Origin: Cunninghamella blakesleeana
Taxonomy: Eukaryota; Mucoromycota; Mucoromycetes; Mucorales; Cunninghamellaceae
Length of the DNA stretch: 64,000 bases
Direction of reading: 5' to 3'
Assembly: GCA_017871115.1 (NCBI GenBank)
Contig: JAFCIZ010000002.1
Coordinates: 496,001-560,000 of the forward strand
In this document: positions 1 through 64,000 of the stretch, one piece after another
How positions within the stretch are numbered: position 1 is the stretch's first letter
Layout: each line of letters starts with the position of its first letter
The notes under the pieces: generated by a model
What the model saw: the letters and a program-made list of their open reading frames with translations, nothing else
Databases searched by the model: none
What the model was told of the DNA's origin: nothing
Made by a program: the position numbers and the translations under genes

Positions 1-156
1 TATAAATGATGTTTATACTAATTTATAATTATAAATTTTAAAAAATATATAAATAAAATAAAAAAAAAAAATATTAAATACTATCAATTACATGAAAATA
101 AAAAAAAAAAGTCTACGCCCGTTCTTTTTTTTTAAAGTTGATTTTATAGAAAGATT

Positions 157-2562
157 TTAATTATTATTTAACAAATATTCAACAGCTGCATCAACATTCC
201 CCCCAGTTGCTAATAATGCACGTATATTAGCTTGTTTTTCTACAAATCCCATTTCTTCCAGCTGACTCAATTGTGATTGAAATCGTGTTTCTGGTGGTTC
301 TGTGGACTGAGAGGCGTTATTGTTATTGTTATTATTATTATTTGACGGCATTCCACTATATTATTATAATAAAGACAAGTAATTAATAATCTTTACTATA
401 GCACTGTTTTATTATTATTTTATTATTTTATTATATTCTATATTACCTAAACATATTTCCCCATAGATTTTGACCAAATGGTGATGTTGTGGGGAAAGCT
501 TGCTCTTGTTGACCTTGTTGACCTTGTTGTCTTTGTTCCATCATACTTTGATGTAAGCGCATGGTTGCCTGTAAAAAGTTAGGATCTGCCCAAAAAGGGA
601 CATTTCCATTGGATGAACCTGTACCTTGATTTTGTGCTGATGAAGTATTTGTAGAATTGTTATTGTTATTGGATGTTGACTATATATTAAAAAGAAAAAA
701 AAAAAAAAGAAAAATCAGAGAAAGTGAATATATAATACCTAATACAAGTTATTTATATCTATACATATATTTATATGATCACACTTACATTAGGAATACC
801 AGGGAATCCCATCATTGGAAAAGGAGATCCAGAATTACCAGAGCCCATAAGAGGATTGCCAGCACCCATAAGTGCTAAATAAGATAGACAAAATAACAAA
901 GTAATAATACATAAATAAATAATTAACTAAATATAGAGAATGATGGATTATGTCATATGCAAATGATTATGATTATTATTACCAGCAAATGGGTTTTGTG
1001 CTGCAGATGGAATGCTGTCATTACTATTGTTGTTATTATTACTGCTATTATTACTAGTGTTGGTATTTCCTGATGGTGCTGCCCATGGATTTGGTAATGC
1101 TTGGGTATTCAAAGTATTTTCTATAAATTTAAAATTACAATATTAAAAGTAATAGTATTAATAAGCATATAGAAATGAAAATATGTCATTGTTTTTAATA
1201 TCACTATGTATGTTGTTTTTACCTGGAACACTTGTTACATTAAGTTGTCTTGCCAATCTTTCATTTGCTTCATCAGATGAAGTATCATTTGGTCTAGATA
1301 CAGATGACAATGGATCATTCAAAGTGCTATACATACGTCTTAAATGATTAAATCCACCAGGAATTGCCTAAACAATAATTATAATAATAAAATAAATAGC
1401 AATTATATTAATATTCAATTTTTATAATAATCTATACTTATTATTCTATGTATATATATATGCAAGTATTACTTCTATGTTGGATAATGCACGATCATTA
1501 CTACGTTGGGCTTCTCTCATTAATTCCGGATTTCTAAGAGGAAAAAAAAAAAAAAAGGAATAAATGAGATTAGCTTCTTTTTTTTAAAAAAATAATTAAT
1601 GATATTATGATCCTATTAATATTGATATATTTATTTACCTCATCATCTCAATAGATTGTCTTAAAAAGGCAGGATCATTAATAACATGGCCAATTTCAGG
1701 GTTTTCTTCTACCAATGCTCTCATTTGAGGATTGCTCATAATGATAGATCGTACAAAATCTACAAGTATATAATAACCATACCAAAATATTGTTAATAGT
1801 CATCATCATCAATATCTACGATATATACCTATATTTAGAATAAATCACTTTACCGGTATTGCTAAGCAAACCTTGCATAATTGGGCTATCCATCATCTGT
1901 CTCATTGCTTCGGGGTCCATTTGAGGCATACCACCTGGACCGCCAGCTCCCATACCACCAAACATACCATCTCCCATACCAGGGAAAAGGCCACCAGCGT
2001 TACCGCCTGAAGAGAATAGGGATGGTGTAGGTGTCGATGTATTTCTTGATGTATTACTATTATTGTTATTATTATTATTGTTGTAATTGTTGCTGTTGTT
2101 GTTGTTGTTGCTAGTAGTAGTATTAGTAGTAGCTGTAGTTGTCGATGTTGATTCTTTAGACTCCTTTTTTGTTCCAACTGGCTGATCTTTAGGAGTTGAG
2201 GGTGTTGAAGTTGATTTTGATTTTACAACATGAATAGTGTTACCGTTGCTTATTTCTGTTATAATATACAATTAATGTATATATAAAAAAAGGAAAAAGT
2301 TATAAGTGTGGATATAAATATAAATGATTATTTATAGTTGTTATTATTATATAAAAGATTGATATTTACTGTAAGAACCACAAGATTCGTCATCTTTAAG
2401 AATGCGGCCTGAATAGACTAATTTTAATTGAGAAGCAGGTACGCCATCCATTTTTTCACCAATTTTTTCTTTTAATTGATAAACAGTCCAATCAAGATCT
2501 AACTCTACATCAAGTAATTTACCAGTAGATGGCCTGACTTTAATATTTATAAGTTCACCCAT
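157..2562 (-). CDS. dsk2: Ubiquilin / Dsk2-type ubiquitin shuttle protein
   Basis: Shuttle factor that carries ubiquitinated proteins to the proteasome. Nine exons fit in phase: 2562-2370, 2255-1854, 1759-1639, 1533-1473, 1367-1223, 1120-983, 874-789, 679-447, 355-157 (about 525 aa). Seen: an N-terminal ubiquitin-like domain (residues 1 to about 75, starting [20 protein letters not shown], with the join restoring [11 protein letters not shown]); a central region with the STI1-type stretch [16 protein letters not shown] followed by [20 protein letters not shown], and Gly/Met/Pro-rich linkers; a C-terminal UBA domain ([20 protein letters not shown], then a VDAAVEYLL helix). UBL-STI1-UBA order is diagnostic of the family. 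Poly-Asn runs sit in the linkers. Divergently transcribed from the rhodanese gene. Confidence 0.93.
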
Positions 2563-3365
2563 TTTATTATTTTGAATTTATGTAATAAAAATAAATAAAA
2601 AATAAAGTTATATTATTAAAAAAAATAATAATAAAAAAAGGAAGAAAGAGAAGGAGAGCAAAAAAAAACAGAGCACACCAAAATAAAAATTAATTTAAGC
2701 GCCGCATTTTTTCATTCATTGTCTATTTTTTTTTATAGTCTTTTACTACCTAGTCTTTATTATATAATATTTAAAAAATATTATCTTTTCAACTTCAAAA
2801 AAATTACAAAAAATAACAAAAAACACCAATAATTCCAAGCTAAAAATTATATCCGCATAGGATAACATATTAAAAAAAGGACTTTTGCATTAAATGATTT
2901 TATACGTGTTGTAAGTTAATATTTACTTGTAACTAGTTAAAATATTTACATATAGTAGTAGGCATGGAATCATTCAATATTGAACCTTTTTTTTTTGTGA
3001 TTATGTTATATATGATTATGACTAAATATAGCCTATATAGTTATCATATATATAGGGACTATTTGTTATTTTTTTAAAAATAAAAATTGAGAGTGGCTAT
3101 GTGGGTAAAAAATAAAAACAAAAAAATATACTCACTATATAAAACGCCCATTTGGTTTTACACTTTATTGATTTTTTTTATTTTATAAAATATTTGGTAA
3201 ATGATTATTGCTCTTTTACAAACATCTACTGCCGGAGTTAAAATTGTATGTCGATTTTTTTCGGAAAGATGATGAAACTTAATCTTTTTGTCATATTTTT
3301 TTGCCTCTTTCTTTTCTATTTCTTTTTACGCTTATTAATAATACTAAGATTATATTTTATTAACA
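2563..3365. other. Intergenic, divergent promoter region
   Basis: About 800 bases between two divergent gene starts (ubiquilin and rhodanese). It is AT-rich with poly-A and poly-T tracts. I see no ORF with coding character and no RNA gene. It must hold both promoters, but no specific element could be assigned. Confidence 0.6.
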
Positions 3366-4371
3366 ATGTCTAAAGTATTTGCAACTAGTTTAAGATTATC
3401 TAAACAAAGCCAAAGATATGTATTTAACGCGTATCAAGCACGTTTACCATTAAAAGCACGTTTTAATACCACCCTTCCTCTTATTCAAACTTATCCATCC
3501 ATTGTTTCAAGTCGTTTTTATAATACACCTGCATCACCTTTTCCTGTTGTTGAATTTGAAGATATTCAAGATATTATTAAAAAACAAGACAAAGTAAGAG
3601 TTTCTACTACTATTAATATTAATATTATTATTATTATTACTATTATTATTATTATTATTATTATTACAATTATTGTCATGTGTATATATATTTTTACTGA
3701 TTAATTTATTCATATATTTATTTATTCATGTGCTCTAATTACAAATATACATGTTCAAACTATGAAAATAGAATATAGAATTAATTGATGTTCGTGAAAA
3801 GAAAGAAGTTAGCCAAGGATATATCCCTACAGCAAAAAATGTACCTTTGGTAAGAATAAAATAAAATTATATGTATAAATAAAAAAAAGGTTGTAGAGAG
3901 AAGGGAAAAAGAGATGGTAATAATAAAGGATGATTTATGTATACTTGCGTTTTAATATAAATATATTTGAAAAAAAAAGGGTTTTTTATTGATTTATGAC
4001 ACGTGCCTAAGGTTTAACTTTTTTTTTTATTCTTCATCCTTTTTTTTTTTTTTAATATAGAGTCAATTAGAGCAAGGTTGGGCATTATCTGATAGCCAAT
4101 TTGAAAATGAATTCGGATTTTCCAAACCAAATAAAGATAAAACTTTAGTTTTATATTGCCTTGGAGGTGTTCGTAGTACAAAAGCAGCTAACATTCTTCA
4201 ACAACAATACGGATATAATAAGTAAGTGAATAATGGTGACTCTCTATATATAATTTAATCATTGGACTTATGATTCTTTTTATTAATATGTATTATTATT
4301 GTTATTATTTTAGTATTCGTAATTATGTAGGTAGCTGGGCTGATTATAGTGAAAAAATAAAAAACCATTAA
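3366..4371 (+). CDS. Mitochondrial rhodanese-domain sulfurtransferase
   Basis: Single rhodanese domain protein of about 154 aa. Exons 3366-3593, 3772-3849, 4061-4221, 4314-4371 join in phase. The second exon must start at 3772, since the next AG (3778) would give an immediate stop. The N-terminus (about 45 aa) is rich in Arg, Ser and Lys without acidic residues, typical of a mitochondrial presequence. The rhodanese core is clear: ELIDVREKKEVSQGYIPTAKNVPL, then the active-site loop CLGGVRSTKAA with the catalytic Cys, and GSWADYSEKI at the end. Similar to small mitochondrial thiosulfate sulfurtransferases (yeast Rdl1/Rdl2 type). Substrate is not readable from sequence. Confidence 0.9.
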
Positions 4372-4725
4372 AGTTATTTTTATGCCTTTTTTATTCCACC
4401 CCCTTATTATTATTCTTCCATATAATAAATAATAATAATATTCGCAAAGCTTTTTTTGTTTTATTTATTTACCCTTTCCTCCTCTCTTTTTCATTTCTCT
4501 TTTTTTCTCCTTTTTTTATTCTTTTTGTGTGTGTGTAATTTATCCATTCTATTTGGCATTTATATCGTCGATTATTTTTTATTTTTTTATTCCTTTTTTT
4601 TTTTTTTTTTCTTTCTCTCTCTCTCTCTTTTTTTTTTTTCATTTTTTTTTCATTATACCTATTATTTTAAATCATTATTCTTTTTGTAAATACTATTCAT
4701 TTATATAGAACGTCATTATTTTAAT
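4372..4725. other. Intergenic, pyrimidine-rich leader upstream of G-alpha
   Basis: About 350 bases between tandem + strand genes. Dominated by T and CT runs, including a CTCTCTCTCTC tract near 4615-4627. CT-rich tracts just upstream of start codons recur in this window (also before 13726 and 34786), so this is probably promoter/5' leader. No coding signal. Confidence 0.5.
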
Positions 4726-5275
4726 ATGGGTCTCTGTATATCAACCGAGCAACGAGCCGAAAGAAAACAAAGTATATCTATCGATCGAATGATAGAAAAA
4801 GATGAAAAAAAATTAAAAGCAGAAATCAAAGTATTATTACTGGGTAAATAATAGCAAAAATAATATTAATTAAATGAAAGGACATAAAGAATAATAAAAA
4901 AATAAATGATAAGGAGGTTAAAGAAGAATATAGGCTTTTAACGTTTTAAGTTTTTTTTTTTAAATTTTCTATTTTAGGAAGCGGGGAATCTGGTAAATCT
5001 ACAATAGTTAAACAAATGAAAATCCTTAATCAAGGTGGCTATAGTAAAGAAGAATTATATACTTGGCGAATCACTGTCTATAAAAATATCATGGAATCAG
5101 CTTTAGCATTAGTTTCAGCCATGGAAAAATTTAATTATCAATATGAAAACAAAATTAATTCTGTAAGTGTATTAAAAAAAAAAAAAAAGAAAAAACAGAT
5201 ATGCATATATATGTATTTATCTTTTTAATTCCTTGGAATTTTTTTAACCATTCTATTCTTTTTTCTTTCTCTTTT

Positions 5276-5310
<35 letters not shown>

Positions 5311-6382
5311 GAAACATGCATCATATATCAGTACTTATAAAATCAATGAACTTGGTGATGTTCCTTTAGACGATAAATTTATACAAGCTATGAGCAGCAT
5401 ATGGGAAGATAAATCCATTCAAACATTATTAGAGAAAGAAAGCAGTGAATTTTATTTTATGGATTCAGCACCTTATTTTTTTAAACATCTTCAACGGATT
5501 GGACAGCCTGATTATACACCTAATGTGCAAGACGTTTTAAGAGCAAGATCAAAAACAACTGGTATTACCGAATCTCGCTTTCTTATTGAAAATAGTCAAA
5601 TTCAGTAAGTGTATATATATGTATATAATTAGATCACTTTTATTTATATATCTGTTTTATTTTATTACAATTACATTTTTAAAAAATAATGTATAGCATG
5701 TTTGATGTAGGTGGGCAGCGATCAGAAAGAAAAAAATGGATCCATTGTTTTGAATCAGTAACTAGTATAATATTTTGTATATCATTAAGTGAATATGATC
5801 AAGTTTTATTAGAAGAGTCGCGCCAAGTAAGACGAAATAGAAATAGCGATAAAAATAAATAAATAAATCAAAAATAGGAATTAGAGCTAATTAATTCTTT
5901 TAATAATCCATTGTCATCATGATTTTATAAATATAGAATAGGATGATGGAAAGTCTTATTTTATTTGAATCTGTTGTGAATAGCAGATGGTTTTTACGTA
6001 CCTCCGTTATTTTATTTTTGAACAAATTTGATATTTTTACAGCAAAAATTCCCAAAATTCCATTAGAAAAATATTTTCCAGATTATGGTGGTGGTAAAGA
6101 TGTTACAAAAGCAGCAAAATATATTTTATGGAGATGTAGTCAAGCAAATAGAGCAAAACTTAAAATATATCCTCAGTAAGTTATTATATATATATATGTA
6201 TATATATTCCCCTATTCTTCCCCTTATTTGTCAAAAATATTTATTCTATATTATTCTTATTCTATTTTTTTTTTTTTTTTTTTTTTTTTTCAAATGTGAA
6301 TAGTTTAACAGAAGCAACAAATACAGCTAATGTAAGACTGAAATTATGAATTCTTTTAAAGAGTTTTTCTTTATTCATTTTT

Positions 6383-6415
<33 letters not shown>

Positions 6416-6499
6416 GATGATCAATAGATGAAACTTGTTTTCGCAGCTGTCTATGATACTTTGATTGAAAATAGTTTAAAAGATTCTGGTTTATTGTAA
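4726..6499 (+). CDS. Heterotrimeric G protein alpha subunit
   Basis: GTP-binding signalling switch at the plasma membrane. Seven exons: 4726-4843, 4978-5162, 5312-5604, 5697-5826, 5937-6175, 6304-6331, 6428-6499 (354 aa). Seen: MGLCIS start, giving a myristoylation Gly2 and palmitoylatable Cys4; P-loop GSGESGKST (residues 40-48); RARSKTTGI switch I with the catalytic Arg; [12 protein letters not shown] switch II with the catalytic Gln; LNKFD guanine-specificity motif; a TEATNT loop where most G-alphas have TCAT-D-T. The C-terminus is KDSGLL, lacking the Cys at -4 that pertussis toxin modifies. One exon is only 28 bases. Intron 2 ends in a (TA)n microsatellite. Confidence 0.96.
5278..5308. repeat. 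(TA)n microsatellite in G-alpha intron 2
   Basis: Uninterrupted TA dinucleotide run of roughly 30 bases immediately before the acceptor of intron 2 of the G-alpha gene. Likely length-polymorphic. Confidence 0.9.
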
Positions 6500-7055
6500 C
6501 AACTTTGCCTCCCTCTCTTTAATTTTTTATAGCATGATATAACTTTCGGTTATATCCTTTTTTAGTTAAATATATATATATTTATAAGAACGTTTATATA
6601 TATTTATTTGCATTATTATTTATATTTATTACTATCACATATTACTATTACTACTACTATTACTATTATTACTATTTCCATCTATTTACAAAACAATAAA
6701 ATTTATATTATGTATTACTATTACACATCATTTGAGATTGGGAATATCATTGATCAAAGATGTTCTCTTTCTATTGCTTTCTCCTTAATTATATCAATCA
6801 TATCTATATTTTTTTTTTCCCTTCTTCATCTCCTATCATCCTTCCCCCCCCTTTTTTTTTGTATATACTTTAAAGTAATATTAAAAATAAATTAAATATT
6901 AAAATTAAAATTAAAAAAATAATACTAATAAAAAATAACAATAGAACTATAAACTAACAAAAATAAAAATAAAATGGTTATCCAAAAATATTATAATACT
7001 TTATTTCGATATACATACAATTCATGTATATAAATTAAAACAAATCATCATTCAT
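6500..7055. other. Intergenic between convergent genes
   Basis: About 550 bases between the stops of G-alpha (+) and eL37 (-). TA- and T-rich, with a short C tract near 6844-6851. It should contain both 3' untranslated regions. No coding or RNA signal seen. Confidence 0.55.
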
Positions 7056-7969
7056 TTAAGCTGAGGATTGCTTCTTAGCTTGAGTACCTGGAAATATATA
7101 ATAAAATATAAAAATGATTTAAGTATGTTTGTTGAAATAAAAGGTCTCCAAATATAACTAAATTCTATTTTTACCTTCACGGAAACCATTCTTGAAACGA
7201 CGGTGAACAACCTTTAAGTATCTCATACGACCAGTACCGGTAGTCTTTCTTCTCTTACCCTTTTCGGACCAGTTGACTAGAATCAAAGTAAAAATAAAAT
7301 AAAAAATTAATAGATGATCATGGTTTTTATTTTATTTATTTTCTCTATCCAATCATCTTTTTTCTAGCTATTTTTTTTTTTTTTAGTATCTTACAGGATC
7401 TGATCTTAGCAGCGGGGTAACCACATTGAGCACAAGTCTTCTTTTGTTTGTGGTAAGATCTGTTACCACAACGACGGCAAAGAGTGTGGGATTTAGTGTG
7501 ACGTTTACCGAATGAGGAGGTACCTTTAGTCTATTATATTATTATTGATATTGATATTGTATTAATGTAGAATAAAATAAAATAAAAAATATTAACATTC
7601 TATTTTTTTTCTTTTCTTTTTTACTGATATTAATAAATAATAACAAGTATATGGTGTTCAACTTTGGATATACAATTTTTTTTTTAAAAAGAAATAAATA
7701 AATAATATGGTTGTTGAAAGTTTAAAAAATTGAAAGGTGTTTTCGTTTCTTTTTTTATAAAAAAAATAAAAAAAAGGGTAATGTTGCGTTTTATTTTTAA
7801 TGCGTATAATTTATACATTGAATCCATCCATCCATCCATTAGTTAAATCGTATTAATCCATCCATATTATTTTTTTAAAAAAACAAGCTGCTTATCCATT
7901 TCATAATTCTTCCATAAAAAAAACTGTATATCCATAGTTGACTATATCATCCAAATTCTTAATTACCAT
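7056..7969 (-). CDS. rpl37: 60S ribosomal protein eL37
   Basis: Small zinc-binding protein of the large ribosomal subunit. Exons 7530-7395, 7276-7175 and 7087-7056 give [20 protein letters not shown], then [45 protein letters not shown] and [13 protein letters not shown]. The zinc finger is C-x2-C...C-x2-C. The initiator Met is missing from the second exon, so it must lie alone on an upstream exon. The best candidate is ATG at 7969-7967, directly followed by a GTAATT donor, giving a start-codon-only exon and a 436-base first intron. Total 90 aa, matching the family (yeast 88). The protein is certain; the position of the first exon is inferred. Confidence 0.9.
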
Positions 7970-8145
7970 GCTAAAAAAATACGGTTAAAAACAGAGAAGG
8001 AATCGTAACTATCGCCTTTCAAAATTGTTTTTATAAAAGATTGAAATTTGAATTTAAAGCCCGGACTTTTTTTTTTGAACATTCAATTTTTTTTATAGCA
8101 TTAATTTTCTTTTTCCACCTTTTTTTTTTCTTTTTTTCTTATTAA

Positions 8146-9249
8146 ATGGTTATTCGTCGTTTTTTTCATACTATGATGAATAAACCTATAAAACCGCTCA
8201 TTTTTATTGATTTTGATGAAACTATAACAACAGTAGACACTATAGCCTTATTAGGTCAATTTGGGATCAATCATCAATTAAATAGTAATAATAATAATAA
8301 TGAAAACACCATCCCAAAAAGTTGGTCATACTTTACAAATACTTATCTTGAAGATTATCAACAAGTAAAAAAGGAACAAGCGCCTTTTAATAATGATAAT
8401 GAAAAAAATAAAGAAATTTCAATAAAAACAAAAAAAAACACATCCTTAGTATCATTTATCAAAGAGCATAGTGATACTATAGAACCTTTTCGAAAAGTTG
8501 AACAGCAATCACTAGATAGAATCGCTTCATTCGAGGTACTAAAAGGATTAACTTCTAAAGAATGGCAACAAGCTGGTGCACACCATGTTCCTTTACGTCC
8601 TTATAGTGATACTCTTTTTAAAAATGAAAATATATTAGATCGATTATATATTGTTTCATTAAATTGGTCAAAAGATTGGATCCTAGGTGCTTTATATCGT
8701 AATCAGTCTGATTCTTCTTCTATCAGCATGTTGAAGAAATCACATATTTTATCTAACGATTTAGAATTTGATTCTACTCACCATCTATCCACCGGGAAAA
8801 TCATACCTTCAATTTTACTAACGAGTGATAAATTAATAAATATTCAATCGATTCTTCAAAAAAAACAAAAACAATTGGATCAAGATACAAAAATACCTTG
8901 GGTTTATATTGGAGATTCGATGGGTGATTTATTGCCTCTACGTAAGTAATTATTTCATAATAATAATAATAACAAATAATTGTTTTTGATGAAGAGAAAA
9001 AAAAGAGTGATTATTTTTGAAAAAAAAAAAAAAGAAAAATAATTATTTTATTTTATTTTATTTTTTTAAAAAAAAGTTGAATGTGATATAGGAATCATCA
9101 TAGGTAGAAATGAAAAGTTATTAGAAACACTAAAGCATATGGATATACCAATTCAAGAAAACTTGAATACTATAACAATAGATAAAAAAAAAATTGTTTA
9201 TAGAGTAGATGATTGGGAACAAATTTTAAATAGTAAATTACTTGAATAA
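8146..9249 (+). CDS. HAD-superfamily phosphatase, phosphoserine-phosphatase-like (Cto1-type)
   Basis: Two exons, 8146-8941 and 9077-9249 (322 aa). HAD motif I is FIDFDETITTVDT, with nucleophile Asp and acid/base Asp two residues later. Motif II is in the IVSLNWS segment (conserved Ser). Motif IV is YIGDSMGDLLPL, carrying the Mg-binding Asp pair. An Asn/Lys-rich insertion (about residues 45-95) interrupts the cap region. The two halves join in phase to give LLECDIGIIIGRNEKLL. The family resembles fungal Cto1-like PSPase-type HAD proteins whose physiological substrate is poorly defined. All catalytic motifs look intact, so an active phosphatase is expected. Confidence 0.8.
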
Positions 9250-9655
9250 TTAAATCATGTGAGCCTTGGATTTTTATCAGAGTTAGATATGTGTAATAGG
9301 AAACGAGCTGTTTATATAAGTATACACAAATGGTGTTGTATTTCTTATTATTAACCGTCATCATTATTCAAATATATAAAATAAAGAATACTTTATTATT
9401 ATATATTAAGTGCATTTCTTCTTTTTATGTTTCAGTAATTAGTTATATGAACCATTTCTTTTTTATAAATGTAGTAATAGTATTATATCAGTGAATTATA
9501 TATATATAATTAGAAACGGATTGTTTGGACACATACATACAAACAAAATCGCGCTGTTTAATAAAATAGTCTTTTTATAATCATACATTGGTTTCCAAAT
9601 ATCAAAATAAAGGGTATTTATTTTTTTATTTATTATTTACTTGAATTTCATTTTA
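9250..9655. other. Intergenic between convergent genes
   Basis: About 400 bases between the HAD phosphatase and Acinus-like stops. AT-rich 3' flanks only; nothing else recognised. Confidence 0.5.
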
Positions 9656-11447
9656 TTAGATTTTTTCCTTCTTTAATGAAGATAAACGCTCTTTAGCGAT
9701 GGTATCATCAACAGGAAGATAGTAAAGTGGAGGGTTGGCTTTTGTTTTTAAAAATAACTCATCTAAAGATTTACCAACAGGCATTTTGGTAGTTGTAGTT
9801 TCTGAAGCTAATGACGCTGATGAAGTGGATAATCTTTCAAGAATGGATTTTGATTTTCTATCTTTGGCTTGGCCGATAATGGAAATGGCGGCTATAAAAT
9901 AAATCAAATAAAAATAAACAATTATTTAATTGTAGTTTAAAACATATATATTTCTTTTTTCTTTTATATATAGTAATAATAAGAATAATGGAAACTTACA
10001 TCTTTGATTTAATTGTTTTGTAATTTGTTCGAGTGCACTGATACGTTTACGAGAATTATTAGTGGAATCATTATTATTACTATTAGTATTGCTATTATTA
10101 CTATCGTCATTTATTCCTTCATCTATATCAACATTATTAAGTACATTATTTAAAAACTTTTCCCATGGTGGTCTAATCATGCCTTGATTTTCAAGTTCCT
10201 GTTCACGTTTAATCAATTTTTCTACTTGGGAAGGATACAGTTTAATGACGGAAACGATTTTACCAGTTTCAGGAGGAAATTGAATGCCATCAATATTTTT
10301 CAATGCATCATCAGCTTCTTTAACTGTTTCATACTATATACAAATATAAAAGAAGAGTAAAAAAGAAAAAAAAAATAAATAAAAGCGTTTTTTAAAAGAT
10401 AATAACCCTTTTAACTATAAAATTACTTACATTTGCGTAACAATGAGTTTTTACGTGATCAATAAAAAGCCGTTTCACTTCGCCATATTTACCAACTAAA
10501 TCACGTACATCTCTTGCGACTAATGGCCGTAATAAGTTTTTAATACAAATAGCAGTTTGTTCTTCATTTTCATGAGAATTTGTTGTTGTGATTTTAGATG
10601 ATTCATTATCTTTTGTTAACTCATTATCCTAAAAGAGAATAAGTATTATTATTATTTGTTAATAAATATTTGAATTTTTAAAAAACCAATTTATGCATCA
10701 TCATGATTTATTTTATTTTTACTTTGATCGATTTTGAATCTTCATCAGTTTTAGCACGTTTATCTAATAATAATAATAAAGGAATAGATGTAGTAATAAA
10801 AAAAAAGAATGAACAAGATAAATAAATATATGCGTTTTTCTATTTTTTTTATTTATTCAAGTATTATTATTTATTTTATTTTATTTCAAATAAAACAAAC
10901 ATTATGTTTATTTATTAATATTACCTGTATCAGTAGTATTTTCTTCTTCACGCTTTCGTTTATTTCCTTGATCTTCTTCCATTTTATCTTCCTTACTAGT
11001 TGTATTGTCAACATCAGATGTATCCATTTCCTTTTCTTTATTTTCGAATGATGATTGTTGTTCTTGAGCTTCTTCTTTTGTTGCATCATTATCAGATACA
11101 GATTCAGTTTTTTCTTTTTCTACTGGTTGAGGAATGGATTCCATTGGCGTCTGTTGTTCATGAGTATTATTTTCTGGTTGCAATTCCTTTTCAGTGGTAT
11201 TATCCGTTATTTCTTGTACACTCTTATCTTCTTCTTTAGCCTTTTCTTCTTCTTCTTCTTCTTCTTCTTCTTCTTCTTCTTCTTCTTTGGTGTCGTTAGA
11301 GTTATTTTCTTCTTTTTCTTCTAATAAAGCCTGTTCTAATCTTGCTAATAATTCTTCTTTTTTACCAGTTTTAGAAAGATTACGTTTTTCAAGCTCTTTA
11401 CGTAAATCAACTACACGTAATGATTTTAGATCGATGGAATCGGCCAT
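9656..11447 (-). CDS. Acinus-like SAP/RRM protein (ASAP/PSAP complex scaffold)
   Basis: Exons 11447-10925, 10763-10723, 10628-10431, 10333-10000, 9891-9656 (443 aa). Residues 3-40 are a SAP DNA/RNA-binding motif (LKSLRVVDLRKELEKRNLSK, GKKEELLARL). An acidic/Gln-rich linker with a long poly-Glu run follows, and a KRKREEE nuclear-localisation-like patch. Next comes an RRM-like fold (ICIKNLLRPLVARDVRDLVG, RFFIDHVKTHCYANYETVKE, ADDALKNIDGIQFP). The C-terminus has LDELFLKTKANPPLYYLPVD, closely matching the RNPS1-SAP18-binding motif of Acinus. In animals and plants Acinus scaffolds the ASAP/PSAP complex on the exon junction. That all three elements occur in order makes the assignment strong. Confidence 0.85.
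11244..11285. repeat. (CTT)n / poly-Glu codon repeat
   Basis: Perfect trinucleotide run inside exon 1 of the Acinus-like gene, encoding a block of about 14 Glu on the minus strand. A likely slippage site. Confidence 0.9.
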
Positions 11448-11718
11448 TATAATTAGTATATTTTTTATTTTTTTAAAAAAGAGAGATTAATAAAAAAAAA
11501 TAAACGAAATAGAAAGAGAGAAAAGAAAAAAAAATTAAAAGCATTTTTATTTTAAATAAAAAATTTAAAAATTTAACCGCCGACGTTTTTTTGACACCTA
11601 TCTTTTTTATTTTATTGTATATATTCTCTAGAATAAAAACTTGAATACAAAAACTATCTAAATGAAATATAAATGACAAGAATATGTATATATATATATG
11701 TAAATTGTATTATTTTTT

Positions 11719-12980
11719 TTATGGTTCAAAGCCGCCAGGTACAGGAGATCTTGGTGCCTTGATGTCGGGTATAATATCCCACATTTGATTAGCAATTTTT
11801 AATTGTGAAGCCTTGGAAGTAGAAGGACGAATAGCTAAATATTTTCTACAAAAGATATTAACAGGTTCATCTTGACGCTGATGATCCTGATCATTCCCGC
11901 CATGTAAAACCAAACCTCCCGCTTCCTGTAAAACCACCAAACCAGCCGTGATATCCCATTCCCAACAACCAATTTCCCAATACACATCCGAACATCCTTT
12001 AGCTACTTGGCAGATATTTAAAGCAGCCGATCCAGTTGCACGTAAGCTATGTACTTCTTTTCCGTTTCCTCCATTTTTCCTTTGACGTACCAAAGTATTA
12101 AATGTCTCTATTTTTTTATCAATAACACCAAGGGAGCGATCCGAACCAGTTTCTATTGAAACCAAGCATTGTGATAAATCTGTTAATTCTGTAGGCGAGA
12201 ATAATGGTAAAGAGATGGTTTCATTTAAATATGCTCCCTGTCCCTTAGCTGCTGAATACAATTCATTTAATAGTGGGTTATAAACTACACCGACCACGGG
12301 AATTTTATTGATGGTTAAACCTATAGAGACGGCAACAAAAGGGTATCCGTGAACAAAATTCGTTGTACCATCTATGTAGTGATAATAATAATAATAATAA
12401 TAATATATGAGTATGCCAGCTTTTATATTGTTGAATTAATTAATCATATTTTATACTTTAGTTCAATACCTATAGGATCGACAATCCAAGTTGGATCGTT
12501 GGAAAACGAGAATTTTTCACCTGATGACATGGTTTCTTCACCTATAAATCTATCAAAAATAGTTAGTGGTAAATAAATAGATAAATAAAGTTTATACAAA
12601 CTATTTTTATATCCATCTTTTCCATATTTATATTTTACTTGTGAGAAGGATAAGTAGTTGATAGTTTTTCTTTAATGAATTTTTCTACAGCTTGGTCAGT
12701 TTCAGTTACCAAGTCGGAAGGGTTATCATATTTCAAAAGTATACTAGCATTTCCACCTTTCATTCTTTCTTCTAAAGCTACTTTGATAATAGCACCGGCT
12801 TCTTTAGCGAGTCCAATAGCAAACTCGAGATATTCTTTCAAAGTTTCTATAAATAAATAAATATACATATATATATATATGTATATATATATATTTAGTC
12901 CCGTGTTCTTTATTTTTACTATTATATTATTATAATACTGTTTATAGTAAGAGAGAATTATACATACCTTGATTATCCAT
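11719..12980 (-). CDS. Inositol monophosphatase (IMPase)
   Basis: Hydrolyses myo-inositol phosphates to free inositol; Mg-dependent and Li-sensitive in the family. Exons 12980-12968 (13 bases, coding MDNQ plus one base), 12846-12639, 12549-12470, 12371-11719; 317 aa. Motifs: SDLVTETDQAVEKFI, FIGEET (metal ligands), the join restoring DPIDGTTNFVHGYPF (family signature 1), and WEWDITAGLVVLQEAGG (signature 2). Length is slightly above the usual 260-290 aa because of a Lys/Gly/Asn loop (RQRKNGGNGKEVHSL) and a longer tail. All metal-binding residues are present. Confidence 0.94.
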
Positions 12981-13725
12981 GTTAAAAAATAAAACTCTAT
13001 GATGACAAGAAGAAAATTATATAAAAAAGAGAAAAAAATAATAAAGTGCCCTCATTTAAAAATTAAAGTTAAAAAATTGATTGGAACTGGTCTGGAATTA
13101 AAAAAGCAATCTCCCTTTCTATTCATTATATTACAATTCTACTCTTTTTCTCCTATATTATTTTATAGCCTTGTTTTATTATTTTTACCTTTTTATTTAG
13201 TTTTTTTAGTATATGTATAAAGGTTTTTTTTCTTGTTTTCCTATTTTTTATCATTTTATTAATGATAAATAAACGAATTTTTTTCTTTTTTTTTTTAAAA
13301 AAAAAGAGAGGTTGAGCCAATATATTCATTTACCTATTTTACATAATAAATAAATCAATATAATCAAGTAAAATGAACTGAAAATATAAACACAGCACCA
13401 ATGAAAATGATTAAAAGAAAGAGAGAGAGAAAAAAAAAAGCGAAAGAGCAAAAAAAGATAGATTATTATATAAAAGGGGTACTTTGATTATTTTTTATAG
13501 AAATATCAAAAAAAAAAAAAAAAGAGTGGTAGCTCATTTATGTGAGACGTCTTTAATCAAATATGGAAAGTTTATTTTTAAATACCTTTTTTTATATGAG
13601 GAGTTGTAAAATTTTCTTTTATTTTGATTTTAATTTTTTTTTTTCTTTCTTCTTCCCTCTCTTTTTCTTTCTCTCTCTCTCTCTCTCTCTCCCTCTACCC
13701 TTTTTTTTTTTAATATAAAAATATA
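12981..13725. other. Intergenic, divergent promoter region with (CT)n tract
   Basis: About 750 bases between divergent starts (IMPase and the secreted-stalk protein). Includes a perfect (CT)n run at about 13671-13691, 35-55 bases before the ATG at 13726. No convincing ORF. Confidence 0.5.
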
Positions 13726-14792
13726 ATGGCATCACTAAAAACGTTATTTATATTATTTTTAACTTTTTGTTTATTAATTAAAGCTGATTGGATCAACTTG
13801 GAAAAGAGAAGTAAGTTTATATATTTAAAATGATAATAAAAGTAAATATACATTTCTTTTTATGATAACCAACTAATCATTTTTTATTTTCATTGTTTTA
13901 TTTTAACAACCATTTCATCAATTTAATCAGTTCCCCAAGGTAAAATAAACAAATAGAGTCATATAGGATTAATATACCGGAAACAACTAAAAGTAATATA
14001 AATTTATTAATATATCATCTTATTTTCTATTTTTTAGCTGTAGGCCAACAACCAGGAACACCAGCACCTGGAAATTCAGGAGCACCACAACAAAGTGGGT
14101 CATCAGCAGCACCACCACCACAACAAAGTGGATCAGGCCAACCCCAATCTCAACCTCAACCTCAACCTAGCGGTAACAACACTGTCGCTCCACCTACCAA
14201 CAACAACGGCACTGCACCTGCAGGAAATAATACAGCCAATCCAGTTGCTGGCTTACCTACTTCAGCAAGTTATGGTGTTACAGTTCAAGTAGGTATGGCC
14301 AACTTTGTTTCTCCTACACCTAGCAAATCCGTTTCTCCTTTATATCGAGTAGATCCTAAAGAAAACGTCACCTTTGTATGGACTTATACCAATTTGTTAG
14401 TTCGACCTGCCAATTTAACCTTGGCCGCTGTAGGTCCACAATCAGCTACTTATACAATTGCAAGTTTAAATGGAGATGCTACTAGCTATGTATGGCAATT
14501 AAATACTTTCTTACCTACTTCACCTCTAATGAACGGGTATTATCAAATCCAATTGTATGATCAACGTGGTCCAACGGCTCCTCCATCTCCTGGTTGGTTA
14601 TTAGCTAATTCAAGATTAACTATTGCTTTTTATTCTCCTGAAAGTTATCAATCCATTGGAAATAGTAATTATTGTCCTACTTGTTTTTATAGTGCCGGCA
14701 AGACCTTGACTTCTTCGTTCGGTCCCTTAGGGGTTGCTTTTGGTATTGCTCTTGTCACTTCTGGTTTATTCATATATGGCTTGATTTATTAA
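13726..14792 (+). CDS. Secretory-pathway membrane protein with Pro/Gln stalk (DUF7137-like)
   Basis: Exons 13726-13810, 13931-13939 (only 9 bases) and 14038-14792; 282 aa. Signal peptide MASLKTLFILFLTFCLLIKA, then a Lys-Arg site (LEKR), a low-complexity stalk rich in Pro, Gln, Ser, Gly and Asn, and a globular domain from about residue 115 (VGMANFVSPTPSKSVSPLYR, KENVTFVWTYTNLLVRPANL, YYQIQLYDQRGPTAPPSPGW, NSRLTIAFYSPESYQ). A C-terminal hydrophobic segment (PLGVAFGIALVTSGLFIYGL) is either a membrane anchor or a GPI signal. The globular part resembles a fungal domain of unknown function (DUF7137, from memory, tentative). Cell-surface or ER/Golgi location is likely; function unknown. Confidence 0.82.
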
Positions 14793-15395
14793 AATATATA
14801 TAAATATATATAAATATATATATATTTATTATTATTAAAAATATATAAATGCATACATTTATATTTATTCTATAATTATTATTACTCTTTTTCTTTTTCT
14901 TTTCCTTTTAAAAAAGAAAAATAGAAAAAAAAAAAATATTTCATCCATACCATTGATTTATATAACATAATATTCATGTAAAGTCTTTCTCTTTTTCTTT
15001 ATTTTTTAACTCTCTTGTTTTGCATTTATAATTTTTTTTTTTTTTTGTACGTCTTCTTTTTTTTATTTTTATTCAATTTTAAATTTATCATCAATATATA
15101 TATATTACTTTTCTTTAAATAAATTAGTGAACGAATGTTTTAGACCTCATTTTTTAAAATCAATATAAAGATAATTTGTATAAAATGTCACTTTGAATAC
15201 CTTTTCATTATAACTTTAATTGGTCAAGCAGGTTTTCAGTCCCCGCCGAGTTTTATTTATATTTTTAATTAGGGAGGGTTCAATTTTTTTTTTCTACCGC
15301 TTTCTTTCCACACTTTTTTTTTTTTTATAAAAAACAATTTGAACCACGTTACTTTTATTTTACTAATTTAAATAATAATAATAATAATAATAATA
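14793..15395. other. Intergenic between tandem + strand genes
   Basis: About 600 bases. TA-rich 3' flank, then T-rich stretches, ending with (AAT)n at 15372-15395 abutting the next ATG. No ORF or RNA gene seen. Confidence 0.5.
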
Positions 15396-18309
15396 ATGCA
15401 ATTTACAACAGAAGACGATACTCTTGACTTTGGAGAATTCGATAATATGGATCCTGAAGAATTCAAAAATATTGATGGCCAAGACTTTGGTGAAGAATTA
15501 TTAACTGATTTAGATAAAGAATTGGGTATTGAAGAAACTTCTCCAATTACAACAACTTCTTCTTCAGCGGCTGTTACCGTTAATGATGAATCTAAAAATG
15601 ATGATAAACTAAATTCTTCAACTTCTTCAGCACCAACAACAACAACTGAAATCAAAAAGATGGATAAAAATAAAGAAAAAGAACCTGTTGCCAATGATAA
15701 AAATGTAAAACCTTCCACTCAATCTACTGGTTCAACAACAACTACTACGGCGACCTCAAAATCTGTAAATAATAATATCACTAATAATAATAATAATCAA
15801 CAATCAAAAACATCAACTAAAGCTAAATCAGCTACACAATATAATAACACTAATAATATGCAAAGATACAATCAACCCAATCGAAACTATATGTATAATC
15901 AGTATGGTGTTCCTTTTAATCCTTATAATATTTTACCTAATGGACTTCCTTACAATCAAGGCTTTATAAAGTATGTCAACGTAACAGGATAAATAACTTT
16001 TTATTAAAAAAAATAACAATAATAATATGATAATGGGATATGTATTATTTTCTTTACTATTTTCTTTTTTATCTTTACCTTTTTGCACATGAAAAAAAAA
16101 AGGTCTGGTAATACTTGATATTATTGATCTTTTTTTTCTTTTCTTTATTGATTATTTTTCTCTTTTACCCCCCCCTTTTCTCTTCTTTTTTCATTATTTG
16201 CCCCATTTCTATATTGTTTACATTATATATTGCCTGATACTTGTATCACAAATGATCGATCGGGTTGATTATAACTAGTATACCATTTTCTTCCTATATA
16301 TTATATAGTATTTGGTGCTCATAATTCTTTATCCTGTTCTTTACATCTTTAGTATTTACATTTTTATGTTTTATATACTTTTTATACACTCATTTACTTG
16401 TTTTAAAAAAAGTTAATATCAACCTCTTGTAGAAAAAAAAAAAAAAAGATTACTGTGACAAAACAAAACAAAAAAAAAACAAAAAAAAAAAAAATAACAA
16501 GAACAAAAAAAATTATAAAAAAAAGAAGAAAAAGAAAAAGAAAAAAATGATGTATAAAAAAAAGAAAAGAATAAGAAAAAAAAGAAAAGAATAAGAAAAA
16601 AAAGAAAAGAAAAAAAGGTTGAAAAGGTTGAAAGGGAAATGTAAAGGGAATAATACAAGGCTGATGAAAGAAAAAAAAAAATAGGACTATATATAAAAAA
16701 AAGTGACTAATCTCTAACTTTCTACTATTATTTTCTATATTATTATTTTATTTTTTCTAGTGGTATGCCAATGAATGGAATGCAAACAATGGCCTATAAT
16801 ATGAATGGTAATATGAATATGAACATGAATACTAATATGAATGCTATGCAACCACGACGCATACACATTAATCCAAAGTTTGCTGGCGCACGTCCTCCTC
16901 AGATTCCAAATACCATTAACCAATCTTCCAATGCCAACGGATCTCTAAATAATAATAATAATAACAAGAGTCAACCTTCAAACATTAATCAAGCATCCAA
17001 TCCTTCGGTCAAACGATCTTCTAATGAAGCCTTCACAAACAATAATGAATCTAATGATAGAGATCAAAAACAACGTAAAACTAATAATCACACTCATGCT
17101 TCCTCATCTACATCTTCACCAAGACACTCATCTTCATCATCACAGATCAAATCATCATCACCCTCTACAACTGAATCCACTCGTATTAATGATTCTGTTA
17201 GAGACACTAAAGAAAATAGGTCACACCGTCAACAATTATCAGAACAACGACATACATCTACCACTGGTAGAGGCCGTGATATAGCAGGAGCCGCTATTGA
17301 AGCTCGAGAAAAACGAAGAGAATTTTTAAAAACTGAACGTGAAACTCTTGAAAGAGGAGAAGATGTAAGCAATAATAATAATAATAATAATAATATATGA
17401 ATGTATATATATAAAATGCAAGGGTATTAATATATATATATATATATGTTTTTATTATTTAGTATAAAGTCCCAACATATAATCCTCTTGGAGTTCGAAA
17501 TTCTGGTGTTAAACCAATCCCATTCACTAAAACTAGCATGTTTTCAATTAGAGGTGCAGCTTTAGCTGCAGCAGAATCTATTTCTCCATCTACTAAAGAC
17601 AACAACAGTAATGTTAATAGATCAAATCAATATTTAGATACTCGCCATGGAAACCCACTTGGAGTTCAGCATAATAACTCATCCAACAATAGAATTACAA
17701 AGAATAAAGTACCTATTCAACAGCGTTTAGGAAATATGAACGGAAGTGCAAGTGGAAATGGAAATGAAAGTAATAAAAATAAAAATAATCACCCAACTTC
17801 ATCTCCTCAAAGAAATAATAACAATGGTGCTTCTAATCCTATCCCTATTTCTACAAATGGAAAATCATCAAAATTAAAAATTAACTATATTGCCAATGAC
17901 GTGAATGATGCTAATATTAGAGCTATGGAATACGGTTCCGGCATTAAGGTAAATAAATAATAACACTAACACTAATAAATAGACTTGCACATATATAACA
18001 TACATATAGTTGAAAATGCTAATGTTTCTTCCTCTCTTCCTCTTTTTCCTCATTTAGTATATTAAGTTTAATCGTGAAAAAGAAACTGCTATTGCCGAGT
18101 TTAACTCAATCGATAATGCTGTTAATTTCCGTAGAAAGCATAATAGGTAAATAAACATACTATATAAAATTAAAAATATACTAAATAATATTATATGTTG
18201 AAAGATTTCATTAACCTTTTTACACTTATTATATATATAATTATTTCTTAATAGATCTCTTCTCTCTGGTAAACATATCTCTATTAGCTTCTGCACAGGT
18301 TCAGATTAA
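15396..18309 (+). CDS. Asn-rich protein with C-terminal RRM-like RNA-binding domain
   Basis: Exons 15396-15970, 16761-17364, 17463-17948, 18058-18146, 18255-18309 join in phase to 602 aa. The first intron (790 bases) is much longer than the usual ~100. The N-terminus is acidic (DDTLDFGEFDNMDPEEFKNI). The middle is disordered, rich in Asn, Ser and Met-Asn repeats, with charged AAIEAREKRREFLKTERETL. The C-terminal ~75 aa has the beta-alpha-beta pattern of an RRM: KLKINYIANDVNDANIRAME, then GIKYIKFNREKETAIAEFNS, DNAVNFRRKHNRSLLSGKHI and SISF. The canonical RNP1 aromatics are weak. Probably an mRNA-binding protein prone to condensate formation; the orthologue was not recognised. Confidence 0.75.
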
Positions 18310-18773
18310 ACTTTATTCTTTTTTTTCTCTTTTTTCAATATTAAACTCAAGATTTAAAACTTAACTGTTTGTCCCAAGAAATATTTACAAATCTTTATTA
18401 CTCTAATCATTGTTTTATCCTTTTTTAACTTGATTACAATTGTTTAAAAAACTATAGTTTGTTTCAAAATTTATTATATTCACCATTATATTCTTTTTTT
18501 TTAAAAAAAATAAAATAAAAAATAAAAGTCATCATTATCAACATTTTATCATTTTTTTAAAAATTAGCATTTTCATGAATAAATAAAGTTGTTATTATTT
18601 TTATTATCATTATTAATATTCTTTTCCATTTTTTTCCAAGTATTAGATATATTTCAATTTTTAATAAAAAAAATATGAAATTTGTATGTAATAATGCCTA
18701 ATTTTTATATTTATTTTTCATTTATATTATATACTAATTATGATAATATATATATTTCTTTGGTATGATCCTT
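18310..18773. other. Intergenic between convergent genes
   Basis: About 460 bases of AT-rich 3' flanks between the RRM gene (+) and MPDU1 (-). Nothing else identified. Confidence 0.5.
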
Positions 18774-19505
18774 TTATTCTGTTTTCTTTTTTGATGATTT
18801 ATTTCCCCAGTAAAGAACCACTTGTAATACCAATATAAAGTTGAATAACGTAGCTAATAAAGCACCGGTCAACATTAAAATATCATCTAATTCTGTCCAA
18901 GTTGTAAAAACGCGAGCAGTACTACCTAAAAAGTAATTCATGACAGCAAACACTGATAATTGACCTGTTGATTTATTTTGATAGTTGGCCCAAATTTGAG
19001 GAACTTTACTGGCAAGACTGAGTGGGATGGTAGAAACATATAAAGTAGCCATCAAGGAAGAAGGAACTATATCATTTTGTTGTAAACCATAAAAGAGTGC
19101 ACCGAAAATAAGAAGCAAAGGTAAGACAGATACTGTTTTTTGACTGTAAACCAAAATTAAACTAGCAATGATGATGTTTTGAAGATTAATAAAAAAGATT
19201 TCACCAAAAGTACTGAAAGGATTTTGTTGACGTATATTATAAGCTAATGTGATTGTATAAGATAAAGATTCTATAAGGTAAGATAAAAGCGATAAGCCTT
19301 GTGCAGAGCCATGAGATACAATAGTCAAAATTTGTGGAATCTTTACAATAGCCCCTCCTAATACAATCCCAAGACCCAATCCTTTAGATACGGTGTATTT
19401 TATACAGGCAACATCTTTATAATTGATATCTTCTATCAATGATGCGTAGCACGTTTCTCCAATAATAGCTGTGATAGGTTGACGGATAAATGGTGGCAAT
19501 ATCAT
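18774..19505 (-). CDS. Mannose-P-dolichol utilization defect 1 (MPDU1/Lec35) protein
   Basis: Intronless, 243 aa, polytopic ER membrane protein of the PQ-loop family. It is needed for use of mannose- and glucose-phosphate-dolichol in N-glycan, GPI and O-mannose synthesis. Two PQ-loop signatures are visible: VLGGAIVKIPQILTIVSHGS (about residues 51-70) and SLASKVPQIWANYQNKSTGQ (about 162-181). About seven hydrophobic segments follow the family pattern. The C-terminus ends KKTE, a good KKXX ER-retrieval signal. Length matches the animal protein (247 aa). One of the few single-exon genes here. Confidence 0.93.
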   Translation of the reverse strand: MILPPFIRQPITAIIGETCYASLIEDINYKDVACIKYTVSKGLGLGIVLGGAIVKIPQILTIVSHGSAQGLSLLSYLIESLSYTITLAYNIRQQNPFSTFGEIFFINLQNIIIASLILVYSQKTVSVLPLLLIFGALFYGLQQNDIVPSSLMATLYVSTIPLSLASKVPQIWANYQNKSTGQLSVFAVMNYFLGSTARVFTTWTELDDILMLTGALLATLFNFILVLQVVLYWGNKSSKKKTE

Positions 19506-19994
19506 TATTTTAATAAACGTATATATATATATATGTGTGTGTGTGTGTATGTGTAAATATATTTTTTAAAAAAAAAATGAAAGAAAAAAAGAAGTGAGCT
19601 TCATTGATCACAAAAATTTATAAAAAAAGCGGCGTTTAAAATTGTTTTTTTAAAGGCTATTTATTTTATATGCTAAAAATTCAAATAATTATGTAGTTAA
19701 TAAGTTTATTTATTTATTTTGGTTAAAATGAAATAAAAATTATATATGAATAAAGTATAAAAATAAATAAATATAATAAATATATATATATATACTAGTA
19801 TCATAAATGCAATTGTTTTTTTGTTTTTTTTAATAGTAAAAAATGATAATAAAAAATATTAAATAATAATATAAAGAATCTATATGAGTATATATACAAA
19901 AGAAAAGGAAAAAAGATAAAATAATAATTAATTCATTCTTATCTTTTTATCCTGTTTGTTTTTCCTATTCTTTTTTTTTAATGTATTTTGTTTT
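19506..19994. other. Intergenic between tandem - strand genes
   Basis: About 490 bases between the MPDU1 start and the CTP synthase stop. Contains short TA and TG runs near 19520-19550 and AT-rich flanks. No ORF. Confidence 0.5.
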
Positions 19995-21983
<1,989 letters not shown>

Positions 21984-24583
21984 TATGTTTTTTTTTATAT
22001 AAGAAATGGTTTTGTTTAATTAAAATAAAATGCAATAATACAAAAAAATAATATGAAGAATGAAATTTATAGTACAAAAAGTAGGGTGCCTTTCAATAAA
22101 AGAAAAGAAAGGAAAGAGTTTTTTTCTTTTGCAAAAAAAATTTAAATTTTATAGTTGCGGAAAAAAAAAAATTCGGTGACTTTTGGTGGCTTGATATAAA
22201 GGAGTTCAAAAAAAATTTTAAGTTAGCGGATAAAATATATTTTTTTTACAGCATAAAAATCATCTAAAACACGTGGTTGATAATACTACTCTAACATATA
22301 TGTTATGATATTCGAGAGTTTATGTATATATATTAAATTAGTTTGATCTATAATATTATACTTGAAAGGAGCCTTCTGTTGATATTATCATCACAGCTAA
22401 ATAAAACCATTACATATGCAAAAGTAAAGCATTGGCTCCAAAAACTAGAAAATGGCAGAACCAGAATATATACTATACCTTTTTATACCTTTTTATTTTC
22501 CTCTATTTATTTTTTTTGAATAAATAAAAAAAAAAAAATATAATGAACAACATTTGATTGATATATATCAGTAAAGCTGATTTTGATCACTGGCTATTTT
22601 TAAATTTTACTTTTAAAATTTAAGGGTTTTGCTAGATAACGCCATAGTTTTTTTTTTTTTTCGACCCTATAGTAGAGAACCGTAGTATTTTAAAAAAGAG
22701 TAGTAAAAGAGAAAAGAGAGTGATAGAAAGACATTGTACAAATTTTTAAACTTTTCAATTTTGTCGTAAGAAATAATAATGTATTTGTTTTTTAGAAATA
22801 TATATTTTATATATAATTTTGACATTTACATACATATTTCTATCATTCGTTTTTCTTTTTTTAATCCACTCGTTTTTTCTTTTTTCTTTTTTCTTTTTTT
22901 TGTTATACTATTAGAAAATATGATAAGTAAAATAAAACTTATATGAAAATAATAAAAAAATAACCTGCTGTTGAGATTTCATTCCATATCATTAAACTAT
23001 CATTAAAGTGGTATATGCGTTATATATATAAAAACTCACCTGTAAGGAAGAATATGACACTATTAAAACTTGTTGCTCTTCATTAAAGGTACTATTTACA
23101 AAGAGTAGTCGGCTACGGTAGAGCATTAAAAAAAGATTGGATATTATACTCTAATATCAAAAGAGTAAATAAATATAAAAGAAAGTATAAAAGGAATCTA
23201 TCTTGAAGAGTGAATAAAAAAGGATATCTTAAAAAAACAATATTTAAAATAAATAAAAATCTAGAATCTTAAATAAAAAAAGACTAGAAACTTTAATGAT
23301 AAAAAACTAAGAACTTAAATAATAAAGAAAGGACCAACTTTAATAAAAAAAATCAGTAATTAAAGTAAAAATCCATTATGAATCTTAAAAAAGTAGCCGA
23401 GAAGTCAAAAAGAACTACTGACAGGAATGAAAGATAAACTAGAAATCAAAAAAAGATTACCCCGAACCATAAAGGGCAGGATCGTTGTAGGTAATAGAAG
23501 GTTATCTGTAGAGATAAAGAATAAAAATCTGGTATCAGTACTTAGTAAGAAAAATCAGGAATGAGAAGCCGTAAAAGCTCAACCGAGATTCATAAATAAG
23601 AACTAGTAAATAAATCTATTCTATTAATTCAATAAGACGTATTTTTAGGCTAGATTCAATATATGGCAATATGTATATAATAAAAATAATATTTTTAGCA
23701 CAAAGAAAAAATGTACTTAATTTTTTTAAAAAGTACAGCTAGGAATATGCATTTATAATAAAAGAAAAATGTGTACAAAAGAGTAACAATTAAAAATTAA
23801 TTTTTATAAAATAAATAAGCCGAAAAGCATTTCATTTTTTTTATTTGTTTACTTATTCAAGACATCACATACGAATTAGTTACTAGAAACCCCACAAAAA
23901 AAATTATAAACTATCGTTAATAGTTTTCCTTTTATGGTAATCCAACAAATTCTATAGTATGCATGCAGCAAAACTCAGTATTAATGATAATTTTATAGGT
24001 GTTTGATTGAGTGATCATGAAATTTTAATGTATTTTAGTCTAGTGTATAATTGTTTTTTTAAAAAAATAAAATAAAGTAAAATGAGTACCTATAAGATGA
24101 CATTACGTAATAAAAATATATATATTTAGATGGATGATATTTATACATTGCAGTGGATACATACATACCTAGTATGCTACTTATTTGTAAACTGGTAAAA
24201 ACATCAAGGTAAGGAAGATAGCACAGTAAACTTCGAGAAAAATAATCTGTATATATGCATTATTTCAAATTTTTATTATTCCATAATAATATTATTCTTG
24301 TTATTATATTTTATCTGGCAGATGAAATATTAAAATTTCAATTAAGGTATTAAAAGCTATTAATGAAAAGATTCGCTTTTCTATTTTATTGCTTACTAGT
24401 ATTTCATTATATAAAAAAAAAAACATTGATATAAATCCAAGTATTTTTTATAACCTAAATTTATCTTGACCATGTATATATGTATATATATATTCTTTTT
24501 TTTTTTTTTACTTTTATTTAATATAAGGGATAATGAAAAAAAATATGTATATATGTACGTAATATATTTATCTATTTTAATAT
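21984..24583. other. Long intergenic region without recognisable gene
   Basis: About 2.6 kb upstream of CTP synthase and downstream of the sugar transporter (both on -). Very AT-rich, with A-tract-rich stretches around 23200-23600. I found no frame with family-like protein, no tRNA pattern and no large repeat. It is unusually long for this window (most gaps are 250-800 bases), so it may hide an unknown non-coding RNA, a decayed element or a gene with very short exons. Confidence 0.4.
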
Positions 24584-26314
24584 TTATTTTGCAAGACGTT
24601 CTTGATATCTAACCCAACCGTAATAAGAAGAACCGAATAATGCTAACAAGATACCCAAAGCATTCTATATATTATGAAATTTAAAAACAAAATGATTAAA
24701 AAAAAGTGAGAAAATAAATAAATATATAAATATGAATGTATGTTTTAATTAAACTTACCAAACCAGAAATTGGATTTTGGAAAATCATAGCAGCAAGAAT
24801 AGTTTGAACACAGGCCTAATGAATAATAATAATAAAATAAAAATGAATAAATTTGATTTATTCATCTATATATATAATTTAAATTGATTATATGTATTAC
24901 CTTTGCAGTTCCACAAATAGTATTTGTTAAAGCAGAAGTGTACTTGACCTGCAAGAACATGGCGATATTAATACCAAAACCTGTAATACCTGTGATAGTC
25001 TATAATAATAACAAAAATGAATATACAAGTCATGTTAATGAACCGAGGTTTTTCTTTTGTTTAAAAAAAAGGACTATTCTTAATATATATATATAATTAC
25101 CATTAAAATCCAAAAGTTCAATCTATACATCACTTCCATACTATTAGCAAACATTTCAGAAAATTCACCAGAAATGACAACAAGAGGGAAGAGGAATAAA
25201 ATAGCTAAGGTGGTATTATAATGTAATAATTTCCTATTTATATAATAAATAATAAAAAAAGATAAGCCATCATTCTTGTAAAAAACTATCATTACTCAAT
25301 TATTTATTTTATTCTCTCTCTCTCTCTCTCTTTCTCAGTATATATATATTCTTACCATTGGTTATTATCAACAGCTGATAAAGTTTTTTGAACGTAAATA
25401 CCATATAAGGCAACAAAAGCAGAAGAACCAACACCATAAATGACACCAGCCCATGAAAAGTTAATTTCACCATAAGATCCAATAGCAAAACCAAGGAAAA
25501 CAATACCACAAGCAATTAAAGCAGGAGCAGAAGTAGTTTTACCAAGGATCAAGTAAGTGAATAAAATGGTAAAATTGATAGATAATGATCGAGCAACCTA
25601 AAATCAATATAGATATATTAATATATCTATATCTCTTCTTTCCCAACTCTGTTTTATTTTTTATACAATCTTTCTTTTAATATTATATATATATATATAT
25701 ACCTGATAGAATGTCACTTCAACGTATTTTAAACAGAGATTATTTAAAGCAAGCATCATAACATATACAAAAGTCAAAGGAGCAACTTTTTTAGCAACGT
25801 TGGTATCGAATTCAAAAGGAGGGATAATACTGAACATAACGTATCTATTTTAATATTATTATTATTATTATTATTTTTTTTAAAAAAAAAGTAAATATAA
25901 AGACCCTACTATTTTGATTCTTCTTTTTTTATTATATCTTCTCTTATTTCTTTTTATTTGATTTTGTATACATGATGATACAAAAGATGATGACAACTAT
26001 ATATGTATATATTTATACAACACTTACGATTTACCAAGGTGAGCCCAAACGAGTAATAAAACTAAAGCAACTACTAATTGATACCAGGTAACGAATAAAG
26101 CATAAGGGAAATCAGAACCACTCATGATGATTTTATTAAGAAAGACAACGGATAAGGAGATGGCGAAATAAAAACCAATAACGGCAACAATTAATGATAT
26201 GCTATTTTGTTTTTCTGCTTGAACAGCAGGTGGTGGTAAGAAAGGTTCTTGACTATCATCTTCTCCATCTTGTCTAGTTAATACAATATTATCATCTCTT
26301 TTATATCCAGCCAT
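24584..26314 (-). CDS. GDP-fucose-type nucleotide-sugar transporter (SLC35C-like)
   Basis: Golgi/ER nucleotide-sugar antiporter. Seven exons: 26314-26028, 25844-25703, 25597-25356, 25233-25101, 24999-24901, 24815-24759, 24664-24584; 346 aa. About ten hydrophobic helices, starting with IGFYFAISLSVVFLNKIIMS. TPT-family landmarks: PLTFVYVMMLALNNLCLKYV, VTFYQVARSLSINFTILFTY, and LTNTICGTAKACVQTILAAM, close to the ISGTAKA..QT segment of GDP-fucose transporters. The tail ends RYQERLAK. Fucose is a known cell-wall sugar in Mucoromycota, which fits. GDP-mannose or another substrate cannot be excluded from sequence alone. Confidence 0.85.
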
Positions 26315-26851
26315 TGTATAATATTGATGGTATCTATGTATATATATTTATATATATATTTTTTTTTAAAAAAAAAGTTTAAAAAAGAGAAAGAGAAGTG
26401 AAAAGAGAGGTTTTTTAAAAATAAAAGGGCTAAAAATAAAAATTTGAAAAAAAATTTATTTCATATCATTTTTTAGCCAATGGTCGATCCCTAATTGACT
26501 ATAAATTTAAATTTAAATTCAGTTTACGCCTTTTTCTGACCATAGATCAATTAAGTAGTATTAAAATGGGAAAAAGCTGGTGTAAATAATATAGGATGAT
26601 ATTTTTATATTCTTATTCTACTTGTTAAGATTAATTATAATTGTTATTATGATTATTATTATGATTATAAGTTTCTTTAGAATTAATATATATAGATATA
26701 GAAATATACACAAATATATTTACTGATGTTTAATAAATATAATAGTAATAATAGATGTATTTATATTTTTCACTAAAAAAAGGATTTTATATAAAAAAAG
26801 AATTTAAATATAAAAAAAGAATAGGATGATTACTATATTTGTCTTTATCAG

Positions 26852-26894
<43 letters not shown>

Positions 26895-27051
26895 GAATAA
26901 CAAGTATAAAACATCATAAATAAGAAAACGGTTAAAATGGTTATCAAATGATTATCTAGAAGGTTTTAAATATATTTATATCGTTTATATATATACAGTA
27001 ATAGTATTTAAATATACTATTAAATAAAAAAAATAAAATAAAATAATAATA
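26315..27051. other. Intergenic, transporter promoter side
   Basis: AT-rich DNA upstream of the transporter start. Contains a (TA)n run of about 35 bases at 26855-26888. No gene recognised. Confidence 0.5.
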
Positions 27052-27205
27052 ATGACATTCATAAAGACTTATATTTTTTGTGCTACATTAATGAAAAAAT
27101 TAAAGCGAGAGGCCAAATATGTATAAATTATGAAATAAACTCAAGTATTAACGAAAACGTGTGCTCTTTCTAATATAAACTTAGAAGATCATTTATGATT
27201 ACAGT
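27052..27205 (+). repeat. Diverged direct repeat, copy 1 (flanks fold-back)
   Basis: About 150 bases matching 28708-28857 in the same orientation, sharing for example TATATTTTTTGTGCTACATT, AATGAAAAAATTAAA, and GAAAACGTG before CTTTCTAATATAAA. The copies differ at many positions, so the duplication is old. Confidence 0.75.
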
Positions 27206-27462
27206 ATTTTGACTCTGCTTTTCGTATTTAAATTTTTTAATTTGCGCACCGGATTTTCAATTTTGCGCTTCCGATGAAGTTTTTACTTGATTTTGCGTTT
27301 TTCTTTTTATATATTAGCATAATACTGAAGTGTGTTTTATCATGATTTTATTGAATTTGCTAATTTATCAATTATTTATATATTTATACAATATAAATTG
27401 ATTATCTACTAAATATATGATTCTATAGTTAAATATCTATCAAAAAGATGAAATAGTATATC

Positions 27463-27722
27463 TTATTTATTCATTGCAAGCTTGTTTAGATACACATTAG
27501 ATATTGATTCTATTATTCTATTTTCCAAGCTATCACTATATGATGATGCATTTATTTTAAAGCATGCTTTGAACTTGGGTTAAAATTTTTCAATTAGATT
27601 TAGAAATGGAGAATGTGGGGATAAATAGATAAATTTATATTCTCGGCTTCCAATTAATTCTTTTACAATAGATGTGGAATGAATAGATACATTACCGATT
27701 ACAAAACATCTATCAACTATTA
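27463..27722 (-). pseudogene. Tc1/mariner-type transposase fragment (left arm)
   Basis: Mirror copy of the fragment at 28219-28478. Its minus-strand translation gives the same YLSPHSPFLNLIEKF signature and the same internal stop where the family has Trp. C-terminal third only. Confidence 0.7.
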
Positions 27723-28218
27723 TTACAATGAATAAATAAACGATGATAATAATAACAAAAATAAAAATAAAAGGACAAATGTAATATAGAGCTTATAAAA
27801 TAAATTTAAAACCAGATGATATAAGAAACGTAAAATAAACTTTTGCATTATTTTTATTATTTATACAGTCCAAATTAACAAATCCTGACCATAAGAGTTT
27901 TATTAGGTGTCTTTTTTATTTAATACATATATAAATACATTATATCATTGTTTTCTGAACTCTACTATTTGTGACTAAAATATGAATATTACACACTTAA
28001 AAAAAAAAATTATAAACAGATACAGTTTATAATTTGTTTATATTATCGTACCTAACATTAATCCAGGTCATAATGAGCATATTAATAATTAATGCAAAAG
28101 TTTATTTTACGTTTCTTATATCATCTGGTTTTAAATTTATTTTATAAGCTCTATATTACATTTGTCCTTTTATTTTTATTTTTGTTATTATTATCATCGT
28201 TTATTTATTCATTGTAAT

Positions 28219-28478
28219 AATAGTTGATAGATGTTTTGTAATCGGTAATGTATCTATTCATTCCACATCTATTGTAAAAGAATTAATTGGAAGCCGAGAA
28301 TATAAATTTATCTATTTATCCCCACATTCTCCATTTCTAAATCTAATTGAAAAATTTTAACCCAAGTTCAAAGCATGCTTTAAAATAAATGCATCATCAT
28401 ATAGTGATAGCTTGGAAAATAGAATAATAGAATCAATATCTAATGTGTATCTAAACAAGCTTGCAATGAATAAATAAG
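28219..28478 (+). pseudogene. Tc1/mariner-type transposase fragment (right arm)
   Basis: One frame reads VIGNVSIHSTSIVKELI, then YKFIYLSPHSPFLNLIEKF, stop, PKFKACFK. This matches the C-terminal DDE_3 core of Tc1/IS630 transposases (consensus DN.S.H, then YLPPYSP.LNPIE..W). The catalytic Asp of the DN pair reads Gly, Pro before Ile-Glu reads Leu, and the conserved Trp is a stop codon, so it is dead. No upstream transposase sequence remains. Confidence 0.75.
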
Positions 28479-28707
28479 ATATACTATTTCATCTTTTTGA
28501 TAGATATTTAACTATAGAATCATATATTTAGTAGATAATCAATTTATATTGTATAAATATATAAATAATTGATAAATTAGCAAATTCAATAAAATCATGA
28601 TAAAACACACTTCAGTATTATGCTAATATATAAAAAAAATACGCAAAGTTGTAAATCTGGAGGAATGCATATCAAAAGTCAAAATTCTATATAAAAAAAA
28701 AAAAATA

Positions 28708-28857
28708 ATGGCATCCATACATTCTTATATTTTTTGTGCTACATTAATGAAAAAATTAAAACGAGAGGCAATATATGTATAAATTGTGAAATATACTTGA
28801 CTGTTATTGAAAACGTGCGGTGCTTTCTAATATAAAATTTTAAGATCCTTTATGATT
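28708..28857 (+). repeat. Diverged direct repeat, copy 2 (flanks fold-back)
   Basis: Second copy of the 27052-27205 sequence, same strand. The two copies bracket the fold-back, as expected if a larger element or segmental duplication existed before the inverted structure formed. Confidence 0.75.
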
Positions 28858-29090
28858 AAAATAAAAGAAAAGAAAAAGAAACGGAGCTTAAATAAAATAA
28901 TAAAAAAAAAGAACAATAAGAATAAAGAATTAAATATTATTTATTATATAAGAGTGATGATGGCTAAAAAAGTAAAAAAATAAAATGCAATAAAAGAGGA
29001 TATAAACAAATAATAAGAGTTACTATGTTGAATTAATTTAAGAGATATGTAAAATAAAAATGTAAGATGAAGTAAAATAAAATAAAAAAA

Positions 29091-30275
29091 TTATGATGAT
29101 GATAATGATAATGATTTTAAACGTTTTAGTAAACTTTGATACAAGTTTCGCCATTCTTCTTCGGTGTCAAGAATTCTATGTACAATATCTTCTTCACTTA
29201 AAAGAGAATTTTCAACAATATACGTTTTAGCAAAATTATATTTCCACACCATACGATGATCTAATCCAGCCCCCTCCAACATGTGTTGTAACCTTTTTAA
29301 TCGTGTTTGACATTCATGACTATGCTCTTGAATATAGTTTAACAATTGTTTAGGTATCTTACTATTATCCTTTTCCTCTTCCTTATTATTATGATGAAGA
29401 ATATAATCTATAACAGGTTCAGAATATTCATCATATTTAACACATCCATAAGATTGTACCAAAGTTTTATACAAGCAAGTATACCGATCATTATAAATTT
29501 GAGTAGGTTGTATAGAAGGCTGAAAACCAGACACAATCCAATCCATCGTCACTCTTAGCCAATGAATTTTTATTTTTGGTGGTAATGGCAAAGATAAATT
29601 ACGTGATGCAATAGGGGTATTATTATAATAATAATAAGCATCTTGATTATTATTATTATTATTATTGTTTGCTGATGAATGATCAGATTGATTGATTTCT
29701 CGAGGTATATAAGAAAAGGAGAGAATTAATGATTTATCACCTACATAGTGTTGGTCTTCATGTTGTTCTTCTTTTTCTTGAAATTGATGGAATTTTTTTT
29801 TGTTAAAATAATCAAAAGCGGGATAGTTATAAGTACATTCTAAATTTGGATTAAACTTCATATGGAAGTTGGCTTGACTTTTTTCTTGAGGAGTAAGGAC
29901 TTGTAACCATGCATTAGGGATTTGTAGTGGTTGCCAAGGGCTAAACTTGATTTGAAGTTGCCTATGGTGATAAAACTGCCACGACGTTAAAGTAGGCAAC
30001 TCTAATTGTATAATACCATCTTCATCTTCTTTAGGTTTGAATTCAAGTATTTTATTTTCATTATCATAGCTAGTAGCTAAGAGTTTCATAGTAGAAATAT
30101 AAGGATATTGACCAAGAGTAATATCGACCGTGTGCTGTTGTTTCTTGATATCAAAATAAATATGTTCTTCAATCATAGTCTTCCATTCATTACATACTTT
30201 TCTAAGGTTATATAATTCATGATAGGGTAAAAAAGAAAAGATGTGCCACTGTAATTCTGTTGGTAACCAAGTCAT
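29091..30275 (-). CDS. F-box protein
   Basis: Intronless, 394 aa. Residues 3-40 are an F-box (LPTELQWHIFSFLPYHELYN, then LRKVCNEWKTMIE), which in the family binds Skp1 to recruit substrates to an SCF ubiquitin ligase. The rest has no recognised repeat (no LRR, WD40 or Kelch). It contains aromatic beta-rich segments (LTSWQFYHHRQLQIKFSPWQ, KIKIHWLRVTMDWIVSGFQP), a Gln/Glu/His-rich loop, an Asn run and a coiled C-terminus (EEEWRNLYQSLLKRLKSLSL). The substrate-binding part may be lineage-specific. Confidence 0.82.
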   Translation of the reverse strand: MTWLPTELQWHIFSFLPYHELYNLRKVCNEWKTMIEEHIYFDIKKQQHTVDITLGQYPYISTMKLLATSYDNENKILEFKPKEDEDGIIQLELPTLTSWQFYHHRQLQIKFSPWQPLQIPNAWLQVLTPQEKSQANFHMKFNPNLECTYNYPAFDYFNKKKFHQFQEKEEQHEDQHYVGDKSLILSFSYIPREINQSDHSSANNNNNNNNQDAYYYYNNTPIASRNLSLPLPPKIKIHWLRVTMDWIVSGFQPSIQPTQIYNDRYTCLYKTLVQSYGCVKYDEYSEPVIDYILHHNNKEEEKDNSKIPKQLLNYIQEHSHECQTRLKRLQHMLEGAGLDHRMVWKYNFAKTYIVENSLLSEEDIVHRILDTEEEWRNLYQSLLKRLKSLSLSSS

Positions 30276-30547
30276 TTTATTCTATATCTAATAGTTTATT
30301 ATAAACATATATTTAAAAAAAATATATATAAAAACGAAAAAGTGTGTATATATATGTGTGTGTGTATTATTTATATAAAAATAGAATTATTTTTTTAAAA
30401 AAGATAAAAAAATAATAAGGGAAAGAGAAAGGGAAAATAAAAACGGAGTAGCAAAAATTTATATTTTTTTTTTTATGCTACTACTGTAGCGTGAGAAAAA
30501 TTGTAATATATTTGGAATTAATGATTGAGTTTATAAATTACTCTATT
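30276..30547. other. Short intergenic between - strand genes
   Basis: About 270 bases, AT-rich, between the F-box start and the Erv1 stop. Holds the F-box promoter; no other feature seen. Confidence 0.5.
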
Positions 30548-31363
30548 CTATTGATCACATTTACCGCCAGGAGGCCCATTTAACCATCTTTCAAATACTT
30601 TGGTGCAATCAAATACAGGTTTATTCAATTTGACATTCACTTCATTATGTCTTCTGCATAACCATTGACTAAGCTTTTCTTTACTATCTACTTGTACAGG
30701 TTCTTTTGCCATGGCTTGTTGAAAATCATTCTAAATAAAAACAAAAAATGATGATATAAGAAACATTATAAGTAAAACTTTTTTTTTTTTTTTTTTGGGT
30801 GACACATATTTCATAATAGTTGTCTATTCCTTTTTATAGCATTTTTTTATTGTTTTATCCTTATTTTAGACTACACTTATTGTTTTACTATTATTTCAAT
30901 TATTATTTACCTTACAAAACCAACAAGGATAATGTTGTGCAAAAGATTCTATAAAAGTTTTCATACTTTCCTTTTGAGAAGGTGTTGGTCTATCAGGATA
31001 ATATGCAGCTGTAGTATGTAAAAGGGTCCAAGTGGCATTACCAAGTACTTCGACATCAGGTGGACAGTTATTTCTACGCCATTCATCGGTTGCTGCTTCC
31101 TTTTCTTTTTCTTTTATATCACCCGTTTTTTGAGTTTCTTGTTGAGCTGTACTTGTTGTTGTTCCTTTTGTTGTAGTTGAATCGGCCTTAGTTGCTGACT
31201 CAGCTTTTCCTTTTTGTTTTTCAATTCTTGACCACGTTTTAAAATCATTACAAACTCTACAAGGTTTTCCATCCTTCATGGGTACAGTTTTACCAGTAAC
31301 CGGATCTATCATAACTTCATATTCTGCCCTTGACCCTTGATGCTCTTCCGTTGGTACAGCCAT
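30548..31363 (-). CDS. erv1: FAD-linked sulfhydryl oxidase Erv1 (mitochondrial)
   Basis: Re-oxidises Mia40 in the mitochondrial intermembrane space. Exons 31363-30911 and 30730-30548; 211 aa. Seen: shuttle pair Cys35-Arg-Val-Cys38 (KPCRVCNDF), a Lys/Thr-rich flexible linker, then the FAD domain: [20 protein letters not shown], active-site YPCWFC (Cys147, Cys150), and a structural pair in [19 protein letters not shown] (Cys176, Cys193). The His and Asn that contact FAD are present. Start is at MAVPTEEH; an in-frame upstream Met would add an implausible Phe-rich stretch. Divergent from the Zn2Cys6 regulator. Confidence 0.95.
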
Positions 31364-31528
31364 TTCTCTATATTTATTTTTATTATTTACTTTTTGAAAG
31401 AAAAAAAATTGGAAAGAGAAAAAAAAAAAAATGACGGCGGGGCTGAAAAAACAATTATATTTTTTGTTCAAGCGATTATTTTTTTAACCCTCTTCTTTCA
31501 CCTTTATTTTTTTACTTTTTAAAAAAAT

Positions 31529-34218
31529 ATGAATAGCTTAAAGAAAAAAAAAATACCTTGTGAAAGTAAATAATATAATATAATATATATGCATATATTT
31601 ATTATTATGATTATTGTTTTATATATATATATATATATATATGAATATATGAATTAAATTAAAAAAAATATTTTAATAGATTGTCGTGATCAAAAAAGAA
31701 AATGTAATGGTTTTCAACCTTGTGAAAGGTACATTATTATTCCTTTTTTATTTTTTTCATATGACTTTAATGTAATTTTTTTTTTTAGACAGATAGATAT
31801 TCTAATATAATATATACATACTTTTATTATTATTATTATTACCTTGAAAATAGATGTGAAAAATTAAATATAGCCTGTGTTTATATTCAACAACTCTCAC
31901 CTATTGATGAAGAATATATGCAGCTAATAAAAAATTCAATACTAGAAAATGAAGTATCAACATTAGAAAGTCAATTAAAAGAAATGGAAGCTGAAATAGC
32001 TAATATGAAGAAACATGATGGAAACTCTGTAGTACCTCAACAACAACAAGTAGATCAATTAACGACCATATATAATAACAATGGAAATAATAATAAACAA
32101 CCTTTGGTTTGGAGATTAGAAATGACAAAAGGGCAGCTTTATTTTCAAACAAATATTAAAACACTTGGGGAATTTCTTAATCACCTTCAGAATCTAAATC
32201 AAGTTATCCATTTTAATAATAATATCCCATCACCTTTGGAACGTCATACATTTAAAACAATTTTGATGAAAGCTTTAAATCAGTCTTTACAACGAAAACA
32301 TAATAAAGTAAGATATAAAACAGCCTTATTAGCTATTGAATATCAAGATTGGAAACATGACCATTGTAGCATTGATTTTACTTTATCTTCTTCAACTTCA
32401 TCCTCCTCTTCACCAATATCAACTTCAATATTAACACCAAATATACATGGTACGAAAGATACTACTTTATTTATTAATGATGATAATATTCTTTTTAATT
32501 CAACATTATCACCACCTTCATCAACGTCATCATCGTCATCGTCCAAGAACATATTTTTACCACCATCGTTAGACACTACTCTTTCACTTGTAAAAAAATA
32601 TACAGAATGCCAACACTTATACCAATTTGCCATACATATTCCAACTTTTTATCGTTATTTCGAACATATCAACTCTACTACGACTTCAACAAGTCAACCT
32701 ATGAATGAGGATTCATCAATATCACCAGCATTAACTTCATTTTGTGCCGTTTTATGTACACTGGATTGTGATCATATTTTACAACTAGTTCCTGAACATC
32801 ATTTGCATTTTTATGGGCATTATTATTTTGAACATGCCAAAAGAGCTGTCTCAGAAAGATTTGATGAAGTCAGTTTAGAATTATTAACAGCTTATGTATT
32901 TATGGCCGTCTATAAATGGAATACATACTTTGAAAAGGAAAGTACTTTTTACGCCGATATAGCCCATCGTTTATCACTTCTTTTAGCCAATGATTATGAT
33001 AAAAAACACGAGCATCAACAGCATTGTCATGGTGGTATGGATGATCAAGATGATACTATTCATTTTTATCGTGTCATTTCTTATTTAACCCACACGTGCA
33101 TTTATCAACAACTATCAACAGCTAATGTAGAAATGGCATGTCGAAATAGAGATTTACAACAATTAATTCATCGATTCGGCGATATTTCGTCCTCTTCCTC
33201 CTTACCTAATTCTCATCATTATCAAAACAAAAAAAGAAAAATAGACCAAGAACTCTCCCCTATTTATTTTATCACCATGCAAAAAGAAACACCCTTCCTT
33301 CAATACCATGCTTATCGCCATGAATTACAGCTAATAATCAAAGAAGTATCGCAGAATTATATGCAACATTGTAATAATTTACAAGAAATGATGGTACACC
33401 TGTCATATCAAATAGAATCCAAAATGGTGAAATGGTATCAAGGTTTAGAAACAGGGTATCAATTGATCCATCTACCATTATTTGATTCTGCTACTACGTT
33501 ATCAGATCAAGTTTATTTTCAATTATTAGCCAAAGAATGTGGTGATCTTTCTCATTATCAACCTCAGCCTCAGTCACTTTCCCATCAAACTGTAATTCCA
33601 GCATTAACTACCTTGGCAGTCTATGATGAAGTTTTATTATTGGGATTGGCGGCTTTACCAAAAAGGGCATATTCAAAGGAAGAATGGAATATTGGACAAA
33701 TCCTACATCAATTTTGGGATGGTGGAAAGGAAATAAATGTAACCATAGCAGAACAATTAGGATTGAATATTAATAAGTGGCAGCGTCGATTTGATAAATT
33801 AAATCAATTAAGGAAAGATGTTAGTGGATGTGATGATGGATACAACAGTGAAAAAGTCATGACAGATGAAGTATTTTTGGATTTAATGACAGATTTATTG
33901 TATTCCAATAGCCAACGTTATCGGTATCCCTTTTTATATCACGTATTTCAAGCAACCCTCAATACAATTCGAATCTCTCAATATTTGCTATACCGACGTT
34001 GGAAAGGATTATGTTGTTATTTTGATAAAAGATTGGTTATGAATGCTGAAAATGTATTGAATCGGTTCTTAATTGGTAGTACTTACTTGGATCCTTCCAT
34101 TCAGCAATATGAATCTTTAATTCAGGAAAAGTTAGTTTTGTGTAAAAAATTACTTCAAGTGGACTTTTCCAGTAGTACTTCAATGACGATAATGGAGGAA
34201 GACATCTTTCCTTTTTGA
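31529..34218 (+). CDS. Zn2Cys6 fungal transcription factor
   Basis: Exons 31529-31565, 31680-31728, 31854-34218 (816 aa). The two small first exons and the third together build the binuclear zinc cluster IPCENCRDQKRKC..CERCEKLNIAC, with Cys11, 14, 21, 27, 30 and 37 in the exact C-x2-C-x6-C-x5-C-x2-C-x6-C spacing. A coiled coil follows (NEVSTLESQLKEMEAEIANM), probably for dimerisation. The long rest resembles the middle-homology part of zygomycete regulators (FYRYFEHINS, AVLCTLDCDHILQLV, SERFDEVSLELLTAYVFMAV) with Ser and His/Gln loops. Start is fixed by the need for the first two Cys. Target genes unknown. Confidence 0.87.
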
Positions 34219-34785
34219 ACACACACACGCACATATATATAATTCATATTTTTATTTATTTATTTATTATTATTTTTGTATATATTGAACTTACATTGTA
34301 ATTATATTTTTATTTTATTTTTTTATTATCTTAGTTAATTTTAATATTATTATTCTTATTATTTAATATTAATATACTACTATAGTGTTTATTATTATTA
34401 TTATTATTATATTATCATTTATCTTATTTCATTCATCTTTTTTTTTTTAGGTTTAATTTCCTTACATTCTTTACTATATATATATAAAAAAATCTCCCCC
34501 TTCTCTCTAATTTTAAAATTAATATTGTTGTATGAATAAAAAAATATAAATTCTAATTTATAACATACCAAATACTAACTTATATATCTATATTCCCCCT
34601 ATTTTCCTTAATAATAATATAATAAAAAAAAAAAAAGTTATTTATTAAATGGCCGACATCCATGCAAGTAAAGAAGAAATTTTTTTTTTTTCGAAAGCTT
34701 TATATTTTCTTTCTCTTTCTTTCTCTCTTTCTTTGATTTTTTATCATTATTATTTATCATTATATATTAAATTAAAAAAAAAAAA
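34219..34785. other. Intergenic between tandem + strand genes
   Basis: About 570 bases, TAT- and T-rich, with a pyrimidine-rich CTTT tract at 34709-34740 just upstream of the next start. No ORF. Confidence 0.5.
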
Positions 34786-35502
34786 ATGAAACTATATTCT
34801 TTATTATTTACATTCTCATTAGTTTTAACAAGTAGTTATTGTGATCATGTTTACATTGATAGCCCTAGAGAAGGAGATGTTTTTAAACACGGATCCACTG
34901 TAACCGTTGATTATCGAGGTATATATAAATCTGATGAATCTTTAAAATTATATTTATACATATATTTATTATCTTTTTTTCTTTTTCTTTTTTTTATTTT
35001 AATATAGTACAATTCGAAGGTATGGCAAGTTTAAGGTCAGCGTCTGTAGCTGTTGTTAATCCTGATAAAACTATAGTCACTTATTTACCAGAAGGTAATT
35101 GGGTAGATGATCCATCTAGAAGAAGAGGTGCTACAACAAGATGGGTTATTCCAAATGATTTAAAAGCTGGAACGTATTCCATTCGTGTTGGTGGAACGTA
35201 AGTTATATATATATTTAAGCAAAGGTGCTATTACTCTTAGTTTATTAATATATATATAAATATATATTTGATTCTTTTAATTTTATAAAGTGGCTCTGCT
35301 CGTTGTTCCAAGAATAATAATGGTCAAGGTAAAGAAATAAATTAATAAATGATAGTATTAATAAGAAACCATGATATATATATTTTTTTTTGTGATTTTA
35401 TATCATTTATTAATTCATTCATTATGATTTTTTTTTTTAGCTCCTTTTGAGCATTGTAAAGTAACTATTGAATCCAGTCAAGCATTTACTTTAATCGATT
35501 AA
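34786..35502 (+). CDS. Small secreted protein with Kre9/Knh1-like Ig-type domain
   Basis: Exons 34786-34918, 35008-35197, 35291-35328, 35441-35502; 140 aa. A signal peptide (MKLYSLLFTFSLVLTSSYC) is followed by DHVYIDSPREGDVFKHGSTV, then TVTYLP-like strands, RRRGATTRWVIPNDLKAGTY, SIRVGGTGSARCSKNNNGQ and a C-terminal HCKVTIESSQAFTLID. The pattern 'SP..G..F..G..V.V.Y' followed by 'W.IP..L..G.Y.I.V' resembles the small beta-sandwich of Kre9/Knh1 and related Ser/Thr-rich wall proteins. Two Cys in the last third may pair. No GPI signal, so probably released or wall-associated. Confidence 0.75.
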
Positions 35503-37677
35503 AAATATAGCCGATCCTTATCTAATATTATTCTTACCATTATTAATATTTTATTTTACAAGAAATATAAATAAACTCAAGTTCTGTATAATTAAAACCT
35601 TTTACACTTTTTTTAAACTATGTATTATTTTTTATGAAATATGTTATCATTCTTTATCATTATTTAAATAAAAAAAACCTTAAAAAAATATATAAATGTT
35701 GATTATGCAGTTTACTGAATTAATTAAATAAATGAATTCATTTTTTTATTACTAACTTAACAAATAGAGTGATTATTAAAAAAAATCCAAAATAATATTG
35801 CTTACTGTTTATTTAAATAAGGTTTTCAATGGGCACACTATAGGTTTTTTAGACCCTATAAAATATATCCACTCGCTTTAATTTTCTTTATAATATATTT
35901 AATTATTTTTTTTAAACAAACTATATTTTTTATATTGAAGACTATTTCATTTGCAGTAAATATTTCTTTTATCATTATACATATATAAGTATATTATAGT
36001 ACAATTATCCAATATATATTTATAAATAAATTTATACGAATTTTTAAAAAAGGTTTAAATGGTCATATATTTATTTATTCCTCCTGGTAGTGATTGTTTA
36101 ATTGCTATTTTTTTTTATGTTAATACATATGTATATATTTATTTGCTTAGAATATTATAAATAATCTTACAACCTTGCAGCCATTTTTTTTTATTCGCCG
36201 TTGTTCTTGGTGCCTATAATGCAGGGCTACAGATCTGTTTACCTTACTTCCATTATTCTTCAATGATGATTATCAAGATTTAAAATGCAACTTACTACAT
36301 ATCCAGGGACCTGTACGAGGCTTGCTAAATTTGAAGTAGTAGGGACAATATATAAATATTGGTTGCAGATACCTTAGTTTTTTGGACTACCCCAAACGAG
36401 AGAAGGTATTGTACAGAAAAAGTTGAAATATAAAAACTTGAATTCCAGAGTTTATCCTTGCAGGTCATCTAACTGAGCTTATCTTTTATTTAGAGCCATT
36501 TCTATAGGGTACAATTTTTATACCGGTTTGGACTGGCGAATGTATTTTTATTTTTTTATTTTTTTTTACTGTTATCCGATGATAGCTATGTCTAAAAGTA
36601 ATTGAACATAATTAATCTGGTACTTCAAAATATTTTTGTGCATAACTACCGGAGAAATTTGGAGGAGGGGTGGCCGAACAAGAATTAAAAGATTATATGA
36701 TCAGAATGTGGTAGCTATTTATTATTCATGAAGGTTAGGTTTTTTCTATTCAAGATAGTTGGATTTATTTTTTCTTTCTTATGATGGTAATCAGCTTATT
36801 TTATTTGAGATAGCTGGTCCTTTTATTATAGTTTATATCTATTTTTTTTCATGGTGAGAGAGAATTGCATCCAATGTTCATATCACTAGTCTATCAATAA
36901 TTGGTTCCTACCTATTTCAATGATTTTAATATAAAATGGCTAGTTCTAACGGTATTAAATTCTCTGTCATGCATATAAAGTATATTTTTTTCCATTTCTG
37001 TTTTCTTACCATAATTACCATTTGTCGATTTAACGAGGCACAAAGAAAAAAAATAAGCAAAGAGGTGTTTTAATGGAATAAATTACTGTATTGAGTTTTT
37101 TTTCAATATTGAGCCGAAACTTTTGTTATTATGTAGAACTTTTAATCATTAAAAAGATATATGTATTATTATTATTATTATTGTCATTTAAATGGCAATA
37201 CATATTCTACATAATAGAACAATAACTTGTTTCAATTATTTCCATTAATAGAATAAAAATCCTCTTTTTAATTTGAACAAAAGCAACAACGAAAATATTA
37301 TATAAGCAAAATAAGGTAATAATGTATATACATAATACTTAACAATAATAAGTAAAAGAATTATTAACCAATCAAAATATATAAATTTATTAATAAATCA
37401 AACATAAACACACACACCACAGAAAATTTTTATCATTTAAGGAAATATCTATTGTCATTATTATCTATTATATAATAACGATAATGGTAATATGAGAGAA
37501 AAAAAAAAAAAAAAGATCATCATCAACAATTAAAAAAATTTTTTTAATTAATTCAAATTTGGACAATGAAACAAAATAATGGGGACGATTATATTCATCT
37601 GAATCTTCAAAATAAATGATCGATTGGTACGTACGTTTTTAAATATGCACACAAGTACAAATAAACATTATATATAC

Positions 37678-37710
<33 letters not shown>

Positions 37711-39587
37711 TGTATATATGTATGTATATATGTATGTATGTATATTTATATAAATATGTTTATATTATAAACTTTAACTGTTTGTTATATTTATTTATTT
37801 TTGAAACACATTACACGGTTCAAATCCATACCTTTATACCCATTGATATAGAAACAGTAATTAGAATATATCCAACCGAAATTTATAAATTTATATATAT
37901 AGTCAAACAACGATTATAACGACGCGATTAGAATTTATATTTTCAAGATATATTTATAATAAATCAACTTTTTATTAAAATTGGAGAATAAGAAATACAT
38001 GAAATAACTCGTTTATTCATTAGGGAATTTTGACAACAGTATAAAATGTATATAGAATAACTAACTACATCAATAGATAAATCGAATGGTCTTTGGCAAA
38101 AAAGAAAAAAAAAGAAATAATATAAAAATGATGATAATGTTAAGGGAAAAAGAATGATATATACGTCTATATGATTAAAAAAAGTAATTTTACCAAGAGA
38201 AAAAAAAGCAAGGGGAGTGGGGGGGGAAGGGAAGAAGAAAAAAAATCGATGATTTTGAAAAAGGACCGATATTATAAATTAAAATTTAAAAAAAAGAAAA
38301 AAAATACGAATAATAATGATGACAGTTTATAACGATTTGATTGATCAACAATAACAACCAAGAAGAAGAAAAATAACAAAATAAAAAAAAAAAAAAAGAA
38401 ATATGATATTAATGAATGACACATGATTATTTCCCTTTTCACTCATCTCACATATAAAATACCACCACCACTTGTACACTTTGAAAAAAAAAAAAAAAAA
38501 AAATTATTAAAATATGAATCCCTAGTCTTTCCATTTTTTTAAATATAAATAAATAAATAACTAATATAATAATCCAAGATATATATGACGTACCATTTGC
38601 ATATTGTTTTGAAAGGTAATCGGAAAAAGGAAATCGAATGTGCTTTTTTCAACTCCTACAAAAATGACATGCTAAATCACTATATGAAGATTAAAATGAA
38701 TAATATAATGTATTCTTTTTAAATAATGATGATTATATAATAGTAATTATATATGTACTGTATATCATAGTAATAGATATAATATAATAACAATAATAAT
38801 GATAACAATAATATATATACATATATATAATGTAATATAATACAATATAATATATAGCAATATAATAGTAATATAATATAAATTGATAATATATTTATGT
38901 ACGTACTCTTTTTACATATCTCTAAACAAAAAAGGCAATTATCCTCCCCTTGATCTCACTTTCCACTTTTTTTTTATATTTCAAATAATATTCCACTCCT
39001 CCTCTCCTCTTTTTTTATTGGATATAGAGATGAACCAATATTCTCCTTTCTTAGATTAAATAAATAAAAAAAAAAAAATTGAAATAGCCATATGTTATTA
39101 TTATGATCCATTTTCACTTTTTCAATATCTTTTTTTCCCTTTACCCCTTATTATTATTCTATTTTATTATAATTATTATTATTTTGAATGAATTAACAAA
39201 ATTGATAACAAACCAATCAATAATTAAGGGAGAGAGGTATCTTTATAAGTTAAAATCTCGGGTAGTAAAAAAAAAAAAAGGTTTTTCTTACGTCAAGAAG
39301 AACTTTAAATTTTCCTTCCATTTTAAAAATTTGAAATTCAATTTTTTTTCAATTTTTTTATATATAATTCCTTTTCTTTTCCTTTCCTTTTTTTTTTTTT
39401 TTTTTTTTTTTCTTTCTTCTTCTTCTTTACTCTCTCACTTTTAATTCTTTTTTTTTTTTTTTTTTTTTTTACATACTTTAATTTTTATATATATATTTAT
39501 ATATATATATATATACTATCCCTTTTAAATAATAAAAAAAATTATAATCTAATCAACAGCTAAATAATAATAATAATAATAATAATA
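35503..39587. other. 4-kb AT-rich desert
   Basis: Longest gene-free stretch in the window. Holds a (TGTA)n microsatellite (about 37681-37745), poly-A and poly-T tracts, a G-rich patch (38216-38232), and from about 38900 on a strongly pyrimidine-rich stretch that resembles the promoter/leader type seen before other genes. No protein-like frame or structured RNA was recognised. The segment 36100-36800 is less repetitive than its surroundings and could be a decayed gene or element, but nothing identifiable remains. Confidence 0.45.
37681..37745. repeat. (TGTA)n microsatellite
   Basis: Tandem TGTA/TATG tetranucleotide run of about 60 bases with a few TATA interruptions. Confidence 0.9.
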
Positions 39588-39677
39588 ATGTGTTCCAATT
39601 ACTTACAAAAGAAGAAGCAAAATACTATGAAATGTGAAAAATCACAAGGCTTTTGTGTTTGCTGTGGTGTTGGTGAG

Positions 39678-39713
<36 letters not shown>

Positions 39714-40164
39714 AAGTATCTTTTCATTTATTCATTTTTCAATTTTTTTTTTTTTTCCATAGATGTTACTCGATTCAGGTACATAATAATAGTAATAATA
39801 ATAAAAATTTAAACATGACAAAATTCATATATTAATCTTTCTTTGCTTATTTATTTACATTTATATATATAAATAATTAGTCATGAGTCTGGGTAAATAA
39901 ATACTATAATAATTTTAATAATAAACATTAGTATCATCATACGATTCAATGATCATGTTTGATTAATCATACATTTATTTATATAATTAGATGTCGCTAT
40001 TCAGGTTAAATAATCATTTCAATTATTCAAAATGATACACCATCAACAAAAATAGCAAAAAGTTTAAATACATATATATTTCAATTTATTCAATATCAGC
40101 AACTCTCTATGATTATTATTATTATTATTATTTAAAACACGACAAATTTTCTCTTTTTATGTAA
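39588..40164 (+). CDS. Candidate micro-exon gene for a Cys-containing small protein
   Basis: Proposed exons: 39588-39672, 39763-39778 (16 bases), 39881-39892 (12), 39991-40004 (14), 40100-40164. All join in phase to a 63-aa protein, MCSNYLQKKKQNTMKCEKSQ, GFCVCCGVDVTRFSHESGCR, YSGATLYD, a short Tyr run and KHDKFSLFM. The four introns would be 90, 102, 98 and 95 bases, exactly the size class of introns elsewhere in this window, with GTGAGT, GTACAT, GTAAAT and GTTAAA donors and AG acceptors. Cys, Cys-Cys, His and Cys could bind zinc. The first ATG follows an (AAT)n run and a long pyrimidine-rich leader. The last exon is the weakest. No family recognised; could be chance. Confidence 0.38.
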
Positions 40165-40899
40165 ATATGAAAAAATGACAATGATTTAATACTTTTTATA
40201 TACACTATCTATTTATTTATTTATCTATCTATCTATCTATCTATATGTCAATCCAAAGTCTTTTTTACTTTTATGTTTTATAATTTTTTTTTTCCTTTGA
40301 TACCCTTATTTTATTTTATATATAATTGGATTTTGCGCATTATTCAAATAATAACTTATGGTTTTTTTATATGAATTTTTATATTTTATTTTTATTTTTT
40401 TTTAATGGTCAATTTTTACTTTAAAATCTCCCTTTTTTATTTTTTTTTCTCCACACGTTTTAGATTGTTGTTTAATCTCTCTATTCTTTCCTAATCTTTT
40501 ATATATATATATATAATAATAATAATGTTTCCCTTCTTCTCCCTTTTTTTTTTTAATTTTGATTTTGATTTCGAATATAAAATTCATGCAAATTTTACTT
40601 AAAAGAAAAAAAAATACGTCATTTTTTTTTAATATTCTCCTCTTTTTTATATTTTATTACTATATTATGTCAAAAAAGAAAATTTTTTTTTGACACGTTT
40701 TTTATATATAATTGATTCTACGTACGTACCGATATTTTTTTTTTTTTTTAATATATATTAAAATAAATAAAATAAATAAATAAATATGTCTATTTTTTTT
40801 AGAAAAAATAAAAATAAAAGAGACTTGGCACCAAAGTAAATAAAAAAACAAAAACAAATGGTGGTTAAAACTAGCCTAAATTAATAATTTATAGCCGTA

Positions 40900-40933
<34 letters not shown>

Positions 40934-41208
40934 CAAATAATATGCAATCAATATTTTTTTTTACTCACTACTTTTTATTATCGTTATTATTATTATTGTG
41001 TATATATTTTTGCCTCCTTATGTATACGTAAAATATTATCTCCTTCTAAATTAAGTAGTTATTTTTTTTTAATAAAGAGAGAGTGTATATATATTTGCGT
41101 CATATACATTTTTTTTAAGACTAACCAAATATATATATAAACATTATATAGAATTTTATTAAAAAAAAAAAAAAAAGGTAGAATACAGAATATGTATATA
41201 TATTATTT
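40165..41208. other. Intergenic, T-rich
   Basis: About 1 kb of T-rich DNA between the candidate micro-exon gene and the 3' end of the F-BAR gene. Includes an (ATCT)n run near 40206-40243 and a 30-base poly-T tract near 40898-40926. No coding signal. Confidence 0.5.
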
Positions 41209-44200
41209 TCAACATTGTTGCATAAAGTTGCTTGGAATACTACCATCTCTACCAAAATAATAACCATCCCATGATACGGCTTCCCACCAACCATCTGGAT
41301 GAGCATTATAAACAGCAAACATTTCTTGAGCAGAAAATGATAACTCAGAAGGATCTTGAGCTATGTAATCATACAATGCATGACCTAATAATAAAATAAA
41401 ATAAATAATACAAATTAAAAAATGTATTCAATTTATTAATTACTTTTTAAAATATTTAAATGAGCGATCTCTTTCTTTCTTTATCTATCTATATATACTT
41501 ACACCAAAATAATATTTCTCTTCTATCTGGTAATAATGTTGGCCTTGGAATACATGGTGATGAAGGGCGTGGTGATAAAGTTGGTTGGAAAGATAAATAA
41601 GGACTATTAGGTCGAGAGACATGTGGTGAAGGCGGTGGTATATTGGTATTTAAATTATTGTTATGTGAATGATGTTGATAATTATTAGTAGGTATTAAAA
41701 TAGGAGAATGTGGCATAGCATTAACCATGTTTGGTGATCGAGGTGATGGACTGAAAGCCTGTTGTTGTTGTTGTGCTGGTGGCATCATTGGAGAATGCAT
41801 TGGTTGTAATGTATGTTGCTGTTGTTGTTGATGATGTTGATGATATTGTTGTTGTTGAGGAGTAGGGTGAGAATATAACATAGGTGATACAGGTGCTGCA
41901 TGAGTAGACATCATAGGTGATGGGGCCCTATTTAAAGTCCCTGAAGGTACCTGTTGTTGTTGTTGTTGAAGATAATTATAGGATGTATTAATAGGTGAAG
42001 GTATATTTCTTGGTGATGAAGGGTATTGAGATTCAACATGATTGGATGAAGATGAAGATAATGGCGATGAGGATGATACATAATTAGAATCATTAGTATA
42101 AGGTGCTGTTGTCACTTGATTAGGTTTGGGCCTAGGTGATTTAGGTGGCATGACAGGTGTAGTAGTAGTGGTAGTAGTAGTAGTAGTAGTTTGATGAAGT
42201 GTTTGGTTATTGTTCTCCCTTATATTACTATAATCCTCTTCTTTATTCATATCCTTTAGAGAATTAGTTGAATCCTTTTTTTCTTCCAAAGACGATGATT
42301 GTTGTTGGCAATGATTATAAAAACGATCTTGTTGAGATGAATCATCAGATTTATTCATTTGTTGTTTATCATGGATAGGCTCTCCTTTTTGTTGTTGGCG
42401 ATTTTTATTATTATTACTGATACGATCTTCATTTTCATTTGCTAATTTCATTTTACTTGAAAAGGTGTCATTACTACTATTATTGTTATTGTTATGAACT
42501 GGTGATGAACGATCATTATCCAAATCAAAATGTTGTTTACTAGGCCGTTGTTGTTGATTTTGTGATTGAGGTTGATAGGATTTTCTTGATGGTTGTTGTT
42601 TTTGTCGTACAGAAGCGTCCGATTTAGTTTCAAACTTTTTTAATAGTTCTTCCAAAGCTGCAGGTGCTGATTTTTTTTTATCTTTATAAGTAGATTGATC
42701 TACAGGTTTACGTTTGACGGTAGAAGAAAAAGATGTAACCGGTGCCACTGGAGATGGTTTCTCTTGAGGAGGTTGAGGTTTAGGTAACTCCTTATTAATA
42801 ATTTCAGTTGGTTTTTTCTTTGGTAAAGAAGCTGGGGGATTTTTGTTATTAAAGTAATGACTAACATAATCAGAAGTAGCTAGAAAAAATAATATATATA
42901 TATATTAATAATTAATTAATGAGCATTATAGTCCCACTTGGTATGCATTTTTATATTTATATATAGGATAAGTACATACTAGGTATACGTTTGCCAACAC
43001 TTTTTTCTTGAATACAATAATTACGTTCATCTTCGGCAGTACATAATTCCAATTGATTCCTTATTTCCTCACATCTCTAAATTAATATAAATATGATAAT
43101 AATAATAATAATAATATTAAAATAATAATGAGATTGATATTATAATATATCATTTATTATAGTAATATTATATTAATAATTATAAGTGATAATAGTAACT
43201 TACTTGATCTTGGATCATTAATCGAGCTGAAGCCAAATTAGCATAATCCCATACATTTGTCGCAAAAAATTCAATTCGATCTTGTTCAAGTTCTTCAATT
43301 TGATCGCAAGAATTATTCCAATCTTCATTATATTGCTTGACCATTCCATCAATTTTATTGAGTAGCACACGATATTCGTTTTCTATTATATATATTAACA
43401 AAAAAGAAAAAAGAAAAATGTTACTATATCATTCTTTATTTTTTTAAAAAAATAAATATCTAATATATAGCCACCTTATTTTTCTCTTTATCGCTTTTCT
43501 TTCTCTTTATAATAATATATTTGACTTACGGAGAGTTTGACGTTTGGGATTTTCCCTCTCTAAGCTTTGATATTCTTCCCGTACATTATATAATTGTTCA
43601 ATATGGTCTTGTAAATTTTCATAAGTATCAAGTATGGATGTTTTTATCTATATATGTATAAATAAATAAAAATAACATAATTAGTATTACTCTATTAGTT
43701 TGCCAATTTTTATTATTTTTATTTATTTTATTTTTTTCATATTATTTACCTTATCGATGCTCTCTTTATGCTTTTCTACCCATTCTTTTAAACTTGTTGC
43801 CACATTATTTTGAAGACGCTGTGATAAATTAATATGAGATTGAGCCGACTTGGCCAATTCTTTATTAACAGTTAACAAAGCTACAGATACGCCACTTTTT
43901 GAACTAGTTTCTTTTTTTGTAGAAGTAGAAAAAGTAAAAGATTTTGCTAAAGTATCTAATTTTTGACCAAAAAGGAATTCTAATTCAGCTCTATAAATAA
44001 AATGAAAGAAATTATTATTGGCTTTCATCTATTTTTTTTTTATTTTTTTGTTTTATTATTTCCCTTTTTTTCGTTTTGTTATTTACCTTTCCAAATATAG
44101 TTGTTGTAATTGATCCAAATCTTCCACAGCTTTATTTAAATAATCCATTAATTGATCTATTCCTCTAGTATCACAAGACTATAATATATAGTATTGTATA

Positions 44201-44380
44201 TTCGTATATTAATAATGATTGCTTTCATTTATTTTTACCAGTTATCAGTCATTTAATATTCATATATCTATATTATCTTACCCAAAAATGGTCTTTTAAT
44301 TTCATTACTGGTTGCTCTTGTTGCTCTTCATTGTTTTTCATCTCGTCATCATTTACTAAAGGTTGCGCGTTTGGAGGCAT
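41209..44380 (-). CDS. F-BAR and SH3 domain protein (PCH family, Cdc15/Imp2/Hof1-like)
   Basis: Membrane-bending scaffold of cytokinesis, septation or endocytosis. Eight exons: 44380-44282, 44178-44087, 43990-43750, 43647-43530, 43382-43204, 43076-42980, 42879-41503, 41384-41209; 792 aa. An F-BAR domain covers about residues 28-290: LKDHFWSCDTRGIDQLMDYL, LYLERAELEFLFGQKLDTLA, and helices ending QLELCTAEDERNYCIQEKSV. A long disordered middle has poly-Gln, poly-Thr, and Pro/Ser-Pro sites. A C-terminal SH3 domain covers about 735-792: HALYDYIAQDPSELSFSAQE, WWEAVSWDGYYFGRDGSIPS and NFMQQC. The conserved ALYDY, WW and P..N..Q positions are all there. The Ser/Pro-rich linker suggests CDK/MAPK phosphoregulation (inference). 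Confidence 0.9.
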
Positions 44381-44789
44381 GAGTCACTATTGAATAATCA
44401 GCTTTAATATATATTTATTTAAGTATTTTATTTTTTAAAAAAATTAAAAAACTAAAAAAGAGAGAAATAAAAAAAAAAGAAAAGGAATAATTATATTAAA
44501 TAGGGTAGGATTGAATAAATAAAAAAAATGCAAATGTTTTGATTTTACTTATTAAAGGTGTATAATAACAATTTTCCCGTTTTGGCAATTGCATAAAAAT
44601 ATGAATGTAATAAGATTTTATTACATATATAATAATAAATATAGAAATATCAATATGAATAAAAAAATAAAATAAAATGTAATTTATATATATGTATATA
44701 TACAGTATGATGTAAAAAGTAGGAGACGTAAGTGTATATGTGTATATGTGTACGTATAAGAAAGAAAGAGAGAGTAGCTATTAAGTGAT
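44381..44789. other. Intergenic between tandem - strand genes
   Basis: About 410 bases, AT-rich. It contains the F-BAR promoter and the Spt20 3' flank; nothing specific seen. Confidence 0.5.
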
Positions 44790-47700
44790 TTAATTATTTC
44801 CAGTAGGAGCATTATTATTATTGTTATTTAATGACAATTGTTGTTGTTGTTGTTGCATCTGCAACTGGATTTGTTGTTGCTGTTGCTGAAGTATAGTTAA
44901 TTGTAATTGAAAGTTTTGTTGTTGCTGGGGTGTTAAATTACCATTTTGTTGTTGTTGTTGTTGCTGTTGTAATATTTGTTGCTGTTGGAATATATTTAAA
45001 TGCAATTGCTGTTGCATAGAAAGCACAGGTGTTTGTCCTTGTTGAGCTGCCATAGCGGCTGCTACTCTTGCTTGCAACAAGTTTGGGTTTTGTTGTATAT
45101 TACCTCCATTTTGACGAAACATGGCTAATGCCGCTGGATTGTTTCTCATTTGTTGCATAAATGCGATTTGTTGAGGTGTCATTTGTGTTTGTACTGTGCC
45201 ACGCCCTCTACCACGCATAGCCGCTGCCTGTCTTTGTTGTTGCATAAGTAATTGGAAAGCTTGTGCCTGACTTGGATTCATTCCTTGTGTTGCCATAGCT
45301 ATATTATTATTAACAGGGTTATTATTTACTTGTAACCCTGGTGATCCTTGTTGACTACTTAACTGAGACATGGTTCTTTGGATTTGAGGACTTTGTTGTG
45401 TATTGTTATTAATAACTTGCTGCTGTTGCTGTTGCTGAGGTTGCTGTACCATCTGAGGAACTTGTTGTTGTTGTTGCTGTTGAAGTCCTTGTTGGATTTG
45501 CTGCTGAGGTTGTTGTTGTTGAGCTTGTTGTTGAATCTGTTGTTGGGCTTGTTGATTAGATACTGTTTGTTGTTGCTGCTGTTGAGCTTGTTGTTGAGCT
45601 TGTTGTTGAGCATGTTGCTGAGCTTGTTGCATTAATTGTTGATATTGTTGAAGTATGGCTTGGTTAGCTTGATGCAATTGTTGAATTTGCATTTGTGCCT
45701 GTTCTTGAGTAATTGCTCCTTGTTTAGCTTGATTAAAAATATGTTGACGTTGCATAAAGACAGTTGCTATTTGTCGTTGATGTTGGGGACTAAGTTGAGC
45801 AAAGAGCTGTTGATTTAGGGTGCTTGTCGCAGCAGGTGCATTATTATTTGGAACTTGTTGTTGTGGTTGCTGTGACCACTGTTGTTGTTGTTGTTGCGGT
45901 TGTTGAGCGTTATTATTAGGTAGACCATTTGGAAGCTGACTAGCAGCCTGCTGAGGAGTTCTTATATTATTTTGTTGCTGTGAATTCACTTGAACTTGAA
46001 CTTGTGGTTGAGATTGTGGCTGTGGTTGAGATTGTTGTGAATTAACTTGTACCTGTTGTGCTTGTTGAGCATTAGCTTGTGATTGCGCCTGCGCTTGACT
46101 ATTTAGTAATGCCTGTTGCTGTTGTTGGAAAAGAAGAGCTTGTTGTTGTTGTTGTTGTAATATGCGTTGTTGGATTAAACTACTGGTATTAGGGTTGGTA
46201 AGCTGAGTAAATAATTCTTGTGCTGTAGCAAAAGGAATAACGCCTGATGAAGCCAGTTGTTGAATACGCTGTAAAGCAGCTTGGTGAGTTAATTGTTGAT
46301 TACCTACCATGGCTAAAACACTTGCAATGGCTGCTTGTTGAATACTTGATAAAGCAGGACTTGAGTTTAATCCAATATTAGTATTTGCACTAGTCGTGGT
46401 TGGAACGCTAGCAACTGATGGAGCAGGAGAAGCTTGAATAGGTGGCTGTCTCGGTGTTTGAGGGGTTGGTGTAGTAGTGGATTGTGTAGAAACAGGTGAT
46501 TGTGGTACTGTAAGCGGTCCTTGAGTAGAAGGTTGCTTGATCATAGGAGTCATAGGTGTTGATTGTGGTAAAGTGGTGGCTGATTGTACGGGAGTTGGCA
46601 CAGCAGTATGTGAAATAGGTGATTGCACTGCTGAACTAGTTCGAGATTGAGCTTGTTGTGCCTGAGTTTGTTGGGCTTGTGTTAAAATAGTACGTTGTTG
46701 TGAAGCCAGTAATTTTGCTTGTTGTACTCCTCTTTGCGCTTGTAATTGTTGAGCATTCGCATTTTGTAAAAGGTTCATTTGTTGTTGTTGTGCAGCCGCA
46801 GCAGCAATTCTAGCAGCTACTGAAGGTGATTGAGGTACTGGGTTAGCAAGATTGTTATCGCATATCAAAGTATTAAATTGACCATAAATTGTTTTTAAAT
46901 GAACCACATAAGTTTCCATAAGGTATTCAGGGCCAATATTAAATCTATATATTAAAAAGAAAAATAAAGGAATATAAATATATAGAGTTTTCTATTGTTA
47001 GTATGATGCTACTTAAATTTTGTTTATTTTTATGTATTCACTTACTCTATATTGCCGCCGTTAAGACTTGTATCACTAACAGTTCCCCATCGAAACACAC
47101 CATCATATATGCCATTTTGAGAGTATAAATTAACTACAGTATAAACTTTTCCTATTTTATAATATTCATAGTAGTAAAGAAATATAATAGGAAAAAAAAA
47201 AGATGATAGTGATGAGTATTGTTGTAAAATATATATTGAATTCTGATATTGAAATACTTACTATTTTCTCCTTCGGGTCTTTCGAAACGTATGGTTCGAA
47301 CACATTTTTTACCATTTGGTGACATTGGAGGTTCAGTTAATGTCTTACGGTCTATTATTATTTAAAATAAAAAATATAAAGTATAAAATAGTTATTTATA
47401 TTAAGCCCATCAATTTTTATCATAATTATTATATTTTATATACATATATATGTTAATTACTTACTCTTTGTTTTCTTCATTTCAATAGAAGGTATTGGAT
47501 CATGAGATGATTTTTGTTTTTTAGTTCTCCAATCTTGAACAAAAGATATATTCCCAAAACTATATTAAAATTAATAAAGTAATAATAGAAAATTAGTTAA
47601 TTTATGTATCATGTCCTATAATTGTTTTAAATAATAATAATGATAATTGATAAGATAATTGCTTACCTTGGCTCAAATGGAAATGATCTTTTTGCACGCT

Positions 47701-49251
47701 ATTAATACAAGTATAAATCAAAATAAATTAATAAAGTATTAATTTTTTTTATTATTATTGACAATTGTTATTATTTCCATTATATATATATATAATTTAA
47801 CTTACTTTGTCCATGATTGTCATCAATTTATTATTTTCCACTTTTTTTGCAAGTTTTTGTTCTCTTTCTAAAGAATTCCATTTCTGTTTCTTTTTGGTTT
47901 TCTTTGATCCAATCGAAAATTCTACAGCATTACTAATACGAGAGACGTTAAATGATGGGTCTAAGCAAAGAGGCTCTTCAGTGGCCAACTAAAATAATTA
48001 TTTAAACAAAAATCATAATAAATAATATATATGAGAATATTATTGTATAGATACATTAGTTTTTTTCCTTTTGTTTCCGCTGTATATATATGTATTACCA
48101 AGATTTGAGCTTCTACTTCAAGAGCCATTTGCTCAGTCCATTGATAACCCCATTCTTCATTTAATAATTGTATATCTGTCCAAATACTTTCAGCAGTAGG
48201 TCGCATAACTACTCGCTTAATTTGTGTCATTGTGTCATCATTATCACTATTTATGTTTTCGTTATTTATTTGTCGATGGTCATGTATTTCAACAATAAGA
48301 CATCCTAATAGTTTTTTTTATAATAAAAAACAATAAAATAAAAATTATAGTGTATAAAGTTGTTTAGTTTAAAAATGTATTAGTTATGATCAATAAAATA
48401 TATATTAATATTACCTTCATAATATTGACAAGAAGCTTCGTTAAAAACATCCATTAAATCTGAGGGTAATTGTTTTTCTTTAACACAGGTTAAAAAATCC
48501 TAAAAAGATAAAGTATTATAGAATATGGATAAAAAAAATATTATGCCATGTTACAACTTATCAAAATTATTATTATTATTATTGTTGTTGTTGTTGTTGC
48601 TATTATAATTTACTTTGAACTGGCTTTTGTATGAAAAGAATCCATCCTAATTATTATTATTATTGTTATTAAAACGATAAAGAAAGAAGGAAAGGTTGTT
48701 AATCCTATGAACGCGTAATAATATTAAACTATTAATCGAAATTAATAATATATTGCATTTACCTCGTGTTCAAATTTAAAATAAGTAGGGTATAAATGTA
48801 ATATAAGTGATGGAGGATCATTGGTATGTCGTTCTATAAGACCTATGTGAAAAGAAAAAAAGAGTAAAAAAAAGAAAAACCAATTGAAAAAAAAGGATGA
48901 TATTAAATACTTAGTATTATACTCATGTAACATTATTTATATATGTATATATATTCTTTTTACTTTGATCGTCATGTTTTAAAGAAATCTATAAATACAA
49001 ATATAAATATATATATATAATATAAATACAAGTTAGTATATATAAAATAAAATATTTAAGTATAGTATATATTTATTTTAAAAACCTACAAAAGCTTCTT
49101 GCTTGTTTATCGAAGCTGGTATTTGATTTCGATTGATTTCTTTTTTTTTATATTTAGTAATGGAAGAGCCTTGTTTTGAATGTAAATCGGCTACTTGTAT
49201 TATATTATTTTGTTCACTTTGGAGCTTTGCCATTATTTTGGCAGCTGCCAT
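44790..49251 (-). CDS. spt20: SAGA complex subunit Spt20, Gln-rich
   Basis: Structural subunit that holds the SAGA co-activator together. Twelve exons: 49251-49090, 48988-48964 (25 bases), 48842-48763, 48646-48614, 48499-48415, 48304-48099, 47988-47806, 47698-47667, 47559-47465, 47351-47262, 47151-47046, 46944-44790; 1083 aa. The Spt20 domain is clear in the spliced product: PPSLILHLYPTYFKFEHEDG, FFSYKSQFKDFLTCVKEKQL, SDLMDVFNEASCQYYEGCLI, VEIHDHR, then RVVMRPTAESIWTDIQLLNE. A middle region (NGKKCVRTIRFERPEGENRK, YDGVFRWGTVSDTSLNGGNI) precedes about 700 residues of Gln-rich low complexity, typical of Spt20 and co-activators. The 25-base micro-exon (ISLKHDDQ) is needed to keep phase. Coding CAG/CAA runs are a slippage risk. 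Confidence 0.93.
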
Positions 49252-49646
49252 GGTTTAAAGTAAAATAAATATATGTATTTTTTTTATAAAAAAAAAAAAG
49301 AGAGGAGAAAGGAAGGAGAAGAAAAAAATTAAATAAAAATTTATTGGCCTTAATTTAAAAATCCGCACTTTTTTTTTGATGTTCTTGAGGAAAAAAATCA
49401 ATATTTCAGCATGATTTTTTTTTAAGCAATACATTAAACGAGTTTTATATTTATTAGTATAACGAAAAAATAAAAAATAAAAGATATTGATAATAAAGAA
49501 ATGAAAAGAGAAAGAGATAAAATTAAAATAAAAGTGAGATTATACAATAAAAAATTAATTATAAAGATATCATATGATTATATTTATGTATATTATAACG
49601 ATAATTTAAATAATAGTTAATAATATTAATAGTAATAATGAACACT
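49252..49646. other. Intergenic between tandem - strand genes
   Basis: About 390 bases between the Spt20 start and the Sel1-protein stop. AT-rich; promoter of spt20. No other feature. Confidence 0.5.
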
Positions 49647-50939
49647 TTAATCATATTTCTTTTTCCAAATCCAAGAATTTCCTAAAAGCCCATGACCTTG
49701 TTTATCTGCTTTACGATAATATTTTGCTGCTAAATGTAAATCTTTTTTTATACCTTGACCATGATAATAACAATGACCCAAGTCATTCTGAGCATCAGGG
49801 TCACCTAAATCGGCAGCAATTTTAAAAAAATGAACGGCTGTTTCTTTATTTTTTTTACACTAGTTTATAAGAAAAAATAAATAAAGTATAATGGAATATA
49901 TATATACAATGAATAAGTAAATAAATAAATAAATAAATAGATTTTTCTATTTTCATGTATATTGATATATTTAAAATAACTTGCTGATCAATGCTTATAT
50001 ACATATATATACATATATATATAAATATAGAATTACTTACACCCCAACCATGTCTAAAAGATACACCCATTTCATAAATAGCCATAATTAATTCACCTTT
50101 ACTTACTGATGTATTGACAGTACTGGACAAGCTATTTAAATCCAGCACGGCATGTTCAGCTGCCTTTTGAAGATATTGAAAAGCTAATTGTTCACTTTTT
50201 TTACATCCCTATTAATAGGTAATCAAAAGTAATAAATAGAACAATAATAATAGCAATAAAATTAGAATAAATAAAGAAAGTGAACAATGACCTTTTATGT
50301 GATTTTTCATTATGTTTATAATTATGATTTTAATTACGATTATTTTACCCATCCATGTCTTAATGATACACCATAAAGAAACATCCCCATAGGAGAATCT
50401 TTAGCAGCAGCATGACGAAAACAATCAGTAGCTTTTTCTAATTGCCCAGCTTCATGATATTGAATTCCCGATTGTAACATTGATTCTACAGGATTTTGAA
50501 TAGTAGCTTGTGGTTGTGAATGTGATTGTTGCGGCTGTGGTTGTTGTTTTGGTGGGGTATCATATTTTGCAGCATTTGGAGAAGTAATAGGCTGATTAAT
50601 ATTAGTGTTATTATAGTGTTCTTTATTAGTAAAAGTCGATTTATTAGATGGTGGTGATAGAGATGACGCCTGCGTCATGGAATGGGATGTAATATAGGAA
50701 GGGGTTGATATATTTTCAATAATAGCAGTAGAAGGGGTAGCTAAACCGGCAGCTTGTCTCATTCTAACTGAATCTTGACGAACACATTTTACTGAAGTAG
50801 GTGTATCGATTGATCTCGTTTCTGAATTTATTTCTATATCATCTTGATCGTTAAAGAAATCACCAATAGGTGAAGTTGGCAGTGGTACTTGTTTTGTTGT
50901 AGCATATAAATTAGATGAATGGGCATAGGTGTTTTGCAT
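49647..50939 (-). CDS. Sel1-repeat (HCP-like) protein
   Basis: Exons 50939-50349, 50208-50041, 49859-49647; 323 aa. The first ~150 residues are disordered and rich in Ser, Pro, Thr and Gln. Then come Sel1-like repeats: SGIQYHEAGQLEKATDCFRH with MGMFLYGVSLRHGWGCKKSE, KGELIMAIYEMGVSFRHGWG with CKKNKETAVHFFKIAADLGD, and PDAQNDLGHCYYHGQGIKKD. The two introns fall at equivalent points (after RHGWG-type segments), suggesting exon-by-repeat duplication. It ends with a conserved-looking GLLGNSWIWKKKY. Fungal relatives include Skt5/Chs4 and Dsf2-type adaptors, often at cell wall or bud-site complexes; the exact orthologue was not fixed. Confidence 0.82.
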
Positions 50940-51302
50940 CTTTATATAAATATATATATATATTTATACTTTATATACACTTTATATATATATAAATATA
51001 TGTTAAAGAAAAAAAAAAAGGAGCTATAATAAAAATTAAAATAAAAGAGTGAAATAGAGAGAGAGAAAAGAGAGAAATGTAATTAATGGAAAATTAGGAT
51101 GTAAAATTTAAATGATATTTTTAAATCCCCGCACTTTTTATTTTTGATATAAAAATAAAAATGGGTCTTTTTTTCTCGCTCTCGCTCTTTTTTCCCTCTT
51201 CTCTCTTCCCCGCTCCTTTTATATATTACCGCCCCTATCAAACTCCTTATATATTTATATTTATATTTAACTTTTATTTATTTATTAAATTAAATTAAAT
51301 AA
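50940..51302. other. Divergent promoter region
   Basis: About 360 bases between the starts of the Sel1 protein (-) and the deaminase (+). Has a pyrimidine-rich CTCGCTCTCGCTC stretch near 51176-51188. Both promoters must lie here. Confidence 0.5.
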
Positions 51303-51776
51303 ATGGATGAATTCGGTACTCCATATACTCAAGATCCACTTGATTTAAAATACATGCAACTTGCTATTGAAGAAGCTAATAAATCTGAGCCTGTTGAAAA
51401 AGCTTATTGTGTTGGTGCTTGTTTAGTCAATGAAAGTAGAAATGAAATTCTATCAACAGGATATTCAAGAGAGTTACCAGGAAATACTCATGCTGAACAG
51501 TGTGCACTAATGAAATTATCGGATCCTACTTTAGCGGAAGGCGCTACTATGTATACTACCATGGAACCTTGTTCTATACGACTTTCTGGTAATACACCTT
51601 GCATTGAAAATATTATAAAATATAAAATTCCTCGGGTGGTTATTGGGGTTCGTGAACCTCCTAACTTGGTTACCTGTCAAGGCGTTCAACTTTTGGAACA
51701 GCGAGGCATTAAAGTGTTCATTATTCCCGGCGTTCAAGAAGCTTGTCTTGCTCCTAATAAGCATATTCTACAATGA
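51303..51776 (+). CDS. Rib2/RibD-type pyrimidine deaminase (riboflavin synthesis)
   Basis: Intronless, 157 aa, cytidine-deaminase fold. Zinc site: His63-Ala-Glu65 (THAEQCALMKL) and Cys90...Cys100 in TMEPCSIRLSGNTPC. This 'PCS.RLSG..PC' spacing is typical of the deaminase that acts on the 2,5-diamino-6-ribitylamino-pyrimidinone phosphate in riboflavin synthesis (C-terminal part of yeast Rib2, N-terminal part of bacterial RibD). The protein is only the deaminase domain, without the pseudouridine-synthase half found fused in yeast Rib2. Later segments fit too (IPRVVIGVREPPNLVTCQGV). Substrate is inferred from motif similarity. Confidence 0.85.
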   Translation: MDEFGTPYTQDPLDLKYMQLAIEEANKSEPVEKAYCVGACLVNESRNEILSTGYSRELPGNTHAEQCALMKLSDPTLAEGATMYTTMEPCSIRLSGNTPCIENIIKYKIPRVVIGVREPPNLVTCQGVQLLEQRGIKVFIIPGVQEACLAPNKHILQ

Positions 51777-52214
51777 TTAAAAAATAAATGAATATATATA
51801 ATAACCCAATCAAAATAATATGAAAAAAAAAATTAAAGTATATAATAATTGGTGTGCTACAATATATAAATATATGCTTTTATAATGATTGAATTTTTTA
51901 AAATAAAATAGTATTATTTATTTATTTATTATTATATTGGGTCATAGATAAATTTATTGTATATGAAAATGTATTTTTTTTTTCCAATATATATATATAT
52001 GTGTGTGTATAAAATAAAATAAAATAAAATGTAAGCAAAAGTTTTTTAATGCATTATTTTATTTTTGAAGGAAAAAGTTAATAAAGAGAAAATGGTCGGG
52101 AGTTTAAATAATTTTTCTATACGCGTCATTTTTTTAAATCTTCAATTTTTTTCTCTTTTCTTTTTCTCTTCTTTTTTATATACTTCATTAAAAACTTACA
52201 CACATAAATATAAA
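51777..52214. other. Intergenic between tandem + strand genes
   Basis: About 440 bases, AT-rich with T tracts upstream of rpn11. Nothing else identified. Confidence 0.5.
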
Positions 52215-53854
<1,640 letters not shown>

Positions 53855-54240
53855 ATGGAAAGAAAATCACTACGAAGTTGAAGGTGAAGAAAATGATAAT
53901 AATAATAATGGAGTTGCATATAAATATATTTTTTTACTTTTTTAAAAAAATGATATATATCTATATATAAATTGAATTTTATACATTTAGTCATGAAATG
54001 ATTTTTTTTTCTTTTTTTTGTCTTTGTTTTAAAAAATAATAATTGTAATAATTTATAATAATATAAAGATGCTATACCAAGAAAAATAATAAATAAGCAA
54101 CTATTATTATTAAAATAAAATAATACGTATTGCTCTATGATCATGGCAACGTTATATAAAGAAAAAATAGATTCATAAAGATAAGATAATCTAATTTTGA
54201 GTTATTTCAATATTAATATTATAATATTATTTTTATATAT
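53855..54240. other. Intergenic, rpn11 3' flank
   Basis: About 390 bases of AT-rich DNA between the rpn11 stop and the first base of the palindrome. No feature seen. Confidence 0.5.
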
Positions 54241-54742
54241 ACAGGTTTTTTACTTTGCTTTTGCGTATCCTAATTTTTTTTTTGCGCATAGAAGTTTTTT
54301 TTTTTTTTGCGTACTAAATAAATTCTTTCCTTTAAATTTGCGCATCTTGATTTTTTTTTCGCGTACCTTCTTTTTTTTTTTTTGCACATTTAAAAATTAT
54401 TATAAAAAACTGGAGATTAATCATTTTACTTTATAATGTTATATGTATCATACAAATCTAAAGGTTGCTGTTCATCAGTCATTGGAATATCATCATAAAC
54501 ATTAAAACAATTCCTATATTCCTCAGGAACATCATATGTTGTATCCATATCATCAGAAGTAGGAAACTTATTTAAAAATTTAGAAGGTACTCCATCAACA
54601 AATGCCATTAATAACTGATTTTTTTTAAAAAACAAAAAAAAGAGAATGAAATAAAGTATATTCTATTATAACTTAAAAAAAAGATGAAAAGTTAAATGCG
54701 CAAAAAAAAAAAAAATAAGATACGCAAAAGCAAAAAGCCTGT
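54241..54742. mobile_element. 0.5-kb CAGG..CCTG inverted-repeat module, left copy
   Basis: Begins ACAGGTTTTTTACTTTGC plus TTTTGCGTATC and ends GATACGCAAAAGCAAAAAGC then CTGT, an inverted pair of about 27 bases with mismatches. TA flanks both sides, outside CAGG and CCTG. Several spaced TTTGCGYA-like motifs sit inside the outer end (54254-54390). It encloses the 60-aa ORF. This looks like a small TIR transposon nested at, or forming, the end of the palindrome. The TA flanks fit the TA target-site duplication of Tc1/mariner-like elements, but no transposase is present. Confidence 0.65.
54426..54608 (-). CDS. 60-aa acidic ORF of the terminal module (left)
   Basis: ATG at 54608 gives MAFVDGVPSKFLNKFPTSDD and on to YNIIK. 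Rich in Asp, Tyr and Pro, no hydrophobic helix, no known domain. An AG acceptor-like site lies just upstream, so it may be the last exon of something longer. The identical protein is encoded in the right arm. Function unknown. Confidence 0.4.
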   Translation of the reverse strand: MAFVDGVPSKFLNKFPTSDDMDTTYDVPEEYRNCFNVYDDIPMTDEQQPLDLYDTYNIIK

Positions 54743-54760
54743 ACCAATTGAATCAAATTT

Positions 54761-54772
54761 GATACTGGTATC
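54761..54772. other. Dyad GATAC-TG-GTATC
   Basis: Two 5-base half sites around a 2-base centre, between the terminal module and the leader block; mirrored at 61002-61013 with CA in the centre. A 2-base centre is what serine recombinases cut, but a 10-base dyad in AT-rich DNA can be chance. Confidence 0.25.
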
Positions 54773-54929
54773 ACTCAATTTTTATAGCAATCGGTATCAT
54801 ATATATATATATATATATATTAATCCATTACAAAACTAGTTCTTTTAATACAGCTAACTATTAGAATACACCTTTTGCTAAAAAGATGTCGCACTAAAAA
54901 AAAGTAAAAAGTGCCGCATTTAAAAAATA

Positions 54930-55028
54930 AATAATGCCGCAACTTGCTTTACTTTTTTTTTTTTATTACTTTTTCTTTCTACCATGAGTTTTTCATTATA
55001 TTTTGGAAAATATTGTTGATCAAGTGAA
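54930..55028 (+). repeat. Leader block upstream of gene A (left)
   Basis: Starts ATAAATAATGCCGCAACTTG and runs through CTACCATGAGTTTTTCATTA to TTGTTGATCAAGTGAAAG. The same block, about 95% alike by eye, sits in both orientations at the palindrome centre (57812-57986) and again in the right arm (60760-60860). It precedes a minisatellite and then a TREQA-type gene every time, so it may be the promoter of this gene family. Confidence 0.7.
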
Positions 55029-55029
55029 A

Positions 55030-55350
55030 GTTTTCCATGTCCATTTCTATGTCTATTTTTTTAAAACCTCGCTCTCCGTGTCTATTTCTATGTCCATTTC
55101 TATGTCCATTTCTATGTCCATTTCTATGTCCATTTCTATGTTCATTTTTTTAAAACTTCGCTCTCTGTGCTCTTTTTCATGTCCTTTTTTTTACTGTCTA
55201 CTTTTTTTACTTTTTTTTACTTTTTTTACTTTTTTTTACTTTTTTTTACTTTTTTTTACTTTTTTTTACTTTTTTTTACTTTTTTTTACTTTTTTTTACT
55301 TTTTTTTACTTTTTTTTACTTTTTTTACTTTTTTTACTTTTTTTTTTACT
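55030..55350 (+). repeat. Minisatellite and TTTTTTACT array upstream of gene A (left)
   Basis: Units of TCTATGTCCATT and a longer unit with TTTTTTAAAACCTCGCTCTC (55030-55165), followed by about 16 copies of a (T)6-8-ACT unit to 55350, just 18 bases before the gene A ATG. Copy number differs slightly in the mirror array at 60437-60590. Confidence 0.9.
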
Positions 55351-55367
55351 TCAATTATTATAAAAAA

Positions 55368-56696
55368 ATGGTAACTATAACCAGGGAGCAGGCTGTATGC
55401 ATGTTATATTGTGCAGATTACAATGAAGAAAATGTTAATAAATACATAAAAATTATAGATGAACTAGAGAATTTAGATATTTGTTATAATGAAGATCCCA
55501 TGGAACCAATTTTAATTTCAGTTTTTAAAATAAATGCATACCCTTTACGATTCAAAAAATATAGTAGTGAAGAGGGATCTTCAAATAAAGAAGAAGAAAA
55601 TAATGATGAATTACGTATTGGTAAAAAAAACTTTATAAGTTTTTATTGCTTTACAGGCTAACAATATCTTATTAATTTTTATAGTAAGTAACGCTCAGTT
55701 AATTGACTTCTTAAATTCAGTTTTCCTCCCATACAATCCATTCAATGATGAAATATACGACAATAAACAAATATCAACTAAAGAAATCTTATCTTTCGTA
55801 TGGAAGTATTCATCAATTCACGATAATAAAAATATAAACACCTTTGGAAAATGGATGAAAAACAATAAACTTCATTTATTAGAATGTCCAATCAAAAGAG
55901 TTTACGATAACGAAAATAGTAAAATACAAACTCGTAACCTCTATGTATTAAAAGATAAATTTATAAGTAAGTTCAGTTTTAACTATTAAAGGGATGTATT
56001 TATTAATTAATAAATGTTATTATAGGTGATAATTTGGATAATATTGTTAATTATATGCCTAAATATAAAGTACAATTACAGCAATTCAAAAATGATGGTT
56101 ATACAATAATAGGTTATGCAAGGAAATCTAAGGGACCAGAGGCAGAAGAAACTCGAAAAAAATTATTACAGTTAATGTGTAATAATTTAAGAAATAGGTC
56201 ACTCACTGATCATATTTTTATCTCGTATCAATGTCAAGCAAATGATTTGATGTATGAAAGAGATAAAATTAGAAATCAAAATATACTAGAAGAATTAAGT
56301 GTGGATGGGGACACAAATGGTAAAAACAAGTTAAAAAATTAAAAATCGTCAATTTGTAATAATTAATTAGAATTATAAACTTTTATTAGATATGATTGAA
56401 TTTATAAATATTAAAGAGAAAGTATGTATTGTGGCTTTGGATTATTCAGGATTATCAACAAATCATCTCGATTTACAAGAATTTATAAGGTAAAATATAT
56501 CAATAAAAATAGCATATAAAAAAAACTATTCTAACATTTATTATTTAGGAATAATGCAAGTATTAAGAAAATTATAATAGATACTTTACCTTTTAATAAC
56601 AAAGTAAAAATTTATGATCGAGACCAGTTATTGAATCATCAAGATATTATGATGCAATTTGATTGTAGAACGAAGTGTTTACAAAGATCAAAATAG
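55368..56696 (+). CDS. Serine-recombinase-like protein of the palindrome (gene A, left)
   Basis: Exons 55368-55620, 55685-55966, 56026-56319, 56390-56489, 56549-56696; 358 aa. Introns are short (52-70 bases), shorter than those of the host genes. Residues 1-84: MVTITREQAVCMLYCADYNE, a possible helical adaptor. Residues 86-178: an unassigned domain (TKEILSFVWKYSSIHDNKNI, FGKWMKNNKLHLLECPIKRV), perhaps DNA binding. Residues 204-300 resemble the catalytic core of serine recombinases: YTIIGYARKSKG (Arg211, Ser213), then KVCIVALDYSGLS (Asp294). The usual DRLSR arginines read Tyr and Ser, so activity is doubtful or the family is diverged. Fold assignment is by motif only. Confidence 0.55.
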
Positions 56697-56709
56697 TTTT
56701 TTTTATTTC

Positions 56710-56815
56710 AAAAATAATAATAATAGCAAATCAAAAATGATAATAATAATAATAGCAAATCAAAAATGATAATAATAATAATAACAAATCAAAAATGATA
56801 ATAATAATAATAAAA
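56710..56815. repeat. Three tandem 29-30-base units between genes A and B (left)
   Basis: About three copies of (AAT)4-5 plus AGCAAATCAAAAATG, between the convergent ends of genes A and B. Mirror copy at 58972-59077. Confidence 0.85.
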
Positions 56816-56863
56816 TAAAGTGAAAATGCTGTCTTATAAGTGCCTATAAACTTGAATACTGTT

Positions 56864-57088
56864 TTACTTTTTTACAATATCTAAATCAACAGGGTACTTC
56901 TGATACTTTAAAGGATTAGAATTTAAACGTTTTAAAGAAATTAAAATTGGTTCCATAGGATCTTCATTATAACAAATATCTAAATCTTTTAGTTCGTCTA
57001 TAATTTTTATGTATTTATTAACATTTTTTTCATTGTATTCTGCACAATATAACATGCACAGGGCCTGCTCCCTGGTTATAGTTATCAT
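56864..57088 (-). CDS. Truncated paralogue of gene A first exon (gene B, left)
   Basis: 74 aa, MITITREQALCMLYCAEYNE to DLDIVKK. About three quarters identical by eye to residues 1-60 of gene A, then diverging and stopping. No recombinase-like part follows. Either an independent small protein (antagonist or accessory) or a degraded copy with an intact frame. The identical copy is at 58699-58923, so no decay has occurred since the inversion. Confidence 0.5.
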   Translation of the reverse strand: MITITREQALCMLYCAEYNEKNVNKYIKIIDELKDLDICYNEDPMEPILISLKRLNSNPLKYQKYPVDLDIVKK

Positions 57089-57124
57089 TTTTTTTTATAA
57101 TAATTGAAGTAAAAAAAAAAAAGT

Positions 57125-57812
57125 AAAAAAAATAAAAAAAAAGGGCATGGAAATGAACACGGAGAGCGAGGTTTTAAAAAAATGGGCATAGAAAAGGACA
57201 TAGAAATGGACATGGAGAACGGGGTTTTAAAAAAATGGGCATAGAAAAGGACATGGAAATGGACATGGAGAACGGGGTTTTAAAAAAATGGACATGGAAA
57301 TGGACATGGAGAACGGGGTTTTAAAAAAATGGACATGGAAAAGGACATGGAAATGAACACGGAGGGCGAGGTTTTAAAAAAATGGACATGGAAATGGACA
57401 CGGAGAGCGAGGTTTTAAAAAAATGGGCATAGAAATGGACATGGAAATGGACACGGAGAACGGGGTTTTAAAAAAATGGGCATAGAAAAGGACATAGAAA
57501 TGGACACAGAAAACGAGGTTTTAAAAAAATGGACGTAGAAATGGACATGGAGAGCGAGGTTTTAAAAAAATGGACATAGAAAAGGACATGGAAATGGACA
57601 CGGAGAACGGGGTTTTAAAAAAATGGACATAGAAATGGACATGGAAATGGACACGGAGAACGGGGTTTTAAAAAAATGGGCATAGAAATGGACACGGAGA
57701 GCGAGGATTTAAAAAAATGGGCATAGAAGTGGACATGGAAATGGACACGGAGGGCGAGGTTTTAAAAAAATGGACGTAGAAATGGACATGGAAATGGAAA
57801 TGGAAAACTTTC
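57125..57812 (-). repeat. Inner minisatellite, left
   Basis: About fifteen units of 35-55 bases built from GGTTTTAAAAAAATGG, ACATGGAAATGGACAC and GGAGAACG or GGAGAGCG. It lies upstream of gene B on the minus strand. Unit variants are ordered identically, in mirror image, in the right inner array. Confidence 0.92.
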
Positions 57813-57986
57813 GCTTGATCAACAATATTTCCCAAAATATAATGAAAAACTCATGGTAGAAAGAAAAAGTAATAAAAAATAAATAATGCTGCAATTTGCT
57901 TTACTTTTTTTTTTATTACTTTTTCTTTCTACCATGAGTTTTTCATTATATTTTGGGAAATATTGTTGATCAAGCGAAAGTTTTCC
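57812..57986. repeat. Palindrome centre
   Basis: Two leader blocks face each other head to head around the spacer 57880-57905. Arms nearest the spacer read AGAAAGAAAAAGTAAT and its complement. The spacer matches half of the outer leader (ATAAATAATGCCGCAACTTG at 54930), so the centre is two units fused inside their leaders. Confidence 0.85.
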
Positions 57987-58660
57987 ATTTCCATTTCCAT
58001 GTCCATTTCTACGTCCATTTTTTTAAAACCTCGCCCTCCGTGTCCATTTCCATGTCCATTTCTATGCCCATTTTTTTAAATCCTCGCTCTCCGTGTCCAT
58101 TTCTATGCCCATTTTTTTAAAACCCCGTTCTCCGTGTCCATTTCCATGTCCATTTCTATGTCCATTTTTTTAAAACCCCGTTCTCCGTGTCCATTTCCAT
58201 GTCCTTTTCTATGTCCATTTTTTTAAAACCTCGCTCTCCATGTCCATTTCTACGTCCATTTTTTTAAAACCTCGTTTTCTGTGTCCATTTCTATGTCCTT
58301 TTCTATGCCCATTTTTTTAAAACCCGTTCTCCGTGTCCATTTCCATGTCCATTTCTATGCCCATTTTTTTAAAACCTCGCTCTCCGTGTCCATTTCCATG
58401 TCCATTTTTTTAAAACCTCGCCCTCCGTGTTCATTTCCATGTCCTTTTCCATGTCCATTTTTTTAAAACCCCGTTCTCCATGTCCATTTCCATGTCCATT
58501 TTTTTAAAACCCCGTTCTCCATGTCCATTTCCATGTCCTTTTCTATGCCCATTTTTTTAAAACCCCGTTCTCCATGTCCATTTCTATGTCCTTTTCTATG
58601 CCCATTTTTTTAAAACCTCGCTCTCCGTGTTCATTTCCATGCCCTTTTTTTTTATTTTTT
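57983..58660 (+). repeat. Inner minisatellite, right
   Basis: Mirror of the left inner array with the same order of variant units. One unit has AAAACCCG where its partner has AAAACCCCG (near 58320). It precedes gene B (right). Confidence 0.92.
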
Positions 58661-58698
58661 TTACTTTTTTTTTTTTACTTCAATTATTATAAAAAAAA

Positions 58699-58923
58699 AT
58701 GATAACTATAACCAGGGAGCAGGCCCTGTGCATGTTATATTGTGCAGAATACAATGAAAAAAATGTTAATAAATACATAAAAATTATAGACGAACTAAAA
58801 GATTTAGATATTTGTTATAATGAAGATCCTATGGAACCAATTTTAATTTCTTTAAAACGTTTAAATTCTAATCCTTTAAAGTATCAGAAGTACCCTGTTG
58901 ATTTAGATATTGTAAAAAAGTAA
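58699..58923 (+). CDS. Truncated paralogue of gene A first exon (gene B, right)
   Basis: Encodes the same 74 aa as the left copy. Divergently transcribed from it across the palindrome centre and convergent with gene A (right). Confidence 0.5.
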   Translation: MITITREQALCMLYCAEYNEKNVNKYIKIIDELKDLDICYNEDPMEPILISLKRLNSNPLKYQKYPVDLDIVKK

Positions 58924-58971
58924 AACAGTATTCAAGTTTATAGGCACTTATAAGACAGCATTTTCACTTTA

Positions 58972-59077
58972 TTTTATTATTATTATTATCATTTTTGATT
59001 TGTTATTATTATTATTATCATTTTTGATTTGCTATTATTATTATTATCATTTTTGATTTGCTATTATTATTATTTTT
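58972..59077. repeat. Three tandem 29-30-base units between genes B and A (right)
   Basis: Mirror of 56710-56815: ATTATTATTATTATC plus ATTTTTGATTTGCT units. Confidence 0.85.
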
Positions 59078-59090
59078 GAAATAAAAAAAA

Positions 59091-60419
59091 CTATTTTGAT
59101 CTTTGTAAACACTTCGTTCTACAATCAAATTGCATCATAATATCTTGATGATTCAATAACTGGTCTCGATCATAAATTTTTACTTTGTTATTAAAAGGTA
59201 AAGTATCTATTATAATTTTCTTAATACTTGCATTATTCCTAAATAATAAATGTTAGAATAGTTTTTTTTATATGCTATTTTTATTGATATATTTTACCTT
59301 ATAAATTCTTGTAAATCGAGATGATTTGTTGATAATCCTGAATAATCCAAAGCCACAATACATACTTTCTCTTTAATATTTATAAATTCAATCATATCTA
59401 ATAAAAGTTTATAATTCTAATTAATTATTACAAATTGACGATTTTTAATTTTTTAACTTGTTTTTACCATTTGTGTCCCCATCCACACTTAATTCTTCTA
59501 GTATATTTTGATTTCTAATTTTATCTCTTTCATACATCAAATCATTTGCTTGACATTGATACGAGATAAAAATATGATCAGTGAGTGACCTATTTCTTAA
59601 ATTATTACACATTAACTGTAATAATTTTTTTCGAGTTTCTTCTGCCTCTGGTCCCTTAGATTTCCTTGCATAACCTATTATTGTATAACCATCATTTTTG
59701 AATTGCTGTAATTGTACTTTATATTTAGGCATATAATTAACAATATTATCCAAATTATCACCTATAATAACATTTATTAATTAATAAATACATCCCTTTA
59801 ATAGTTAAAACTGAACTTACTTATAAATTTATCTTTTAATACATAGAGGTTACGAGTTTGTATTTTACTATTTTCGTTATCGTAAACTCTTTTGATTGGA
59901 CATTCTAATAAATGAAGTTTATTGTTTTTCATCCATTTTCCAAAGGTGTTTATATTTTTATTATCGTGAATTGATGAATACTTCCATACGAAAGATAAGA
60001 TTTCTTTAGTTGATATTTGTTTATTGTCGTATATTTCATCATTGAATGGATTGTATGGGAGGAAAACTGAATTTAAGAAGTCAATTAACTGAGCGTTACT
60101 TACTATAAAAATTAATAAGATATTGTTAGCCTGTAAAGCAATAAAAACTTATAAAGTTTTTTTTACCAATACGTAATTCATCATTATTTTCTTCTTCTTT
60201 ATTTGAAGATCCCTCTTCACTACTATATTTTTTGAATCGTAAAGGGTATGCATTTATTTTAAAAACTGAAATTAAAATTGGTTCCATGGGATCTTCATTA
60301 TAACAAATATCTAAATTCTCTAGTTCATCTATAATTTTTATGTATTTATTAACATTTTCTTCATTGTAATCTGCACAATATAACATGCATACAGCCTGCT
60401 CCCTGGTTATAGTTACCAT
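59091..60419 (-). CDS. Serine-recombinase-like protein of the palindrome (gene A, right)
   Basis: Mirror exons 60419-60167, 60102-59821, 59761-59468, 59397-59298, 59238-59091. The protein appears identical to the left copy (358 aa), with the same intron boundaries. Intact reading frames in both copies point to very recent duplication or to ongoing gene conversion between arms. Confidence 0.55.
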
Positions 60420-60436
60420 TTTTTTATAATAATTGA

Positions 60437-60760
60437 AGTAAAAAAAAAAGTAAAAAAAGTAAAAAAAGTAAAAAAAAGTAAAAAAAAGTAAAAAAAAGTA
60501 AAAAAAAGTAAAAAAAAGTAAAAAAAAGTAAAAAAAAGTAAAAAAAAGTAAAAAAAGTAAAAAAAAGTAAAAAAAGTAGACAGTAAAAAAAAGGACATGA
60601 AAAAGAGCACAGAGAGCGAAGTTTTAAAAAAATGAACATAGAAATGGACATAGAAATGGACATAGAAATGGACATAGAAATGGACATAGAAATAGACACG
60701 GAGAGCGAGGTTTTAAAAAAATAGACATAGAAATGGACATGGAAAACTTTCACTTGATCA
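60437..60760 (-). repeat. Array and minisatellite upstream of gene A (right)
   Basis: Mirror of 55030-55350: about 15 copies of AGTAAAAAA-type units (60450-60580) and ATAGAAATGGAC units (60630-60745). Confidence 0.9.
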
Positions 60761-60860
60761 ACAATATTTTCCAAAATATAATGAAAAACTCATGGTAGAA
60801 AGAAAAAGTAATAAAAAAAAAAAGTAAAGCAAGTTGCGGCATTATTTATTTTTTAAATGC
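60760..60860 (-). repeat. Leader block upstream of gene A (right)
   Basis: Mirror of 54930-55028 (CTTTCACTTGATCAACAATA through to CAAGTTGCGGCATTATTTAT). Confidence 0.7.
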
Positions 60861-61049
60861 GGCACTTTTTACTTTTTTTTAGTGCGACATCTTTTTAGCA
60901 AAAGGTGTATTCTAATAGTTAGCTGTATTAAAAGAACTAGTTTTGTAATGGATTAATATATATATATATATATATGATACCGATTGCTATAAAAATTGAG
61001 TGATACCAGTATCAAATTTGATTCAATTGGTACAGGCTTTTTGCTTTTG

Positions 61050-61551
61050 CGTATCTTATTTTTTTTTTTTTTGCGCATTTAACTTTTCATCTTTTTTTTA
61101 AGTTATAATAGAATATACTTTATTTCATTCTCTTTTTTTTGTTTTTTAAAAAAAATCAGTTATTAATGGCATTTGTTGATGGAGTACCTTCTAAATTTTT
61201 AAATAAGTTTCCTACTTCTGATGATATGGATACAACATATGATGTTCCTGAGGAATATAGGAATTGTTTTAATGTTTATGATGATATTCCAATGACTGAT
61301 GAACAGCAACCTTTAGATTTGTATGATACATATAACATTATAAAGTAAAATGATTAATCTCCAGTTTTTTATAATAATTTTTAAATGTGCAAAAAAAAAA
61401 AAAGAAGGTACGCGAAAAAAAAATCAAGATGCGCAAATTTAAAAACATGATACGCAAATTTAAAGGAAAGAATTTATTGAGTACGCAAAAAAAAAAACTT
61501 CTATGCGCAAAAAAAAAATTAGGATACGCAAAAGCAAAGTAAAAAACCTGT
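61050..61551. mobile_element. 0.5-kb CAGG..CCTG inverted-repeat module, right copy
   Basis: Inverted copy of 54241-54742. It starts ACAGGCTTTTTGCTTTTGCG near 61034 and ends AAAAAACCTGT at 61551, with TA flanks. It has one extra unit relative to the left copy (CATGATACGCAAATTTAAAA at about 61445), so the module differs by about 22 bases between arms. Confidence 0.62.
61166..61348 (+). CDS. 60-aa acidic ORF of the terminal module (right)
   Basis: Same protein as the left copy (MAFVDGVPSKF to YNIIK), ATG at 61166. No recognised domain; identical retention in both arms only shows recent duplication, not function. Confidence 0.4.
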   Translation: MAFVDGVPSKFLNKFPTSDDMDTTYDVPEEYRNCFNVYDDIPMTDEQQPLDLYDTYNIIK

Positions 61552-61839
61552 AAAAAAAAAAAAAGTAATTGTGCTATATATGGATAATAAGGGATAAAGA
61601 TATAAATATTGCTTTGTAAAAATGAAAAAAGAAAAAAAAAATCAATAATTATTACTCTAATATACAACAAGTAAAAAATAAAAAATAAATCATAATATAT
61701 ATAAAAATATAAAAAATAGTTGTATATATAAAATGAAATAAAAGATATGAATATGAATATAAAATAAGATAAAGTGAAGTTATAGTATATTTTAGAGTGA
61801 TGGTGAGAGGGAGTGAGGGAGAGTAAGTAAGGAAGAGAA

Positions 61840-64000
61840 TTATTTGAACCGCAAATAAAAGTTGACCTAAAGAAAATAATATAAATAATAAAAGGGATGA
61901 ATTAAAAAAGTGGGATTTTTTTAAGAATGAAATTATTTATTCAAAAAATTTATACAAATTACTTACAATTAATGCAATAACTAATAACAAACATAAAACA
62001 GCGGGACCCCTATTAAGAAAAAGAAAAGGAAAAAAAAAAGTAAGCATAAAATCACATATTTAAATTAATTTATTGATATATATGTATATTTACCATATAT
62101 CATCATAACGACCATCAATTTGGTGATTGATCATCCTATATTGAAATTAAAAATAAAAATAAAAATAAAAATGAATAATGTATTACCAATAAACATGTAG
62201 GTTATATATATCGTACGGAATAAAAATAACCAATATTTTTTTTTTTTTTTTTTTTAATTACCATGCTCGTTTTTCAAATCGATAAAGTGCATAAATGGCA
62301 ATAGCCGCCGCAAGAGTCATGAAGACACCACCAATGGCACGAGAAACATTATCACCAAAATTTAATAAATTTAAAGCAACTGTCAAAAGTAAAGCACAAA
62401 ACTGTAACCAAGAAATAAAAGTACGTTCATTGGCAAAGAAAGTTTTAGGTTCAACGCGCACTTTCACTTTAGCACGTTTTGGTTGCTGATCATCATTTTC
62501 ATCAGTTGGATCCACTGGAACACCAATAAAAGATTGAAATTTACTTGAGATATTATTTGCGTGATCTTGTAATCGGGTTGTATCAAACTGTTTGGATTTG
62601 ATTCGACTTGTAGTTGTTGTTATTGAGTTTTGATGTTGATGATGACTAGAGGTGTTATTTACAAATTGACTATGACTACTAACAATGGACATTGTTTTTT
62701 CTGGTTTAGGTGGGACACGAACAACTGTATAATCTTTTTTTGGAGTCGACAAAGGAGGTGATGTAGAAGAAGCTGACGATGAATTTATCATTCTAGATTG
62801 TTGCTGTGGCTCCTGTAAATCGTAAGAAGGTTCAATCACAGTTGTATAAGACCGTTGACTTATATTACTATTTGTTGAGACTCTATTATTAATATTTTTT
62901 TCATCATTATTAACAACTGCATCTTGATTGGCTCTTTCTTGTTCTTCAATCATAGCTCGTCTATATTTCCCATCAATTAAAGGTTTGAAACTATGGGACC
63001 TTGTTAATCCAATATTTTCAGCACGCGGTTTACGAATATCTACATTTAATTCTGATAACCACCAAGGTAGTAAAGGTAAACGGGTACGATAAAAGTGACA
63101 GGCACCATGTAAATATTTGGAAAACCTTGGAACTTCATGAACAAGGTGAGATTCAACTAAAGAAACTAACCATTGGGGAGGTTGTTGTCCGAGATGAGTT
63201 TGTAATTTTGTTTCCAATACAGCATAAGGGAACCTTAAGATATCTTGTTCAGGGACTTGATGAAAAGGATAATCGATATCTATATCATTGCGCCGCCAAT
63301 TATAAGAAGGTTTTCTACGTTCTACATCATCCAAGTGATCTTCACGAATAAAAGTTAAGTCGGTATCTAGTGAGATACGGAGCCGTTGGTCTTCAGGTAA
63401 CTGGAAAGCTGTACGATTATAAAATACTCTTAATATGGATTGAAGCTGACGTTCACGAAAAGAAGTTTGAACACCTTTTGCAACAAATTGAATATTATCA
63501 ATGGCTGTTTGATCTAAATTTGGCTGTTTTTGTTTCGTATGATTGACTATATCATCAGCTGTACGTCTACCTACAGTAAAAGCATTGACCTGTGATTCAT
63601 CAAGTGGGAATCGATCTTTTACCGAAGCACCATCTAACCAAGCTGCATGATGTGTTTTTCTTTCGATATAGACTGTAGGGTTAGTTGATTCACCATACCT
63701 ATACACGTTATTATTATTATTTATTAGTTAAAAAAGAGTTGAGTTTTAAATTTTAGCTATTTTTATGCTTGATTTTTTATTTTTATTTTTTTGTGATCCG
63801 TAAAATTATTTTTATATATAATTTTTTATTTTACCATCTAAAACGAATTGCTTCAGCACCTTCATCTCTTTGTAAACGGCCAGTATATAAATCAAAGTTA
63901 GGATTATCGAAATAAACACTAGAAATGGCCGAATCAGCAGGCTCCCATTTTTTATTTTTATCATATAACAGGACCGGTAGATGAAGCATAATAATAGCCT
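61840..64000 (-). CDS. Vacuolar transporter chaperone (VTC2/3/4-type) polyphosphate polymerase subunit, 5' part missing
   Basis: Exons from the window edge: 64000-63835, 63698-62262, 62135-62094, 62009-61967, 61866-61840; the N-terminal SPX domain lies outside. The triphosphate-tunnel polymerase domain is clear: [78 protein letters not shown], and [20 protein letters not shown]. These supply the Lys/Arg/Glu that bind phosphate in VTC4. A long Ser/Gln linker follows, then the VTC1-like membrane domain: [20 protein letters not shown], with three helices and a short RFK tail. In the vacuolar/acidocalcisome membrane it makes polyphosphate from ATP. Catalytic (Vtc4) versus accessory (Vtc2/3) status needs the missing part. 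Confidence 0.92.

Follow-up and report, generated by a model that had tools for sequence, protein, structure and literature searches.

Organisation of the palindromic locus

The window, which is the whole 64,000-nt stretch of Cunninghamella blakesleeana DNA that was analysed, corresponds to positions 496001-560000 of contig C2 in an assembly of 32 Mb and 12 contigs. A large palindrome lies at a TA between an rpn11-like gene and a VTC-like gene, and each of its arms carries the same two intact genes, referred to below as the long and the short gene (Table 1). In the assembled sequence, positions 54240-61552 are made up of two 3.64-kb inverted arms and a 21-nt spacer. The near-perfect 7.3-kb palindrome with arms of about 3.65 kb that was described in the initial annotation is thus confirmed in the assembly, where a reverse-strand self-BLAST of the window gave a single match (54230-61562, 98.7% over 7,374 columns). 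A spacer of about 25 bases had been proposed; the spacer exists but measures 21 nt between the last paired bases. It sits in a 42-nt motif (57873-57914), which recurs at 54921-54962 with 95% identity.

Table 1 Coordinates of the features in the two palindromic elements of the window
Feature	Position	Strand	Basis
Whole palindromic element, TA at each end	54240..61552		End pattern, exact outer blocks, self-inverted match
Left arm	54240..57883		Arm alignment, exact blocks
Central spacer, 21 nt	57884..57904		Arm alignment
Right arm	57905..61552		Arm alignment, exact blocks
Left terminal unit, ~504 bp; second inward-facing end CCTGTA at 54738-54743	54240..54743		
Right terminal unit, ~522 bp, mirror of left terminal unit	61031..61552		
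Long gene, left arm, 5 exons, 358 aa, putatively serine-recombinase-like	55368..56696	+	Splice-signal gene model, fold comparison
Long-gene exons, left arm	55368-55620, 55685-55966, 56026-56319, 56390-56489, 56549-56696	+	
Long gene, right arm	59091..60419	-	Coding sequence identical to left copy
Short gene, left arm, 74 aa, convergent to long gene, ~51 codons in common	56864..57088	-	
Short gene, right arm	58699..58923	+	
5' inverted repeat of long gene (promoter side + ~51 codons)	55320..55519	+	Paired with 56937-57140 at 92%
Minisatellite-like array upstream of short gene, left arm; mirror about 57980-58652	57135..57808		
Second palindrome, left perfect arm, 547 bp, in element about 27200-28693	27304..27850		
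Second palindrome, right perfect arm, 547 bp	28090..28636		
Tc1-type DDE transposase piece, then stop; mirrored at 27583-27720	28220..28357	+	

Exact arm-to-arm blocks of at least 8 bp measure 66, 14, 488, 132, 267, 2234, 263 and 150 bp. Away from the centre, the arms differ by only two substitutions, at 54316/61479 and 57729/58059; one more, at 57880/57908, borders the spacer. The six length changes fall mostly within repeats: the left arm has three extra T at 54295-54297, two extra bases at 54799, one at 54953, 10 at 55221 and one at 57462, and the right arm has an extra 21-bp unit (61444-61464). The differing T tracts had been pointed out before, as had an extra unit at about 61445, which is real but one base shorter than the 22 bases given for it, and a one-C difference at about 58320, which corresponds to the extra left-arm base at 57462. 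The reading frames are intact in both arms, as had also been reported, and the coding sequence of the long gene is identical in the two. Three points were absent from the initial annotation: the palindrome begins and ends at transposon termini, an older inverted repeat lies within each arm (its right-arm copy at 58647-58850 / 60268-60467), and a second near-perfect palindrome lies in the same window. Each terminal unit also contains an ORF for an acidic 60-aa product (54426-54608 on the minus strand, 61166-61348 on the plus strand), which had no Pfam match.

Palindromes of kilobase size with tiny spacers are unstable and are mostly known as rare accidents. The earlier view that the present one is recent or homogenised is supported. 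A search of the 32-Mb genome with one arm as query, which skips very common words, gave 83 matches; those outside the palindrome were at most about 200 bp long and consisted mainly of minisatellite-like or simple DNA and remote pieces of the genes. No second copy of the arm was found in this search, and the single-arm versions suggested by the initial annotation were therefore not recovered elsewhere in the assembly. With one exon as query, no relatives were found in viral contigs.

Element ends and related elements

Both outer edges of the palindrome read TACAGGTTTTTTACTTTGCTTTTGCGTA. When up to three mismatches were allowed, this end pattern gave six matches in the genome and none for the reversed control. 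Two of the six belong to the main palindrome and two to both ends of a 797-bp element (C2:1591314-1592110); the other two are single matches at C4:1119841 and C1:3588375. For the C4 element, the other end is one base shorter and was read directly, and for the C1 element it lies near C1:3594146, where it was located by a looser pattern (10 matches compared with 3 in the control). Two further motif matches with three mismatches each, C2:210132 and C6:3382118, were not accepted since they may be due to chance (the reversed control gave 3). At its left end, a fifth element, at about 27200-28693 of the window, shows 94% identity over 50 bp with the corresponding end of the 797-bp element; its right end is degenerate and was read by eye. 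The end repeats are 84% identical over 220 bp in the C1 element and 94% identical over 458 bp in the C4 element, which holds a single gene unit. The ends of the palindrome thus recur at other loci, in agreement with the earlier proposal of a mobile element.

Terminal inverted repeats common to several copies, as in Tc1/mariner transposons, and very long terminal inverted repeats, as in Foldback/Galileo elements, are both found here, the latter as the 3.64-kb arms. TA flanks both ends of the palindrome; since the ends mirror each other, this is no independent sign of target duplication, and a self-complementary 2-bp TA beside mirrored ends is weak evidence of it. In the main palindrome, no transposase gene was recognised, and none of the DDE type was seen. 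It is more likely than not that the ends are of Tc1/mariner type.

Recurrence of palindromes

Three of the five two-ended elements that are related by their termini contain a near-perfect palindrome. Besides the main one, there is one at 27304-28636 of the window, with perfect arms of 547 bp, and one in the C1 element, with perfect arms of 1,256 bp. The three spacers measure, in this order, 21, 239 and 255 nt. The 797-bp element and the C4 element are not palindromes of this kind. As to ascertainment, the main palindrome was given, a scan of the window for inverted repeats brought up the second, and the C1, C4 and 797-bp elements were found by their ends or genes, one of these three being palindromic. 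The window scan gave only two separate inverted repeats with arms longer than 500 bp and 98% identity, and both lie in such elements. Furthermore, 79 loci (296 kb, many of them overlapping) were screened for reverse-strand self-matches of at least 100 bp and at least 90% identity; apart from the palindromes and arms already named, this gave only the long/short and end repeats of C4 and of a locus on contig C12 (L054).

The cargo differs among the three palindromes, being a gene pair per arm in the main one, a broken DDE piece in the second and another gene in the C1 element. The DDE piece matched PF13358 with an E value of 6.7e-6 and 26.5 bits, which is below the curated cut-off of 28.6. The C1 palindrome (C1:3588301-3596300) contains two divergent gene copies, at 524-1752 and 2172-3403 of that locus, around a tandem-repeat spacer; its gene gave nothing above the Pfam cut-off. 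The two ends of the second palindrome are unlike in their outermost 45-90 bp and identical further in, and the change from unlike to identical occurs at a TTTGCGT motif present in both ends. This element is flanked on both sides by a direct repeat of about 168 bp (27033-27201 and 28691-28858, 84.7%), an arrangement suggestive of insertion where the two copies of an old tandem duplication met. Elsewhere, at C4:140401-142900, a sequence near the right end was judged by eye to be related to the transposon termini; it lies about 0.7 kb from a 69% match (C4:141457) to the DDE-bearing arm of the second palindrome.

These data bear on two alternative explanations. The first is that fold-back reads or a wrongly doubled arm produced the palindrome during sequencing or assembly. 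The arms are indeed nearly identical and the assembly alone was examined, but the arms differ by two substitutions and by units of 21 and 10 bp, and arm differences had already been taken as a mild argument against a pure copy artefact. In addition, the palindrome stops precisely at an element end on either side, the unique sequence beyond differs between the two sides, and the sequence outside the perfect arms is unlike in the second and C1 palindromes, where a simple fold-back would have mirrored it. An artefact is considered unlikely. The second explanation, raised in the initial annotation, is that an inverted dimer is the form in which the element is copied or moves, palindromy being part of its life cycle. 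Palindromes in three of the five related elements would agree with such a cycle. However, only one genomic copy of the main palindrome was found, no DDE transposase was seen in it, its C4 relative holds a single gene unit, two of the five elements (C4 and the 797-bp element) have no such palindrome, and the three palindromes carry different, unrelated-looking cargo around spacers of different length. We regard an inverted dimer as improbable. The creation of the palindrome by the element's own recombination, which had been offered as another possibility, appears plausible because near-perfect palindromes sit in two other elements with related ends.

The convergent gene pair

The modelled long protein has a serine-recombinase-like fold, in which the catalytic domain of serine recombinases can be recognised. 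This assignment rests on structure comparison because profile searches gave no convincing recombinase match. Neither the long protein nor its C-terminal half matched Pfam; a profile of 30 proteins retrieved only a designed barrel and a response regulator among PDB sequences, and with a profile of seven proteins, resolvases appeared at E values of 0.64-1.4, ranked below the same designed barrel (0.16). The Tyr-Arg-Ser motif with the nucleophilic serine is present, reading GYARKS in the window protein, and in the 30 aligned proteins its columns contain Y in 28, R in 29 and S in 24 (with 3 P, 2 L and 1 gap in the serine column). The place after the third strand, matched with the LDRLGR motif by eye from strand order, reads LDYAGL; in a weak HMMER alignment the register is different. 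Among named proteins, the nearest is P0001 of Cunninghamella echinulata (95% over 77% of the long protein), which has a proline in place of the presumed catalytic serine. All named relatives are uncharacterised proteins of Mucorales. In open-licence literature, nothing was found for Mucorales combined with serine recombinase, and only unrelated work for Mucorales combined with resolvase. The region also shows an uncharacterised Mucorales family with a putative recombinase-like fold.

Exon 3 of the long gene has nine matches in its own genome, representing eight loci; four of the nine lie on one small contig, C12 (117.5 kb). A short convergent ORF of 70-89 aa is found downstream at five of the eight loci, namely the palindrome, L054 and L055 on C12, C4 and C5, and it is open in all five, even in C5 where the long gene has stops. 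At the remaining three (C7, C12:70035 and C12:50714), the long gene is broken and the convergent arrangement was not seen. The C7 locus has an exon-1 piece that is direct instead of inverted. The two C12 loci retain long-gene traces with seven stops each; no exon-1 match is listed beside C12:70035, and only a weak one (E 0.0098) lies 2.1 kb from C12:50714. A profile of the five short proteins retrieved 23 proteins, some of which are first exons of long genes. The 23 include products 70-76 aa in length, found in C. echinulata, Lichtheimia and Sporodiniella. P0052 and P0054 of Sporodiniella have a tail pattern in common with the short protein of the palindrome, and P0047 of C. echinulata closely resembles the C4 short protein. 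C5:602423 had the look of a solo short gene but was rejected, being exon 1 of a long copy that is broken; P0043, which resembles it, was likewise not counted as a short protein, nor were P0044, P0046 and P0048, whose sequences look like exon 1 of long genes.

When the long and short genes were compared at four loci (C5 was left out), codons 1-51 were 88, 98, 71 and 100% identical within a locus and 31-58% identical between loci. For residues 52-65, identity was 36-43% within loci and 14-50% between them, and the edge of strong similarity lies near codon 48-53 in all four loci. Local homogenisation thus extends over the upstream part and the first ~51 codons and does not reach the rest. Homogenisation that is so clearly limited to the first ~51 codons of a convergent pair calls for a functional reason. 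One conceivable reason, which we put forward as a distinctly doubtful one, is that Mucorales carry an undescribed mobile or self-converting two-gene unit, in which a serine-recombinase-like protein is paired with a convergent short protein made of its N-terminal domain. The inverted repeat of promoters and first ~51 codons would be kept alike per locus, with distinct tails, so that the pair keeps recognising each other, possibly as a regulator or in a poison/antidote-like manner; the unit itself would promote inverted-repeat conversion, and whole-element palindromes would be the extreme outcome.

The same homogenisation bears on the age of the palindromes. Continual gene conversion between arms has been described for sex-chromosome palindromes, and the present palindromes could similarly be old structures kept alike, whose formation need not be recent. 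The local homogenisation of the gene pairs fits this explanation, as does the second palindrome, whose element is decayed (unlike ends, a stop in the DDE piece) and yet has arms that are perfect over 547 bp. However, gene conversion by itself neither creates a palindrome nor sets its edges at element ends, and homogenisation is uneven, the long/short repeat being 92% identical in the arms of the main palindrome and 78% in L055. We consider this account unlikely, while giving it some weight.

Proposed formation of the palindrome

We think it somewhat more probable than not that the palindrome is a rearranged terminal-inverted-repeat transposon, in which both broken sides were refilled from one half and joined by microhomology. 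The structure of the locus, the shared termini, the near-perfect palindromes in two other elements with related ends and the single-unit relative are observed. From these we infer the repair route, the order of its steps and a break made by a transposase. The starting element would have been one gene unit between two similar inverted ends, like the C4 relative; no such monomer was seen at the palindrome site. A break or excision in it, possibly made by a transposase, would have been repaired by copying. One side would have been filled from the left half. On the other side, no more than ~90 bases at the outer edge would have survived, after which copying would have jumped to that same left half, a switch made possible by the ends being inverted copies of one another. 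The two identical half-copies would finally have been joined at the microhomology TAAAAAA, giving an asymmetric spacer and leaving the outer ends intact.

The centre of the palindrome reads GTAATAAAAAA-TAAATAATGCTGC. By eye, both sides enter one and the same end sequence, the left departing from it at about 11 nt and the right staying with it for about 42 nt, and TAAAAAA is common to the two. This fits a join of two copies of one end sequence cut after ~11 and ~42 nt. The unlike outer 45-90 bp of the second palindrome also count in favour of switching and refilling. In the main palindrome, the outer 90 bp contain one of the two off-centre substitutions (p 0.049, a weak signal) and two of the six length changes. 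On the other hand, a centre of this form would equally be expected from fold-back priming at a break, which counts against the refill scheme, and in the C1 element the outer edge of the right arm does not lie at the right end repeat, for which a simple refill scheme gives no account.

Comparison with known systems

The nearest precedent is Mu killer of maize, a rearranged MuDR element in which both terminal repeats come from one end and partial gene copies meet in an inverted duplication at one locus (PMC3440606). It resembles the palindrome in being a transposon derivative with an inverted duplication. Both ends of the palindrome may likewise come from one parent end: its arms are identical save for a few changes, but the parent was not seen at the site. 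Derivatives of the Mu killer type also silence their parent by means of fold-back or antisense RNA. However, Mu killer is only partial, with a centre that resisted sequencing, whereas the present arms contain complete gene pairs, and two further elements of the Cunninghamella genome also have palindromes. In Galileo and other Foldback-like elements of Drosophila, long terminal inverted repeats grow by taking internal sequence into both ends, and gap repair with template switching has been proposed (PMC4168063). The transposase of such long-TIR elements is of the P or MULE type. By contrast, the ends of the palindrome are flanked by TA with Tc1-type traces, and nearly the whole element is repeat.

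It has been reported for yeast that a break near short inverted repeats can give near-perfect inverted duplications by fold-back priming (PMC10622511). The outcome there is a dicentric chromosome, whereas the palindrome keeps both element ends and its unique flanks. KolobokP composite-like transposons have terminal units with their own short inverted ends, a feature that the palindrome shares, but in these transposons the units are directly repeated and the multimers are likewise direct (PMC9587614), whereas the units of the palindrome are inverted. The long protein departs from serine recombinases, including IS607-type transposases, in that the arginine motif after the third strand appears to be lost and an additional domain is present at the N-terminus; its gene contains introns and is accompanied by a short partner.

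The likeliest account is that one half of a transposon served to refill its broken interior, as an extreme of the Mu killer and Galileo cases. With near-perfect palindromes in three related-end elements of one genome, a transposon-repair origin would become directly testable. New in comparison with the known systems are the repeated occurrence of palindromes, with their cargo intact, in a single genome and the odd gene pair that the palindrome encloses.
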